Of a stretch of 64,000 nt of DNA, positions 1 through 64,000 are shown piece after piece. The stretch comes from Chrysophaeum taylorii. Taxonomy: Eukaryota; Sar; Pelagophyceae; Pelagomonadales; Pelagomonadaceae. The stretch is taken from assembly GCA_029834535.1 (NCBI GenBank), contig JAQMWT010000016.1, positions 1 to 64,000 on the forward strand. Direction: 5' to 3'. The notes below the pieces were generated by a model. That model did no database searches and was not told where the DNA came from. It was given only the letters and a program-made list of their open reading frames with translations. Position 1 is the first letter of the stretch. The number at the start of each line of letters is the position of its first letter. Both the position numbers and the translations under genes were made by a program.

Positions 1-225
1 GTTTCATCAATTTGCAAATAATAATCAAACGGTCGGTCTGCAGGACTCAACGCTGACGGCAAAGCTTCGCCGCTCAGGTGAAAATCCTTGGTCACAGAGT
101 TGTGCAGATCGAGTACTAATAAGGTCATCGTGTCTGGTGGCACGACGGACGCCAGTGTTTCAACGAGGTCGTCCTGGAGAAGCCGGCCCAATCAAAATCA
201 AGGGGCATCGTCAGCAACTCCGAAG

Positions 226-1143
226 TCATTTCAGATTCAGAGAGCTGTAATCGGAACGGTGCGGTCCTACGCGAAGCGGGACACGCGCAACGGTATAAGC
301 TGCGTCTGTCGCGGCTCGTGATGATCCTAAATTGTTCATCTGAAGTAAATGTCGTTCGTCGGCGTAGCCAAGTGCTGCGGCGAACTCTTGCTGCATATTC
401 TTGCAAGTCTTTGGAACTGCGCGCAAATGGAGCGGATGGCTGGAAACCAACAATCGCACGCGACAGCTCATCAAACTGGGAGTTATGTCGTAAAAATTGA
501 CGACGTACACGTAAGGGTGCAAACGTGCAACGTAAGAAATAATCGAAGCCTCCTGCTCTATCAACCACATGAAGAAACCAGCCATCTTGCATAATTTCAT
601 CGTCCAGTGGGTAGCGGTGACTCCTTTCCCAACATCTCTGGAGGTCAAGTTGCACAGAGCGGAGTGTACGCAGGGTGGCGACGCGACACACATCGACGAC
701 GACCATTCCGCGTAGGGTAAATAAGATTCGATCAACCGTAAGGTTGTAACATAGCGACCACACAGTGTGTGCTGCACCACAGGAATATTCGGAAAGTTCT
801 TGTGGTGGATCTGGTTGGCGGTGTCCGACGCATCGAGTGCTAGCACGACTCGAAACGACGTCCCACACATTTCGTTGGCTCGTTGGAGACCTAAAGTACT
901 GCCCCCGGCTCCACTGAACAGCATCACCACCTTGCGATAAGTGATTGGAAGCCATTGAACCTTTTCGTATCGGCGGCGGATCTCCGCTTCGGTGATCTCG
1001 CGGCATTTCTTTTCATCTTCTTCCGACCTTCGAGCGAAATCGTCGCTGCCTTCGGGTCGTTTGAGGGTGGACTTGTCCGCCATAGCGGTCGTAGCGTCCT
1101 TCTGCACCGTGCTCAGCAGCATCGGCGAAGGAGATTTTCGCAT
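226..1143 (-). other. Cytosine-C5 DNA methyltransferase-like domain of Ty3 copy A
   Basis: The minus-strand translation contains a SAM-binding motif of the FxGAGG type (VMLFSGAGGSTLGL) followed about 70 residues later by ASPPC, which matches motif IV of C5 cytosine methyltransferases with its catalytic Cys. The same segment, almost identical, lies at 50500-51300 in copy B between protease-like and RT regions. Assignment to the Dcm/Dnmt fold rests on motif order and spacing; activity is not implied. Confidence 0.75.
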
Positions 1144-3349
1144 CGCGTCAAGTGACTAGCGACAGAAACGGTGAAAGAAAGGTTCCCCTTGTCGTATCCT
1201 TCTTCACATTCTTTCGTAAGTTCGTTGATCGTAGAGACGTTCAACTCATCTTCGTACCTAACGATATCGCCAATCGCAAGGACTTCGCCTTGAGTGACGA
1301 CCGTCGGCACTTCTTCCACGGCAGTAACCGCAACACGAGCAGCGGACCGGTCGCGCTCTTCGCAAGAAGAACACATTCCTTCGACAACTCCCAACTGCTC
1401 GTTCTCAGCAAACGTAGCGACGAAAACCTGTCCTCTTTCCATAGGTTTCGACAAAATAACCGGTAGATTGTACGTTCGACCGGGCTCGATTTGAAGCGTG
1501 CGCGCAGCATAAGCTATTACTTCTCGCGCGTCTTCCCGGAGCTGGGGAGAATTTGGTCGTAGCATGTCCCCGCGTAGCCAAGGCTACCTTACGTTCCGGC
1601 GGCGGGCTTCGGAGATCTTTAATCGTGCTCAAACGAGCGTAAACTCGAGTCTTGACCAGGTCGAGACTCTGCCGAAAGGCATCGTGTTGATGATTGTAAA
1701 TCGGTACGGTTATCGGATTCGATCGTAAATAGATCGAAAGGTCACGATTGGTGCATCGACTCGTTCATCCTTAACTTTAATCTTCTTGCGCCCGTAGACG
1801 ACTTGGGTTCGAAAACAGATCCGATCATGGGGAAAATCCACGATGGCTTCTAAAACTCGCATATCGCGCCCTCCCAACAGGAACAGATAGTTCGTATCGG
1901 CTACAATAGCGACAATGGGGCAGCGATGTTGTCGGCGAGGGCGACCCGAATCGCGATCCAACGAAAGATCGTCGTCGTATTCAACCCTGATCCGTACAGC
2001 TTGCGCTTAATCGGAAGTTCGCCTTCATCGAAAATCAACTGATCTTTGGCCAACTTTCTGACCATTTCTCGGCAAATATAAGAAACATCTGCCATTCCAT
2101 CGACACCGATGGTCGTCGAGAATTTCGGTCCGTCACGATTCCTGTAGATGTGACAGGCTATAAACGTAAGAGTACCCGTATCTAAACAACTGAGGGTAAC
2201 CAAATCATCTTCGATCGTCTTGCCGTCTCGCGGCGTCAACGAAGTGTGAGCACATCGGGCTCTGACTCGCTCATCTCCGGGGTTGGGCATCGATACCGCG
2301 GCTTGAGCTTTCGTATCATCTGTTGTTGGCGTCATCGACATAACGCTCGCGGCAGCCTCTTTATCTGGCGGCTTCCGCTCTTCCTCCAAGACAATCTCAG
2401 AGGGAATCAGTGCTGGTAGGGGATCCTGGTCTTCGTAGTTCACGGAAGCAAAGGACCCCTCCCATAAATCATTCATTTCGTCTTTCCAGAATGCATCTGT
2501 AAATTCATTCGTCCTCGGTTGATCACCATCATCGGCGATCGGTTCCGTGTCGGCTGCGGCTTCGAGTCCGTAGCCGAGCGGTTGTTCTGGTGGCTTCTTT
2601 AGCAAGAAGTTCCGAGTTCTCGTCCACCAATCCTGCAGGTTCCACGTCGGCTCGTCTTCGTCCCACTCGAGAACGCTGCTAATCTTCTTCTTAAATCTAT
2701 CCTTTTCTTCCGGCGGCGTATCCGTGGCTCGATCCGTAGTAACCGAAACCGTTTCGGGGGGGTCCGCAGGAAAGATGGCGTCGTCCCCGACGTCAACTCT
2801 ATCGTAAGATCGTCGTCTGCATCACTCGCGGTGGTCATCGTCTCGTCAGTCGAATGAGCGCACGAGCGATCACTGCATAAATCCATGTCTGGCTCACCGC
2901 CAGTTCGGTCGCCAGCGGTCGTCTCTGGAGGGTCCAAAGATAAGCCGATAGCATCGAGGGCTTCCTCGTCAAAAATAAAAAGTGGGTCGTCCGTGGACGG
3001 CTCGTCATAACGTTATCGCGGACACTGGTTCACAGGTGCAGCTTCTTCATCTTCCGAATCTGAATCGCCTTCCCAGTATCGTGGAGCTTCGAGTTCCTCG
3101 CTCGAATCTTCGAGTTCATCGCTCGACATCTGCTCATAAATCTGTGCCAAAGACCGACGATTGGTCAGCACGTCGTTGGGTGGCTCGTCCATCGGCGGGC
3201 GAGCAAGATCTTCGAATGCGGCCGCGGCAAGGGCGTCGGCTGCGTCGTCGGTGCGGGTGTCCGTGTTCGGGTACACCATCACTCCTAATGGTAACTGTTG
3301 ACCGCAAGGGGTCGTAAACGCGAGCGTTGCGCTCAAAAAACCCAAATTA

Positions 3350-4356
3350 TATTGGTGTCGGCCTCCGTCGTATTCGTCGTCGCGCGATCGGCGTCGTCTG
3401 TGCCGGCGCGAACTTCGACTGGGGCTCTTGTTATCTTTGTCTCTCTCTGGCGTCAGTTCGGCAGGTCCTAGTACCTCTGGATCGTCCCTGTAAGCGACTG
3501 GTGCTCCCAAGCCTATCCGAACTGTCTCAATCGTCTCGTCTATCGAAACATCGACGCATGCGTCGTCTTCTTGCCAGAACTCCGACCAAACGTAAATTAA
3601 ATCTCCGTTGGCGAATAAATCCGTGCCTCGGGGTCGGAATTGCACTTCTTTCTGCTCTGGCGGATTCTTCCTCAGGAAACAGTGAGCTCGTATCCGTATC
3701 GTCGGTACGCTCATCTTCGTATTATCCATGCTGATCGTCCCATCCAAATTCGATTCCGGGCGGCAGCTATACTCATCCCTCATAGTATGTTCGGGATCTT
3801 TCTTTATCACGTAGCCATCATCATATGCAGGCTGAAAATCTTTGAACTCTTCGTTCGTGAGTAATACGCCCGCGCTTTCACTGAGCTCCAAAGGCAGTTC
3901 TTGCGTTATAAGATTCTTCATCTCTTCCGCTTTCGTATTCATTTTCTCGGCCGTTTCACTCGGCCTATTATCCACTCCATCGCTTCGAATACCGGCAATC
4001 GCCTCGTCACTAAAAATGTCGGCACACGAAATGTCTGCCATCGTCAAAGAGAATAAAACATCTGCAAAAACGTCTGCAGGTTCGTCGGGGGGCCCTGCAA
4101 AAGAAGAAGGCGTCGTCCCCGACGTCATATCTGTCAAAAAATGGCCACCAAAGGGCACGCGACGTTCGATGGGTGTGTACTCCGGTGCGCGCTTATCATT
4201 CGAGGTAATCCTCTGCGACGCATCGTTGATCGATCGTGGAGACGAAGTGCCATCCACTTGAATGTCCGGAGGTAAACTCATAGCATCGAGCGTAGCAGCG
4301 GCGGGTCCCTTACTGTGGGCGTCATCGGCTGCACGGGGCTCGTAAATCGGATTCAC
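3350..4356 (-). other. Variant internal segment of Ty3 copy A in place of the capsid-type region
   Basis: This open acidic stretch has no counterpart in copy B. The two copies agree again from about 3340 leftward, where both encode a stretch beginning SATLAFTTPCGQ. Copy B instead has a capsid-like gag ORF (46750-47814) at the corresponding place. The segment has no domain that I recognise. It may be a second lineage of gag-region sequence or the product of recombination between related elements. Confidence 0.5.
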
Positions 4357-4362
4357 ACATAA

Positions 4363-5163
4363 CTACGGCGCGTCGTCAAAACCGATGGTTGTGTCAGCTG
4401 ACGACAAATCATATCGTGCCACCAACGGTGACACCGGGTTAGAAGCGGTTGTCGGCTTCGGCCCGTAGTTTAACGACGTTTCGGTCAGATTCTCCGATTC
4501 TGTGGGGATTTTGGTTTGGGTGAGCTCCTTCGACTTGGATTGCTCTTGCTCGTAGTTTAACGACGCTTCGGTCATCTCGGACGACTCGTCGTCGTCGTCG
4601 CGCGGCTTCCTAACTTTCGCTCGCGTTCGCGTGGGCGGCGGTACCTCCGAGGGTCGGAATTCTCCCTCAAGACCGCTCGCTCGCCTCGGGCGACTCGGTG
4701 TACGCAATTCATCCCTCTCGCGGGTCAACCATCGTACTTGCTCGTGTATTTTATCAAATCGAGCGTGTACGTGCCGCATTTGCTCTTGCATTATTTTTAT
4801 CTTCTTCCGTTGTAGCCGCTCTTTTCGTTCGTTCTCTTCCCCTATTTGTTTTAAAAGTCGTTCTTGCGCGCGTTCGTTCTCTTCGCGTAATGCCCGCAAG
4901 TGAGCCTCGTAGAACTCATTCATTTTCGTTGCATCCGGGGGTCCTGCACGCGTTGACGGAGCTGTCGATCGTCCTCCCGTCGGTCTCTCCGTGGGCTTGC
5001 CGTCGTTGTAGTCTAGCTCTTCTTCCTCGTCGTCAACTTCTGTGTCGTGCTCTTCTTCATCATCGTCATTATCATCATCATCATTCCGCTCGCTCTTCTC
5101 ATCCTGACGGCTTGGCGGTTCTTCATATCGTAGCTGCTCGACGGCAGCATCATCGTCTTCCAT
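4363..5163 (-). other. Coiled-coil gag-region protein part of Ty3 copy A
   Basis: The translation starts with an acidic run and then has a charged heptad-like segment rich in Glu, Arg and Lys (residues about 85-160), as expected for a coiled coil. Copy B has a close relative at 46129-46596. Such coiled coils are common in the N-terminal gag part of algal Ty3 elements. Confidence 0.6.
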
Positions 5164-5626
5164 ATCGGCTCTGGCTCGTTCTAGTCGGCCGAGATCAGAG
5201 CGGGTCCAAAATGGTTGAGTCGTCGTCGTTCTCTGCTCCTTCGACTCTGGAACTTCTAATCGTCCACGACACGTGTAATATCGTCGTTGCGTGCGTCTTC
5301 CACAGACAAATCTATCAGTCCGGTGGGCGGCAGAATTCGTCTCTGCCCGGCAATCAATGCCTTATCCGTGAGTTGCGATCTCACTCCGCTCGCCTGCGGG
5401 AGCGGCACCCGGGTTGCGGGTCGGCTAGCACCGAATCGCGCGTCGTCACTTCCGACGACTAACGTATCCGGCCGGGGAACTTTCGCACGGCAGTGGTCCT
5501 TCTGGAATTCCTTGTCGGCGCGCTTGATCAGGGCGCGCACGGCTTGTCCGGACCGTGTAGAGAATGCAAGATGCACTAGTTCGCTGCGACCTATATAGTC
5601 GCTCGAATCTCATATCCTTCACCACC

Positions 5627-5966
5627 TGTGGCGTAAGGAGAATTTTAGGGGCTACCTGACGTGCCTTCGAATCCTGGCTCGCCGCTCGCGTCCGTGCCCT
5701 TGGTGGAGTCACTGGACGAGGATGGCCGTTCTCCCGCCACACAACCACAAACAACTTCCGTGCCTGGTCCTCAGAACTTGAGGATCGGCTGTTGCTTTAT
5801 GAGCAAGGTATATGGATCGAAACACAGAAATCAGGGTGACACATGTCACGGAAAAGGAAGATGATGTCATAAAGAAAACTGACATCATCACAACGGAGTA
5901 GGGTGCCCCTGATAAGGGGGGGGCTAGAAGAGGGGTAAGCCTTAGGAGGCGGGAGTTGCCGCCACA
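5627..5966 (-). repeat. 5' LTR of Ty3 copy A
   Basis: About 340 bp, ending in the short inverted repeat TGTGGCG...CGCCACA and nearly identical to the two LTRs of copy B (45306-45669 and 55467-55799). On the minus strand it is followed by GGTGGTGAAGG, the same place where copy B has its presumed primer-binding region. Confidence 0.85.
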
Positions 5967-6527
5967 CGTCCCAGTCGGGCGACAAATCATCGGGAAGCAC
6001 ACGTAACGGTGGGTCAGAAGGTATATCCGTCCGCCGCGAGGAAGGAAGTGGACCACCAGAGCTCGTTCTTTCTCGTGGCACACCCAGGGACTGGCCTACC
6101 AACAGCGAGCGAATGATCTCGACAACAGTGCGATCATCAGATGGAGCAGTGGAGGACCACCCCCAGTGATAAGTTGCACGTCGTCATTTATTTGCACTAG
6201 GACACCCATACGATAATGCCCCCTCGACCCACCCGAAGCGTGTGCGGTCCGTGGCAATAGAGGTGATCAATTTTTGCCATTTGCAGCATCATGCATGCAT
6301 GCATGCGTGGGCTGGAGATTCGAAGAAGAAAAAAACTGGCACCCAAAAAAAAAAAAAGCGAAACCCTCGTTGATAGGGTAAGATCACTTTCTGGCTCTCG
6401 CGCCTACCTGATGCTTACTCTCGCGCCTACATGATCCTTACCCTAAATCGAGGGACAAACAGACAGACAGACAGACAGACAAACAAACAAACAGACAAAC
6501 ATCTGTCGATTAGTAGTTAGGAAGCAA
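5967..6527. other. Intergenic stretch with simple repeats, no gene seen
   Basis: It holds a short (ATGC)n run near 6290-6305, a poly-A run near 6340-6356, (ACAG)n/(ACAA)n tracts near 6460-6500, and the first copy of a 130-bp direct repeat. I see no convincing coding region. Confidence 0.6.
6391..6523. repeat. Direct repeat copy 1, flanking the left Helitron arm
   Basis: About 130 bp, composed of CTCGCGCCTACCTGATSCTTA units, then CCCTAAATCGAGGGACAAAC, an (ACAG)n tract and ATCTGTCGAT.AGTAGTTAGGA. A second copy follows at 7448-7585 in the same orientation, so the pair brackets the left Helitron arm. Confidence 0.8.
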
Positions 6528-7500
6528 CAAGTGCAGGCCAGTAAGTTCACCTAGTCCCAATCTCTAACCCCAGGAAGTTCAGGTCTGGTCTCAGTAAGTT
6601 CACCTTAGTCCAAATCTGTGACCGCAGTAAGTTCGGCGTAAACCCACTCGTGCTCACACCAACTCCTTCGAGCTCGTCGCTCTCGCCTCCGCCAATCTAA
6701 GCTGCTTTGATCCGCACGCGCCGCTAACCTTTGAGTTTACTCTAAAACCCCCAGTATGTTCACACTTGGTCTCAGTAAGTTCACCTGGTCACTCAATCCA
6801 CCTAGTCCCAATCTCTAACCCCAGTAAGTTCACGTGGTCCCAGCAAGTTCACCTATAGTGCGCGTGTAGACGCCGGGAGGGGGCTTATCGGCATTACGCA
6901 GCACGTGTGGGGTAGGGCGGAGTCGTCGACCCAGAAGAGGATATCCTCGGGGTTGCCGATCGACAGAGAGCCACGTCGAGCTGGACGTGGCAGAAGACGG
7001 GCTTGTGGGCAAGAGGACGCGAACCTCGCGGGGCGTCTGGTCCTGGCTCTTGTTGATCGTTTGGCGTAGGCGGGCCTTAAGCGATACAGGTTGGAGGAGC
7101 CTCGGTGACAACGACACTATCGATGATGTATCTGGTACCGTTGCAGTGGCCGTGCGACGGGTCGAGGTTGCGAAGACATTAAGCTCGCGCTCAAAGTCAG
7201 CATCCCGTTGGTTGTCAGGGAGTTGAAAACTCTACTGTAAAGAGCGAGGCGTCGTCTTCCGACCCAACCTAGTCGGCCGAAAAGAACTCCGACGCCTCGT
7301 CTCCGGGAAAAAAAAGGCCGCGGTCATGCGCGCGTTGTCAGCATCGACAACATCGTCTCGACGGGGCGTGAGAATGGCGCGCTGGAAGCGCCGCCGCGGG
7401 TCGTGGAAATAGTCTGCGAGGTCGCCGTAGACGGCTTGGAGGATCACTGTCTAGCTCTCGCGCCTACCTGATCCTTACTCTCGCGCCTACCTGATCCTTA
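6528..7500 (-). mobile_element. Helitron fragment: helicase C-terminal part and 3' end (left arm)
   Basis: Read on the minus strand, this decayed segment encodes pieces of a Helitron/PIF1-type helicase in several frames: QRAILTPRRDDVVDADN, HCNGTRYIID, TINKSQ and KPVFCHVQL. These match the order of C-terminal helicase motifs in Helitron RepHel proteins. Downstream come several AGTAAGTTCACC motifs, and the similarity to the right arm (10380-11100) ends at CACTTG followed by T, close to the CTRR|T end expected of a Helitron. The N-terminal Rep part is absent. Confidence 0.72.
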
Positions 7501-7585
7501 CTCTCGCGCCAATCTGATCCTTACCCTAAATCGAGGGACAAACAAACAGACAGACAGACAAACATCTGTCGATCAGTAGTTAGGA
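7448..7585. repeat. Direct repeat copy 2
   Basis: Same sequence as 6391-6523 with one more CTCGCGCC-type unit and a shorter (ACAG)n tract. Its first part overlaps the inner edge of the left Helitron arm, and a partial inverted counterpart is seen at about 10390-10425. Confidence 0.8.
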
Positions 7586-7591
7586 TGGCAT

Positions 7592-7641
7592 GTTCCGGTA
7601 CAAGGAGCAGATGGTACCGGACACATAAGGTACCGGAACAG
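7592..7641. promoter_or_regulatory. Inverted repeat TGTTCCGGTAC...GTACCGGAACA upstream of the JmjC-like gene
   Basis: The arms are 11 bp and perfect (7592-7602 and 7631-7641), with a 28-bp spacer that holds a third GGTACCGG near 7614. The site lies about 45-90 bp before the ATG at 7684, so it may be a regulator-binding site. That role is inference. Confidence 0.4.
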
Positions 7642-7683
7642 GAATTAACCCAGATTATCATCGTTCGTTTTTTGTAGAAAAAA

Positions 7684-9093
7684 ATGTTTTTTCTTCTCCT
7701 CCTTGTGCAGGTCTGTCAATGGAGAGGGGGCACGGCCTGGCAGGACGTTTCGTACGAGGAGGGCGTCGCGCGGGGGTCCATCGCGCATCTCCCGTCGGTG
7801 GAGACCCTCCTCGCCCCCTTCGCTGGGCTGTGGCGAGAGCCGTTCGTGACGAGGTTTTTTCCTTGGAGCGCTACGGGTGGTGAAGTGGAGGGTATCCTCC
7901 AAGCCGGGGGTTCGGCCGTGCTCCGGATCGAGGAGCTGGACGTGTTGTCGCGGCTTGCGTACGCAGATTTGCTGGGGGATAGGGCCCTCGAACGGCTCGT
8001 GAACGGATCTTGGACGGCGCATCTCTACTTGAGCTCGGCGGGCGAGTCAGCCCTCGGAAACCATACGGACCCCCACGATATCGTCGTCCTCCAGCTCGCC
8101 GGCGCGAAGAGCTGGCTCCGGTGCGCGGCGGAGTCGAGCCCACTGTTCAAAAAAGCGGGGGGCTGCGAAACCTTCTCGGACGACGAGATGGCCTCGCTGC
8201 TCTCGGACGCGGGCGCTTGCGGCGTCGAAACCCTCTATCCCGGAGACGCCCTCGCCGTCCCGCGGCGCGTGGTCCACTCGGCGAAAGCCCTCGACGACAC
8301 CTTCTCCCTCCACCTGACCCTCGCGATGCCGCGGAGGAAGCTCGTCGTCGCGTTCGAGGACGGCTGCGACGCGGCCGGCTTCGACGCGGGCGAGTGCTTC
8401 TGCGACACCGCTCCGAACACGACCGACCAGTGCGCGCGCGAGGAGAGTGTGAACGAGGGACCCTTGTGTCCGCCCGGCACCTACTCGGCCACCGGCCGGT
8501 ACGCGGCGACCGGAGAAACGGTTTGCGACGACTCGTGCGACGCGTCGTGCGATTCGGGCTGCGACAGCGGCTCCAGCGCGAACTGCGATTCCGACTGCGA
8601 CGACAGCTGCGATGCCAAGTGCGACGAGTGCACGGCCTGCGAGGCCTGCCCCGCGGGCCGCGTCGCACCCGACTACGGAAGCACCACGTGTTCGCCGTGC
8701 GAGGCCGCGTCCGATGCCTGCGCCGAGGATTGTCCGACGCCCGCGCCCAACCCCGCTCCCACGGCCGGCGTCATCGCCAACGACTCCGCCGCCGGAAACC
8801 CCGAGCCAAACGAGAGCGCGGGGAGCAAGAGTTCCTCTTCGGGGGCCGCCACCAGCATCATCCTGGTCGTCGTCGTCGTCGTCGTCGTCGTTCTTCTCGT
8901 CTGTATCGCCGCGAGCTACTACTACTACAAGAAGGAACTGCGCAAGCAACACCACGGCGCGCGCTACTTCGAGACCACGGCCACCGAGATCACCAGCGCC
9001 TCCGTCCTCGAGATCCCCCGCCTCGGGGTCGCCGACGTCTCGGACCTCACCGGCGAGACGCTTGCCCCGGGAGACAGCATCGCCAAGCTTTAG
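7684..9093 (+). CDS. Membrane-anchored JmjC/cupin-like protein with Cys-rich stalk
   Basis: The 469-residue product begins with a hydrophobic signal peptide (residues 1-19). Residues about 35-215 resemble the JmjC/cupin_4 fold: His127-x-Asp129 in a stretch reading HTDPHDIVVLQLAG, then His198 in a GDALAVPRRVVH context, which are the three Fe(II) ligands of 2-oxoglutarate-dependent oxygenases. A Cys-rich domain follows (about 225-350), including a CDxxCDxxC repeat stretch at 281-318, then a Pro/Ser/Asn linker, one transmembrane helix (391-411, largely Val) and a cytoplasmic tail of about 58 residues. The predicted topology is type I with the oxygenase-like domain in the lumen or outside the cell. 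Substrate is unknown; hydroxylation of secreted proteins is possible. It converges on the next gene and lies between two inverted Helitron fragments. Confidence 0.8.
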   Translation: MFFLLLLVQVCQWRGGTAWQDVSYEEGVARGSIAHLPSVETLLAPFAGLWREPFVTRFFPWSATGGEVEGILQAGGSAVLRIEELDVLSRLAYADLLGDRALERLVNGSWTAHLYLSSAGESALGNHTDPHDIVVLQLAGAKSWLRCAAESSPLFKKAGGCETFSDDEMASLLSDAGACGVETLYPGDALAVPRRVVHSAKALDDTFSLHLTLAMPRRKLVVAFEDGCDAAGFDAGECFCDTAPNTTDQCAREESVNEGPLCPPGTYSATGRYAATGETVCDDSCDASCDSGCDSGSSANCDSDCDDSCDAKCDECTACEACPAGRVAPDYGSTTCSPCEAASDACAEDCPTPAPNPAPTAGVIANDSAAGNPEPNESAGSKSSSSGAATSIILVVVVVVVVVLLVCIAASYYYYKKELRKQHHGARYFETTATEITSASVLEIPRLGVADVSDLTGETLAPGDSIAKL

Positions 9094-9365
9094 AGACAGA
9101 CAGCCAGACAGACAGACAGACAAGAAGCATGAATAATATCGTGCGTGCGTGATATGCCGCGCTGTTGCCTCGTCAGCGCCCTTTCTCCTCCCCCTCAGCT
9201 GCTGCTGCTGCTGCTGCTGCTGTTTGAAGTTTGGCGTTTAGTTACGCCCCATCGACGATCAAACCGACGGTAGTCCCGTTCCTACACTGCATACTCAAGT
9301 GTCCCGTCGTCGTACAGTCAGATAAAAAGCACATTTTCTTCCCTTTCCGTTTCCTTTCCTCAGGG

Positions 9366-10250
9366 TTATGTCGTCCTCTTTGCGTCTTCCCGGCGGAGGT
9401 TGTCGGCGATGACGCGAGGGAGGTGCTCCGGAGGCACCGCGGGGAGAAATTTGGGCTGGTACCACTTGCGCTTCAGCTCGCGGACCTCGTTCCAGTCCAT
9501 GTGAACGATGCGCCTCGCCTCGTCCCTCGCGACGATCGCAAAGATAGCAGCACGAATCGCGACCTTCTCGGCCATCATCTGAAGCAAGGCGTCGGTGTTC
9601 CATTTGATGTAGGTCGCGGTGCCGGCGGCGATGATGGACTCGGTCGCGACGGTCGGGTGCTTCTGCATCGCCGCCACCGAGAGTTCGTTCCCGAAGCAGT
9701 CCCCCGGTGTCAAAACATCGACGATTTGGCCCCTCGACTCGACCCGGCACTCCCCCCCGGTGAGTACTCCAAAGTCAGCGCCGAGGGAATCCTCGGCGAC
9801 GAGGACCTCGCCGTCCTGGGCGACGCGGGTTTTAGCGCCACAGTCCAGCAAAGCGCGGAATTCGTGCAATTTCAGGTCTTCGAATAGATTGTGATAAAGT
9901 TCGATTTCCCAAGCCGAGAACGCGAGGCGACGTTCTGCGATCGAACGGAAAAAGAGGTTTGTCCCGCGCGCAATCAGCACGAGCTGCGCTCCGATGGCGG
10001 CCCAGTTCACGTTTGGATACGGCACGACCGAAGACAGGAAAAAGCACAAGGACGAGCCGAGCGTCACGACGCGGAGCAAGACCTCGTTCTTCACTACCGG
10101 CACGACGAGTGCGGCCAAAAAACCAAGGTCGGCGACGGCTTCCCCGAGGCTCACGCGCCGCACCGTCCTCGGAGGTGGTCGCCTCTGAGAAGACGCCGGC
10201 GGCCCAAAGCTCTGAGCAATGGCCGCGGACACAATCAACCATTTCACCAT
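9366..10250 (-). CDS. Popeye/cyclic-nucleotide-binding-like membrane protein
   Basis: The 294-residue product starts with a signal-peptide-like segment ending AIAQS, followed by Phe, a pattern seen at the cleavage site of bipartite plastid-targeting leaders in diatoms and relatives. Two or three hydrophobic segments lie at about 37-55, 60-78 and 82-97. The C-terminal half (about 105-255) looks like a cNMP-binding beta barrel of the Popeye type: YHNLFEDLKLHEFRALL, a variable Gly-rich turn, then VDVLTPGDCFGNELS. Popeye proteins have three membrane spans before a cAMP-binding barrel, which fits the layout. Plastid location is inferred from the leader only; an endomembrane location is equally possible. 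It converges with the JmjC-like gene. Confidence 0.65.
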   Translation of the reverse strand: MVKWLIVSAAIAQSFGPPASSQRRPPPRTVRRVSLGEAVADLGFLAALVVPVVKNEVLLRVVTLGSSLCFFLSSVVPYPNVNWAAIGAQLVLIARGTNLFFRSIAERRLAFSAWEIELYHNLFEDLKLHEFRALLDCGAKTRVAQDGEVLVAEDSLGADFGVLTGGECRVESRGQIVDVLTPGDCFGNELSVAAMQKHPTVATESIIAAGTATYIKWNTDALLQMMAEKVAIRAAIFAIVARDEARRIVHMDWNEVRELKRKWYQPKFLPAVPPEHLPRVIADNLRREDAKRTT

Positions 10251-10256
10251 ATTGAC

Positions 10257-10310
10257 TTGGTTCCAAACCCCACAAAGTTTCGTGGCGAGGGAAGCGGAGA
10301 TTCTTTCCTA
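10257..10310 (+). repeat. Short dispersed repeat, copy 1
   Basis: ACTTGGTTCCAAA..CCACAAAGTTTCGT and GGAGATTCTTT are shared, in the same order, with 14660-14726. The copy lies just upstream of the Popeye-like gene start; the other lies just past the 3' end of the phosphatase gene. Confidence 0.6.
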
Positions 10311-10379
10311 ACTTCTAAATAGGATGTTTGTCTTTAAAAGGTCGACTGCTTAGAGGGGGGGGATGTGTATTTCCCGAAT

Positions 10380-11100
10380 CAAGGTCAGGAGGATCAGGTA
10401 GTAGGTAGGCGCGCGAGGCAGACATTGATCCTCCTCCAAGCCGCCTACGGCTCCTCGCAGACTATTTCCACGACCCGCGGCCGCTCTTTTAGCCAGCGCG
10501 CTATTCTCACGCCCCGTCGAAAGAAACGCGATGTTGTCGATGCTCACAATGCGCGCATGACCGCGGCCTTTTTTTCCCGGAGACGAGGCGTCGGAGTTCT
10601 TTTTGGCCGACTAGGTTTGGTCGGAAGACGACGTCTCGCTCTTTACAGTCGAGTTTTCAGCTCCCTGACAACCAACGGCATGCTGACTTTGATCTCGAGC
10701 TCAAGGACGTCGCAACCTCGACCCTTCGCACGGCCACTGCAACGGCACCCGACACATCATCGATCGTGTCGTGTCACCGAGGCTCCTCCAAGCAGTATCC
10801 CTGAAGCCCCGCCGACGCCAAACGATCAATAAGAGCCAGGGGCAGATGCCCCCGCAAAGTCGGCGTCCTCTTGCCCACAAGCCCATCTTCTGCCACGTCC
10901 TGCTCTACGTGGCTCTCTGTCGAGTCGGCGACCCCGAGGATATCCTCTTCTGGGTCGACGACTCCGCCTGCGCAATACCGATAAGCCCCCTCCCGGCGTC
11001 TATACGCGCACTGTAAGTAGGTGAACTTACTGGGTTCAGGTGAACGAACTTACTGGGGTTAGAGATTGGGACTCTAGGTGAACTTACTGGCCCCCACTAG
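10380..11100 (+). mobile_element. Helitron fragment: helicase C-terminal part and 3' end (right arm)
   Basis: This is an inverted copy of 6528-7500. The plus strand encodes QRAILTPRRKKRDVVDAHN, then HCNGTRHIIDRVV (10736-10774), and TINKSQGQ followed by KPIFCHVLLYVALCRVGDPED, the hallmark end of Helitron/PIF1 helicases. AGTAAGTTCACC-type motifs (as their complements) follow, and the copy ends in CACTAG at 11095-11100 followed by T, as expected for a Helitron CTRR|T terminus. The 19 bp GGCCAGTAAGTTCACCTAG at the left outer end (6536-6554) is a perfect inverted match to 11074-11092. The reading frame shifts between motifs, so the copy is decayed. Confidence 0.75.
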
Positions 11101-11195
11101 TAATAGAGCTTTTTTTCAGGTCAAAAACAGCCTCTCTGAGGGCTAGTTTTTTCAACCAAAGGAGTAAAAGTGATCATGTGCGGCGTTAGAAAAGT

Positions 11196-11927
11196 ATGGT
11201 CATCTTGAGAATGTTGGAGGGGCGGTATGGGCACGCTTCGAGGCCACACGCTGTCCGCCATTTTGCAAAGTCGTGTTTGGTCGAGAAGTATGGACTACTC
11301 GATGAAGCGCTCGAGGAAGGACTGACATACCGGAGAGGAAGGTGTTGGAAAGGGGTGGGGTCGCAGACCGAGGCGAACCGCGAAGTCGCGAGTTGTCGCG
11401 TCGTGTCGGAATCGGTGAGAGGCGTCGAGGCCTCGACGAACGACTGTCTGTTCGATTTCGACGTTGAATTAAATACGTTTGTCGAAACTCTGGCGACTAA
11501 AAGCCTCGAACGAGCGCTGTTGGAGTGCTCGCAGGAGGAGAAGATTGCGTTGATTGATAGAGCATACCGCTCTAAGCTCCGAGAGAGGAAAGAGGGACTG
11601 GAGGGGGGCGGGGAGTTGGAGACGAACATCGCGGTTGTTCGAGCTGCCGAACGAGACGACCGTCAAAAAGCTCTCCAGTCCTTCGATGATCTCCAGACTC
11701 TTAAACGCAAAGTAGCTTGCGTTGGGATCATGGATAAAATTCTCTTGCCAGAAATTTTTCTCTACTACCGAAAAATGGCGAGAACTACTACTACTACTAC
11801 GCTCGAGGAGATCCGCCGGATGGTGGTGGAGCCAATGATGTTGAATGATCTCCCACCCCTCGTCGCCAAGCGGCGGCTCGGGCACGCCCTCCTCGACGAT
11901 ATGATAGGTTCTTTGTCGACGATATGA
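11196..11927 (+). CDS. Hypothetical helical protein
   Basis: The 243-residue product has no domain that I recognise. It is rich in charged helical segments (for example around residues 95-150 and 195-235) with a short Thr run at about 194-199. No signal peptide or membrane span is visible. It starts about 95 bp beyond the right Helitron end, and its last codons run into a 23-bp tandem repeat. The opposite strand is also open over much of the length, so the choice of strand rests on the more protein-like composition of the plus frame. Confidence 0.4.
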   Translation: MVILRMLEGRYGHASRPHAVRHFAKSCLVEKYGLLDEALEEGLTYRRGRCWKGVGSQTEANREVASCRVVSESVRGVEASTNDCLFDFDVELNTFVETLATKSLERALLECSQEEKIALIDRAYRSKLRERKEGLEGGGELETNIAVVRAAERDDRQKALQSFDDLQTLKRKVACVGIMDKILLPEIFLYYRKMARTTTTTTLEEIRRMVVEPMMLNDLPPLVAKRRLGHALLDDMIGSLSTI

Positions 11928-11970
11928 TATGTTCTTTGTCGACGATATGATAGGTTCTTTGTCGATGATC
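11899..11970 (+). repeat. 23-bp tandem repeat, three copies
   Basis: The unit GACGATATGATAGGTTCTTT plus GTC occurs three times in a row, the middle copy with TATG in place of TAGG. It spans the end of the hypothetical gene and the intergenic space before the LRR gene. Confidence 0.85.
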
Positions 11971-11993
11971 TCCTGCTCCTCCTCCTCCTCCTC

Positions 11994-12668
11994 CTAAATA
12001 TAGAGGGTGCGTTTTTCGGCGGCCATTTCGCGGAGTTTTGAACGGGCGTAGGCGGTGATGGGGTTGAAGGAGAGGTCGATTTTCTCGAGATTGTCGAACG
12101 AAGCGGCCAGCAGCTTCGAGGCGCCGTCGTCGCCGATCTTGTTTTTGTAGAGATGCAACAACTCCTTGAGAGACGAGGATGGCAAAGCCGCAGCCAGGTT
12201 GGGGGCGGCGCCGTCGTCGCCGATGTTGTTCCTGAAGAGAGACAAGACCCGGAGGGTAGCGTTGGAGGGCAGGGCGGCGGCCAAACTCGCCGCGCCGAGG
12301 TTGTCGTTGTAAGACAAATACAATTTCTCGAGCGAGCTGTGGGATTCGAGGCCTCGCGCTATTTTCCCGCAACCAAGGTCGCCAGTATTATTGGACCCGA
12401 GAAACAACGCCTCGATCCCCGCAGTTTTGGAAAGCGCCAGGGCGGCGGCCAACTTGGACGCGCCGTCCGAACCGACTTTGTCGGATGTAAGGTACAAAAC
12501 TCTCAAACTCGAGTTTCGGGCCGAGGCTGCCGCATTATTCGAATTGCGCCAGCCAGGGTCTCTCATATTCGTCGCGCGCAGCGAAAGTTCGGAGAGCGTC
12601 GAGTTCGACGCGAGAGCGGCGGCGATTTTAGCAAAAAAGTCGCCCTCGGTGATTTCCTTGTTGTCCAA
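11994..12668 (-). pseudogene. LRR protein (ribonuclease-inhibitor/NLRC3 type), 5' part missing
   Basis: The translation has about six repeats of roughly 28 residues with the pattern LxxLxLxxNxIGDDGAxxLAAAL, typical of RI-type leucine-rich repeats that bind proteins. Reading upstream, the frame stays open through VLRLDNKEITEGDFF but meets a stop near 12745 without an ATG, so the first codons shown are not a convincing start. Either an upstream exon is joined by splicing or this is a truncated gene. The EF-hand remnant at 12799-14175 lies just upstream on the same strand and could once have been part of it. Many RI-type LRR proteins in protists have no known partner. Confidence 0.65.
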
Positions 12669-12798
12669 CCGCAGGACCTTTGAAGAAAGAAGGCTCCGAC
12701 CCCGCGAGAATAGCCGCGCTTTACTGCGAATCAGGAATTCTCAGTTAACCGGGGGGCGATAAAAGCTCAAACAAAATCTCGGACGGCAGGAGGGGCTC

Positions 12799-14175
12799 CT
12801 ACTCCCTCGTCGGATCGCGCTGGGCGTGCGTCACGGCGAACGCGTGCTCCCGGACGGCGACGAGCAGAACTGACCTCACCGCGTCTTCTCGTCTCGCGCG
12901 GCCAAAAAAATTACCGTTCAGCTGATTCTGAATCGCTCTCGAAATCATCGCGTCCTGCAACAATCTCTCCACCAACTCCTTCAATACATATTCCGCCGAC
13001 GCACGCAACCAGCCTTCGAAAGCCGTGACGATCATCACGACGACGCGATGCGCTCCACTTTCTGGTGGTGGCTCCCGCCGCTCAGAAACAAATCCAGGGC
13101 CTTTTCCCGACGTCTTTGCGCATCCGCGTTGAGCCGCCGCTTGTCCCCCGAGTTCCTGAACACTCCTCCTCGAATATTTCGACAAAGCGAGGTAGTCGTA
13201 TTTCTTGACCAAAGACGTGAGATCCGACGACAGCGGGAGATTCGATAAGGAAGGCAAAAGTTTTTCCGCGATGAAAATCTTCAACTGGCTCTTCGTATCT
13301 TCTTCCTCGTACTGAAGAAGAACTTCGTGCCGCGGCAGGCGGCAACGAAACTCGATCGGAAACGCGAGTCTTAGGCTCCCTTCGAGGAGGAGCAACAGAC
13401 CGCGGTGGTGACGATGATGATTCGAAGTGGAGGAAGGAGTTCCTCCCCAACGCCGTTTCTTCCTCTATCTCGAGAAATTCGCTCATCGATTTTCCCGAAG
13501 CGCGCCACTCCTCCCTATGGAAGGCTCGAAATTCCGCCGGGCCAACCATTCCATTCTGATTCCGATCTAAAACTTCGTACAACTTCTTCCTGCTCTTCGC
13601 TCCGAATTTTCGCGCAAAAAAAACGCCTCGAACGAACGCGGCCTCGAACATCTCGTCCAATACCACGCGCTCATCGTCATCATCGGTCTCTACGACCTGT
13701 CGCTTGAGCTCCTTGAATCACGCCAATGCGTCCCCGTGGTCCACCATTTCTTGCAACATCGCAGCCTCGTCTCCAGCTCGTTTAGCTCCCCTCCGACTCT
13801 CGCGCCTTGCGACGTGGCGCAGACGATCAGCCTCGCGTTCGTCCTCGAGCGCGAAAACATCTCGTCCTCGTTGCCGGGCGTGCGCTTCTTCTAGACGATC
13901 ATGACGCCGCTGTGCAATTGCAATACGATCGGCCTCGCTTTGACGCTCGAGCAGTATCGCGCCGCATCCTCGTCGCCGGCGGCGGCAACAGCTTCACGAC
14001 GAGCGGCCCGCAAGCGCCCCATCTTTTGTCGCGACGGACCGCACGTTCTTCGCGCTCGAGAAAGCCATCGTCTCGAACACGCCACACGCGCTTCCACGCA
14101 TCAACAGCGCGCTTGTACACTTTCTCTTCGCCATTCCACTCCTGGGCGAGGACACTCGAGTACCAGTTCCTTTGA
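12799..14175 (-). pseudogene. Disrupted coding region with an EF-hand
   Basis: Several minus-strand frames each look protein-like in turn. The upstream part (about 14120-13720) encodes charged helical sequence such as RLEEAHARQRGRDVFALEDE. In the same frame, after a TGA near 13719, a stretch contains LDRNQNGMVGPAEF, a canonical calcium-binding EF-hand loop. From about 13395 another frame continues with LRLAFPIEFRCRLPRHEVLL and a helical segment. The frame changes could be introns, but no clear GT-AG pair stands out, so decay is more likely. The product is unidentified apart from the EF-hand. Confidence 0.45.
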
Positions 14176-14726
14176 AAAGGAACTTACTTGCGCCTCTTTC
14201 GTTTTCCCGCGTAAATCCGGCGGCGGGAATCTCTCCGCGGAATGTGCACGAAATCTGGCCTTCCCCTTAGCACAACCAACAAGTTGTTGCCTTCTTAATC
14301 ACCCTTCTAGCAAGTTATCTTTTTTCTTTCTTTCTGTTTGTGAACTAAAAAAAGAAAGAATACGGAAGACTGACAGACGATACTTATCTCCGCCCGTCAG
14401 GCACATCCCTCCTACCCCACAAAGCCACCCACATCCTTCATGCACCACACACACACACCCCTCTTAGCAGTCGACCTTCATGGGAGCCAGGCCGGACCGA
14501 CAGGAGCCAGTCCGGAATCACGGGCCTGTAGACGAGGAGCGCCGAAAGGCCGGTCGGCGGAGAGTGACCATCAAGCTTGTCGCCATACGGCGAGGAGACC
14601 GTTAGTATGCAATATACTGATATTATACTGAGCTGGCGACGACGGTTTCGCCGACGCAACGACTTGGTTCCAAAACCACAAAGTTTCGTGCTGAGGGAAA
14701 TCATAAGTGGAGATTCTTTTTCTTAT
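14176..14726. other. Intergenic stretch with dispersed-repeat pieces, no gene seen
   Basis: It holds TTTCTTTCTTTC-like and (CA)n runs, the motif CCTCTTAGCAGTCGACCTT (14459-14477), a GGAGCCAG.CCGGAC direct pair at 14480-14515, and the second copy of a dispersed repeat at 14660-14726. No coding region is convincing. Confidence 0.5.
14660..14726 (+). repeat. Short dispersed repeat, copy 2
   Basis: Matches 10257-10310 (ACTTGGTTCCAAAACCACAA, then AGTTTCGT and GGAGATTCTTT), with a short insertion in between. It abuts the stop codon of the phosphatase gene. Confidence 0.6.
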
Positions 14727-15998
14727 TTATTCTGCGGCGGCGGGGGCGGCGGCGGCGGCTATTGAGCCCTTGCCGACGACGCAGTGCGAGCCGTCCCAGA
14801 AGCAGTCGTGGATGGAGCCGTACTCGCCCGAGCAGCCCCCCTCGGAGTAGGAGCATGTGGTGGGGTCGTCGCAGTCCGAGTAGCAGCAGACGTCGCCCTG
14901 GTTGCAGATGGCATCGTCGTAGTGGCAGCAGGCTCCCGAGGAGGACGTGTCGTCGTCGTCGTCGTCGTTGGAGACGGTACCACCACCACCACCACCGCCC
15001 TTGGCGACGGTGAAGGAGTGGACGACGTTGAGGTTGTAGTCGTAATAGTCGGTGGTCAGTGACATGAGGTCGTCGGATAAGGTGTGGAGCGTAAAGCCCG
15101 CAACCTTTTGGTTCCAGACGGGGGCGTAGGTATGGTCTCCTCCGATCACGGTACGCCCTTCGAGCTTCGCGAGGGCCTGGGGCGAACGCTGGTCGGCGGT
15201 GTCGACCATCGAGCCGGCGCCGGTGGTCACGTAGGCGCCCGCGCCGTCGATCGTGTACTGCGTCAAGGTGTGAGTATGACCGTTGAGATACAAATCGAAG
15301 CCGCGGTCCTGCATCGCGGTAGTAAAGTCGGCGACGTCGATCTCGTCGGCCGGGTGGTGGCCAACGATAATCAGCCAGTCGTCGTCGTCGACCGCGTCCA
15401 AGGTCTCGACGAACCAGTCGTACTGGGCACCGCAGTCCTGGGAGATAATGTTCTCGTGGAACTTGCATTCGCCCTCGAAGTCGTCGTCGGTGCTCTCGAG
15501 CGAACAGGTGGGGTAGTCCGTACCGCAGGGATCCCAGCCGCTCGCCGAGTCATCCCGGTAATCCTGGACGCAGGGCGAGGTGTCGATGAAGATGAACTGG
15601 ATGTGAGTGTCGCCAATTGCGACGCGCCTCGCGTAATAACGATCGTCGATGATCCAGTCGTCGTATTCGGCAGCGAGTTCGAGCTGCGATTCGACGGAGT
15701 AGCCATATTCGTGGTTTCCGAGTGCGTTGTACCAGTCGAGACCCAAAGAGGAATACGGGTTCACCCAGTCCGTCTTTACCTGGAAGTCGGAGGTGGATGT
15801 GATCCCGCACCAATAGAAGTTGTCGCCGACGTTGATCACAAACTCGGGGGACGCGGTTTTCGCCACCGATGCCATCGCGGCGGCGACGTCGTCGACATTC
15901 TGAAGGTACTGCGACCCGAGGGCCGCGCCGCCCCAGTCCCCGATACTCAGGAACGTGTGGGCGCCATCGACCACCCACAAAAGAGCAAAGAAAACCAT
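14727..15998 (-). CDS. Secreted purple acid phosphatase, small (TRAP/ACP5) type
   Basis: The 423-residue product hydrolyses phosphomonoesters with a two-metal centre, and in algae usually releases phosphate from organic sources outside the cell. A short signal peptide (residues 1-13, MVFFALLWVVDGA) precedes the catalytic domain. All five metal-ligand motifs are present in order: GDWG (20-23), GDNFY (58-62), GNHE (94-97), GHHP (213-216) and GHTH (240-243). A Gly run and Asp-Ser linker (about 342-360) leads to a Cys-rich tail of about 55 residues with a carbohydrate-binding-like look, then an Ala-rich end. The ATG at 15998 is chosen because the reading frame upstream begins only with a GTG. It is divergent from the coiled-coil gene, with 38 bp between start codons. 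Confidence 0.92.
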   Translation of the reverse strand: MVFFALLWVVDGAHTFLSIGDWGGAALGSQYLQNVDDVAAAMASVAKTASPEFVINVGDNFYWCGITSTSDFQVKTDWVNPYSSLGLDWYNALGNHEYGYSVESQLELAAEYDDWIIDDRYYARRVAIGDTHIQFIFIDTSPCVQDYRDDSASGWDPCGTDYPTCSLESTDDDFEGECKFHENIISQDCGAQYDWFVETLDAVDDDDWLIIVGHHPADEIDVADFTTAMQDRGFDLYLNGHTHTLTQYTIDGAGAYVTTGAGSMVDTADQRSPQALAKLEGRTVIGGDHTYAPVWNQKVAGFTLHTLSDDLMSLTTDYYDYNLNVVHSFTVAKGGGGGGGTVSNDDDDDDTSSSGACCHYDDAICNQGDVCCYSDCDDPTTCSYSEGGCSGEYGSIHDCFWDGSHCVVGKGSIAAAAAPAAAE

Positions 15999-16036
15999 AA
16001 TAAAACACCACCGCAAATACACAACGGATAATAATA

Positions 16037-17089
16037 ATGTATTCTATGGACGTGACTGCTCACTCCAAGGCGGCCGAGGAGGCCGAGGCGGCGTTTCTTG
16101 AGAGCGCGGCGAGCGAGGAGGAGGTGTTCCGATCGCGGGAGGCCTTCGAGGCGACCGAGGCAGCGCTCGCCGAAGCCCAGCAACTCGAGAAGGAGGGGCT
16201 CGAGCTTCTAAACAAAGCAGACGAGGCGACGAAAATCGAGGCCATGGGCGTGTTGGAGGCGGCGTCGTGCGTCGCCAAGGCAGACCTCGCCCAGGCGGAG
16301 CAAGAGGCCTCCGAGGCCGAAACCGAAGCGGCATCGGTGGAGGCGTTGCTTCTCGCGGCGCGCAGAGAAGCTTCGGAAGCCGAGAGACAGCTCTGCTTCG
16401 CCGAAGCGGCAGTGGTCGCGTTGGAACCCTACGACGACGAGACCCGCGCCGCGAGGATCCGGGCGGCGCTCCAGCGCGGCCAAGTCGTCGAAGGCCCCGT
16501 AGATGGAACGCTGGACGTGTCCCGGGTCGCGACCGAAGAGCTCGAGAAGATTCTAAACTTACCCCGGTCCCCGCGTCTTGGGGACCTCTACGAGGCAGCC
16601 TCGGTCGTCTTGGAGATCAGGCGAAAGCTCCCGGACTGGGATGCGATCGACCCGGGGGAGGTCGACAACGAAGAGGCGAACGTCGTGCGTCGAGCGTTGA
16701 GGATTCGAGGCGCGGCCGCCGCGCTCGCAAAGTACGTCGTCGTCGGGGGTCCTTCGATCGACATCGCTCTGGACGTCAGGTCCCCCCTCACCTCGGTCCT
16801 CGTCGAGACTATGAGGGGTACGGCCAGATTCCGAGCAGCCTCTGGAAATCGCGACGTCGAGGCTGCCGCGGACTCGCTCTCGCGAACCTTAAGCCGTGCT
16901 TTTTTCCTCCTTTGCCCGGCGACCTCCTGGGGCCTCGTCACCTACATTCCCGACGACCTCAACGACGCCCTCTTACAAATTCAGCGCGACCTCACGGCCC
17001 TCGACCGGGTACATAAAAAATCTACAGCGAACTCTTCTTTCTCAAATTTTAATACCACCGACTCGACCGATGTCCACATAATAACTTGA
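16037..17089 (+). CDS. Coiled-coil protein of unknown function
   Basis: The 350-residue product has an N-terminal half (about 10-135) made almost wholly of Ala, Glu and Leu heptads, which should form a long coiled coil. A globular part follows (about 140-330) with TEELEKILNLPRSPRLGDLYEA and a C-terminal PDDLNDALLQIQRDL. I do not recognise a family. No signal peptide or membrane span is seen. The ATG at 16037 is 38 bp from the divergent phosphatase start; a second in-frame ATG follows at 16046. The shared short spacer implies a common bidirectional promoter. Confidence 0.7.
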   Translation: MYSMDVTAHSKAAEEAEAAFLESAASEEEVFRSREAFEATEAALAEAQQLEKEGLELLNKADEATKIEAMGVLEAASCVAKADLAQAEQEASEAETEAASVEALLLAARREASEAERQLCFAEAAVVALEPYDDETRAARIRAALQRGQVVEGPVDGTLDVSRVATEELEKILNLPRSPRLGDLYEAASVVLEIRRKLPDWDAIDPGEVDNEEANVVRRALRIRGAAAALAKYVVVGGPSIDIALDVRSPLTSVLVETMRGTARFRAASGNRDVEAAADSLSRTLSRAFFLLCPATSWGLVTYIPDDLNDALLQIQRDLTALDRVHKKSTANSSFSNFNTTDSTDVHIIT

Positions 17090-17172
17090 AGTGAATCGTC
17101 CTATTATTATTTCAAAAATCTGCCACAAAAAACTGCTGCGCGGGAACACGCGTCTTGCCGTACTTTTATTTG

Positions 17173-17292
17173 TGTGACAACCGGAATGGGGCGTTAGACT
17201 AGCGATAAGGGGATGATTCCCAATTTTAAATATTGTGGACGCAGGGATACTAGATACGTGGTGCAGGGGTAATAAGTGTCATAGCTTCCTCA
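17173..17292 (-). repeat. 3' LTR of the copia element
   Basis: 120 bp, about 97% identical by eye to 21600-21723 apart from a 4-bp indel. It is unusually short for a copia LTR. Confidence 0.85.
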
Positions 17293-17877
17293 CACATGTG
17301 CTGGAAAAGAAAGAAAATGAAAAAAGGGGTAAGTGAGGTCCTCACAGAAGGAGAAGCGCGAAGGTGGAAAAAAGTCACGAGAGGCATTGTGGCATAAATA
17401 AGACAGGAGATGCCATGCGAAGTCACGAGGTGAGGTAACGAGCACGAAGCCGAAGGAAGGGAGGAGCTTCCGTACTGCGGGTGAAGATATCGCTAAGATT
17501 GTCAAGACGGGGGACATGCTGGAGGGCAGGGCAGGGCAATAAGTGTGTTGCGGTGATAGTGGGTCACGGTGGTGCGGTTATCGACATACATAGGAACGTT
17601 CAGCAGTAGCAGTAGGCAGTGGTGGAGCGGCGATCATCGGGGTTGTCGGCCCAGCTGGAGTCGGAATAATCACAGAGACGAAGGGTAGAATCGCGACCAA
17701 GAACAAGGGCAAGATCTTGAGTACCATGGAGGTAGCGGAGCGTCGTGTCATAACAGAAATAAACAAGACACAACCGACAATAAAAAAAGGTGATCGGAGG
17801 AACCGTGTGCAGGACAGTCAGCCGCAGAAAGACGAAGACCGATTGGAGCGGGAGTCAATTCGGGTTTACGTGCTCGA

Positions 17878-18560
17878 TCACGCGCAATGCGAAGACCAAC
17901 GTAAGTGTGAAGGCTTTGAAAAACGCAAAAGGAAAGCTTGGTAATGGCCAATGCAAGAACGGGGGTGCGCCACAAGAAGATCATCAACGACGAGAACAAG
18001 GCGCAGAACGACAGTGGAAGTAAGCAAAAGCGTGTAGCTGCAAGTGTCACCAGAATCGCGGACAAAGCTACAATCATTGACAAGGAAGCGTTCTAAGTAA
18101 AGCCACCAGTGGCGACAAGCTTGCTTGCAACCGTACCAAGAGCGACAAAGTGTGGAAATGAGTTTGGAGGTATCTTTGGGTTGGCTGGGAGCATAGCCTT
18201 CGGGTGGCCAGACAGGGGCTTGTATGAAAGCAGAGATGACATCCAACTTATGCAAATCCCAGTCATGAACGGCAACGAAGGTGAGAAAGAAGCGTATAGG
18301 TTGGCTACAGGACTGTACGTGTCGTGGTAAGCAATGCCGTGAACCTGGGTGTAACCGCGGACAACGCGACGAGCTTTGTACGATTTGAAGCGGCCAGATT
18401 CATACTTCTTGCGGAGGACCCACTTCAAAGTGCAGATGTTGCCAGAAAAAGTAGAAGGAACGCGAACAACATCCCAGCAACCGAGCTGACCGAGGGAATG
18501 ATATTCTTTGGCAATGGCTTGTAACCGACGTGCAGGATTTGGATGGGCTAGAGCTTCGCG
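17878..18560 (-). other. Reverse-transcriptase region of the copia element
   Basis: The minus strand encodes motifs typical of copia RT: LKWVLRKKYESGRFKSYKAR, VRGYTQVHGIAYHDTYSPVA, KLDVISAFIQAPVWPPEGY, SWYGCKQACRHWWLYL and VVDDLLVA. The order and spacing are those of the family. Confidence 0.85.
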
Positions 18561-20097
18561 TAAATGAGTGGAAGTGATATCGCCGTCATCAATGTAAGAA
18601 TATTGAGAAGTTTCTTCGGAAGCAGAGTAATGGGCTTGGACAAATTGGGGATCAACAAGGGTATGGGCGAGACAAAGGGGAAGGAAGACATAATGAACTA
18701 ACAAACGAAAGCTAGAATAATTAACGTAGAGGGATTGACAGGATGATACAGAATCGACAATGCGTTGTAGACAAACGCCAGAATTTGGGTTCGTGGTTTC
18801 GCGAGTAGGTTCTCTTTCTGCATAATGTGCGCTTTTGTCGACTTTGCGCGGTCGGCTCCGTTTGGCTCGACTTTGTTTTACACTTTCCTCAGGAGGTTTC
18901 GGGCTCGTTGGTTTTGTCGGCTCTGGATTGCTCGACTCTGTTGTGCACTTTTTTTTGTTTTCTCTCTTTGGTTCTTCGGAGTTCATGAGCTCGTAGAATG
19001 GTCGGTTCACGTGATGGGGTGATCAGTCCCAGTGAAACCGGCGCATTCTCATCAAACACAGGGGACAAGGGGGCAACAGCGGAAGAACAGGTGACAATCG
19101 GGCAACAGCAGGAACAGGTGACAATGGGGCAACAGTAGACGAGACCGCGTGATTCGAGAAAGTCGGAACAACGCTGAAGTTCCTTCGGTGGTTGACATTG
19201 CATGAAATCTGATAAGCGAAACTGTCAGCAAAATCGAGGTCTGAAGAACAATAGCGACAAAAGTGCCTGGGAAGACTTGCGTTAGGCGATTGTGGCCACT
19301 GAGAATCGCAGCGGGGCAAAGATAGCGGGAACACAGGCTGGTATATATGATGGCGGTGTACCAGACGTCTGATGAGAACGTGGCCTTTGGGCAGATATGG
19401 TGCATGGTGACCAGGTTATGACGATGGTCGGAGTCGACAGAATCAAAAACAGGCGTAAACAGGTTTGATGCGAACGTGGGTGTTTGGTTGTTGGGGCGCG
19501 AGCAAGTTGCCATGGGCACGACCGCGTCCTGTACGCGAAGACGGAGGACTTCGGACGCGCCAGTGTTGTAAGGAACGAACACGGGTAGACCAGGCTGCTG
19601 TATGCCAGCCTGCTGTGGCAGATAAGAAAGTGGCCCTTTTTCGCATTCGCAATAACGAAGTTGCCATATGGGCCAACGTTTGAGGAGCAAGCGGCGATCT
19701 TTGCTCGTCGTACTCGAATAGACTGCGGTAGAAGTTGGCGATAGTGGCAAAACTGTGGTGGCACGTAAGAACGTTGCAGATAGCGTCGCAGTGATACGTA
19801 AGAACACGGGTGCGGAGCACGGAATTCACTTCGATAGCAAAACCGAATTTTAAAGGTCAGAAAAGCGGCGAAAAGGCGATAGTGCGCGAAGGAGAACCAC
19901 AACATTATGTTGATACCGGAGATGAAGAAGCCGAATCACACAGCAAAGAAGCGTCGGTCCAGGATCCCGAAGATGAGCGATCCGACCACATAGGAAGCAC
20001 GAAAGTTGCGCACGCGAAAAATTGACAGGCACAGCTTAGTTGTGGCGGGTGAAATGCGCGATGGAACGTGATTCGCTGGTTTTACCAAAACCGACAA

Positions 20098-20330
20098 GCA
20101 CAACGAGGAGTGGATCAACGAATAGGTGAAAATGCACAACGGGGAGTGGATCAACGAATAGCTGAAAATACAGAACGAGGAGGGGAGCAACGACGAGGTG
20201 AAAATACAGAACGGGGAGAGGAGCAACGACGAGGTGAAAATACAGAACGAGGAGAGGAGCAACGACGAGGTGAAAATACAGAACGAGGGGTTGAGCAACG
20301 AATATCGGAAAATACAGAACGAAGGGCGCC
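20098..20330 (+). repeat. 36-bp tandem repeat inside the copia element
   Basis: Six to seven copies of a 36-bp unit (AACGAGGAGNGGANCAACGA plus NNNGGTGAAAATNCAG) follow one another without spacers. Being a multiple of three, they translate as a 12-residue repeat on either strand. Confidence 0.85.
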
Positions 20331-21599
20331 TGTGCAATGGGAGCTAAAAAAAAAATCCACAACGAGGGGCTTCCGTGGGATGGGGTTGTTGATGTGCTTG
20401 CGTCAGACAAGCGGCGGTACACACGTTGACTTGGAATTTTCTTGATTGGCAGAAAGGTGCAAATATGATAAGACAGATTATTGGGAGGTGGATGGGAGAC
20501 GTTGCGTGTGGCCGTTTAAGGCGGTGAAGGGGGTGTAATAGATGGTGGTATTAAGAAAAGCGGCGGAGTGGGACTAGAATCAGTCAAGGTTGGAGTAGGC
20601 ATAGGAGCAGAAACGGTAGTGTTAGTGGTGTTGGTTTTCGTGGGTTGGTGTTGCTGGGTGTTTTTGGAGTCATTGGAAGTGTTGCGCTGTTGAGAAGAAC
20701 GGCGATGGTGGGTAGGGCGTTGTCGTGGGATAGCTAGGAACTTTGAAACTTGCGGCAGTCCCTCTTAAAGTGATCCTTGCAGCCGCCAAAATGACATTGG
20801 GTAGTGCGTCGGAATCGAGTAGAGCCAGGTTGTTGGGAAAGGGGAGCGTCTAGGGTAGGTCAGTTGGAAGAGTCCGAAGTCGGGGTTGTGGCTGACGACG
20901 CGGCGGATAGCGTGACGGTAGTGGTTGTGCATGCCATCTAAATTGTTTTTTGTTGAACTTCTCAAGGGTACAGCCACATTCGTCGGTACGAAACGCGAGA
21001 CGATAAAACAAAGCCAGTAAGTCTTGAAGCACGATGTACGTAGTCAAATGCGAGGGCACACTCGAGGTTACGTCGGATCGGGTACAATGCCGAGCAACTT
21101 GAACTCCGGTGTGATGAACTTGTTGAGGAAGTTCTCAAGATCATCAATATTGTTGCACACCAGTGAATGCAGTGAAGCAATAGCGGATGGAGCTACGCGG
21201 TCCCCGTGGCCCATGTAGACATCGGTAATGCGCTTGTAAAGCCGCGTGAAGTTCATGTCGCGGTTTTCACGGATATCAACGTTGTTGCTTGATGCGAAAT
21301 TCTTCTTCGGAGCAGCGAGATGCTGCGATGCTAGTCCAAGTATCGTTGGTCAAGCTAATGTGGTCGCCGGTATGTTCGCTGGTGGCGATTATCATGTTCT
21401 CAAGACGACGTGTCCAGTGGTGGAAAAAATGTCGCTCACCGCTGAAGGCATCAAGTTTTTTGCGAAAGCTTGCTATCTTTAATTTCGATCGAGGATATGA
21501 TAGACGACAACGAACCGAACACGGAACAACGAACTGAAGCCGAGGAGGAGTCGCCACGAAGTCGAGCGGAGGCTTGATCGTAGACGACACCTGCTGCCA

Positions 21600-21723
21600 T
21601 GTGACAACTGGAATGGGGCGTTAGACTAGCGATAAGGGAATGATTCCCAATTTTAAATATTGTGGACGCAGGGATACTAGCTAGATACGTGGTGCAGGGG
21701 TACTAAGTGTCATAGCTTCCTCA
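21600..21723 (-). repeat. 5' LTR of the copia element
   Basis: 124 bp, starting TGAGGAAGC and ending TTGTCACA on the minus strand, followed by a TGG-type primer-binding site. Confidence 0.85.
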
Positions 21724-22115
21724 TAATCTGCCTGCCGAATTTGTTGCGCCGAAATCGTTGATGATGCTAACCACGAAGTCCGTGGAATTACAGCATTGTT
21801 GCCGCCCGCTGTGGTCCGTTGTGACTGACTGACCTGACTGTCAGTCAGGACATCTACCTATCGAAAAACCGGGAAGAAGAACTCATCATCAGAAGAGTTT
21901 AAAACTTCGAGTGCGTCATCAAAAAAATGCAGTCGTTAAAAAAAAAACGTAGGAGATCCGTTGAACGCAACTCGGCGAATTGAGGAGGAAGGAAGGATGT
22001 GTGCGTCTCCAAGAGTGTTGTACGGACCCGCGATGAAATCGAAATTGTGTGCGCAGGTCTGTGCTTCTTCTCGGATGAGCCGCACCCCGACGATACGCGG
22101 GCCGACCGCGGAAAC
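21724..22115. other. Spacer and uncertain 5' region of the Cys-rich gene
   Basis: No separate gene is seen. A short open frame starts at the ATG at 21997 and overlaps the main gene in another frame. The main frame itself is open back to a TGA at 21981 but has no ATG before 22116. GTGCGCAG|GTCTG near 22046-22058 could be a splice acceptor, so a small upstream exon is possible. Confidence 0.35.
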
Positions 22116-22844
22116 ATGTTTAAGACGGGTATGAAGGATGCGCCCTGCAACAATCCCGGAATGTGCTGCGTGGCGTGCCTGTGTCCGTTTTGCGTCAACT
22201 GCTACCTCCGGCACAAAGCGCTCGACGGGAATCTCGACAACTACACGTGCTGCCAGGGGTACTACGATTGCATGTGTTTCAAGGCGGGGAGTTGCGGTGA
22301 CCAGGGAAACCCGTGTTGTCTCTGTCTCGAGGGCTGCTGCTGCGACTCGTGCGCGGTGTCGAGCACGCGCATGTACGTCATGGACAAGTACGACATCGCC
22401 TCGGACCCCTGCGACCGCCGGATCATCCGCTTTAACAATTTCATGCAGCTCTTGGCGTGCGTCTGCGACATTCTGGCCATGTTCGACGAAAGCTTCAGAG
22501 ATTGCGCTCAGCTCATTCGCTTTATCGCCGATATCGTGTACGCGATTACTGCCGCCTGCATGAACGCTCAAGTCGACCTCGAGCTCAAGGAGCGCGAGGG
22601 TCAAGCCCCCGTGGACTACGCCACGGCCCCCAAAGTCGAGCCCCCGATGGACCGACAGCCCCAACAACCCAATCCCCCCGTCGTTACCGCCACCGCCCAG
22701 CAACAGCGCACCTTCCCCGTCACGATTCCCGAGGGCGTCTATGCCGGAACGCAGCTCCAGGTCCAGGCTCCCACGGGCCAGCTCATGATGTTCTCCGTGC
22801 CCCCGGGCGCAACTCCTGGCCAGCAGGTCCTCGTGCCCTACTAA
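22116..22844 (+). CDS. Cys-rich (PLAC8-like) protein with C-terminal VPPG motif
   Basis: Counting from the ATG at 22116, the product is 242 residues. Residues about 8-105 hold roughly 24 cysteines in CC and CxxC pairs (CCVACLCPFCVNCYLRHKAL, CCLCLEGCCCDSC), reminiscent of PLAC8-type membrane-associated proteins. A helical segment rich in hydrophobic residues follows (about 105-150), then a Pro/Gln linker. The C-terminus has two copies of the VxIPxGVxxGxxxxVxxPxG type motif (FPVTIPEGVYAGTQLQVQ and FSVPPGATPGQQVLV), common in stramenopile and other protist proteins. The frame is open 39 codons further upstream, so a spliced or non-AUG start is possible. Function is unknown. Confidence 0.7.
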   Translation: MFKTGMKDAPCNNPGMCCVACLCPFCVNCYLRHKALDGNLDNYTCCQGYYDCMCFKAGSCGDQGNPCCLCLEGCCCDSCAVSSTRMYVMDKYDIASDPCDRRIIRFNNFMQLLACVCDILAMFDESFRDCAQLIRFIADIVYAITAACMNAQVDLELKEREGQAPVDYATAPKVEPPMDRQPQQPNPPVVTATAQQQRTFPVTIPEGVYAGTQLQVQAPTGQLMMFSVPPGATPGQQVLVPY

Positions 22845-22859
22845 AACTTCTCGTCTTCT

Positions 22860-23000
22860 TTGACTCCCCGCTCCTTCCTTCCTTCTTTCCTTCCTTCCGC
22901 GACACTCCACGTGCGTCCTGCCAGTCGGGGTGGGTGGGCGACGAGGGTCTTCTTCTCCCTTTTGCTTGCTTGCTTGCTTGCTTGGTCACGCGCGAGGCAC
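22860..23000. repeat. Microsatellites (TTCC)n and (TTGC)n
   Basis: A CCTTCCTTCTTTCC tract lies near 22873-22900 and a GCTTGCTTGCTTGC tract near 22965-22985, both just after the Cys-rich gene. Confidence 0.8.
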
Positions 23001-23429
23001 ACGCGCCAGCAGGCGCCTTATGATGCACGGATGGATGGATGTTATTATAGCGACGACGACGACGACGGGTCGTTGCTGCTGGTCCACCAAGGCTTCGCGT
23101 CGTCGTCGTCGTCGAAGATCGGTGGACTCCAACTCCCTCCGCGGGGTGGGCTATCACCCGTGTTGGTGTTCGAGAACGATGCACCGTTGTGTGTCTCTAG
23201 CCGTTGTTCTTCGTCGTCTCGTTGCGACGAGCCACGGGCGACCGACGAGGGGTTTTTGACGTGACGACGACGACGACGACGACGACTGGTGTTGTTGCCG
23301 CGGTGTGTGGCTCGTCCGCTCAGGGAGCTGATCGCTGCCCTGGTGGTCCACAACAAAGGGGGAGGAAAGGGTGGCAAGGCGCGGATCCAGTCGAGGAGAT
23401 CGTGGAAGAGAAGGGAGAAGAAGGGGGTC

Positions 23430-24010
23430 ATACCATACCATGGAGGAGGGGCGTCCCGTTCCCCCTGAACGGCATGATGTCGAGGATGTTGCGGATCGCG
23501 CGGTAGATCGAAGACGAAAGACAAAGTCGGGCGCCGAGGTGTCGAGGTTGAGGGGCTTGGCGAACAAGACGAAAAACGAATCCCTCGCTCGAAGCCCCAA
23601 TCGAGATGAAGGTTTGGCGCGGGCGCGCGATTCCCCGAAATGAAATCCACGAAAGGTCGCGGCCGCGCGGGTCGACCGCGACCACGCCCGCGAGAGAGAG
23701 GCAGGGCGGCACCCAGTCGACCGACGTCGGATTTCGCGACACTTCCAGCAGGGATCCGGCCGGGCCAGACGGCTTCGAACGGGCACAGCGACCTCTTCGC
23801 CCCGCGATAAATAAAATCCCCGTCGAGCCCGTCGAGAAGGGGGTTCCCCCATCGACCGTTGTCTGCCGCGAAGACGATAGCCTCGATCCTGGAGGCTCCG
23901 TCAGACCGTGCCGACGGCGGCGTCCATACCCCAGACCGTCGCTTGGAACGGCAACGCACCCCTCTTTGGATGCGCTTCCTTTGGCGGCGGCTCGTCCACA
24001 GGTCGAGGGC
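23430..24010 (-). pseudogene. Sulfatase relic
   Basis: The minus strand encodes the distal part of a sulfatase catalytic domain in two frames. From about 23900 the translation reads IVFAADNGRWGNP, then a stretch ending FEAVWPGRIPAGSV, matching the metal-binding DNG motif and the WPGxIPAGS motif of the arylsulfatase family. From about 23740 the next frame continues with SVDWVPPCLSLAGV, the usual following motif. The N-terminal half with the formylglycine site (CxPSR) is not seen, and the frame changes once near 23740, so this is a fragment. The adjacent minus-strand region down to 23045 is open but low in complexity. Confidence 0.6.
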
Positions 24011-26245
24011 GTCTTAATTTCTACTCAATCAAATAGTCCTCTGATTTGTGCTTAAGGCTCATCATCATGGTCTAACGCGTCCCGAGGTATGTAGCACTAT
24101 ACACTTTACCTTTCTCGTGTAGTTCTAGATGCCGCCTGTCGTGTTCTGAGGATATAGGGAACATACCTTTTCATTCCCCGAATTAAATACTTCCAGACGT
24201 TCATGATGAGACGGGATGGCTTCTCAGGTGACTTACCACTGCTTGCTAAATGCTCTGCATTCACCCTCAGTGATAGAGTGTTGCTGATTCACAAAGGAAG
24301 GTAGGGATTCAAAGATTAACACATTGCAAAGTCGTCTTGGTATTATCCTCCCAATATGTGTTTTCATCGCCCTCAACCACAACAGTAACAGTAATGTTTA
24401 AGAATCACCAGAGGAGGATGATAAAAACGCAGGAGTAGACAAACCAAATCATGACGACACAGCACTTGGTTTGCGTGACTGACCATTGGATAGGGAAAGA
24501 AACATGGGCCTCGGGTTTGGTCACACTGGTGCTGTGTTGCGTTTAATGTGTTCATTGTGTCGACGCATGTTCAGAAGAAGAGGCGGACGCTCGGGTAACT
24601 TTTCTTCTTCATTCAGTATGTGTACCGTAGTAGTAAGCAAGCAACTCTAAAATAACAAATAAAAATAATATCCGGTAATTACCACCCTCTCTGTCGGCAT
24701 TACTGGTAATGTAGGAGTCATACTCGAGAAGAAGACCTTCTTCGAGTAGCTTGATGCGCAATTCTTCGTAATCGACACATCATCGAGTGTAAGCCTCGCA
24801 TGAGTCGCACCTAAAAGTTGCGTCAGATTGTGTAAATCTGAGAGTCTGGCGCATTTGCCTGATTTGAGGAGAAACTTTCCGGTTTTGCAACTGGAATCTG
24901 TGACCATTGTTGAGTTGATTAGCTCCAGACACTGGTTTTGGAGCTGTTTCGTCACGTTGTTGTTCTTCCATGCATGAGAACAGAGACGAGAACTTATAAA
25001 GTTTCTTCCGTCAGGCTAATTAACCTCTCTCTTGTCAGAATAGGGAAATCTGATGAGAGATGTTCCTATGTACACTCAGTTACGAGCGTCCGTCCTCAAG
25101 TGTGCATGTGGGACTATGCAGAACCCAAAACTCCTGAGCGGCATGCCTCCGCCTTCCAGGTATCCATCGCGTCTCCACACAATCCACCAAAACCTCGCTT
25201 GCCCAACCCCCTCTTACTAGCAGTCGACTATTACTCTTCCTACCTTTGCCTCTGATGAGAATGTGCGTTCTTGCTTCATCCGTCATCCCCTCCGCGAGCA
25301 TATCCTCCTTTTTTTTGGTGCTTCCTTGTTTCCTTGCGCTCATCCATTCTGGCTCTTTGAGCCTGGGAGTTGCAAACCATAATAATAATAATAATGATAA
25401 AACCCAGCGTTGAGCGTTGATACGAATACAAGTTCATGTTGTACTTGAGCTAGACGGTAACATCTAATAATAATACCCAGGTTAGGAGTGCGTACAACTC
25501 AAAGTTCTTTCAGATCCCACGCTGGGGCCATTACCTTCACAGGATTCTGAAGCGCAGTGGTAACGGAACAAAAGAACCATCCAGCCTCCTCACTCACCGT
25601 GTGCGTCTGGCAAGTTAGGTCCGGAGAACGGCCCTTAGTTCTCCTCGCCTCAGCACACGACTGAGGACGCCGGCACATAGACAAAAAAGCCCATGATTAA
25701 ATGTATCTGATCTGCGCACCTACCGGGCGCGCCAATCCATGGACTGAGCGTAGCGAGCACGAACAACACCGGGACTATGGTAGTTTTGTGGAAGTCGAGG
25801 GAAGAAGAGCGGTGAGGGGACAAGGGACGGACCGCACAAGGGATGTGGTGCGAAGAAATCCAATTATAGGTGTTCTTTCTCTCTCTCTCCGCAGTATCTG
25901 GATCGTTCAGACCCCACGGCGCTGGGCCATTGGAAAGTGGGTTGTAAAAGAGCTGGAGTTGTAAAAGAAAGAACCAAGAGCAGCGCGCGTGGGGCGGGCA
26001 GATTAACATTCGGACCGTGGTAATTACACCCTCTTGGCACCGCAGCTGGACGACACGTAGAGCGTTGTGCCGTATGTTTAGGTAGCTACGGGGCGCGCTA
26101 AGTCGTGTCGGAGCAGCAAAGAGCACCAGAGACGACGACGAAGAAGAAGACTCTCGCGCCCACCCACGCGGACGTGTTCTCGACGCACGTCGGGAGATGC
26201 AAAGAAAGAGTCAGTTTCTCTGCACAAGGTTGATGGAGAGAACCG
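24011..26245. other. Intergenic region without a recognised gene
   Basis: No open frame here has a recognisable motif or convincing length. The region is richer in A+T than the gene islands. It contains an ATA/ATG trinucleotide run at 25380-25400 and a GAA-rich stretch near 26140-26160. A CCTCTTACTAGCAGTCGACT motif at 25209-25228 resembles motifs at 10339, 14459 and 36587. Confidence 0.5.
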
Positions 26246-26451
26246 AGAAGAAGAAGAAGAAAAGAAGAAGAAGCAGGGATGGTCGGTATACAAGAGGGCG
26301 CCAACACTTATAATTCTTGCCGGTTGGCTTTTATTTATTGGCGGCCTTCGAAGACGAAGAAGAAAAGAAGAAGAAGCAGGGATGGTCGGTATACAAGAGG
26401 GCGCCAACACTTATAATTCTTGCCGGTTGGCTTTTATTCATTGGCGGCCTT
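26246..26451. repeat. 103-bp tandem duplication at the aminotransferase 3' end
   Basis: Two adjacent, nearly identical copies (26246-26348 and 26349-26451). On the minus strand each holds the last codons of the aminotransferase, a stop, AATAAA (overlapping the stop region), and a GA-poor/CT-rich tail. The near copy provides the real stop; the distal copy duplicates the presumed polyadenylation signal. Confidence 0.85.
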
Positions 26452-27744
26452 GTCCTTTAAGACGGCGGCGATGCGAGCGGCCCCTTTGCGGATGTCGTCG
26501 TCCGAGCCAAATGCAAAGGTGAGGCGGAAGTAGGGGCATTGGAGGTCTCGGGTGGTCGCGAAGCAGTGGCCCGGGACGACGGCGACCCCTTTCTCGACGA
26601 AATCGTCGACCAAGTGTCGGGCGTCGGGGGAAACGTGCTGTTTGACCCAGAGGAACATGCCGCAGGTGGGAAGATTCCAGTCCGCCAGGGTCGCGTCGAG
26701 GTTCTCCTCCAAAGTCGTTACCAGAAGATCCCGGCGGCGGCGGTAGTCGGCCGCGATCCGGTCGAGGTGACCGGAAAAGTCGCGGTCAAGAAGGTGGGAG
26801 ACCGCGAGCTGGGCGAGGCCCGAGGGGAACTGGGTGGAGGTTTCCGCGAGAAGAACATACTTTTCGACGAAAAGCTCTGGTCCGGAGATCCAGCCGAGCC
26901 TTATGCCCGGGGCTAGTATTTTGGAGGCCGAGTCAAGGCGCACGACGCGGCCGTCGCGGTCTAGGGACAGGTAGCTCGCCGAGAGAGGGTTTCCGTCGAG
27001 GCGGAGGAAGTAGTAGGGGTCGTCCTCGACGATTACGACGTTCCGGCGGCGGCAAATTTCGTAGATTTGGCGCTTTCTGTCGTCGTCGACGGTCACGCCC
27101 GTGGGATTCTGTCCGGCGGGAACCGTGTAGAAGACGCGCTGCTGCGTGCCGGTTTCTTTCGCGAGGGCGGCGTCGAGGGCGTGCGGGATGACGCCGCGTT
27201 CGTCCATCGCAACGCCAACGGCCGCGCGATCGCGCGGCGCGAGCTGCGACAAGAATCCCGGCCAAGTCGGAGTCTCGGTGAAGACCGGGTCCCCCGGCTC
27301 CGTCAACAGCTCGATCGTCTTCACCAGCGCGTCCGTGTTCCCGGTCGTGCACGCGATGCCGTACTTTCCCTCGTGCAGCGAGTGCTGGAGGCGCGCGACC
27401 TTCTCGAGCAAACCGGGGTTGCCTTTGCCCGAATGATATTGGAGGACGTCGTCAGCACCTTCTACCTCGACCCCGTCCACCGACATCGACCTCATCGCGA
27501 ACAGCTCGGCCGACGGGAGTCCGCCGGCGAGACTCACCACATCCTCCCCGCGTTCCTTCGCCGCACGCGCCGAGTTCGTCGCCGTGCGAATTGGCGACCT
27601 CTCGAGCTTGGATCCCAGCGAGCTGAACTGCATCTCGAACGGGAGTGCGACCAGCGCGGTCGTCCGCGCCTCTACGCGATCCCTGCTGTGCCGCGACGGG
27701 TGGGGCGTCACCAGCTTTCTTGCGGTGGTGGCTGCTGCTGCCAT
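26434..27744 (-). CDS. PLP-dependent aminotransferase (kynurenine/2-aminoadipate type)
   Basis: The 436-residue product is a fold-type I, class I/II aminotransferase that moves an amino group from an amino acid to a 2-oxo acid. It has SLAGGLP (71-77), PAGQNPTG (209-216), EDDPYY (240-245) and the PLP lysine Lys275 in SASKILAPGIRLGW. The SLAGGLP start and overall layout match the Aro8/AADAT (KAT II) group, which acts on kynurenine, 2-aminoadipate or aromatic amino acids; substrate cannot be fixed from sequence. The first 35 residues are rich in Arg, Thr and Ala with little acid, as in mitochondrial targeting peptides. The ATG at 27744 is preferred because the longer open frame would overlap the divergent deaminase gene (start 27804). 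Confidence 0.9.
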   Translation of the reverse strand: MAAAATTARKLVTPHPSRHSRDRVEARTTALVALPFEMQFSSLGSKLERSPIRTATNSARAAKERGEDVVSLAGGLPSAELFAMRSMSVDGVEVEGADDVLQYHSGKGNPGLLEKVARLQHSLHEGKYGIACTTGNTDALVKTIELLTEPGDPVFTETPTWPGFLSQLAPRDRAAVGVAMDERGVIPHALDAALAKETGTQQRVFYTVPAGQNPTGVTVDDDRKRQIYEICRRRNVVIVEDDPYYFLRLDGNPLSASYLSLDRDGRVVRLDSASKILAPGIRLGWISGPELFVEKYVLLAETSTQFPSGLAQLAVSHLLDRDFSGHLDRIAADYRRRRDLLVTTLEENLDATLADWNLPTCGMFLWVKQHVSPDARHLVDDFVEKGVAVVPGHCFATTRDLQCPYFRLTFAFGSDDDIRKGAARIAAVLKDKAANE

Positions 27745-27803
27745 TTCAACCAACCAATAAATGGTGGTCGTCGTCGTTGAAAATCCGTTGACCCTAGAGC
27801 AGG

Positions 27804-28370
27804 ATGGACGTTGAGAAGATCCTGGAGTCGATCGAGGTGGCTGTCGTTCCAAAGACAGAGGCCTTTGTCGCCGCGGGGAACAAGGTGTTCGGGGCCTGCA
27901 TCCTCCGCAAGGATGATCTCTCGGTCGTCGCCGCCGACACGAACCGCGAAATTGAATGGCCCTTGCTCCACGGCGAGGTCTCGTGCCTACGAACCTACCA
28001 AAAAATGCCCCATCGACCCAAACCGGCGGAATGCGTCTTCGTTGCGACCCACGAACCCTGTCCTCTCTGTCTCTCGGCGATCACCTGGGCTGGCTTCGAC
28101 AATTTTTACTACTTGTTCACTTACGAGGACACCAAGGACGCCTTCAACATTCCCCACGACCTCAAGATCCTTAAGGAGGTCTTCGGGGGCAGCTACAACC
28201 GCACAAATGCCTTCTGGACGAGCTACTCGATTACGGCGCTCATTGAAGACCTCGAAGAACCGAAAAAGTCTGAAATGAAGGCGCGGGTTGCTGCGCTCAA
28301 GTTGAAGTACGACGCGATGTCCAACGCATACCAGACATCCAAGAGCGACAACGACATCCCCCTCAGCTAA
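27804..28370 (+). CDS. Cytidine/deoxycytidylate deaminase-fold protein
   Basis: The 188-residue product has the zinc-binding signature of the deaminase superfamily: HGE at 56-58 (zinc His and proton-shuttle Glu) and PCPLC at 85-89 (two zinc Cys). The fold deaminates bases or nucleotides; which substrate is used is not clear, since the flanking sequences FVATHEP and ITWAGFDNFYY do not point to one subfamily that I know. No signal peptide or membrane span is visible, so it is probably cytosolic. It is divergent from the aminotransferase with 59 bp between starts. Confidence 0.82.
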   Translation: MDVEKILESIEVAVVPKTEAFVAAGNKVFGACILRKDDLSVVAADTNREIEWPLLHGEVSCLRTYQKMPHRPKPAECVFVATHEPCPLCLSAITWAGFDNFYYLFTYEDTKDAFNIPHDLKILKEVFGGSYNRTNAFWTSYSITALIEDLEEPKKSEMKARVAALKLKYDAMSNAYQTSKSDNDIPLS

Positions 28371-28574
28371 GAGGCAAATACGAAGAAGAAAGCTGGTGTA
28401 TTTTTTTGTATTTTCGTAATACCCTATTCTCTCGAGACGCCCGTTCGCCACCTTCTTCTCCCCCCTTGCACATAGACGCCTTCTCGCATTGTACTATACC
28501 ACGCTGTGCACGTGTCCGACGCTCTTTTGAAGAAGACCCAAACTAGGGTAAGTGTATTATAATTGGTCTTGAAG

Positions 28575-28779
<205 letters not shown>

Positions 28780-28780
<1 letters not shown>

Positions 28781-28803
28781 TGCGTTTTCGTGCCAGGAGA
28801 TGA
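28780..28803 (+). other. Seven-codon upstream ORF whose stop overlaps the transporter ATG
   Basis: ATG CGT TTT CGT GCC AGG AGA TGA: the TGA shares bases with the ATG at 28800 (ATGA). This arrangement would permit termination-reinitiation or leaky scanning, if the transcript starts upstream. An alternative is a splice acceptor at TGCCAG|GAGATG. Confidence 0.4.
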
Positions 28804-30011
28804 GTAGCACGAAAGAAGAGAGCGACGGTCTCATCAAGCACGAAGCCGAGGCGGGGACCTCGGTGTGGTCGTCCGGGATTGCGCTCGCTAAGGCGATCAA
28901 CGGGGCGGGGTGCTTCGTGATGCCGTTTGCCGCCCAAAAAGCGGGCTGGGGCGGCTACATGTTGTGCCTCTCGGTGTGTGTTGGCGTGGGCGCGTTCTCG
29001 CTCGAAAATCTCTTCGATCTAAAGAGACTCAAAGGTGCCCAGAGCTACGGGGAGTTGGCACGACTTACATTGGAGAGTCCTGCGGCGGGCGGAGTAGCGC
29101 GGGCGCTCGTAGGCTTATGCACGCTCGGGGTTATCGCGGCTTACGTGGCCTTCATCGCGACGACGATCGCCACGGGCTTTGGCACCTCGAGAAGATGGCA
29201 CGCGGTCCTCGCCGCAGGCTGTGTAGTGCTTCCCACGACCTTCCTCGGCCGCGTCCACGAGATTGCGTCGGGAGCAAAAATCGGGATTTCCGCCGTCCTC
29301 TTAGGATCCATCGTAGTCGTAGTCTCCGGCCTCGCTACTACGAGTGTTGCCGCGCCTCATAATATTCCACCGCCTTTCACGAGCCTTTCGGGCTTCAATC
29401 AGTGCTTTGGGCCCGTCGCCTTCTTGTATTGCGTCCACGGAAACGTTTTTCCTCTGGAGAACGCGATGGCCGATCCGACAAAGTTCGGCCAGGTTGGACG
29501 TATCATCTTCGCCGTGACCGGTCTTCTTAACCTCGCCTTCGGGATTGCGGCCGCCGCACTCTACCCCAACGTTACGTCCGTCGTCGTGAACGATATTCGG
29601 CATCCCTTCCCCCGGATCCTCGCGCAGATCTGCGTATGCGGCGACCTCATCTCCTCGTACCCTATCATCTTCACCGCTGCCGTCCAGAACATCGACACAC
29701 CCACCGACAAGCACAACGAGGTCATCGCCTTCTCGCGAACCCGCGCCCTCATCTTCGTCGCGTCGGTCCTGATCGCGCTCGACGAGAGCTTCGTGGCAAT
29801 CGTTGGAATCGTCGGTGGCTTCGGGCAAGCCGTCCTCGCCTTTGTCTTCCCACCGCTCATGGTCGCCGCCGCAACCGGACGTTCGCTCTCGACCTTCTCC
29901 GCTATCATCCAGGGGAGCATTTTTGTGTTGGGCGTCGTGCTCGTCTTCTCGAGCACTGTAGCGGACGTAGCGACCATCATCGCCGACCACCGTTCTCCTC
30001 GAGGAAACTAA
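28800..30011 (+). CDS. Amino-acid transporter, AAAP (SLC36/SLC38-like) family
   Basis: The 403-residue product is a polytopic membrane protein with about ten or eleven hydrophobic segments. The first (residues 22-45) holds the AAAP hallmark SSGIALAKAINGAGCFVMPF followed by GW. Later segments include LVGLCTLGVIAAYVAFIATT, AVLLGSIVVVVSGLA and VGIVGGFGQAVLAFVFPP. The family moves amino acids with protons or sodium at the plasma membrane, vacuole or lysosome; substrate is unknown. The N-terminus is short and polar. The start at 28800 is chosen over the open frame through the (GAAA)n tract because it matches the family's usual start and has its ATG directly before MSSTKEE. Confidence 0.85.
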   Translation: MSSTKEESDGLIKHEAEAGTSVWSSGIALAKAINGAGCFVMPFAAQKAGWGGYMLCLSVCVGVGAFSLENLFDLKRLKGAQSYGELARLTLESPAAGGVARALVGLCTLGVIAAYVAFIATTIATGFGTSRRWHAVLAAGCVVLPTTFLGRVHEIASGAKIGISAVLLGSIVVVVSGLATTSVAAPHNIPPPFTSLSGFNQCFGPVAFLYCVHGNVFPLENAMADPTKFGQVGRIIFAVTGLLNLAFGIAAAALYPNVTSVVVNDIRHPFPRILAQICVCGDLISSYPIIFTAAVQNIDTPTDKHNEVIAFSRTRALIFVASVLIALDESFVAIVGIVGGFGQAVLAFVFPPLMVAAATGRSLSTFSAIIQGSIFVLGVVLVFSSTVADVATIIADHRSPRGN

Positions 30012-31616
30012 TAAGTATACTGAACTCACCTGCTGCTGCTCTTGAGTTGCGTTTTTAGTAGCGTCGTCCAGGTCGTGCCAGGCTCTCGTCATTGCCGAGG
30101 GCACCCCTCCGCCTCGCTAGAGTCGGGTCGCTTTGTTGACAACTGCGTCCTGCGGGCACAGAAGAAGGAAGAGGTTGCATTGCAAGGTTGTGTCGTCGCT
30201 ATCTACAAGGCTCTGGTCCCTTCGGTGTACGCGCAGTTGGCTCGTACCCATCATCATCGTCGGGCTGCGTCGCTGCTGGCGGGCGCGTACGACGCCATCC
30301 CACCATCCTCATTAGGCTGCGCCACTGCAAAATCGGACCACAGCTTTGCTTTGGGCGCTATCAACAGTTGCACGTCTCCGCCAACGACCGCCATATTCAA
30401 GCGGGCGTTTCTGCGGACTCAAATCCCTCGCCACCGTTAGAGAATAAATCAATCTTGAAATGTTGATACTCTATCGTGTTGGCCATAATCGAATTCTGTC
30501 GCGGTAACGGCAAAATTCGGACACCACCGTTCCCGCGCGGGTATCATTCGTTTCATCTCCGGCATACTCGCACTCGCCATCAATGTCGTCGGGACGCATC
30601 GTTCAACGATGCGGAGTGGTGTGTGCATATCTATCCATCACCGCGTGCATAGTCGCTCCACGCTGCAACTTGCTGCACTGCTCTCTGCTTGGGCGGCGTT
30701 GTTCTGGCGGGGAGCACATAAGTAAGTTAGGCCGTACGTGGTTGCGGTTCCGTGTAAGAGGGGTTGACGCCAAGACAAGTTTCGCGAGTTCGATCCGAGC
30801 CAAGGCGCAATGCATTCGCCTCGTCGTATCTAAGACCCGTTCCTTCAGAGTTTTAAAACACAACCGTGCGTTCAACACGGTGAATTTTCGACTACTCATG
30901 TCGGTGCTACTATGGTTCGGCTGTCTTCATTCTAGAAAAAAAATCGATCGAGAGCGCAGCAGCAATATAGAGGCGCAGCATCGTCGTATTAGCCTGGCGT
31001 CCCATATCCTTGTGTCACAGCTCAACAGAACTCTTTGACAACTTTTCAAGGCTAGCTAGGTCGACAACAATTCAGGCATCGGTGTTTCATGATGGTTTGG
31101 CCCCAAGCGAAGCCTCCAAAATCCCGATGATGATCTCGGTAATAAACTAGTTTTGCCTCAACTCCCGTGACCTGCGTTGCGTCGCGACGTCGATCCAGAG
31201 CCTGACAACTGACTTGGGCGCTCGTCAGGGTGCGATGACGCATGATGCTACCCCCAAAATGCGAGATGAGGTACGCGACCCCGTCGTCGTTCTCGCACCG
31301 CGCGGCGAGGCTGACGAGCGCCCCCAGCGGGTTTGGTTTTGCCGCCGCCGCCGCCGCCGCCGCCGGGGAAAGGAAGTAGGATAACATCGACGCCAGCCCC
31401 CCAAAGACGTCGACTAAAAGTGCGGGGGTGTTTTGTTTGTTCGCGAAGCCGCTCGCCCACCAATGGAGGAGCACGGGCTGTGCGTCTAACGGGTGGTTGG
31501 CACATGAAACAAGGTTGACCCGGGCAGACTCATAGTAAAGGGCCGGGTGGAAAATAATACCTGGACAAAATGCTGTTATATGCAGAAAAGTAGTAGTGTA
31601 CTAGGAGGAGATGTGG
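30012..31616. other. Intergenic region with only weak coding candidates
   Basis: A plus-strand open frame at 30583-31038 (151 codons, ATG) and a minus-strand one at 31052-31474 (140 codons, no ATG at the start, with a poly-Ala tract from a GCC repeat at 31343-31363) show no recognisable domain. Neither can be called a gene with confidence. Confidence 0.4.
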
Positions 31617-32450
31617 TTAAGAAACAAATTTATAGATGTGGTCAGTCTCGTAGGCAGCGACGAGGAGGTCGTGGTTGGGCATAAATTGAACCCCCGTGAG
31701 GAGAGCATTCGGGATAGAGTGAGAAAAGAGGAGGTGGAGGTCGTCGTCGTCGATGTGCCAGACGTGGAGATAGGTGTCTTCGGAGACGGTGGCGACTTTG
31801 TTGTGGAGGGCCGAAATGGCTGTAATACACCTGGTGTGCGCACCGAGTTCCGCAACGAGGCCGGCGCGGTGTTGTATCTTGTAGATCCTGAGATGTCCCG
31901 TCGCGAAGCCGGCGCAGCAAACCGAGTCGTTGGGGAGTGCGAGGGAGGTGACTGGTTGGTCGGTTCTTCCGACGTCGAGTTTGTGAGACGGCTCGAGGCG
32001 CGGCGCGTCCCAGAGGCGGATCTCGCCTTGGTCGTCGGCAGTCGCGACGAGGCTTTCCCGTGCAGCGAGCGCCGCGAGCGCTGACTTGTGTGCTGTCACG
32101 GTGCGATCGTCGTCGACGCAAAAGACCGAGCCATCCGATTGGCCAACGAAGATTTTGCCGCCAGTGGTCGCGATGCCGCGTGCAAAGCCCCTTACAGCGT
32201 GGGTTGCGAGGCGCGAGAGGTCGCTCAGGCGCCAGGTCTCGATGCGGCCGACGCCGGCGGCGACGAGGCGATCGTCGCAGATCTTCGCTTCGAGAACCGT
32301 CGCCGACACTGACCGACGACGGCCGTCGTCAAAGTCCATAACGTGCACCTTGTCCACGTCCGCGAACACGACGTGGGATCCGACGCTCAGGTTATTCAGG
32401 AGCAGCGATGGACTTCCGCGCACCTCGATGTTCGGGCCTTGGCGGTACAT
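31617..32450 (-). CDS. WDR54: WD40-repeat protein, WDR54-like
   Basis: The 277-residue product is a small beta-propeller protein. It begins MYRQGPNIEVRGSPSLLLNN, closely resembling the conserved start of animal WDR54. WD-type blades are visible as IRLWDAP (about 145-151), GHLRIYKI (about 184-191) and YLHVWHID (about 224-231), each preceded by an A-A-x-x-x-G or T-x-S-x-D strand. WDR54 is a scaffold protein with poorly known roles. The length is somewhat short of animal homologues. The PIH1-domain gene lies 92 bp upstream on the same strand. Confidence 0.78.
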   Translation of the reverse strand: MYRQGPNIEVRGSPSLLLNNLSVGSHVVFADVDKVHVMDFDDGRRRSVSATVLEAKICDDRLVAAGVGRIETWRLSDLSRLATHAVRGFARGIATTGGKIFVGQSDGSVFCVDDDRTVTAHKSALAALAARESLVATADDQGEIRLWDAPRLEPSHKLDVGRTDQPVTSLALPNDSVCCAGFATGHLRIYKIQHRAGLVAELGAHTRCITAISALHNKVATVSEDTYLHVWHIDDDDLHLLFSHSIPNALLTGVQFMPNHDLLVAAYETDHIYKFVS

Positions 32451-32542
32451 ATTGTAACGCCAGAGACTTCCAAAAAAAAAAAAATAATAATAATAACAAT
32501 AATAATTGAAGTTCAGTTAAATTTGATAGAATTAAAGTACTA

Positions 32543-34045
32543 CTAGTCCAAAAGTTCTGCCCAGAGGGTTGACTCGAGGGGGGGGAGGCTCGCAAGGACG
32601 GCAGAGGGGGGGGGTCGTCCCCGCGAGTCGGAGGAGGAGGAGGAGCCTTTGTTGCTGTCGTCGTCTACCTCTCGCTGGTTGCGGTGCTCGTTCGCTTCTC
32701 GTTGGGCGATGTAGTGCCTGGAGATCACGTCACCCTCGTGGAACTTGTCCTCCGGCAGCACCTCGTCTTCGGCGACGACCGCGGCTTGTTCGGCGGCGAG
32801 ACGAGCGGCGCGCGCGGCGGCGTACGCGACCTCGGCAGCCGAGGCGCCGGAGGGGGGCCTCTCCATCGTCGTCGTCGCGGTACGCGATTCGAGGTGGTAC
32901 TTGGCGCTCGCGGGTTTCTCGTCAACATCCTCCCCCCGCGTCGTCGTCGTCGTCGTCGAGGGGGAGGAGATTGCCCGGGCGACCATGTAGGGCTTGGAGC
33001 CAGGATCTGGGTGGCGGGCGAAATTCTTTTCGACGACGAAGGACAAGAGGACGGCGTCATCGCGGATCGCCTCGACCGCAGCCGACTCGACCCCGCATGG
33101 CAGCGCGTACTTGGCGGTCTCGCGACCCGGGACTTTTGCCTGGACGGCAAAGGTCGAAAAGGACAGAGCAGCCGCGTGCCAGTCGCAGGCGCATCGGAGC
33201 TCGACGCGGACGAGCTCGACGTCGGCCACCGTCGGCCACTCGGGCTCGTCCCCCACATTCCAGTCGTGGTCGTCGCACAGGACGCGCCCTAAGACTGGCG
33301 CCGGACCGAGCGCTATCGTCGTCGACGGCCTCGCGTCGTCGTCGTCGTCTTCTTCTTCTTCGACTCGGGTGATTTTTGGCCGTTTCGAGTCGTCGCGGAT
33401 CCACTGTTCGCAGGGTCCCCCTTTGTAGGCGAGCCGCGGCAACTTGAACTTGCGGTCGAGCACGAGGTCGTACTTTTTCTCGACGTAAGAGATGGCGAGT
33501 TGGCACAAAAAGTCGCGCTGGTCGGGGACGAGGATAGACGGGTTCACGACGCAGTCGACGACGACGCACGCGTCGCCCTTGTTGTCGGTGTCGAGACGCT
33601 CGGGCCCAATCGACACCGGCACGCTGACACCCTCGACTTCCTCGCCACCATCGTCGAGCTGCTTGGCCCGGCGCGGCGAGCTCACCGCCTCGTGCGAGCA
33701 CACGTTGATGAAGTACTTCTGCTGCTCCGTACGTTCGCGAAATTCGGATTTTTTGTGGCCCACGGTCTTCAGCGCGAACCCGGGGCTTGGCACGATCTTC
33801 AGGGACGCCTCCTTGGATGCCCGCGTTGTCCCGTCTTTCCGCAGCACTTTCTCGCCGGGCAGCTCCAGCTGCTCCACCAGAGACGGCCGCGGCGGCGGCG
33901 GCTTCTTCCCGAACGCTTCCGCGACGCTCGAGGGCTCGAGCCGGGACAACTCCTCCTCGGCGATCTTGAACACGCTCCTCGGCTCCTTGGGCGGCGCGTC
34001 GTCGGCGAGCGCGCGCGACCGCGTTCGAACTTTGGTCCGCACCAT
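32543..34045 (-). CDS. PIH1-domain protein (R2TP/dynein-assembly cochaperone type)
   Basis: The 500-residue product has a PIH1 domain at about 105-215: KYFINVCSHEAVSSP, PVSIGPERLDTDNKG, VVVDCVVNPSIL, LAISYVEKKYDLVLDRKFKL. The PIH1 family (PIH1D1, DNAAF2/Kintoun, DNAAF6/PIH1D3) links HSP90 and the R2TP complex to clients such as axonemal dyneins. An acidic segment follows (about 230-240), then a region that may be a CS-like beta domain (about 265-345), then Ala/Glu-rich and Ser-rich low complexity. Which subfamily it belongs to is not clear. Localisation should be cytosolic. With the WDR54-like gene downstream it hints at a flagellate stage. Confidence 0.8.
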   Translation of the reverse strand: MVRTKVRTRSRALADDAPPKEPRSVFKIAEEELSRLEPSSVAEAFGKKPPPPRPSLVEQLELPGEKVLRKDGTTRASKEASLKIVPSPGFALKTVGHKKSEFRERTEQQKYFINVCSHEAVSSPRRAKQLDDGGEEVEGVSVPVSIGPERLDTDNKGDACVVVDCVVNPSILVPDQRDFLCQLAISYVEKKYDLVLDRKFKLPRLAYKGGPCEQWIRDDSKRPKITRVEEEEDDDDDARPSTTIALGPAPVLGRVLCDDHDWNVGDEPEWPTVADVELVRVELRCACDWHAAALSFSTFAVQAKVPGRETAKYALPCGVESAAVEAIRDDAVLLSFVVEKNFARHPDPGSKPYMVARAISSPSTTTTTTRGEDVDEKPASAKYHLESRTATTTMERPPSGASAAEVAYAAARAARLAAEQAAVVAEDEVLPEDKFHEGDVISRHYIAQREANEHRNQREVDDDSNKGSSSSSDSRGRPPPSAVLASLPPLESTLWAELLD

Positions 34046-34149
34046 CTATCTGTTTGTGTTATAACAAACAACAAGGGGAAAAAAAAAATAAACAAAAGTA
34101 GTAAGGGCGACCGACCGACCAAGAAGCCTATGATGATGATGATGTTACG

Positions 34150-35714
34150 ATGCGAGTGGTGGTCGCGGGCGCCGGGATCGCTGGAAATGTGGTGCTGCGA
34201 CAGCTGCGTCGCGGGCCCCCGTCGAGGATCCGAGCGTTCGAAAAGCGGGTCGAAGCGTCGCCGGCGGGCCTGAATGTGTTGATGAACCTCAACGGCTTGC
34301 CTCGAAGATGCGGTCGGTTGGGGTCGAGGTGCGGAACTGGTCGGCGCGAACGATGGACGGGGAGGTGCTGTACCATTTGAGGGACGTGGTGGAGTCGGGC
34401 GAGGCGCCGACGCCGGCGCTGGTGGCGCGACGGGACGTTTTTTGCGCGAATGCGCGCTCGACGACGACGAGTACGGCGCGAGCGTCGAGGAGGTCGTGGA
34501 AGATAAGATGGATGCGTCCTCGCCGTGAGCTGAGCGCGGGCGAGTGGATCGCGGCGGACCTCCTGATCGCCGCCGACGGACGGTACTCGACGGTGCGTCG
34601 ACAGCTCGCGCCCGAGAAAGAAAGAATTCTACGGTCCCCCAAAGGTCTCCGACTTCCGGTTAGTGGCGACGGGGGAACCCCCGATGAAGGAACCGCTCTG
34701 GCGCGTTTACAACAACAACAACAACAACAACCGGCTTGCGGAAGGATGGGTGAGGGTCGGACTCGTGCGGCTCGGCGACGGGACGGTCGGAATGCTTGGG
34801 AACGTAAGAACCGAAGACGTCGAGAACAACTCAAAGGTCGGCCGAATTTTTGGGATCGCTCTTCCGCTCGGAAAAGCCCGACGCGATCGGGGAGTTCGTG
34901 ATGGACCTGCTGCGGACGCACGGCGACGCGGCCCACTGGTCCCGCGAGCGAGAGACCGACGCCTGCTACGAGGCTTTGGGGGGGAAAAGTCCTGTTCGTC
35001 GGCGACTCGGCCGGCGCAATCTATCCGTCGCTCGGCCAGGGCGCGAACTTGTGTCTGGAGGACGCGGCGGTCTTCGGGGCCCTCTATCACAACAACAGCC
35101 TCCACAGGTATGCTGCGCTGCGGACTCCGCGTCGCAATTTTATTCGCGAAATGTCGCGCAAGCGCGCGCGACGCTCGTGTTTTCCGAGCGAATTCGACGC
35201 CGAGATGTCTAATTGGCGGAGCCCCTCGTGGCGCCGCCGCTATCTCCAGAGACTCTGGAACGCGAGCGGCCTCGTGCTAAGAGCAAAGAGGGCGACCGAG
35301 CACAACTTTAAACCCTTTGGGGAGCTCGCGACCAAAGTTCCGCACGGGGCGGGCGCCGGTCCCGAATTAGATTTGGCCCGAGGCACGCCCCGGTTGTATC
35401 TGACGAAACTCGAGGGCCCGAGACCTCTCGAGATAAACAGAATCACGCGCCACATCCGCGTCACCCAGTGCCTCGGGGCTGTGGGTGACGAGGATTTTTA
35501 CTCGGTGGTTCGCGCCCCCGCGGATCGCCCCGCGCTCGACGACCTCGTCGCCTTCCGCATCCCGCCGCGGCACTTCGTCAAGCTGCACAAGGGGACCTGG
35601 CACGCGGGACCTTTGTGGAAGGGCGATGCGGCCTTCCGCACCTTTTTCAACTTGGAGCACCACGCCGACACCAACGTCGTCGACCACGACTCCAGAGACC
35701 GCCTCCCCCCCCCG

Positions 35715-35746
<32 letters not shown>

Positions 35747-35808
35747 CGACGGACCGCCTCTACCTCGTCATCGCGGACGACGACCCATTCGCTTTCGCTC
35801 CTCCGTAG
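34150..35808 (+). pseudogene. FAD-dependent monooxygenase fused to a ureidoglycolate-lyase-like domain, frame disrupted
   Basis: The first frame begins MRVVVAGAGIAGNVVLRQLR, the GxGxxG FAD-binding start of UbiH/PHBH-type hydroxylases. Later frames give DLLIAADGRYSTVRR (the DG motif) and VLFVGDSAGAIYPSLGQGAN followed by LCLEDAA (the GD motif). That last frame continues unbroken into NRITRHIRVTQCLG, FRIPPRHFVKLHKGTWHAGP and NLEHHADTNVVDH, which match the AllA/ureidoglycolate-lyase-like domain of plant and algal proteins. The fusion is therefore seen within one frame, from about 34986 to 35700. At least five frame changes occur overall; two coincide with homopolymers (G7 at 34978-34984 and C run near 35705-35713), so sequencing or assembly error is possible as well as decay. 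A link to purine breakdown is suggested only by the second domain. Confidence 0.65.
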
Positions 35809-36944
35809 TAGTAAGTAGTAGGCGACCGCGATCACCATACTCGTCGCTGGGAGAACGAACGAGCGACCGGCCATATTGACGCGCGTTTTGTGTGTTGTGT
35901 TCTTCGTGCGAACGAATGAGCGCTTTGCCGGCCGCCGCTGTTGTTTCGGTAATACGCAACAATGTCGCTGGCGCCACCGCACTACTGGCTTATTTGCACG
36001 CGTACGGCAGTCTAGGTATACCAACCAACCAACCGCGGTTAGGGTCCCCACACACTCCCTCCTCAGGCCATCGATCGGGGGCGTTCCGTTCGCCCTCGCA
36101 CGGACGGGGAAGAACGAGGGTTCCAAACAAAGCGTGACCTTTCGGAATCAATTATCGGCTCTTTGAATGACTTGAAGATACCTCGAACCTATATTTCAAC
36201 AAAATGTGCCACGTCGGATACGCCGGAGGCATATGAAGTGAAAACAAATATCTTCCGACGTGCAGGTGTATTGACTTGACGAGGGGTTTAGGTTGTCGTG
36301 CGGAGATATGTGTCACGCAAAAAAATTTTTGAGGACCAAAATTAAACTAGTGATGATGACGACGATAAATAAATGATAATGATTTTGGAAAAGCGAGCGA
36401 GGAGGAGGCGAAAAAGAGCGCGAGAGTGGCGCCTGAGGCCCTGCAGGGTGGGTGGGTCCCCAGCTGTATGTATGTAGTCCGTGACGGCGACAAAAGTGCC
36501 GCGGCGCATGCGCCTTTAAAACACTACACAGGGGGGTAGGCTCGCTCCTCCCTCGATGTGTGAATGAAGGAGCTTCCTGGGTCATTAAAAGTCGACTGCT
36601 CAGAGAAAGGCTACCGGCATTCATTCAACTTACGTGGGGGTCTTCGTCGCCTGGTCTCGGAGATCGGCGACGTCGGATACGGCGGCCTCGCTGTCCTTCG
36701 TTTGACGACGAAACGCAGCGTCATCGAGATGTGTCTCGATGGCGGCGGTCTGGTCTGGTCTGGTCTCGTCTGGTCTGGTCTGGTCTGGTCTGATCTGGTC
36801 TGTCTCCTCCGCCAAGACCGGGGGAAGTTTTAGTAGGGAAACAGTCATTCCTGACGCCATCAACTTGAAGTGAATGACGCTTTATCGATTCCATGTGTTT
36901 GCGATCGATTTAGGGATCGTCTGGCTGAGGCGGAGTCGAGCAAG
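35809..36944. other. Intergenic region with a (TCTGG)n microsatellite
   Basis: No convincing gene. (TCTGG)n occupies about 36745-36810. AAAAGTCGACTGCTCAGAG lies at 36587-36605 and is shared in part with 10339-10356 and two other places. Confidence 0.55.
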
Positions 36945-38267
36945 ATGGCATACTGCGAACGCACAGAGTTCGAGTTTGGGGTTGCCATTATCCATCGCAG
37001 CGGCGCGCTCCGGATCGGGAAGGAAGACGTCCGGTGCCAGCTGCGGACCGTCGAATGTTTGGGGGGGTCGTTCCTTGGACACACGACCTGCGACCTAAAC
37101 GGTGTCCTTCTCCTCAGAAGGGCCTTGTTCGAGAAGGACTCCCTCGTCATCGACCATGCGGTCGCGACCATCCTGACAACAGGAAAATTCAACAGCGACC
37201 GCTGCAGGATGCTCACGGCAAACGGAGGGTCCGTGGTCGTCGCGCTTCGACTTAGACTCGTCTCGGCGCGATGCTGCGATGACAACCCATACGTCAAAAT
37301 TCGCGTTGACATGTCCGCGACCGCTGGCGATGCCGCGCCGGTCCCAAACCCGTTGAACCTCCGATCGGTTCTCAACAAATTCGACAACGCCAGACCGGTC
37401 GCGCCCTCGCGCCACCATCACCTCCCTTACGTCCGCGCCTGGCCGCGACAAGGACAACCGACCATGCCCTGGACGACGACGACGATGACGTCCCACCGCC
37501 ACCTGTCAAGACAACAACGCCACTACCACGCCTGGCCGCAGTACCACCATCGCGCGTATCCGCAGTACCGCCTAAACGACCACGCCTACCATCACCATTA
37601 TCATCATCATCAGACGCCGTACCAATACCCCCGCCGCATCGGGCCGCCGTGCCACCAAGAGGTCCTCAAATCTTCTCGCGACGACGACGACGACGACAAA
37701 AAAGACGACGGGTTCGCTCCGTCGCAGCAGCAGCTCGACGCGGTGTACCTGTCGGAGGAACAACAGTCGCCGGTGGCTCTCGACGAGGCCGAGGACGTGA
37801 CGTCTCCAGACCTCCACTTCCCGGAACGAGCGTCGAAAAGGCCCAAAGTAGCTGGCGTCGCAGACGACGTCTTTGTCTACAAGATTGGTCCCGCGACGTC
37901 GGACTCGCGGGTCGAAAATCTCGTCTTTCTCGCGACGTACACGGACCCGAGGCCATTCCTGGGCGCCGAGACCGTCGAAGGGATGCCATGCTGGCCCAAC
38001 CCGGCTGATCCCTTTTTGGGCGTCGACGCCGTCGTCTTTGATTCTAACTTGAGACGGATCAGCGAGGCGACCCTCCTCCCGCGTTGCCGTGCCGACACGC
38101 GAGAGATCGTCTGGGTCCACCGCCAGTGCATCGCCGCCACCCGAGGTGCCTTCATCGTCCTCGAAGTCGATGCCTCGAGGCCCGCTCTCAAGGACGCGGA
38201 ACTCGCCAGAGCTGCCGGCGACCTCATTCCCTTCGAGACCGCCATCGACATCTTCACCGAAATCTAG
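36945..38267 (+). CDS. His/Tyr-rich protein of unknown function
   Basis: The 440-residue product has an N-terminal globular part (about 1-115), a middle low-complexity part (about 125-235) rich in His, Tyr, Pro, Arg and Gln (for example YHHHYHHHQTPYQYP), an acidic run of Asp residues near 245, and a C-terminal globular part (about 295-440) with VFVYKIGPATSDSRVENLVF and IVWVHRQCIAATRGAFIVLE. I do not recognise a family. KRPKVAG near 285 could be a nuclear localisation signal. The open frame extends 25 codons upstream only by way of a GTG, so the ATG at 36945 is preferred. Confidence 0.7.
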   Translation: MAYCERTEFEFGVAIIHRSGALRIGKEDVRCQLRTVECLGGSFLGHTTCDLNGVLLLRRALFEKDSLVIDHAVATILTTGKFNSDRCRMLTANGGSVVVALRLRLVSARCCDDNPYVKIRVDMSATAGDAAPVPNPLNLRSVLNKFDNARPVAPSRHHHLPYVRAWPRQGQPTMPWTTTTMTSHRHLSRQQRHYHAWPQYHHRAYPQYRLNDHAYHHHYHHHQTPYQYPRRIGPPCHQEVLKSSRDDDDDDKKDDGFAPSQQQLDAVYLSEEQQSPVALDEAEDVTSPDLHFPERASKRPKVAGVADDVFVYKIGPATSDSRVENLVFLATYTDPRPFLGAETVEGMPCWPNPADPFLGVDAVVFDSNLRRISEATLLPRCRADTREIVWVHRQCIAATRGAFIVLEVDASRPALKDAELARAAGDLIPFETAIDIFTEI

Positions 38268-38649
38268 CCCTTGAGCCCCCTGTCATCGGAGCCGGGTGGG
38301 CCGACTCTTCCACCTGCTCTCGACGTGCGCGCGCCATTACTTCGTTCTCTCATCCATTCTTGTGTGGTTTGCCTATCAGTTCGTCCGTTCGTTCGTTCGT
38401 TCTTTCTTTCGTTCGTTCGTTCGTTCGTTCGGTTCCCTCGTCTATTTTTTGTACCCACACCAAGCAGCGGCCAGGACGAGGACGACAGTCGATCCTCGGA
38501 TATTATTTATCACCACATATATATATCATCGCGATCATCATCATACGAAGAAGAAGAAGAAGAAGAAGAAGAAGAGGAAGCGCAGTAGACCCGATCCGAC
38601 TCTCGAGTCCGATCATCCGACCCAGAAGTAAGTAAGCAAGCAAGCAAGG
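38268..38649. other. Intergenic microsatellite-rich region
   Basis: (GTTC)n runs at about 38380-38430, a TA run near 38516-38526, (GAA)n at 38545-38575 and (AAGC)n/(AAGT)n at 38628-38648. The two flanking genes end here in convergent orientation. Confidence 0.75.
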
Positions 38650-39729
38650 TCACGCGGCATTCGTCTCCTTATCGTGGCAACGATGATGATGATGATGAGG
38701 AGGAGAGTGTTTCGCGGCTTTAGCAGCAGCAGCAGCAGTAGGGAAGTAGAGGCCGCAGTGGAGTTTGACGTGGGCCGGGCCGAGGTTGGTGGGAAGAAGG
38801 TCGATGTCGAACATGTTGTCCCACATCTTGCCGGTGACGTAGAGGTGGTCATCCCGGTCGCTTTTAGTTCCGGGGAGGAAGGCAATGCCGTTGAAGACGA
38901 AATCGAGGCGGCGTCGTCGGACGCGGTCGGACTGGAGGCGGAAGAGGGAATTGGCGTCGATCCATCCGAGAACGTCGCCGGTCGCGGGGTTAACGCGCGC
39001 GATGCAGTTGCTCGCCTCGCGGCGTCGCATAGCGTAGACGTTGGCCCACAACTCGCCGGAGACCATCTCGAGCTCGTTGAGCCCCTCGACGGTGATCCCG
39101 AGGCGATGGTCCTTAACCTCGAAGGAGCCGAGGGGCGCGTAGTCCATACCAAACTTCCTGACGGTCGCCGAGCCGTCGCTCAAGTACAGCGCTCGGCCGT
39201 CCCACGCGGCGCCCCAGCCCTCGCGCGGAAGCGGCATCGGGAGCGTGCGGATCACCTCCAAGTCCAGCGAGTACTCGATGATGACCTTTTCTCGCCACGT
39301 CAGCTGAACGAGACGATCTCCCATAGCCGCCAAACCTTCGCCGAAGTGATGCTTTTTGTTCGGACGTTCTAATCGAGACCGCCCCGTCGACGGCTCCACT
39401 TCCCGCACCCTCGACTTGCCGTAGAGCCCGTCGGACTCGAAGAGACGGTTTTCCGACGCGACGAGTCCCTGGGTAAAGCCGCTCGTATCGTGGGGAAAGG
39501 TTCTCACCGCCGTGGCCATCGTGACGTACTGGGTCGTCAAGTTCGCCGCGATGCGCCGCGGCGGACCCCCCTCCTCCTCCTCCTCCTCCTCCGGGGTGGT
39601 GGTGGTTCCGGCGGTCGTACTCCACGCGAGAACCGCAACGCCGGCACTCCCAAGCACCATCAGACGCCAGGGGATCATCGCGCTCGTATTCACCTTCTTC
39701 TTCTTCTTCTTGGTGCGAAGTTTACCCAT
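38650..39729 (-). CDS. Glutaminyl-peptide cyclotransferase, plant/bacterial five-bladed type
   Basis: The 359-residue product converts N-terminal Gln of proteins to pyroglutamate in the secretory pathway. A basic Lys run followed by a hydrophobic segment (about 19-40) acts as signal anchor. The propeller domain matches the plant QC family: HDTSGFTQGLV, LFESDGLYGKSRVREV, FGEGLAAMGDRLVQLTW, EGWGAAWDGRALYLSDGS, LNELEMVSGELWANVY, GWIDANSLF, FNGIAF and LYVTGKMWDNMFDI, in the usual order. An Ala run and a His run lie at the C-terminus. The ATG at 39729 is used; the preceding TTG is not needed. Its start lies 40 bp from the divergent TcdA-like gene. Confidence 0.92.
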   Translation of the reverse strand: MGKLRTKKKKKKVNTSAMIPWRLMVLGSAGVAVLAWSTTAGTTTTPEEEEEEEGGPPRRIAANLTTQYVTMATAVRTFPHDTSGFTQGLVASENRLFESDGLYGKSRVREVEPSTGRSRLERPNKKHHFGEGLAAMGDRLVQLTWREKVIIEYSLDLEVIRTLPMPLPREGWGAAWDGRALYLSDGSATVRKFGMDYAPLGSFEVKDHRLGITVEGLNELEMVSGELWANVYAMRRREASNCIARVNPATGDVLGWIDANSLFRLQSDRVRRRRLDFVFNGIAFLPGTKSDRDDHLYVTGKMWDNMFDIDLLPTNLGPAHVKLHCGLYFPTAAAAAKAAKHSPPHHHHHRCHDKETNAA

Positions 39730-39769
39730 CAATAATAATTAATTACCCTCGAGAGGAAGGAAGGAAAAG

Positions 39770-40561
39770 ATGCTCCTGCTCTTGCTGAGCGCGGCCCGGT
39801 TCGACGGGACGCGGCGGCTGTTTGCGCGGAGCTTCGAGACGGCCTCCGTTGCTGTGGTGGGGCTGGGAGGGGTCGGGTCCTGGACCGTAGAGGCCCTCGT
39901 GCGGTCGGGGGTCGGACGCTTAACCCTGGTCGACCTCGACGAGGTGTGTGTCTCGAACTGTAACCGCCAGGTCTGCGCTTTGACGTCGACCATCGGAAAG
40001 CCCAAGGCCCAAGTGTTGGCGGACCGCTGCGGCGACATCAACCCGGCCGTCGATGTCCGAGCCGTCAAAGACTTTGTGGGTTTAGAAAACGTAGAGAGGA
40101 TACTCGACGACGCTAACGCCCACGTCGTCGTCGACGCTATCGACAGCGTCCCCGACAAGGTCGCTCTCGTCGAGGCGTGCGCGCGCCGCAAAATCCCGCT
40201 CGTCTGCGTGGGGGCTGCCGGTGGAAGAAGGGATCCGACGCGAGTTCGCGTCGCCAAAGGTTTGACGATCGCGGCCGGAGACCCCTTGTTGAAGGCCGTC
40301 AGAAAGCGCGCGACCACCCACGACCTAACCGCCGTCTACTCGGAGGAGAAAGCGCAACGCCTTCCGGCGGAAGCCTTGAAGCGCACCGGCTGCGATCAGG
40401 CCTTCGGGACGGCCGCGTTTGTTACCGGCGCGTTTGGCCTCGCTGCAGCAAAGGCCGCCCTTGACCTCCTGCCACTCCAGACGACACAGGCTGCTCCGGA
40501 GGAGGACTGGGTTGAGATGGACTGCCCCTGCAGCGATTTCGACGACGACGTCGCCGCATAG
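39770..40561 (+). CDS. tcdA: tRNA threonylcarbamoyladenosine dehydratase (TcdA/CsdL, ThiF-E1 fold)
   Basis: The 263-residue product is an E1-like ATP-dependent enzyme that turns t6A37 of tRNAs into its cyclic form ct6A. The Rossmann motif VVGLGGVGSW is at 29-38 and the ATP-binding TLVDLDEVCVSNCNRQ follows at about 50-65; VVDAIDSVPDKVALV and RVRVAKG fit the TcdA family. The start MLLLLLSAARFDGTRRLFA matches the family's R-F-x-G-x-x-x-L-x-G/A start, though without the usual N-terminal extension. The hydrophobic first residues might allow organelle targeting. Yeast homologues are mitochondrial outer-membrane proteins. Divergent from the glutaminyl cyclase gene. Confidence 0.9.
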   Translation: MLLLLLSAARFDGTRRLFARSFETASVAVVGLGGVGSWTVEALVRSGVGRLTLVDLDEVCVSNCNRQVCALTSTIGKPKAQVLADRCGDINPAVDVRAVKDFVGLENVERILDDANAHVVVDAIDSVPDKVALVEACARRKIPLVCVGAAGGRRDPTRVRVAKGLTIAAGDPLLKAVRKRATTHDLTAVYSEEKAQRLPAEALKRTGCDQAFGTAAFVTGAFGLAAAKAALDLLPLQTTQAAPEEDWVEMDCPCSDFDDDVAA

Positions 40562-41875
40562 GACATGCTATATGTTTTCGTGCTGATATCGACCGACCGA
40601 CTGGCCATCGATTATTAGATGATGCTGGTTTGTTGAATAGGCGCACGCGCAGCGCACTCTCTCGCCCCCCCCCCCCGATTGGGACAGAGAAGACATTCCA
40701 TTGATTGTGGTGGTCTCGGGGGGGAATTTTAAAAAAAAACGGGTACAGGATGTGCGCCAGGCATCTCGCGGTAGTCCTGTCCTTCCTTCTTGTCTCGAGA
40801 ACGATGGGTTGCGTGCGACAAAAAAAACGTACGTCCCTGGACACGACGACGAGGGGGCCCCTCGACGGCGGGGGATGGTCGCACGTGTCGACGAGCGCGT
40901 TGACGCGAGCGACGAGCTTCCGAGCGAGGTCATAGCTATTGTGAATGCCCGTCGCGGCCAGGACGGAGACCGTGCTGCCACACACATCACCAACAACTCC
41001 CAGAGAGTCACCAAAAAAGCTGTCGGATCCGATTTTTTTTTGAGTTTGGCCGAGAGGCCGCGTTCCTTCCGCCTCGACGGTCGCCCTCTCGCGCATCGCG
41101 ACTTTGATGACGAGTTGCCCCACGCCTGGTCGCGCGCAAGTCGCGACGAAACCCGCATCTTCGTCGCGATAACCAAGGCCGCCATCTCGGACGGCATGCT
41201 GGCCTTGTGCGCTTTATCTCAGGGACCATCTCGATCACGCGCTGCTGGACCTTGTCAATGAGCCCGTCGACTGATCGGCCGGCGGCGCCCCGCGATGAAA
41301 CGATGCTTGAGCGTGAGCGCGCGCAGAGCAGCCATCTCGTACTTCTTTATGCTGCCGTCGTTACGACTTCCGCCGGCCGCCGTGTATCAAGGTCCGAAAA
41401 AGTCCTACCACGGCCAATAATTAAGAAGGGCTACTAACGCTGGGACTGTTGATGGGGGCTATCCGTTTAATAAGTGCGTTGCGAATGACGTAACGTAGGG
41501 CAAATGCTGGGGGTTGTAATGAATGCGACGAGGGTTTTGCGAAGGTGTTGGAAGAAGGTTTGTGTTCGAGAGCGGCATTGATGGGGGATGATGGTGGTTA
41601 GGAGATGAGCTGGATGTTGGTTTTTTCGAGGAAGATTCCGGCGTGTTCGAGAAGGGTGCGGATGGTGGGCTCTTTTTTGAGGGCCCAGTACGTCTTGTCG
41701 GGGTTGTAGCCGTACACCAACGTGTGCGATATGCCGGGGGGGGGGGGGGGGGGGGTCGGCATCATTTCTTCGGCGCTTTCCGTCGGTTCTACTTCCTACG
41801 GAGGAATACTAGACGAATGTGGAACTTTCCATTTCATACTCCAACAATAGCAGACGGACGGTGGAAGGTTCCATT
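40562..41875. other. Region with decayed or uncertain coding sequence
   Basis: Both strands are open for 200 or so codons (for example 40422-41123 minus and 40701-41261 plus), but none shows a recognisable domain. A minus-strand series near 41340-41000 reads like coding sequence in changing frames and may be a relic. Homopolymers of C (about 40664-40677) and G (about 41734-41752) are present. Confidence 0.35.
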
Positions 41876-42259
41876 TCAAGAGTGTTGGGGCCGCGCGGTA
41901 GCTTTCAAGAGTGTTGGGGCCGCGCGGTAGCACGACGCTGTCGGGCGGCTCGCGGTCCTTTTCCTACCGTTGCGGTTGCCCGGTAGCACGACGCTCTCGC
42001 GGTCGGTCGCGTTGCTCTTCCTCGTGTTGCGGCCGCGCGGTAGCACGAGGCTCTCGCGCTCGGTCGCGCTCCTTTTCCTAGTCTTGCCGCACGCTCCCAC
42101 GCGATGTCGGTCTTGGTCCGCGTCGAGGTCGCGGTGCTTCTGCTGCTTCTGCTGCTTCTCAGCTTCGTTCGGGCGGTGCAAGCCGCGCGCGTCCCTCGGT
42201 GTCGCGGCGCTCTTTAGGCACGAGACGCCGCGGCTCGTCCCAGGAGGCGTCGCCATCAT
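41876..42259 (-). CDS. Small basic protein with 19-residue repeats (uncertain)
   Basis: From the ATG at 42259 the product is about 127 residues. After a Lys/Gln-rich stretch come three imperfect 19-residue repeats of the form TRKRSATERESLVLPRGRN, matching a 57-bp tandem repeat in the DNA. No known domain is seen. The repeat could be non-coding DNA that happens to be open, since a repeat length divisible by three preserves the frame. Confidence 0.3.
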   Translation of the reverse strand: MMATPPGTSRGVSCLKSAATPRDARGLHRPNEAEKQQKQQKHRDLDADQDRHRVGACGKTRKRSATERESLVLPRGRNTRKSNATDRESVVLPGNRNGRKRTASRPTASCYRAAPTLLKATARPQHS

Positions 42260-42594
42260 TTCTTCGGGGCAAGCACGCAAGTTCTATATGTTGGGTGGTC
42301 GGACGGATGACTACTTAATTTTTCTATATGTTGGGTGGACAAACGGATTATTCTTCGATTCGTAGCTGTTGATTCCATCAACAGGATTCAATACGCAACC
42401 TCTATGTATGCAGAAAATTTGATGTAAGGCACGTTCCTTTGAACTTTTCTTAAACAGCCCTTGATCGTACAAAACTAACTAACTAACTTGTTAAGAAAGG
42501 AATATTCAGTAAGGAATCTAATATCAGCGTTGTTGTGCATTTACTCAAACGGTAGTAAAAAAAATTACGACGAAATTCCTTTACTTTACCTATT

Positions 42595-42642
42595 TTACTT
42601 TACCATTACTTTACAGTCGTTTCAACAATGATGGTAAAGTAA
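42595..42642. repeat. Inverted repeat TTACTTTACCAT...ATGGTAAAGTAA
   Basis: Perfect 12-bp arms (42595-42606 and 42631-42642) with a 24-bp loop, in an A+T-rich stretch with repeated ACTTTACC. It could fold as a hairpin or be the end of a small inverted-repeat element. Confidence 0.6.
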
Positions 42643-42775
42643 TTCTTTTACATTACTACATCCGTACGTCACCCATATCGACGAGTCGTTTTGAGCGACG
42701 TGGCGGGGTCTGTAGACGATGTCTGCGTTACCGGACCCCGCATGCGACGGCCAGGCCGGCCGAAGCGGATCATTC

Positions 42776-42816
42776 AGTGCTCCTAACCCTAGACTAGTGA
42801 CCCTGGCCCTTCTTTT
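42776..42816 (+). repeat. 40-bp repeat, inverted with respect to 55995-56035
   Basis: GTGCTCCTAACCCTAGACTA and the following GTGACCCTGGCCCTTCT match the complement of 55995-56035 with about three differences. The two copies lie outside the copia remnant and the Ty3 element, one on each side. Confidence 0.7.
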
Positions 42817-43299
42817 CGTAAGGACACGATCCGCTCGAGTTCACCACCGCGGAAGTCAGTCACCCCCGACCAGACGCTCTGGTTACTCTCGGCTTCTTCA
42901 CAGGCGGACAACCGACCCTCGAGCAGCAACGAAAGAAAGTGTAGTGGTTTTCTCAGATACCCGCCCCTCCTGGCCGGACCAGGGGCCTCAACAACCCATC
43001 CTCCCAACCCGAACCGCGGGTGAAACCACCACACGCCCGATCTCAGCGTAATACCTCACGCCATCACGAAATCGGACAATCAAATGAGGGTAATATCAAG
43101 AAGACCGCAAGAAAGCAATACAAATGCCCGGTACATTGGGTCCAGTGGAAGCGCAGGTGAAGATGTCGAGATGACACCCCCCCATAAATGCAAGATCAAT
43201 ACCAGGGCAACAATCAGGGTAAGTCAGGTGGCAGGCAGGCAAGTGGGGGAAATGGGCGTTACTGCCACAAAAGTCCACTGGCCGACACACGCGAAATGC

Positions 43300-45305
43300 C
43301 TATGGCACGCCATTTGAGCTAAGTGGTCACGCCGTATCAGGATTCGACGCACATCGAGGCTACCGTGTGGCTGCATTTGCATGTCGACCAAATCTCGCTG
43401 AGATTGACAGGCACTCATCGGATCTTAGTCTCCTAGTAGCAGGACTGATCAACTTGCAGAACCCACAGGCTTTCTCGCTCAACTACCAACAGATGACCAT
43501 AGCCGTTCGCGACCCACGCAACACGCTGTATCCCCAGACGCGCAAGTCGCTGGCTCACCGTGACGGGCATTACGAGCTACCCCAGAAACAGACCACGCTA
43601 GGTCTACGCACCTACCTGCCTTCAGGACCCGCACGTACGCTCACCTCCGACGGCAACCTATTGGTACGCATGAACTCTCATCAATATCGCTACGTCACAC
43701 CTGAAGATACCGCACGGATCTGCGCTCCGGACGACGCAGTACTGCACGAGCGATGGCGTAAGATGCCACCCAGACAGGTCTTCTAGGAGCAGGCATCCAT
43801 GATCGCCCCCCCGCAGCTCTTGGCGCTTTACTTGTCGCCCCATCGTGTAGCGCCTAAAAAAAACGTCGCGTCATGTGATATCACTGACATTGCGACCGCG
43901 CAACCCACCGGTGTAAGCTCCAAGGACTAAGACGTAGACACACTGCTATACAGTGTCGACGTCACAGCGACATGTGCAGATCAGCTCCTGATCGCCATTG
44001 AGGGCTCGCACAGCCACTCTGCGCTAGCTGCCATGGTTAAGCATCTAAAGAAGCGACCACCTAAGCAAAAGCCTGATTACAGGATTAAGGCGGTTCGGTT
44101 CTCAACGGCAGCTGCAAAGAACAAAACAGCGGACTCCATCCCGACGTCAACATGGCCCCCTGAGTTGCCTCCAACGCACCATGGCTTTCCCGCCAGGCTT
44201 TTCAAAGTCAGCTGGTACAGGTCCATCTTCCTGCACTCGCCTGATATGATGGAACGCAACATCCGAGCCAACCCCAACATCTGCAACCTACAGCCCGGTG
44301 ATTCTCGGTACCTGAGGTTTCTAGTCCCAGACGTCAGGATGGCCAAGTATCTGGACAACCTACCGTGGACCAAAAATCTCGAGACGTACACTCCAAATGA
44401 GCTCTCCTTTGCCTTTGGCCATTTTCTCGCTCTGGATGTCGCCGAGTCGACGATCCACTCGGTGTACCGCCACTACTCTCACCTCTACGTGATGGTGTGT
44501 GTGAAATGCGACTTTAGCGTTGTATACCCCGCTAACCGCCTAGACGCCAAGACCGCCCTCGCTGCAATCCTCTATGGTGTGAGCCTGTTGAAAATCAGGT
44601 GCGACATACGAGTGCGAGTAGTGTTCACTGACGCGGCCAAACAGTTCCAGGCCACCGAGCTGAGCCACATGAAGGCTGAGCTCTCCCTGCAAATTGGGAC
44701 GCTTGGACGATATCGGCTACACTATGGCAGTCCCGCCGAGCATTTCATTGGTCGTCTCACCAAACGCGCCACCATGTGGCACAGGAAGTCCAGCGCGGCA
44801 AGACGGTCAAGGGCCACCAAAACGACCCGTCAACTAACTGGGTGTTCTCGAGCTTGTTCTACAGCACCGTGCACAACAACACAGGGTCGCGACTCCTTTG
44901 CCGTCGTGAACATGTTGACCGCACGCCCCACCAGGTGCTGTCCCGCCAAGAGGAAATGAGCTCCCAGCTCCACCCCTTTGGCTCGTGGGTGTTGGTCAAC
45001 CCACCCCACCGCAACAAGCGCGAACCCAAGACCATGCGCGGCATATACCTTGGAAGTGCCGACATGCTCCCACTGCATGCGTTGCGTATCGCCAATCACC
45101 GCGAGTCGCTCATCAAACATCACCGCGAGTCGCTCATCCAACTGGCTGACACTGGTGACATTATCACCACTGGGCAGTTCCAAGCCGAGGACCTCCGCCC
45201 CGACTGGCGTGCGTACCGCACCCAGCAACTGGTGAACCAAGCCACCAACTCCAACCGCTTCCTGAAAGATCCACGCGTCATACCCAACACCGCGCAAGAA
45301 GCATC
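43300..45305 (+). mobile_element. Ty1/copia-like remnant abutted by Ty3 copy B
   Basis: The plus strand encodes an integrase-like core (about 44390-44770) in which FTDAAKQF and, about 40 residues later, GSPAEHFIGRL take the places of the TDNGxEF and E motifs. It is followed by HPFGSWVLVNPPHRNKREPK and TMRGIYLGSADMLP, a match to the copia post-integrase segment. Upstream open stretches (43367-43786) are probably part of the same element. It is broken, with a few interruptions, and ends where the LTR of the Ty3 element begins at 45306, so the Ty3 element probably inserted into it. I do not see its RT part downstream of 55799. Confidence 0.65.
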
Positions 45306-45669
45306 TGTGGCGGCAACTCCCGCCTCCTACGGCTTACCCCTCTTCTAGGGCCACCCCTTATCAGGGGTACCCTACTCCGTCATGATGATGTCAGTTTTCT
45401 TTATGACATCATCTTCCTTTCCCATGACATCATCTTCCTTTCCCGTGACACGTGACATGTGTCACCCTGATTTCTGTTTTTCGATAATATCTTAATCATA
45501 AAGCAACAGCCGATCCTCAAGTCGTGAGGACCAGGCACGGAAGTTGTTTGTGGTTGTGTGGCGAGAGAACGGCCATCCTCGTCCAGTGACTCCATCAAGG
45601 GCACGGACGTGAGCGGCGAGCCAGGATTCGAAGGCACGCCAGGTAGGCATAAATTCTCCTTACGCCACT
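45306..45669 (+). repeat. 5' LTR of Ty3 copy B
   Basis: Starts TGTGGCGGCAACTCC and ends TTACGCCACT. It is longer than the 3' copy because of a short tandem duplication of CATGACATCATCTTCC. GGTGGTGGAGG follows, the presumed primer-binding region. Confidence 0.88.
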
Positions 45670-46128
45670 GGTGGTGGAGGAATACGAGATTCGAGCGACC
45701 ATATCGGTCGCAGCGGACGAGTGCATCTTGCATTCTCTACACGGTCCGGACAAGCCGTGCGCGCCCTGATCAAGCGCGCCGACGAAGAGTTCCAGGAGGA
45801 CCACAGCCGTGGGAAAGTACCCCGGCCGGATACGTTGGTCGTCGGAGGAGACGACGCGCGATTCGGCTCTAGCCGACGCGCAACCCGGGTACCGCTGCCG
45901 CAGGCGAGCGGAGTGAGATCGCAACTCACTGAGGCATTGATTGCCGGGCAGAGACGAATGCCGCCCACCGGACTGATAGATCGGTCGGTGGAAGACGCGC
46001 GCGACGACGATATTACGCGTGTCGTGGACGAGTAGAAGTCCCAGAGTCGAAAGAGCACGAGAACGACGACGACTCACCCATTTTGGACCCGCTCTGATCT
46101 CGGCCGATTAGAACGAGCCAGAGCCGAT

Positions 46129-46207
46129 ATGGAAGACGATGATGCTGCCGACGAGCAGACGCGATACGACGAACCGCCAAGCCGTCAGGATGAGACGAGC
46201 GAGAGGA

Positions 46208-46238
<31 letters not shown>

Positions 46239-46596
46239 CGACACCGAAGTTGAAAACGAGGAAGAAGAGCTAGACTACAACAACGGCAAACCGGCGGTGA
46301 GACCGTCAGGAGGACGACCAACTACCCCGTCAACGCGTGCACGAACTTCGGACGCAACGAGAATGAATGAGTTCTACGAGGCCCATTTGCGTGCGTTGCG
46401 GGAAGAAAACGAACGTTCGCAGGAACGACTTTTACGACAAATAGCGGAAGGAAGCGATCGAAAGGGGCGGCTACAGCGGAAGGAGGCAGAAGAATTACGA
46501 GAGCAAGTGCGGAAGGCCAACGCTCGAGCAGACGACCCCCAAGATCAAGTAACTTCATTGACCCGAGAAAGGGACGAGCTACGTACGCCGAGTTGA
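46129..46596 (+). other. Coiled-coil gag part of Ty3 copy B
   Basis: An acidic start (runs of Asp) followed by Glu/Arg/Lys heptads; a close relative of 4363-5163 in copy A. Confidence 0.6.
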
Positions 46597-46749
46597 TCGA
46601 GGCGAGCGAGCAGCCCGGGGTCCCGAGCTGAGGAAGAGCCGCCAACTACACGATCACGCTCGAAAGCTAGGAAGCCGCGCTATGAAGACGACGATTACGA
46701 AGAAAAGGAGGAGACGCATGACGACGGAAGAATCGACAACCTAAAGTTC

Positions 46750-47814
46750 TTGATGGCTTTCACGGATCGGTTCGCCAGCGCGTTAACCAAACACGATCGC
46801 AACAAGGATCGGCGATCGACCTCCGGATTAAAGACCGAAACCTTTAAACTTGTTCTTGATGGGCTCGATCAGGACCAGTTCGATTTAGATGCGGGCGCGG
46901 TGATGAGCACGTTAGCCGAAGACCATTTTAGCATGGAGAAGCTGCGGTACCTGCTGCCCGCGAGCCTGCGCGACATAGTCGCACCGATTTTCCGGGAACA
47001 CCTGAAGAAGTACGAAGATTTGTGTAAAGATCTCGATCAACCAGCGTCTTTTTATTTACGGCGGGATATCGACGATGAGGAGTACGGTTCAGTGGTACGA
47101 CGAATACGACGACTGAACGAGAAGTACTGCATCAAGATTTTAAGATATTTCCGAGAGAGTTGCCCATTGCCGATGACGGCAGAGGAATTACTACGAAAAC
47201 TGCAAGGCACGACCCAAGCGACCGTTCCGAAACGATCTGGGGAACGCCACGTGCATACTTATTGCATCAAATTTCAGAAAGAGGCCATGGCGTACTGCTC
47301 TGTGGCCAATCGAGATCTCAACGACGTGGAGATCATCTCTTTCTTGATACGTGGACTGGAGTCCAGCGAATTGAAATCCCGCGTGCGAACCATGCGCAGC
47401 AGGCACCCGACGACGTATAATATGTTCACGTCGACGTTGTCATTGATTACACGGCTCGAGAACGATTTTGCAACCGTCATGGCGGAGCGGAACAGCCGAA
47501 ATCCACCGAGCGCGTCGGGCGGGAAGCCGCAGAAGCTACCGTCTGGACGCGGAGGACGAGCGCTCGCCTCGGGGTCGAAGGATAGAACGACGAAATATGA
47601 GGCATTGCGTCTAGAAGAGAATCCGAAAAAGTGGTTCGAGAGCACATGCAAGGATTGTGGGTTTTTCTTAACGACCCACGAAAAGGATGAACACGGGAGC
47701 CGGGTCATTTGTAACCGCGAGCCTGATGACTATTATGTGGCGATGTGTACGTACATCGAAGACAGCAAAAAGCCCATCTCTCGGGGACGATGGGAGCCGA
47801 CAGAAGAAAGATAA
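46750..47814 (+). CDS. Capsid-like gag ORF of Ty3 copy B
   Basis: The 354-residue open frame is helical through residues about 1-260, as capsid domains of Ty3 elements are, and ends with a small Cys-rich part (STCKDCGFFLTTHEKDEHGS then a further Cys) that may bind nucleic acid. It lies between the coiled-coil part and the protease region, which fits gag. The segment has no counterpart in copy A. Confidence 0.65.
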   Translation: MMAFTDRFASALTKHDRNKDRRSTSGLKTETFKLVLDGLDQDQFDLDAGAVMSTLAEDHFSMEKLRYLLPASLRDIVAPIFREHLKKYEDLCKDLDQPASFYLRRDIDDEEYGSVVRRIRRLNEKYCIKILRYFRESCPLPMTAEELLRKLQGTTQATVPKRSGERHVHTYCIKFQKEAMAYCSVANRDLNDVEIISFLIRGLESSELKSRVRTMRSRHPTTYNMFTSTLSLITRLENDFATVMAERNSRNPPSASGGKPQKLPSGRGGRALASGSKDRTTKYEALRLEENPKKWFESTCKDCGFFLTTHEKDEHGSRVICNREPDDYYVAMCTYIEDSKKPISRGRWEPTEER

Positions 47815-49299
47815 TCATTCGCGTGACGACGGCAGTTCCAATGCCACCCTCGGTTCGACCGCCGCTCACGATATTCAGAGCAGACTCAACGACATGGGCA
47901 CGCAGCTGACCACGGTTATGGATTCCGTGAAGCATTTGAAAGATGGACACGGCCGATCGTCTTCGACACGACCGGGCCGTCGAGATAGCCGGAGCCCCCG
48001 ACGCCGCGACAAGAGCCGTAGCAGCTCGCGTCCGCACCGACGGAATGAAAGCCGGAGCTCCAGCAGACATTCACGCCGGCGACGAAGATCTCGCGATCGA
48101 AATTCGGACGATGGCCGTTACCGGGAAGACTCGGGACATTCGTCTGCGACGTTAGCGTTTACGACCCCTTGCGGTCAACAGTTACCATTAGGAGTGATGG
48201 TGTACCCGAACACGGACACCCGCACCGACGACGCAGCCGACACCCTTGCCGCGGCCGCATTCGACGATCTTGCTCGCCCGCCGATGGACGAGCCACCCAA
48301 CGACGTGCTGACCGATCGTCGGTCTTTGGCGCAGATTTATGTGGAGATGTCGAGCGATGAACTCGAAGAGTCGAGCGATGAACTCGAAGCTCCACGATAC
48401 TGGGAAGGCGATTCAGACTCGGAAGATGAAGAAGCTACACCTTGTGAACCAGTGTCCGCGATAACGCTGCTTGACGAGTCGTCCACGGACGACGCACCGT
48501 TTGTTTTTGACGAGGAAGCCCTCGACGCTATCGGCTTATCTTTGGACCCTCCAGGGACGACCTTTGGCGACCGAACTGGCTGTGAGCCAGACAAGAATGT
48601 TTGCAGTGATAGCTCGTGTGATCATTCGACGGACGAGACGATGACCATAGCGAGTGCTGCAGACGACGATCTTACGATAGACTTGACGTCGGGAACGAGG
48701 CCATCTTTTCCTGCGGACCCCCCCGAAACGGCTTCGGTTACGACGGATCGAGCCACGGACACGCCGCCGGAGGAAAAGGACAAATTTAAGAAAAAGATAA
48801 GCAGCGTTCTCGATGGGGACGAAGACGAGCCGACGTGGAACCTGCAGGATTGGTGGACGAGACCTCGGAACTTCTTGCTAAAGAAGCCACCAGAACAACC
48901 GCTCAGCTACGGACTCGAAGCCGCAGCCAACACGGAACCGATCGCCGATGATGAGGATGATCAGCCGATGACGAATGAATCTACGGATGCATTCTGGAAA
49001 GACGAAATGAATGAGTTATGGGAGAGGTCCTTTGCTTCCGAGAATAACGAAGATCAGGATCCGCTACCAGCACTGATTCCCTCCGAGATTGTCATGGAGG
49101 AAGAGCGGAAGCCGCCAGATAAAGAGGCTGCCGCGAGCACGACGTCGATGACGCCAACACCAGATGATACGAGAGCCCAAGCCGCGGTATCGATGCCCAA
49201 CCCCGGAGATGAGCGAGTCAGAGCCCAGTGTGCTCACACTGCGTTTACGCCGCGAGACGGCAAGACGATCCAAGATGATTTGGTTACCCTGAGTTGTTT

Positions 49300-50293
49300 G
49301 GATGCGGGTACTCTTACGTTTATGGCCTGTCACATCTACAGGAATCGTGACGGACCGAAATTCTCGACGACCATCGGCGTCGATGGAATGGCAGATGTTT
49401 CTTATATTTGCCGAGAAATGGTCAAAAAGTTGGCCAAAGATAAGTAGATTTTCGATGAAGGCGAGCTTCCGATTAAGCGCAAGCTGTACGGATCGGGGTC
49501 GAATACGACGACGATCTTTCGTTGGATCGCGATTCGGGTCGCTCTCGCCGACAACATCGCCGCCCCCATTGTCGCTATTGTGGCCGATACGAACTATCTG
49601 TTCCTGTTGGGAGGGCGCGATATACGAGTTTTAGGAGCCGTCGTGGACTACCCCCACGATCGGATCTGTTTTTATCGAACCCAAGTCGTCTACGGGCGCA
49701 AGAAGATTAAAGTCAAGGATGAACGAGTCGATGCACCCATCGTGACCTTTCGATCTATTTACGACCGAGACCCGATAACCGTGCCGATCTACAATCATCA
49801 ACACGATGCCTTTCGGAAGAGTCTCGACCTAGTCAAGACTCGAGTTTACGCTCGCTTGAGCACGATTAAAGATCTCCGCAGCCCGCCGCCGGAACGAACG
49901 GTAGCCTTGGCTACGCGGGGACATGCTACGACCAAATTCCCCCCAGCTCCGGGAGAAGCCGCGCGAGAAGTAGTGGCTTACGCTGCGCGCACGCTTCAAA
50001 TCGAGCCCGGTCGAACTTACAATCTACCGGTTATTTTGTCGAAGCCTATGGAAATGGGACAGGTTTTCGTCGCTACGTTTGCTGAAAACGAGCAGTTGGG
50101 AGTTGTCGAAGGAATGTGTTCTTCTTGCGAAGAGCACGACCGGTCCGCTGCTCGGGTTGCGGTTACTGCCGCGGAAGAAGTGCCGACGGTCGTCACTCAA
50201 GGCGAGGTTCTCGCGATTGGCGATATCGTTCGGTACGAAGATGAGTTGAACGTCTCTACGATCAACGAACTTACGAAAGAATGTGAAGAATGA
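49300..50293 (+). other. Aspartic-protease-like region of Ty3 copy B
   Basis: TIGVDGMADVSYICREMV resembles the active-site strand and following loop of retroviral-type proteases, and LLGGRDIRVLGAVVDYPHD resembles the second half (the GxDxL/I...A.VD pattern). Preceded by a long acidic region from 47687 that both copies share. Confidence 0.6.
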
Positions 50294-50338
50294 TACGACA
50301 AGGGGGATCTTTCTTTCACCGTTTCCGTCGCTAGTCAT

Positions 50339-53300
50339 TTGACGCATTGCGACGCGTCTCCCCCGCCGATGTTGCTGAGTACGGCGCAGAAGGACGCTAC
50401 GACCGCTATGGCGGACAAGTCCACCCTCAAACGACCCGAAAGCGACGACGATTTTGCTCGAAGGTCGGAAGAAGATGAAAGAAAGTGCCGCGAGATCACC
50501 GAAACGGAAATCCGCCGCCGATACGAAAAGGTTCAGTGGCTTCCAGTCACTTATCGAAAGGTGGTGATGCTGTTCGGTGGAGCCGGAGGCAGCACTTTAG
50601 GTCTCCAACGGGCCAACGAAATGTGTGGGACGTCGTTTCGAGTCGTGCTAGCACTCGATGCGTCGGACACCGCCAACCAGATCCACCATAAGAATTTTCC
50701 GAATATTCCTGTGGTGCAGCACACACTGTGTGGTCGCTATGCTACAACCTTACGGTTGATTGAATCTTATTTACCCTACGCGGAATGGTCGTCGTCGATG
50801 TGTATCGCGTCGCCACCCTGCGTACACTCCGCTCTGTGCAACTTGACTTCCAGAGATGTTGGTAAGGGAGTCACCGCTACCCACTGGACGATGAAATTAT
50901 GCAAGATGGCTGGTTTCTTCATGTGGTTGATAGAGCAGGAGGCCTCGATTATTTCTTACGTTGCACGTTTGCACCCTTACGTGTACGTCGTCAATTTTTA
51001 CGACATAACGCCCAGTTTGATGAACTGTCGCGTGCGATTGTTGGTTTCCAGCCATCCGCTCCATTTGCGCGCAGTTCCAAAGACTTGCAAGAATATGCAG
51101 CAAGAGTTCGCCGCCGCGCTTGGCTACGCCGACGAACGACATTTACTTCAGATGAACAATTTAGGATCATCACGAGCCGCGACAGACGCAGCTTATACCG
51201 TTACGCGTGTCCCGCTTCGCGTAGGACCGCACCGTTCCGATTACAGATCTCTGAATCTGAAAATGACTTCGGAGTTGCTGACAATGCCCCTTGATTTTGA
51301 TTGGGCCGGCTTCTCCAGGACGACCTCGTTGAAACACTTGGCGTCCGTCGTGCCACCAGACACGACGACCTTATTAGTACTCGATCTGCACAACTCTGAG
51401 ACCAAGGATTTTCACTTGAGCGGCGAAGCTTTGCCGTCGGCGTTGAGTCCTGCAGACCGACCGTTTGATTATTATTTGCAAATTGATGAAACCACCCTTC
51501 GTCACGTACAAGTTCCGCTGTTAAACACGCGCACACGTGTCGTAAGATGGGTATCGACTGATGATCTCCAAGATCGCACCAAATGGGAACCTCCAGAGGT
51601 ACCGTTGATTCCGCCTGCAACAGATGAGCCGGGGACGTCTCATGCTTCTTCTGCTGCCCCCCCCCGACAACCAAATTTGGACGTTCCGCCAGATCCTGAG
51701 CGAGATCGGGAACCGAAGATTAAGAGCGAGCCGAAGGTTCGTGTCAAAGGCGAGAGGATCAACAAAAGCCACCCGGAAGTGAGACTAAAATATGAGAAAA
51801 AGTTTGATGTGCCATGGAAGGATGCGCCGCGCGATGCTGAGGGTGCACCGCTACCGCAAACTCCTGAGCATGTCAAGGATAACGAAGCCATGAAAATTCA
51901 AATTCCTACGAAGGAAGAAGTTGACAAGGCTGTTCAGGAGTTGGGAATTCCTGACAATCCGCACTTAGATGACGACGCGAAGCTGATGCTACGTCACTGT
52001 GTGCAATATTTTTGGGCCTTTTTCGACCCGATTATGAGACCTGTGGACTCACCTCCTGTGTCTCTACGATTCAAAGACGCGAATCCGCGACCGATTAAGA
52101 TGACGCCCTACCGACTGACGCCTGCGAAGCTCGATTGTCTCCGCAAGCAGATCAGCGAGTGGTGCCGGGATGGAGTCATTCGTCCGGCCAACTCACCTTG
52201 GGGCTTTCCTGTGTTGATGCTTCCGAAGAAAGGAGCTGAGATTGGAACGTCAAACGCGTTCCGTGCTGCAGTTGACTTACGTCAGCTCAACGATCAATTG
52301 GTCAATGACAGTTGGCCGAACATTCGACAAGATGATGCTTTAGCTTTTCTCGCTATGCGACGATGGCGGACATGCATTGATATTAGATGGGGATACCACA
52401 ACCTTCGTCTGGATCCGGCAGCGCAAGACGCTGTCACGATGGTTAGCCCACTTGGCGCTCATAGTTTCTTGCGATTACCTCTAGGTGTGAAGACGGCCGG
52501 AGCTCTTTTCTGCAAGCAAATGGCGAGCGACCTTTCGAAATGGATGTATCGAGACTTGGTTGCGTTTGTTGACGATATTATGATGGGATCCGACGATCTT
52601 CATCGACATTTACAAGTTTTGATCGAAGTGATGTGTCATTTGGCACAGAGAGGGTACAGCGGTCGAACCGCGAAGTTCCACCTTCTCAAGGATGATATAG
52701 AATTTCTGGGACACATTTCGACCCCAGAAGGCTTGAAGCCGAATCCGAAGACGCTGGAAGCACTGCAGAAGATGCCGATTCCAGGTACTTTGCCGAATAC
52801 TTCCCCGAAGACCCAGATACGCTCTTTCATCGGCATGAGTAATTACTGCCGGCGATATGTGAAGGGCTACTCGAAGATCGTGGAACCGCTGAGACGATTA
52901 TGCCTCGAAGGTGTAAAGTTCGAGTGGACGCCCGAGTGTCAGAAAGCTTGGGATACGATTATTGAAGCTTTGGTTGATTCCAGAGGAGTCTACCACCCCG
53001 ATTATGATCTGCCTTTTCAGATCCGATCCGATGCTTCCAAGGATGGACTTGGAGCATATCTCTTCCAGATTGTCGAAGTCAAGGACGATGCCGGAAGAGT
53101 GACTCGAGAAGAACGAGTGATTGAATACTGGAGCCGAGCTGTGCCGAAGGAGATGCGCAATTATGAGCCCCGTCGGTTAGAGCTGCTGGCAGTTATACTT
53201 TCTCTAGAGCACTTTCGAGCCTACATCGAAGGGCACCGGACTGTTTTGGAGACCGATCACCGAAATTTGACGTTTTTACGTAAGGCGACGCACTCGTCTG

Positions 53301-54964
53301 GGCAGCTTGCTCGTTGGGCGATGCGCCTCGCCAATTTTGACCCTGAACTTGGTTACAAGCCGGGAAAGTCACCGGGAATGAGTATCCCTGACTGTCTCTC
53401 CCGCAATCCGATAGATCATGTCATCGAGACTGACGAGTTTGGAGAACCTTTGAACCACGCTTATTTGGTGTTCCAAGAGCTTCCCCGACCTGTTGATGAC
53501 CGAGGAATTCCCGCCTCCGGCTGCCACTTCATAATGTCGTTTGTTACGACCGAACTGCCGGAAGACGAGGAAGAAGATCCTGAAAAGGATCCGATGAAAT
53601 TGGCTACGTCTCACGCTACGAGACAACGTCGGAAGAACCGTGCGCGCGATGAGCCACAGATCTTCAAGGACGCAGCCGCTTACAAAGATTATATCGATAA
53701 GATACCCGATAATATGACGCTCGCTGAGATCGCACGTGAGCAAGAATCTGATGCTACTTGCGAGGATATTCGCTACCGAATGGCCCAAGGTCAGACGCCG
53801 CGACGTTCCCGAGCGAACGAACGATTCGAAGTCGTTAAAGACGTTCTTTACCGCATTTCTGCTGATTTGCACCCGATGATTGTTGCACCTGCTACGTTGC
53901 GCAAGCGCATTATTCGACTCTACCATGACACTCCGGTTAACGGTGGTCATATGGGACGTCACAGTACCGTCCAGGCTATCCAAGAACGATTTTGGTGGCC
54001 CCACATGTCGAACGAAGTTGGAGTCTTCATTGCTGAATGTTTAGTTTGCCAGAAAGCTCGTACGCCTGAGCCGAAACGAGCTGGACTCTTGCAACAGCCC
54101 GTCTACGATGGTGATGGCGCTGTTCTCTGCATGGATTTATTTGGACCCTTGCCCAGCGCTGGTCCCGAGACGTATCTTCTAGTATTTTTTGATCCGTTCT
54201 CGCATTTCTTGATTCTGGATGTTTTGAACGATAAGACTGCTGAGTCCGTCCTCGAGTCTTTTGTCATTAACATCCTCCTCAAGGGCTACTTGCCCCAGAT
54301 GATTCGTACCGACAACGGTAAAGAGTTCGTGAACAAGTTGATGCGCGAGTTTTGCCATCTCTTCAACACACGATACCAAACTACGATTCCTTATCATGCC
54401 CAGTCGAACCCGGCTGAGCGTGTTAACCGATTTATCAAGGCCTTCCTCCGTGCTTGCCTTCAGGGCCGGAACATCACGGATTGGCCCGACTTTGCCCATT
54501 ATATTGCGTTTTGTTACAACCGCAAGTTTATTCCAGGCACGCAGATTTCTCCCTTTATGCTGCGCCTGAACCGTCAGCCGATGTTGCCTACTGGCTACAC
54601 GCTTATGGACTTTGATACGCAATTGTTGCCGAAGACTCGCTCTGATGCAGTCGCCAAAACTCGTGAACGATTGAAGTATTATACGAAGATCGTCCGCGAG
54701 GCTCGTGATAAAGCTTTGAAGAAACAACGATTGGCCTACAATGCCGATCATGTCGATGTTGAATACAAGGAAGGATCGCACGTTTTGCTCTACATTCCTT
54801 TCCTTCAGAACAAACTTCGACCGGAATGGCGAGGACCGTTTATTATCAAGGAACGCCTTTCCCCGGTCACCTATAGGATTGAGTCTCTCGACTCTCCGCC
54901 CGAAGAACGACGTGTTCATGTTAGTCAGATCACGCCTGTGATGGTACCTCCGATCGTTGATTAA
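50339..54964 (+). CDS. Pol polyprotein of Ty3 copy B: methyltransferase-like, RT, RNase H, integrase
   Basis: The 1541-codon frame holds, in order: a C5-methyltransferase-like domain (about 65-330); a linker rich in Pro and Lys; reverse transcriptase (about 575-830, with MTPYRLTPAKLDCLRKQI, NSPWGFPVLMLPKKG and the FVDD active site near 742-745); RNase H (about 880-1010, starting FQIRSDASKDGLGAYLF); an integrase zinc module with H-H-C-C near 1198-1240; and an integrase core with CMDLFGPL, RTDNGKEF and the Glu in NPAERVNRF. A GPFIIKERLSPVTYRIE stretch near the end is the usual post-integrase beta module. The RT-RNase H-integrase order is that of Ty3/gypsy. Products would be cut out by the element's protease and act in the virus-like particle and nucleus. 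Confidence 0.93.
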   Translation: MTHCDASPPPMLLSTAQKDATTAMADKSTLKRPESDDDFARRSEEDERKCREITETEIRRRYEKVQWLPVTYRKVVMLFGGAGGSTLGLQRANEMCGTSFRVVLALDASDTANQIHHKNFPNIPVVQHTLCGRYATTLRLIESYLPYAEWSSSMCIASPPCVHSALCNLTSRDVGKGVTATHWTMKLCKMAGFFMWLIEQEASIISYVARLHPYVYVVNFYDITPSLMNCRVRLLVSSHPLHLRAVPKTCKNMQQEFAAALGYADERHLLQMNNLGSSRAATDAAYTVTRVPLRVGPHRSDYRSLNLKMTSELLTMPLDFDWAGFSRTTSLKHLASVVPPDTTTLLVLDLHNSETKDFHLSGEALPSALSPADRPFDYYLQIDETTLRHVQVPLLNTRTRVVRWVSTDDLQDRTKWEPPEVPLIPPATDEPGTSHASSAAPPRQPNLDVPPDPERDREPKIKSEPKVRVKGERINKSHPEVRLKYEKKFDVPWKDAPRDAEGAPLPQTPEHVKDNEAMKIQIPTKEEVDKAVQELGIPDNPHLDDDAKLMLRHCVQYFWAFFDPIMRPVDSPPVSLRFKDANPRPIKMTPYRLTPAKLDCLRKQISEWCRDGVIRPANSPWGFPVLMLPKKGAEIGTSNAFRAAVDLRQLNDQLVNDSWPNIRQDDALAFLAMRRWRTCIDIRWGYHNLRLDPAAQDAVTMVSPLGAHSFLRLPLGVKTAGALFCKQMASDLSKWMYRDLVAFVDDIMMGSDDLHRHLQVLIEVMCHLAQRGYSGRTAKFHLLKDDIEFLGHISTPEGLKPNPKTLEALQKMPIPGTLPNTSPKTQIRSFIGMSNYCRRYVKGYSKIVEPLRRLCLEGVKFEWTPECQKAWDTIIEALVDSRGVYHPDYDLPFQIRSDASKDGLGAYLFQIVEVKDDAGRVTREERVIEYWSRAVPKEMRNYEPRRLELLAVILSLEHFRAYIEGHRTVLETDHRNLTFLRKATHSSGQLARWAMRLANFDPELGYKPGKSPGMSIPDCLSRNPIDHVIETDEFGEPLNHAYLVFQELPRPVDDRGIPASGCHFIMSFVTTELPEDEEEDPEKDPMKLATSHATRQRRKNRARDEPQIFKDAAAYKDYIDKIPDNMTLAEIAREQESDATCEDIRYRMAQGQTPRRSRANERFEVVKDVLYRISADLHPMIVAPATLRKRIIRLYHDTPVNGGHMGRHSTVQAIQERFWWPHMSNEVGVFIAECLVCQKARTPEPKRAGLLQQPVYDGDGAVLCMDLFGPLPSAGPETYLLVFFDPFSHFLILDVLNDKTAESVLESFVINILLKGYLPQMIRTDNGKEFVNKLMREFCHLFNTRYQTTIPYHAQSNPAERVNRFIKAFLRACLQGRNITDWPDFAHYIAFCYNRKFIPGTQISPFMLRLNRQPMLPTGYTLMDFDTQLLPKTRSDAVAKTRERLKYYTKIVREARDKALKKQRLAYNADHVDVEYKEGSHVLLYIPFLQNKLRPEWRGPFIIKERLSPVTYRIESLDSPPEERRVHVSQITPVMVPPIVD
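50540..51300 (+). other. Cytosine-C5 DNA methyltransferase-like domain in Ty3 copy B
   Basis: VVMLFGGAGGSTLGLQRA (50560-50614) matches motif I of C5-methyltransferases, LALDASDTANQIHHKNFPN fits motif II-III (acidic residue after the second strand, then the N-F-P stretch), and ASPPC (50807-50821) matches the catalytic motif IV. A later CRVRLLVSS is placed like the QxRxR motif VIII. A clear target-recognition domain is not identified. C5-methyltransferases have been reported inside retrotransposons of some other algae and dinoflagellates, so capture by a retroelement has precedent. Confidence 0.78.
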
Positions 54965-55425
54965 ACCATCCGCCATCCCGAAGAAACCTTCCGTGATGAT
55001 TACCAGCACGGTAAGTTTGTTGTTTTCCGGATTCCTGACAGGAAGCGCTCTGATTGGCGCAAGAAGATTTATGTTGCCGAAGTTTACAAGCCTTACGATT
55101 ACCAGCATGATCGTGCTGCTCTACATTTCTATTCCGATTTGGGTCCGAACGATGATGTCGCTTATTTCAAGCCGACCTCCCACCTTTCGCACCGCAAACT
55201 TAAGCCCGAGATCAAGGACGTTGAAGGTCGCAGTTTCACCGACAAGTCCAGAATCTCATCCAACACAACTCCTTGTGTCACGGATTTCGCTCCGCACGAG
55301 ATTGATGTGTTAATCCCCAAGTTTACTTTACGCAGTGGTCGAGTTCCTGAACCGATCATCACCCGCGTTTACCAGAAGATTCGTTCACGAGATGCTCGTA
55401 AGGCGAAGCCGCGCTCCTCGCGCTA
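54965..55425 (+). other. C-terminal tail region of Ty3 copy B
   Basis: About 150 open codons after pol. FVVFRIPDRKRSDWRKKIYV, AEVYK and AALHFYSDLG resemble the strand pattern of small chromo/tudor-like barrels found at the end of some Ty3 integrases, where they steer integration to particular chromatin. This is a resemblance only. Confidence 0.35.
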
Positions 55426-55466
55426 GCAGCTCGCTGGGGCAGCTCGAATTCTTACCAGGGGAGTCC

Positions 55467-55799
55467 TGTGGCGGCAACTCCCGCCTCCTAAGGCTTACCC
55501 CTCTTCTAGGACCCTCCCTTATTAGGGGCACCCTATTCCGTCATGATGATGTCAGTTTTCTTTATGACATCATCTTCCTTTCCGTGACATGTCACCCTGA
55601 TTTCTGTGTTTCGATAATATCTTAATCATAAAAGAAACAGCCGATCCTCAAGTTGTGAGGACCAGGCACGGAAGTTGTTTGTGATTGTGTGGCGAGAGAA
55701 CGGCCATCCTCGTCCAGTGGCTCCATTAAGGGCACGGACGCGAGCGGCGAGCCAGGATTTGAAGGGACGCCAGGTAGGCCAAATTCCCCTTACGCCACA
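55467..55799 (+). repeat. 3' LTR of Ty3 copy B
   Basis: 333 bp, TGTGGCG...CGCCACA. A short purine stretch (AGGGGAG) lies just before it, as expected for a polypurine tract. Confidence 0.88.
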
Positions 55800-57189
55800 G
55801 GTCGGTCGCGAATCCTCCGCCATCTATAGCGGAATAAAAGTGTGTATGGGCGGCTTCTCCGGATTAGCCTATTTGGACCATACACTTCTCGCTACATAAA
55901 GCTGTAGTAACCGCCACAGCATCCCCGCCAATTCCGCCCGAGCCTCCCCCGGCGATAACACCCCCTGGAAAACCGCTCAAAAAAAAAAAAGAGAGAAGGG
56001 CTAGGGTCACTAGTCTAGGGTTGGGAGCACGGAAGAGCAGTCGCCGGCATGCCACAACGTGGAGGACGAGATCGAGGGTGGTACTAATGCCGACGGTGAG
56101 GAGGAGGACGGCAACGCCTTCATGCGACTGCGCCGGCGTCCGTCTCAGATGATGATGGCGACATCGAACCCGACTGCTGGGTCGAAGCCATTCCTCTGCC
56201 CGAAGAGCAGCAGCAACCTGATTAATCGGAGGAGGGGATGCCGGACTTCAAGGTGGAGTTCGAACGCGCCCTCATGAAGCGGGTCCAGTACGCTCGCACC
56301 ATCGAGTGGCTCAAGGAATTTCCTGACGACCTCTCGGATTCATCCGAACCTCCAGGATCCCAGGCTCTTGGACATTAGAGAACAGTAAAAATCACCGTGC
56401 CTCTGGTAGAGAATGGTGGCAGTGGTAGTGCTGCCTTTCGTCCTGTCCTCTAACGACACAAAGAGCAGCACGGTGTACGACACAGCGATTTTGGGGTTGT
56501 AAGTGTGAGAGTGAGGTTAAGGGGGGGGGGGTCCTAACCCTAAATGGAGTTTTATATCTCTAGACATGATGTTGCTCAACGGCGGCAAGTGTGGCGAGAA
56601 TAAGCATTCCCCCCCTCCACTTATGTGCCTGTTACCTGCCTGTTGCCTTGAATTTGGCGGTGTCATGCTTGACACCCACACCTGCTTCTCCAAGGATACT
56701 CCTGTACCGAGGACCTGTGTTGCTCTTGCCGATCTAGCATATCTTGCTGGATCTCCCATTGGAATCTATCGATTCTTGTTGTTTCCTTGAAATTACCCTC
56801 AATTAAATGTTCGACAGCATGGCGTGAGCGGAGTGTGAGCGCTTGGTTGGACGTGTGGTGGAACCACCCGTGGTTCAGGACAGTTGAGCGGTCACGTTGT
56901 GACCGACGGTTAGGCGAAGAGGGGCGGGTGACCTGAGTTTCCACCACAGGTGGTCTCAGAAACGGGAACTGATAGTTTCCGGGGTTGTTGTTACGCGAAT
57001 CCCGGACTGTCAGTCTCCCGCGCTCGGCGGCGAATCGGTGTTCAGGCTTTGAGCGAGTGCAGAGCCGACGTGTTTGTGGGTGCGGTTCCGGCGAATCGAG
57101 GGTGTCACTCCGATACGCGAAGCGGAACAAGCGTTCGGCGTGTTCGAACGTGAGCGGACGTTGTCGTGAGTCTCGAAAAACAATCGCAT
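55800..57189. other. Region between two Ty3 elements
   Basis: It holds the inverted copy (55995-56035) of the 40-bp repeat at 42776, a poly-A run, a G run at 56521-56531 and short open pieces. Around 56220-56380 a plus-strand piece reads MPDFKVEFERALMKRVQYAR then TIEWLKEFPDDLSDSS, which looks like coding sequence but I cannot name its family. The stretch 56820-57189 may already be the LTR or leader of the next element. Confidence 0.45.
55995..56035 (-). repeat. 40-bp repeat, inverted copy of 42776-42816
   Basis: AGAAGGGCTAGGGTCACTAG and TCTAGGGTTGGGAGCAC form the complement of the copy at 42776 with about three differences. Confidence 0.7.
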
Positions 57190-57370
57190 GGGGAGCGGGG
57201 AGTAAGCCATCGCTCCCAGAACGGCAGACCGGGGAGGACAACCATATCCTCAAGACAACCGAAAAAAAAAAAAGAGTTCGCCTGGGGGAGACAGCCATCT
57301 CCCAGAACAGGTAGGCCGGGGAGGACGACCATATCCTCTAGCAAACCGGCTCAAGCGCGCAGTCAAGCAG
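57190..57370 (+). repeat. Tandemly repeated leader of Ty3 element C
   Basis: Two copies, about 95 bp apart, of CCATC.CTCCCAGAAC, GGCCGGGGAGGAC and CCATATCCTC. They precede the gag ORF. Confidence 0.7.
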
Positions 57371-57411
57371 TAGCCGGCAAATTGCTGCTTTGACGACAAA
57401 AACAAAATTAG

Positions 57412-59013
57412 ATGACGGCCCCGTGGTTTCGGGACGCCCAGGAACGCCTGCGGCGAGTCATCACCCCAGTGATGGAGTCATCCCTCCGAAGACGGCTAGA
57501 TGTCGGGACGGGTGGCGAACGAGTGGAGATACCAGTGGAGAGTGCGGCGGATACGGCTGTCCGGCCAGAAGTGCGCACTCCAGAAAGTGAAGAGGTGGGG
57601 GCCATGACAGCCCCAGAACCTATGCCTGCAACGGTAGTCGGGGGCGAGCCAACGCCTATGCCCGTGCACGTACGAGAAGACGAGACGATCCGTACGGAAC
57701 GACTACGGTCCGACCCAGGAACTCCAGCTGCAATCCGGGAGCCGGTGACTCGAGCACCGCCGGCCCCACCTTACTCTGCGATTGATGGAGAAGAAAAGAT
57801 AGAGGGGGATCCCGCGCTTATGCGCACCCTCCTCGAAAAAGTTGAAGAATATCGCTCTAAGATCCACTATCTCGAAGGGACGATGGAATACGAGCGAGAA
57901 GAGTCTCAGCGCCAATACCGAGACGCTGAGCTTCAGCGTCGGACAGTTCAGCATGAACGAGCCGAGAATGAACGGCTTCGACGAGAAATCGAAGATACGA
58001 GACGAGCTCGAGAAGAATATCCACCATCTCTCGATACTACCCTCGTCGAGCAACATCGTCGAGAGGCCGAGTTTCAGCGGCACGAGGCCGAGAAGCTGCG
58101 GCGTGAGCTCAAAGAGGCCATACGAGTCCGAGACAAGCGACCACCATCACCTGACGTTGATCGCGCCAGACCGGAACTAGCGGACGACGCCGCGGCGACT
58201 CGTGCAGACGACCCCCCGCCTCGAAAGCATCCCGAACCAATACGGCGGAGGCCCTCTGCACCTGACTTCGATCCTTCTGGCGACGATGATGAGTTCGATG
58301 ATACCATCAGCATCGATAGAGGTCCGACGGGGATGCACAGGTTGAACTTCCCGACACTCCAGGGCCCTATTGTCAAGACGCGTGACGAAGTACGGACGTG
58401 GTGGAACCAACTGATGCGGATCATCGAGCTAAGGCTCGACCGTCCTTCATGCGCCATGAACATGATCGGTGGCGAATATCAACTCGCTCCCATGACTGTT
58501 TATAACAAGTGGGAAGACGAGCACAAGCCACTATGGAAAGGGTATTTACGCGGACGTGTTTCGAAGGCGGAAATCCGTAAGCACGACGAGGAGTACTTGG
58601 CCAAAATCGAGGAAGCACTCCTATTGCCCTGCCCTCCTCGAGCTACTACAGAGCAACTGGAGTACGAGTGGTACACGATGACGCAAGGCAACCTTCCGCT
58701 CTCCAAGTACGTCAGCAAGTGGGTCCAAAAATTTGGACTATGGCGAGCTGCTTCTAAGAACCCGGTGGAACCCGAAGCTTTTCGGATGCACTTTCTCCGA
58801 GGGTTATCGTCTGAAAAGCTCCGACACGACATTCACCTTGCGCGGATCTCGGCCCCGGACCAAACGCTAGACCAGACGTTCCAACTTGCCTTGCAATTGG
58901 ACGCGATGCCAGAGGTGGGGACGTCCAGCGACAAGCATGAAGATCCAAAAAGACCAAAGTCCCAAAAGACAAGCCCCACCGTACGCGTAAGGAATGGTAT
59001 CAGCAGCAGCTAG
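57412..59013 (+). CDS. Gag ORF of Ty3 element C with long coiled coil
   Basis: The 533-residue open frame has a Pro/Thr-rich start, a coiled coil (about 135-245, dominated by Glu and Arg heptads), an acidic linker, and a capsid-like helical region (about 315-505) containing TWWNQLMRIIELRLDRPSCA, YVSKWVQKFGLW and FRMHFLRGLSSEKLR, the last being close to the FxxGLxxxLR pattern of Ty3 gag proteins. Confidence 0.75.
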   Translation: MTAPWFRDAQERLRRVITPVMESSLRRRLDVGTGGERVEIPVESAADTAVRPEVRTPESEEVGAMTAPEPMPATVVGGEPTPMPVHVREDETIRTERLRSDPGTPAAIREPVTRAPPAPPYSAIDGEEKIEGDPALMRTLLEKVEEYRSKIHYLEGTMEYEREESQRQYRDAELQRRTVQHERAENERLRREIEDTRRAREEYPPSLDTTLVEQHRREAEFQRHEAEKLRRELKEAIRVRDKRPPSPDVDRARPELADDAAATRADDPPPRKHPEPIRRRPSAPDFDPSGDDDEFDDTISIDRGPTGMHRLNFPTLQGPIVKTRDEVRTWWNQLMRIIELRLDRPSCAMNMIGGEYQLAPMTVYNKWEDEHKPLWKGYLRGRVSKAEIRKHDEEYLAKIEEALLLPCPPRATTEQLEYEWYTMTQGNLPLSKYVSKWVQKFGLWRAASKNPVEPEAFRMHFLRGLSSEKLRHDIHLARISAPDQTLDQTFQLALQLDAMPEVGTSSDKHEDPKRPKSQKTSPTVRVRNGISSS

Positions 59014-61169
59014 CAGGTTATGTCACCAGCTCTGACGCGTCAGGTCGGCTGCCGGAGAACCTCGACCCTGAGTTACGCTATGCGTTGATGACGTGCTTGA
59101 ACTGTGGGAAGCATATTTATTACGGGCACGATGATGGGGTGTGTCCTAAGTCTGGAATCCTGATCGGAAAGCTCGCGCTGCCCGAACGTTGAAGGCTGCA
59201 GGCTTCCCACCGACGGCAGAAGGACAGGCCCAATGTCGACAAACGGTCACGGCTAATCAAGCTGCCGTGACGCGGCACGTTCAAGCACCATTTACGCCAC
59301 CCCACAGGTCGTCTACACTGCTGCGCAGGGCACAGGTGCAGGTCCCCAACAGGTAATCGCAGCCGCTCCGCAGCAGATGGTTCAGCAACCAGTGGTGCAG
59401 CAGCAGAGTGCATCGCGCACGCTGAGATCGGAGGACGTTGCGCAGGCACTAAACACCCTGTCGTTGCTACGCCAAGCCACCCAGTCGACACAGCAGCAGG
59501 CCAACCCCAGCCAGTGCAGTGCCGGCGCCGCCTCCCAGTGGCTCGATGTGCTTGATGAAGATCAGGGCGGCCCTAGGCGATTCAATGGATGCACGGTGCA
59601 GAATGCGGCGCTGATTGACGGCAATGTGATCAGCGGAGACGACGAGGATGAGAGCCGTGGTGATGTAACACCAGAGGAGCACTCCTTTTGTGATGAACCC
59701 ATGGAACCGCCCTCCTTTTTGGTGATCACCGAGGACGCATGGACGGCAGAAGAGAGTCGGAGTGCTGAGGTGCGCAAAGTCGCGTCTATCATCTCCAGTC
59801 AAGACGGAGGGAGATGTCGAAAGACGAGGACCCAAGCTGGTTTACTGGTCGAGACCAATTGATGGCCATCGCTGTGGAGCCGTCATCAGACGATCTTGCC
59901 ACTGGCTCCGCTGCATGCCCGAGCATTAGCTCTGATTTCGATGAGTTCTGCCCGCAGAGCGATGAATACAGCTAGTCATCCCGATCATCGTGAGAACAAA
60001 GCAGTGACATACGACGGACGAAGTTGACATGTTTGACGTATATCCCTGTCGCCGTTGTGTCTCAGGATGGTGCATCTTATTCGGTCCTTGCAGCTGGGCT
60101 GGATGGTATGGCTGACTCGCCATACATCGATCGTGCTTTACAACAAGCTCAGACGTGAAAATAAGATCATTTATCGCCAGGCGCTGCCCTCTACTCGCAC
60201 TCTTAGCGGATCAGGTGGTTCGGGAGCGGCTATTCGCGAATGGATTATCTTGCGCGTTTCTATGACGCCTGGAACTTCCACTCTGCTGATGTTTTTGTGG
60301 GCAGACGAATGGGCAGCTACTACTAGGAGCGCGAGAATTACGACTTTTGGGTTCTATCATGGATTACTTCCGAGTTGGCCATTTTCCGTCGCTCTGAAGT
60401 ACCATTGGAGTTCTGAAAAGTAGAGATCCCGATGCGCTTCAGGACCAGGGCGTTGTCCTCTTCAACGAAGCGTTCGATGCGACTCCAACAGGTTCCTATG
60501 TTCCCGACGGCGAAGCTCGCCATACACGACGGGAACCAGAAGCAGTGGCAGCCATTTGCTACTCCTTGGCGGTATGATAGCTTGCTTCGGTCCATCCAGG
60601 CTAGAGCCGAGCACCATCGCACTGACCCGAGCATCCTCCGCTAGACGCGCATGGTTGTGAGATTTCTGCGGGTACGGGCGGACAAAGTCGTTTCCCGTGA
60701 GGATCCCACCGTCGTCCCTCACTTCGCGTTTGTGACTAAGACCCACTATCTCGCACCCGGCCATCCTATGTGCTGGGCTTGTCTGTGACGCGCCACTGAT
60801 GAGAGGTCAGGCCTACCGCCCTTATCGCTCGCTCTACCCTGATTTGCGTGTGATACCAAACTCTTGTCGTCATATTGCTTCCACGAGCCGAACGAAGTTT
60901 ACGTGGCTGTGGAGCATGTTGGCACAGGACCTATTGGACTCGACCCTGAGGTACCCATGATCGAGGGAGAGATCATACACATGAAGGTTGCGTCAAAGCG
61001 CTGGAAGCCGCTGAAGAGGATACAAGAGTCTGTTTTGCGACTGCTTCAGCTGACGAAGATGAGACGGAAGTCGAGGAGGAGGTCTTAGCTGTGAGACCCC
61101 CTCCTGAACCTCCTCCAGAAGAAGGAACAAAAAAAATGTCGAAGGAAGAAGCCACGACTCAGGAGCTGA

Positions 61170-61960
61170 TTGCTAAGCATGCTTCTTTGGTTTGGATTCC
61201 AATCACCTATATCAGCGTCGTCGTTTATTTCGCCGACATGTCCACAAGCGCGAGCTGTTTTCCAGCTCAACTTTCCTAAGATCCCGTACGTGCTTCATGA
61301 CCTGGGGAAATCTCATCGTCGTACGTACGATGTGGTCTTGTCATACCTACATAAGGATCATTGGAGACATTCGTACTTCCACGCCAGTCCTCCTTGTATT
61401 TATGGCTCGACCGCGAACCTGCACTACAGGGACGCGCGCAAGGGTGCTGCCATCACCTCGTGGGTTCTGCGTCATTTCCGCAATGCACCTCGTGATTGGA
61501 CGATGGACGTTGGAGCAGAGCCATCCGTGATTCCTTTATCCATCACAAGTTCTACATTCCGCGTGTGGTTGACTTTACAGTATCACCCCGGAATTGCTGT
61601 GTTCGCGCACGCGCCTACTTGGCAGCAATGTGCGCTTGTCATTGCCACTACTGACGCGAGTGCCACCCAATTTGCAGAACCGTTTCGGGCCAGCGTGGCT
61701 TTTCCGAGTGGTCACCCTCTGATTGTGGTGAACAGTTTTTCATCTACGCGACCAGCCATCGGCCCCACTTTCACGGTGACGCGACGTTGTAGATGGGCCC
61801 TCACTTTTCCAATGTGCGACCACTGTCCGTGGAAATATCAGGAGATCATGACCGTCCCCACGACGTGGTGGGGTAGCATTTCGCAATCAGCGGCTATGAA
61901 GATGCTGGGGAGCATGGCCTCCTGCGACTATGATGCGCATCGCACTCGCAGTGCATAATT
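61170..61960 (+). other. Methyltransferase-like region of Ty3 element C
   Basis: FNFPKIP-type sequence (LNFPKIPYVLHD) followed by YFHASPPCIYGSTANLHYRD and ARKGAAITSWVLRHFR corresponds position by position to the methyltransferase-like domain of copy B (NFPNIPVVQHT, IASPPCVHSALCNLTSRD, VGKG). It again lies upstream of the RT. Confidence 0.65.
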
Positions 61961-62329
61961 CATTTGATCATATGATTCGCAATCAGGGTCAACTACGGAA
62001 TATCACTACCGCGACGATGGCCAATCCCGATTACCGTCTTCTACGGTTTTCATCTTTGCTATCGACTCGCGTATTCCCACGCTCGACCCTGACACCCGAT
62101 GTGTCATGGATCCATCAAGACGACTCTACTCCAGCCAAACTTCAAACGTCACCTGTTCCCACCGCCACCCCACCACCACCGTTGGTTGTATCGCCTGGAC
62201 GGCTCAATCTTTTTCAACCGTCGCCACTGCTGTGATGCAGAGCAACCGTCTCTACGACGGCGGAAGAGGAGGCACATTGAAGGAGCGACCAGCGTATTTC
62301 AAGACGTGCGCAGTTCCGTGGGCGGACGC

Positions 62330-63850
62330 GCCTAACGACGAACATGGTTATCCTGTACCAGTGGTGCCTCCTCATTTAGCAGATCAGCATGCAGTCATCC
62401 CTCCGACCGTCGCGCAGGTCGAAGAGGTGATGGCTGCGCTGGGCATTACAGACCATCCCGCTTTAAATGAGGATGAAAAACGGATGATGCGACACTTGCT
62501 TTCCTACTCGTGGGCATTCTTTGATGACGTGATGAGACCCGTTGATTCGCCTGAGGTCACCCTCCGGTTCAAAGAGGACAATCCGAGCCCGATTAAGTTG
62601 TCGCCGTATCGGTTGTCAAAGGAGAAGATCGAGTGCTTGAGACTTCAAATCGAGGAATGGAGCCGAGACGGAGTTGTCCGTCCCGCGAACTCTCCTTGGG
62701 GTTTTCCTATCCTGATGCTGCCTAAGAAAGGGGCTGAGCCAGGCACTTCCAACGCTTACAGAGCGGCTGTCGACCTGCGGCGCCTCAACAAATTGCTCAA
62801 GGATGACAGTTGGCCGAGCGTGAGCATGACCGACGCGTTGATGTTTCTCACCGACAAGTTCCGTCGTTCTAGCATGGACATCCGATGGGGTTACCACAAT
62901 TTGCGATTGTCAGCGGACGCGCAGGATGTAGTGACCTTCACTAGTCCTTTGAGCATTCAGCTATATGCGTTTACCTTTGGGAGTCAAGCCTGGGCCTGTT
63001 CTGCAAGCAACTCAACACCGATCTGTCGAAGTGGTTGTACCGTGACCTGTGGCTATATCGACGACATTTTGGCTGGGCATGCAGACACTAAGAGTCATTT
63101 GCAATGCCTTGTTCAAGTCATTCCCCACTTGGCGTCGAAAGGGTATAGCGGCAAGGTTAAGAAGATCCACTTCATGAAGGAGGTCATTGAGTTCTTGGGG
63201 CATTTGTCTACCCCGAATGGACTTCTCCCGTCACCAAGATCGACGGAGGCCATCCGGCATATGCCAATCCCTGGTACTTTGTCAGATGCTGATCCCAAAA
63301 GCAAGTCCGCTCCTTCCTTGGGGGGAGGTTTTGTCGTCGTTATGTGCGCAATTTCGCGCGAGTCGCGGACAGACAGTTGACTTTGCCAGATGTTAAGTTC
63401 GAGTGGACGAAAGAGTGTCAAGAGGCCGGATGCCATCATCGAAGCTATTGTTTTCTAAGGGCATTTACCATCCGGACTACTCATTGCCGTTCTACATTCG
63501 GACAGATGCATCTGCGCATGGATTAGGCGCTTACTTGTTTCAGAAAGTGCCAGTCGTTGGTGACGATGGAAAAGAACGGGTGGAGGAGAGTTATCGAGTA
63601 CTGGAGTCGAACCGTGCCTAAGTCGATGAGGAAGTATGATCCTCGGCGCTTGGAACTCCTCGCAGTACTCTCTGCTCTCGAAAATTTCCGATTTTATATC
63701 GAAGGTCATCAGACAAAGTTAGAGACGGATCATCGTAACTTAACGTTTCTGGATTCGAATCATACGTCTGGACAGTTAGCACGATGGGCTATGCGGCTTG
63801 CTGCGTTCGACCGGGAGCTCGGATACAAACCTGAAATTCCCGGGCATGCG
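62330..63850 (+). other. Reverse-transcriptase and RNase H region of Ty3 element C
   Basis: LRFKEDNPSPIKLSPYRLSK, RPANSPWGFPILMLPKKGAE, SMDIRWGYHNLRLSADAQD, YIDDILAGHAD, IEFLGHLSTPNGLLPSP, then RTDASAHGLGAYLFQK and LELLAVLSALENFRFYIEGH are all canonical and co-linear with copy B. Confidence 0.85.
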
Positions 63851-64000
63851 CATCCCTGATTGCCTGTCGCGCAATCCAATCGACAAGTTAATCGAGCAGG
63901 ACGAAGACGGAGAACCGATCAATGAAGCGTATCTGATCTTCCAGGAGATCCCCACCGATGTTCCGGGCACAGCGTGCTTCACCTTCTCATCAGTGACGAT

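Follow-up and report, generated by a model that had tools for sequence, protein, structure and literature searches.

Does the pol frame at 50339-54964 carry a C5-cytosine methyltransferase (MTase), and, if it does, what could such a domain do for the retrotransposon that bears it? An earlier note had read this locus as a Ty3/gypsy element whose pol has a built-in C5-MTase-like domain and had suggested that the element might mark its own copies or interfere with host methylation. We analyzed the locus within the window, by which we mean the whole 64,000-nucleotide stretch, which represents contig C16 of a 70.8-Mb genome in 697 contigs. The chlorophyll-antenna family is large in this genome (84 PF00504 matches), and the one member compared matched fucoxanthin-chlorophyll a/c proteins at 8e-70. 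From these antenna genes, we infer that the genome is that of a chlorophyll a/c, ochrophyte-like alga.

Architecture of the gypsy element

The pol frame encodes 1541 aa on the + strand and lies inside a Ty3/gypsy element flanked by long terminal repeats (LTRs) at 45306-55799. Its reverse transcriptase (RT), RNase H, and integrase follow the gypsy order, with the RT, RNase H, H2C2, and rve families all above the Pfam cutoffs (Table 1). The two LTRs agree at 309 of their 331 aligned sites. A target-site duplication sought at the flanks of the window copy gave no match (GCATC versus GGTCG), and, given these unmatched flanks, the window copy may be recombinant. Past the pol stop, an in-frame open segment of 153 aa (54965-55423) matched no Pfam family and is possibly an integrase C-terminal reader domain.

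Copy A, a second and partial copy of this element, is 94.3% identical to the window element across 1-3321 and 85.7% identical across 4675-5966, and its MTase region at 202-1122 contains two stops. Host genes were observed between the element copies at 7684-40000, including those for JmjC_2, metallophosphatase, aminotransferase, amino-acid transporter, PIH1, and glutamine cyclotransferase proteins. A further RT-bearing frame at 62106-63380 (PF00078, 3.3e-8) is 74% alike to the element RT in DNA over 176 bases.

Table 1. Features of the MTase-bearing elements (positions are those of the window unless a locus is named)
Feature	Position	Strand	Basis or remark
Partial second copy of the same gypsy element (copy A)	1-5966	-	runs to contig start
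5' LTR of Ty3/gypsy element (starts TGTGGCG)	45306-45668	+	direct repeat of 55467-55799
gag-like frame, named from position alone	46750-47814	+	ORF; 0 Pfam families above cutoff
Protease-like segment (GVDGMADVSYI ... LFLLGGRDIRVLGAVVDY)	49370-49750	+	by eye; stop at 49445-49447 interrupts window copy
pol frame: MTase - linker - RT - RNase H - integrase	50339-54964	+	ORF and Pfam
C5-cytosine-methyltransferase-like domain, upstream of RT, RNase H, and integrase	about 50528-51388	+	profile matches
Motif I, SAM binding: FGGAGG in window copy	50573-50590	+	FSGAGG in 37/38 copies
Motif IV, putative catalytic cysteine, ASPPC	50807-50821	+	ASPPC 37/38, ASPLC 1/38
Motif VI-like LIEQ, glutamate at place of ENV glutamate	50927-50938	+	38/38 copies; equivalence by eye
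Motif VIII-like RVR	51029-51037	+	RVRLL 37/38, RARLL 1/38; equivalence by eye
Motif X-like VVPP, motif IX-like segment before it	51347-51358	+	38/38 copies
Reverse transcriptase, PF00078	52223-52717	+	E 3.8e-12
RNase H, PF17917	53000-53338	+	E 1.1e-25
Integrase H2C2 zinc domain, PF17921	53888-54064	+	E 2.5e-18
Integrase core, PF00665	54116-54397	+	E 7.7e-12
3' LTR, ends CGCCACA	55467-55799	+	direct repeat of 5' LTR
Ty1/copia copy with C5-MTase-like domain between protease-like segment and integrase	L046:3097-8952 (G000:C96)
Further copies of copia MTase family	L039-L044, L047, L048

The MTase-like domain had been thought to start pol. This position proved to be an artifact of the window copy, which is broken by stops at 49445-49447 and 50291-50293. 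A protease-like motif was present in 17 of 30 fetched gypsy copies, and in 13 of the 30 the frame ran without a stop from this segment into the MTase; these copies therefore support a location of the gypsy MTase-like domain between the protease-like segment and RT. The segment at 49370-49750 is a putative retropepsin, assigned by motif rather than by database match. The usual protease motif is D-T/S-G-A. We observed DGMA in the gypsy element (window 49370-49410) and DGGA in a copia element described below (L046), with a glycine after the aspartate in both.

Relationship of the gypsy domain to C5 methyltransferases

When the METHYLTRANSFERASE domain (340 aa, C5-MTase-like) was scored alone, PF00145 was matched at 23.5 bits (E value of 4.3e-5; cutoff of 22), whereas the whole 1541-aa ORF reached 18.1 bits (E value of 0.002), below that cutoff. 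The PF00145 check proposed for this translation thus came out above the cutoff for the isolated domain and short of it for the complete 50339-54964 ORF. All 23 aligned gypsy copies matched PF00145 at an E value of ≤1 (best of 2.3e-6), PF00145 was the sole Pfam family matched by more than one of them, and the longer copies L011 and L016 scored 22.3 and 22.0 bits. In PADLOC, the gypsy domain matched 14 families, all of which were cytosine or type II methyltransferases or DrmMII (best, DruM/MTase_II at 1.5e-9), and the two PHROGs families matched were both DNA methyltransferases (best of 1.1e-6).

No protein was found at an E value of ≤1e-3 when residues 1-330 of the ORF were searched against 5.8 billion proteins, and a search of the same collection with the alignment of gypsy domains (A1) recovered one protein, P0002, at an E value of 0.026. 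P0002 is a C5-MTase of 351 aa (PF00145, 1.4e-67), and among its 120 listed relatives, the 3 with organism names are all Firmicutes. A profile of the bacterial P0002 family scored the window domain at 30.9 bits, 500 shuffled versions of it reached at most 4.2 bits, and hhalign aligned A1 with this family at an E value of 1.7e-11. Non-MTase controls gave hhalign E values of 0.12 for gag, 0.11 for RT, and 0.49 for integrase. By BLASTP, the gypsy domain and P0002 were 36% identical over 86 aa spanning motifs I-IV (E value of 1e-13), with a weak second piece in the motif IX-X region (E value of 0.023). Unlike the gypsy domain, P0002 is free-standing and longer and has canonical ENV and QxRxR-type motifs. 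Significant similarity was confined to motifs I-IV, approximately residues 64-153 of the domain. Over these motifs, our sequence comparisons show that the gypsy domain belongs to the C5-MTase superfamily, and Pfam, PADLOC, PHROGs, and hhalign together bear out the original reading that the pol of this Ty3/gypsy element includes a C5-MTase-like domain.

Structural comparisons were less informative. A search of PDB sequences with A1 was not significant; the sole MTase-type chains listed were Dnmt2 (E values of 0.14 to 0.17, the best being 0.14), and no DNMT3 chains occurred at an E value of ≤1. A single-sequence structure model of the gypsy domain was uninformative (pLDDT of 35.9). An AlphaFold2 model built on an alignment of bacterial C5-MTases had a pLDDT of 50.9 and was poor in the middle, where the alignment itself is off. 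In Foldseek, the 50 matches listed for this model were all C5-MTase structures or complexes with TM-scores of ≤0.44, the 4 of 1130 matches at an E value of ≤0.001 were all DNMT2, and DNMT3 chains occurred among the weaker fold matches, in a test that is partly circular because the alignment behind the model consisted of C5-MTases.

Canonical C5-MTases have ENV in motif VI, QxRxR in motif VIII, and GNxVPP in motif X. In the 38 copies inspected, out of at least 126, we identified divergent counterparts by eye, namely EQE (VI), CRVR (VIII), and ASVVPP (X), whose cores were kept in 38 of 38 copies; motifs VIII and X are weak. Beyond motif IV, no profile matches were obtained except for the weak IX-X piece. 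Of the two motifs named in the earlier note, ASPPC was seen as described and recurs in 37 of the 38 inspected copies; FxGAGG is present as well, with the correction that the window copy has FGGAGG and the other 37 of 38 have FSGAGG.

The genome also contains two host genes for proteins of this superfamily. L001 looks like Dnmt2 by its motifs. In L002 (G000:C621:15462-18998), PF00145 lies within an open frame of 2086 aa; the catalytic site reads GTSC, the MTase is followed by a cysteine-rich segment, and the protein might be DNMT5-like. An origin of the gypsy MTase from either host gene was rejected, as hhalign E values of 0.001 for A1 with Dnmt2-like L001 and 0.34 with the L002 DNMT are far weaker than that for the bacterial family. 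No relatives of the gypsy domain were confirmed in searches of viral_contigs or phages for a viral source, and a plasmid search yielded five records with weak pieces (E values of 0.02 to 0.9).

Selection, CpG content, and possible roles of the domain

The gypsy MTase domain occurs in the genome at least 126 times (1010 candidates, 126 scored), a number that may include allelic contigs because some contigs look like duplicates, as with the matches on C10 and C297 at nearly the same place with equal scores. Counted from the listing, 25 of the 126 scored copies have a stop inside the MTase domain. The copies examined formed two groups, one with 84-100% identity and one with 76-80% identity. Between subfamilies (30 x 8 loci), dN/dS was 0.066 for the MTase (240/240 pairs), 0.075 for RT (232/240 pairs; median of pairs of 0.026), and 0.174 for the linker (232/240 pairs); these between-subfamily values are less biased by selection of loci, but their dS of 1.7 is near saturation. 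Within groups, MTase dN/dS was 0.18 and 0.14, values that are biased toward intact domains because the loci were picked by MTase score, the 30 close loci being those scoring best by MTase protein. The RT value within the first group was 0.56, which was presumably raised by frameshifted copies read in one frame. Taking these dN/dS values as estimates, the MTase domain is clearly retained under purifying selection.

The earlier note had proposed that the element could mark its own copies. We looked for CpG decay among gypsy copies, both by CpG observed/expected and by C>T changes, and found none. CpG observed/expected was 1.32 in the window element, 1.25 in the whole window, and 1.21 and 1.16 in the coding stretches of the two gypsy groups; the 5' LTR alone (363 bases) had 0.83. 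Stable CpG methylation with the usual deamination of 5-methylcytosine would make CpG stand out in C>T changes. Among single-copy changes in 29 gypsy copies over about 3.9 kb (L038, shorter and with many gaps, was excluded), C>T occurred at 79 of 454 CpG sites and at 155 of 871 other C sites, the latter comprising 61/275 for CpT, 49/273 for CpC, and 45/323 for CpA. C>T at CpG is thus not in excess, which argues against lasting CpG self-methylation of inserted copies, and a durable CpG mark placed by the element on its own integrated copies was not borne out, as the coding part is also not CpG depleted. Marking of unintegrated cDNA or RNA is possible, as is methylation that is nonmutagenic, transient, or in another sequence context.

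We lean slightly toward a reading in which a multicopy Ty3/gypsy family carries a prokaryotic-type C5-MTase between protease and RT, under selection, that methylates the nucleic acid of the element itself during replication. Methyl-transfer activity is suggested by the conserved catalytic-type residues together with selection. The MTase domain would be freed, or kept as a Pol fusion, within the particle, where it would use SAM to methylate cytosines in nucleic acid belonging to the element, most likely nascent cDNA, or else RNA or primer. The mark would have a brief role, protecting or licensing cDNA or steering integration. Because inserted copies are without CpG decay, the mark would not be kept on them as a heritable CpG mark.

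A less likely alternative is a degenerate C5-MTase fold that has lost its methylating activity and is retained within Pol for binding nucleic acid or SAM. Recognition of motifs I-IV only by profiles, EQ instead of EN in motif VI, a domain as cut of 286 aa compared with 351 aa in P0002, and copies without a methylation footprint all agree with such decay. The retention of the catalytic-type residues C, E, and RxR in 38 of 38 inspected copies and a dN/dS as low as that in RT speak against it. Methylation of the element's RNA or tRNA primer by an RNA methyltransferase seems improbable to us. Dnmt2 is a tRNA methyltransferase, and Dnmt2 chains were the only MTase-type chains in the PDB sequence search, but at E values of 0.14 to 0.17; the absence of a DNA footprint in the C>T test would also fit activity on RNA, but the bacterial C5-MTase family fits the domain far better than the host Dnmt2-like protein does (hhalign, 1.7e-11 versus 0.001).

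We regard as quite doubtful that the domain provides lasting methylation of host chromatin or integrated copies, whether for silencing, camouflage, or interference with the host. Maintenance of such marks by a host enzyme is known from other algae, and host L002, with its PF00145 domain, could in principle maintain them. Retrotransposon DNMTs can methylate CG de novo, according to PMC5890265, and the 5' LTR alone has the low CpG ratio given above. Against these points stand CpG observed/expected values of 1.16-1.32 in the element and coding copies, with 1.25 for the window, and C>T counts at CpG that resemble those in the CpT, CpC, and CpA contexts. Chance resemblance of motifs within a gypsy spacer, with which the whole-ORF PF00145 score below the curated cutoff would agree, is extremely improbable and was dismissed given three profile libraries, the 500 shuffles (best of 4.2 versus 30.9 bits), the hhalign controls, and conservation across subfamilies.

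A copia-borne family and comparison with known systems

A genome search with PF00145 listed 57 matches (474 candidates, 123 scored), and 10 of the 55 loci other than L001 and L002 were fetched in long form (L039-L048). Of these 10 loci, 9 share an IIAGGL motif, accompanied by FTLPCQHLS and by a motif VI of the ENV or ENA type. In L046, a single 1952-aa frame contains PF00145 (1.1e-7) and RVT_2 (1.6e-38, above cutoff), with an rve match between the two at 17.2 bits, below the cutoff of 32.6, and the MTase comes after a protease-like DGGAS motif identified by eye; L046 is the single scanned copy from which the copia RT assignment derives. The copia domain had its best PADLOC match to a bacterial type II model (MTase_II, 2.3e-9) and matched PHROGs at 7.8e-9. 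Its PDB matches were to bacterial C5-MTases and were weak (E values of 0.028 and up), with no DNMT3 chains listed. The copia MTase dN/dS was 0.132 (36 pairs, 9 copies). CpG observed/expected was 0.98-1.12 in L039-L048 compared with 1.26-1.31 in LHC gene loci, a mild loss.

A profile comparison of the gypsy and copia MTases detected no relation (P of 0.7%), making two captures likelier than one. A common MTase for both families was therefore set aside for want of detectable similarity, although a very old shared origin is possible. Nor did the analysis show the copia domain to be closely linked with the P0002 family: despite an hhalign E value of 2.8e-4, the P0002-family profile scored the copia domain at -0.7 bits, lower than the top score among 500 shuffles (2.2), and the same profile gave 9.2 bits for L001 and 12.8 bits for L002. 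No relatives of the copia domain were confirmed in viral_contigs. Capture at the same site in two LTR superfamilies without a heritable CpG mark would suggest a recurrent, general advantage. We tentatively propose, with rather less confidence than for the gypsy family by itself, that gypsy and copia elements each captured a different prokaryotic-type C5-MTase just after protease, that these MTases act in replication without leaving a heritable CpG mark, and that cytosine methylation of retroelement cDNA or RNA has been of recurrent advantage in this lineage.

C5-MTases in retrotransposons have been described before. De Mendoza et al. 2018 (PMC5890265) report KnitGypsy-Dnmt3, with a Dnmt3 in a gypsy pol, along with LINE and DIRS cases. 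One retrotransposon class, SymbioDIRS-Dnmt3, showed de novo CG methylation in yeast; for the KnitGypsy-Dnmt3 and SymbioLINE domains, no activity was found in yeast, a result that its authors call inconclusive, and the role of retrotransposon methyltransferases is left unclear by that paper (PMC5890265). A 2025 paper (PMC12344493) refers to DNMT3 in Copia and DIRS elements and to orphan DNMTs; its mention of an LTR Copia-DNMT3 cites the 2018 paper, which itself says Gypsy. In contrast to such a Copia-DNMT3, the copia MTase found here has its best matches among bacterial type II MTase models (2.3e-9). Other enzymatic or reader domains are reported to have been added to gypsy polyproteins, namely NADAR and Tudor domains in Ectocarpus (PMC12477816) and an m6A demethylase in orchids (PMC9289625), and the elements analyzed here resemble these in carrying an extra domain but differ in the enzyme. 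A literature search, mostly of titles and abstract openings and with subscription papers and preprints mostly outside its scope, recognized, among the matches listed, no gypsy or copia element from a stramenopile that carries a C5-MTase of prokaryotic type.

The gypsy family is most like KnitGypsy-Dnmt3 of Klebsormidium nitens (PMC5890265) in being an LTR Gypsy that encodes a C5-MTase within its Pol frame, is under purifying selection, and has several copies. Compared by description rather than by sequence, the two differ in that KnitGypsy-Dnmt3 has a eukaryotic Dnmt3 in a charophyte and the family described here has a domain of prokaryotic type and resides in an alga that has fucoxanthin-chlorophyll antenna genes. 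Like SymbioLINE-Dnmt and SymbioDIRS-Dnmt3 of Symbiodinium, our families are retrotransposon-borne C5-MTases in more than one element class per genome, but they reside in LTR gypsy and copia elements instead of LINE and DIRS elements, and the gypsy copies are not CpG depleted as SymbioLINE copies are (PMC5890265). Two MTase-bearing LTR families at high copy number, under strong selection and without CpG decay in a compact 70.8-Mb genome, separate methylation during replication from marking of the inserted copy. A DNMT-bearing Gypsy was already known; the bacterial type of the enzyme, the type of host, and its occurrence in two superfamilies look new.
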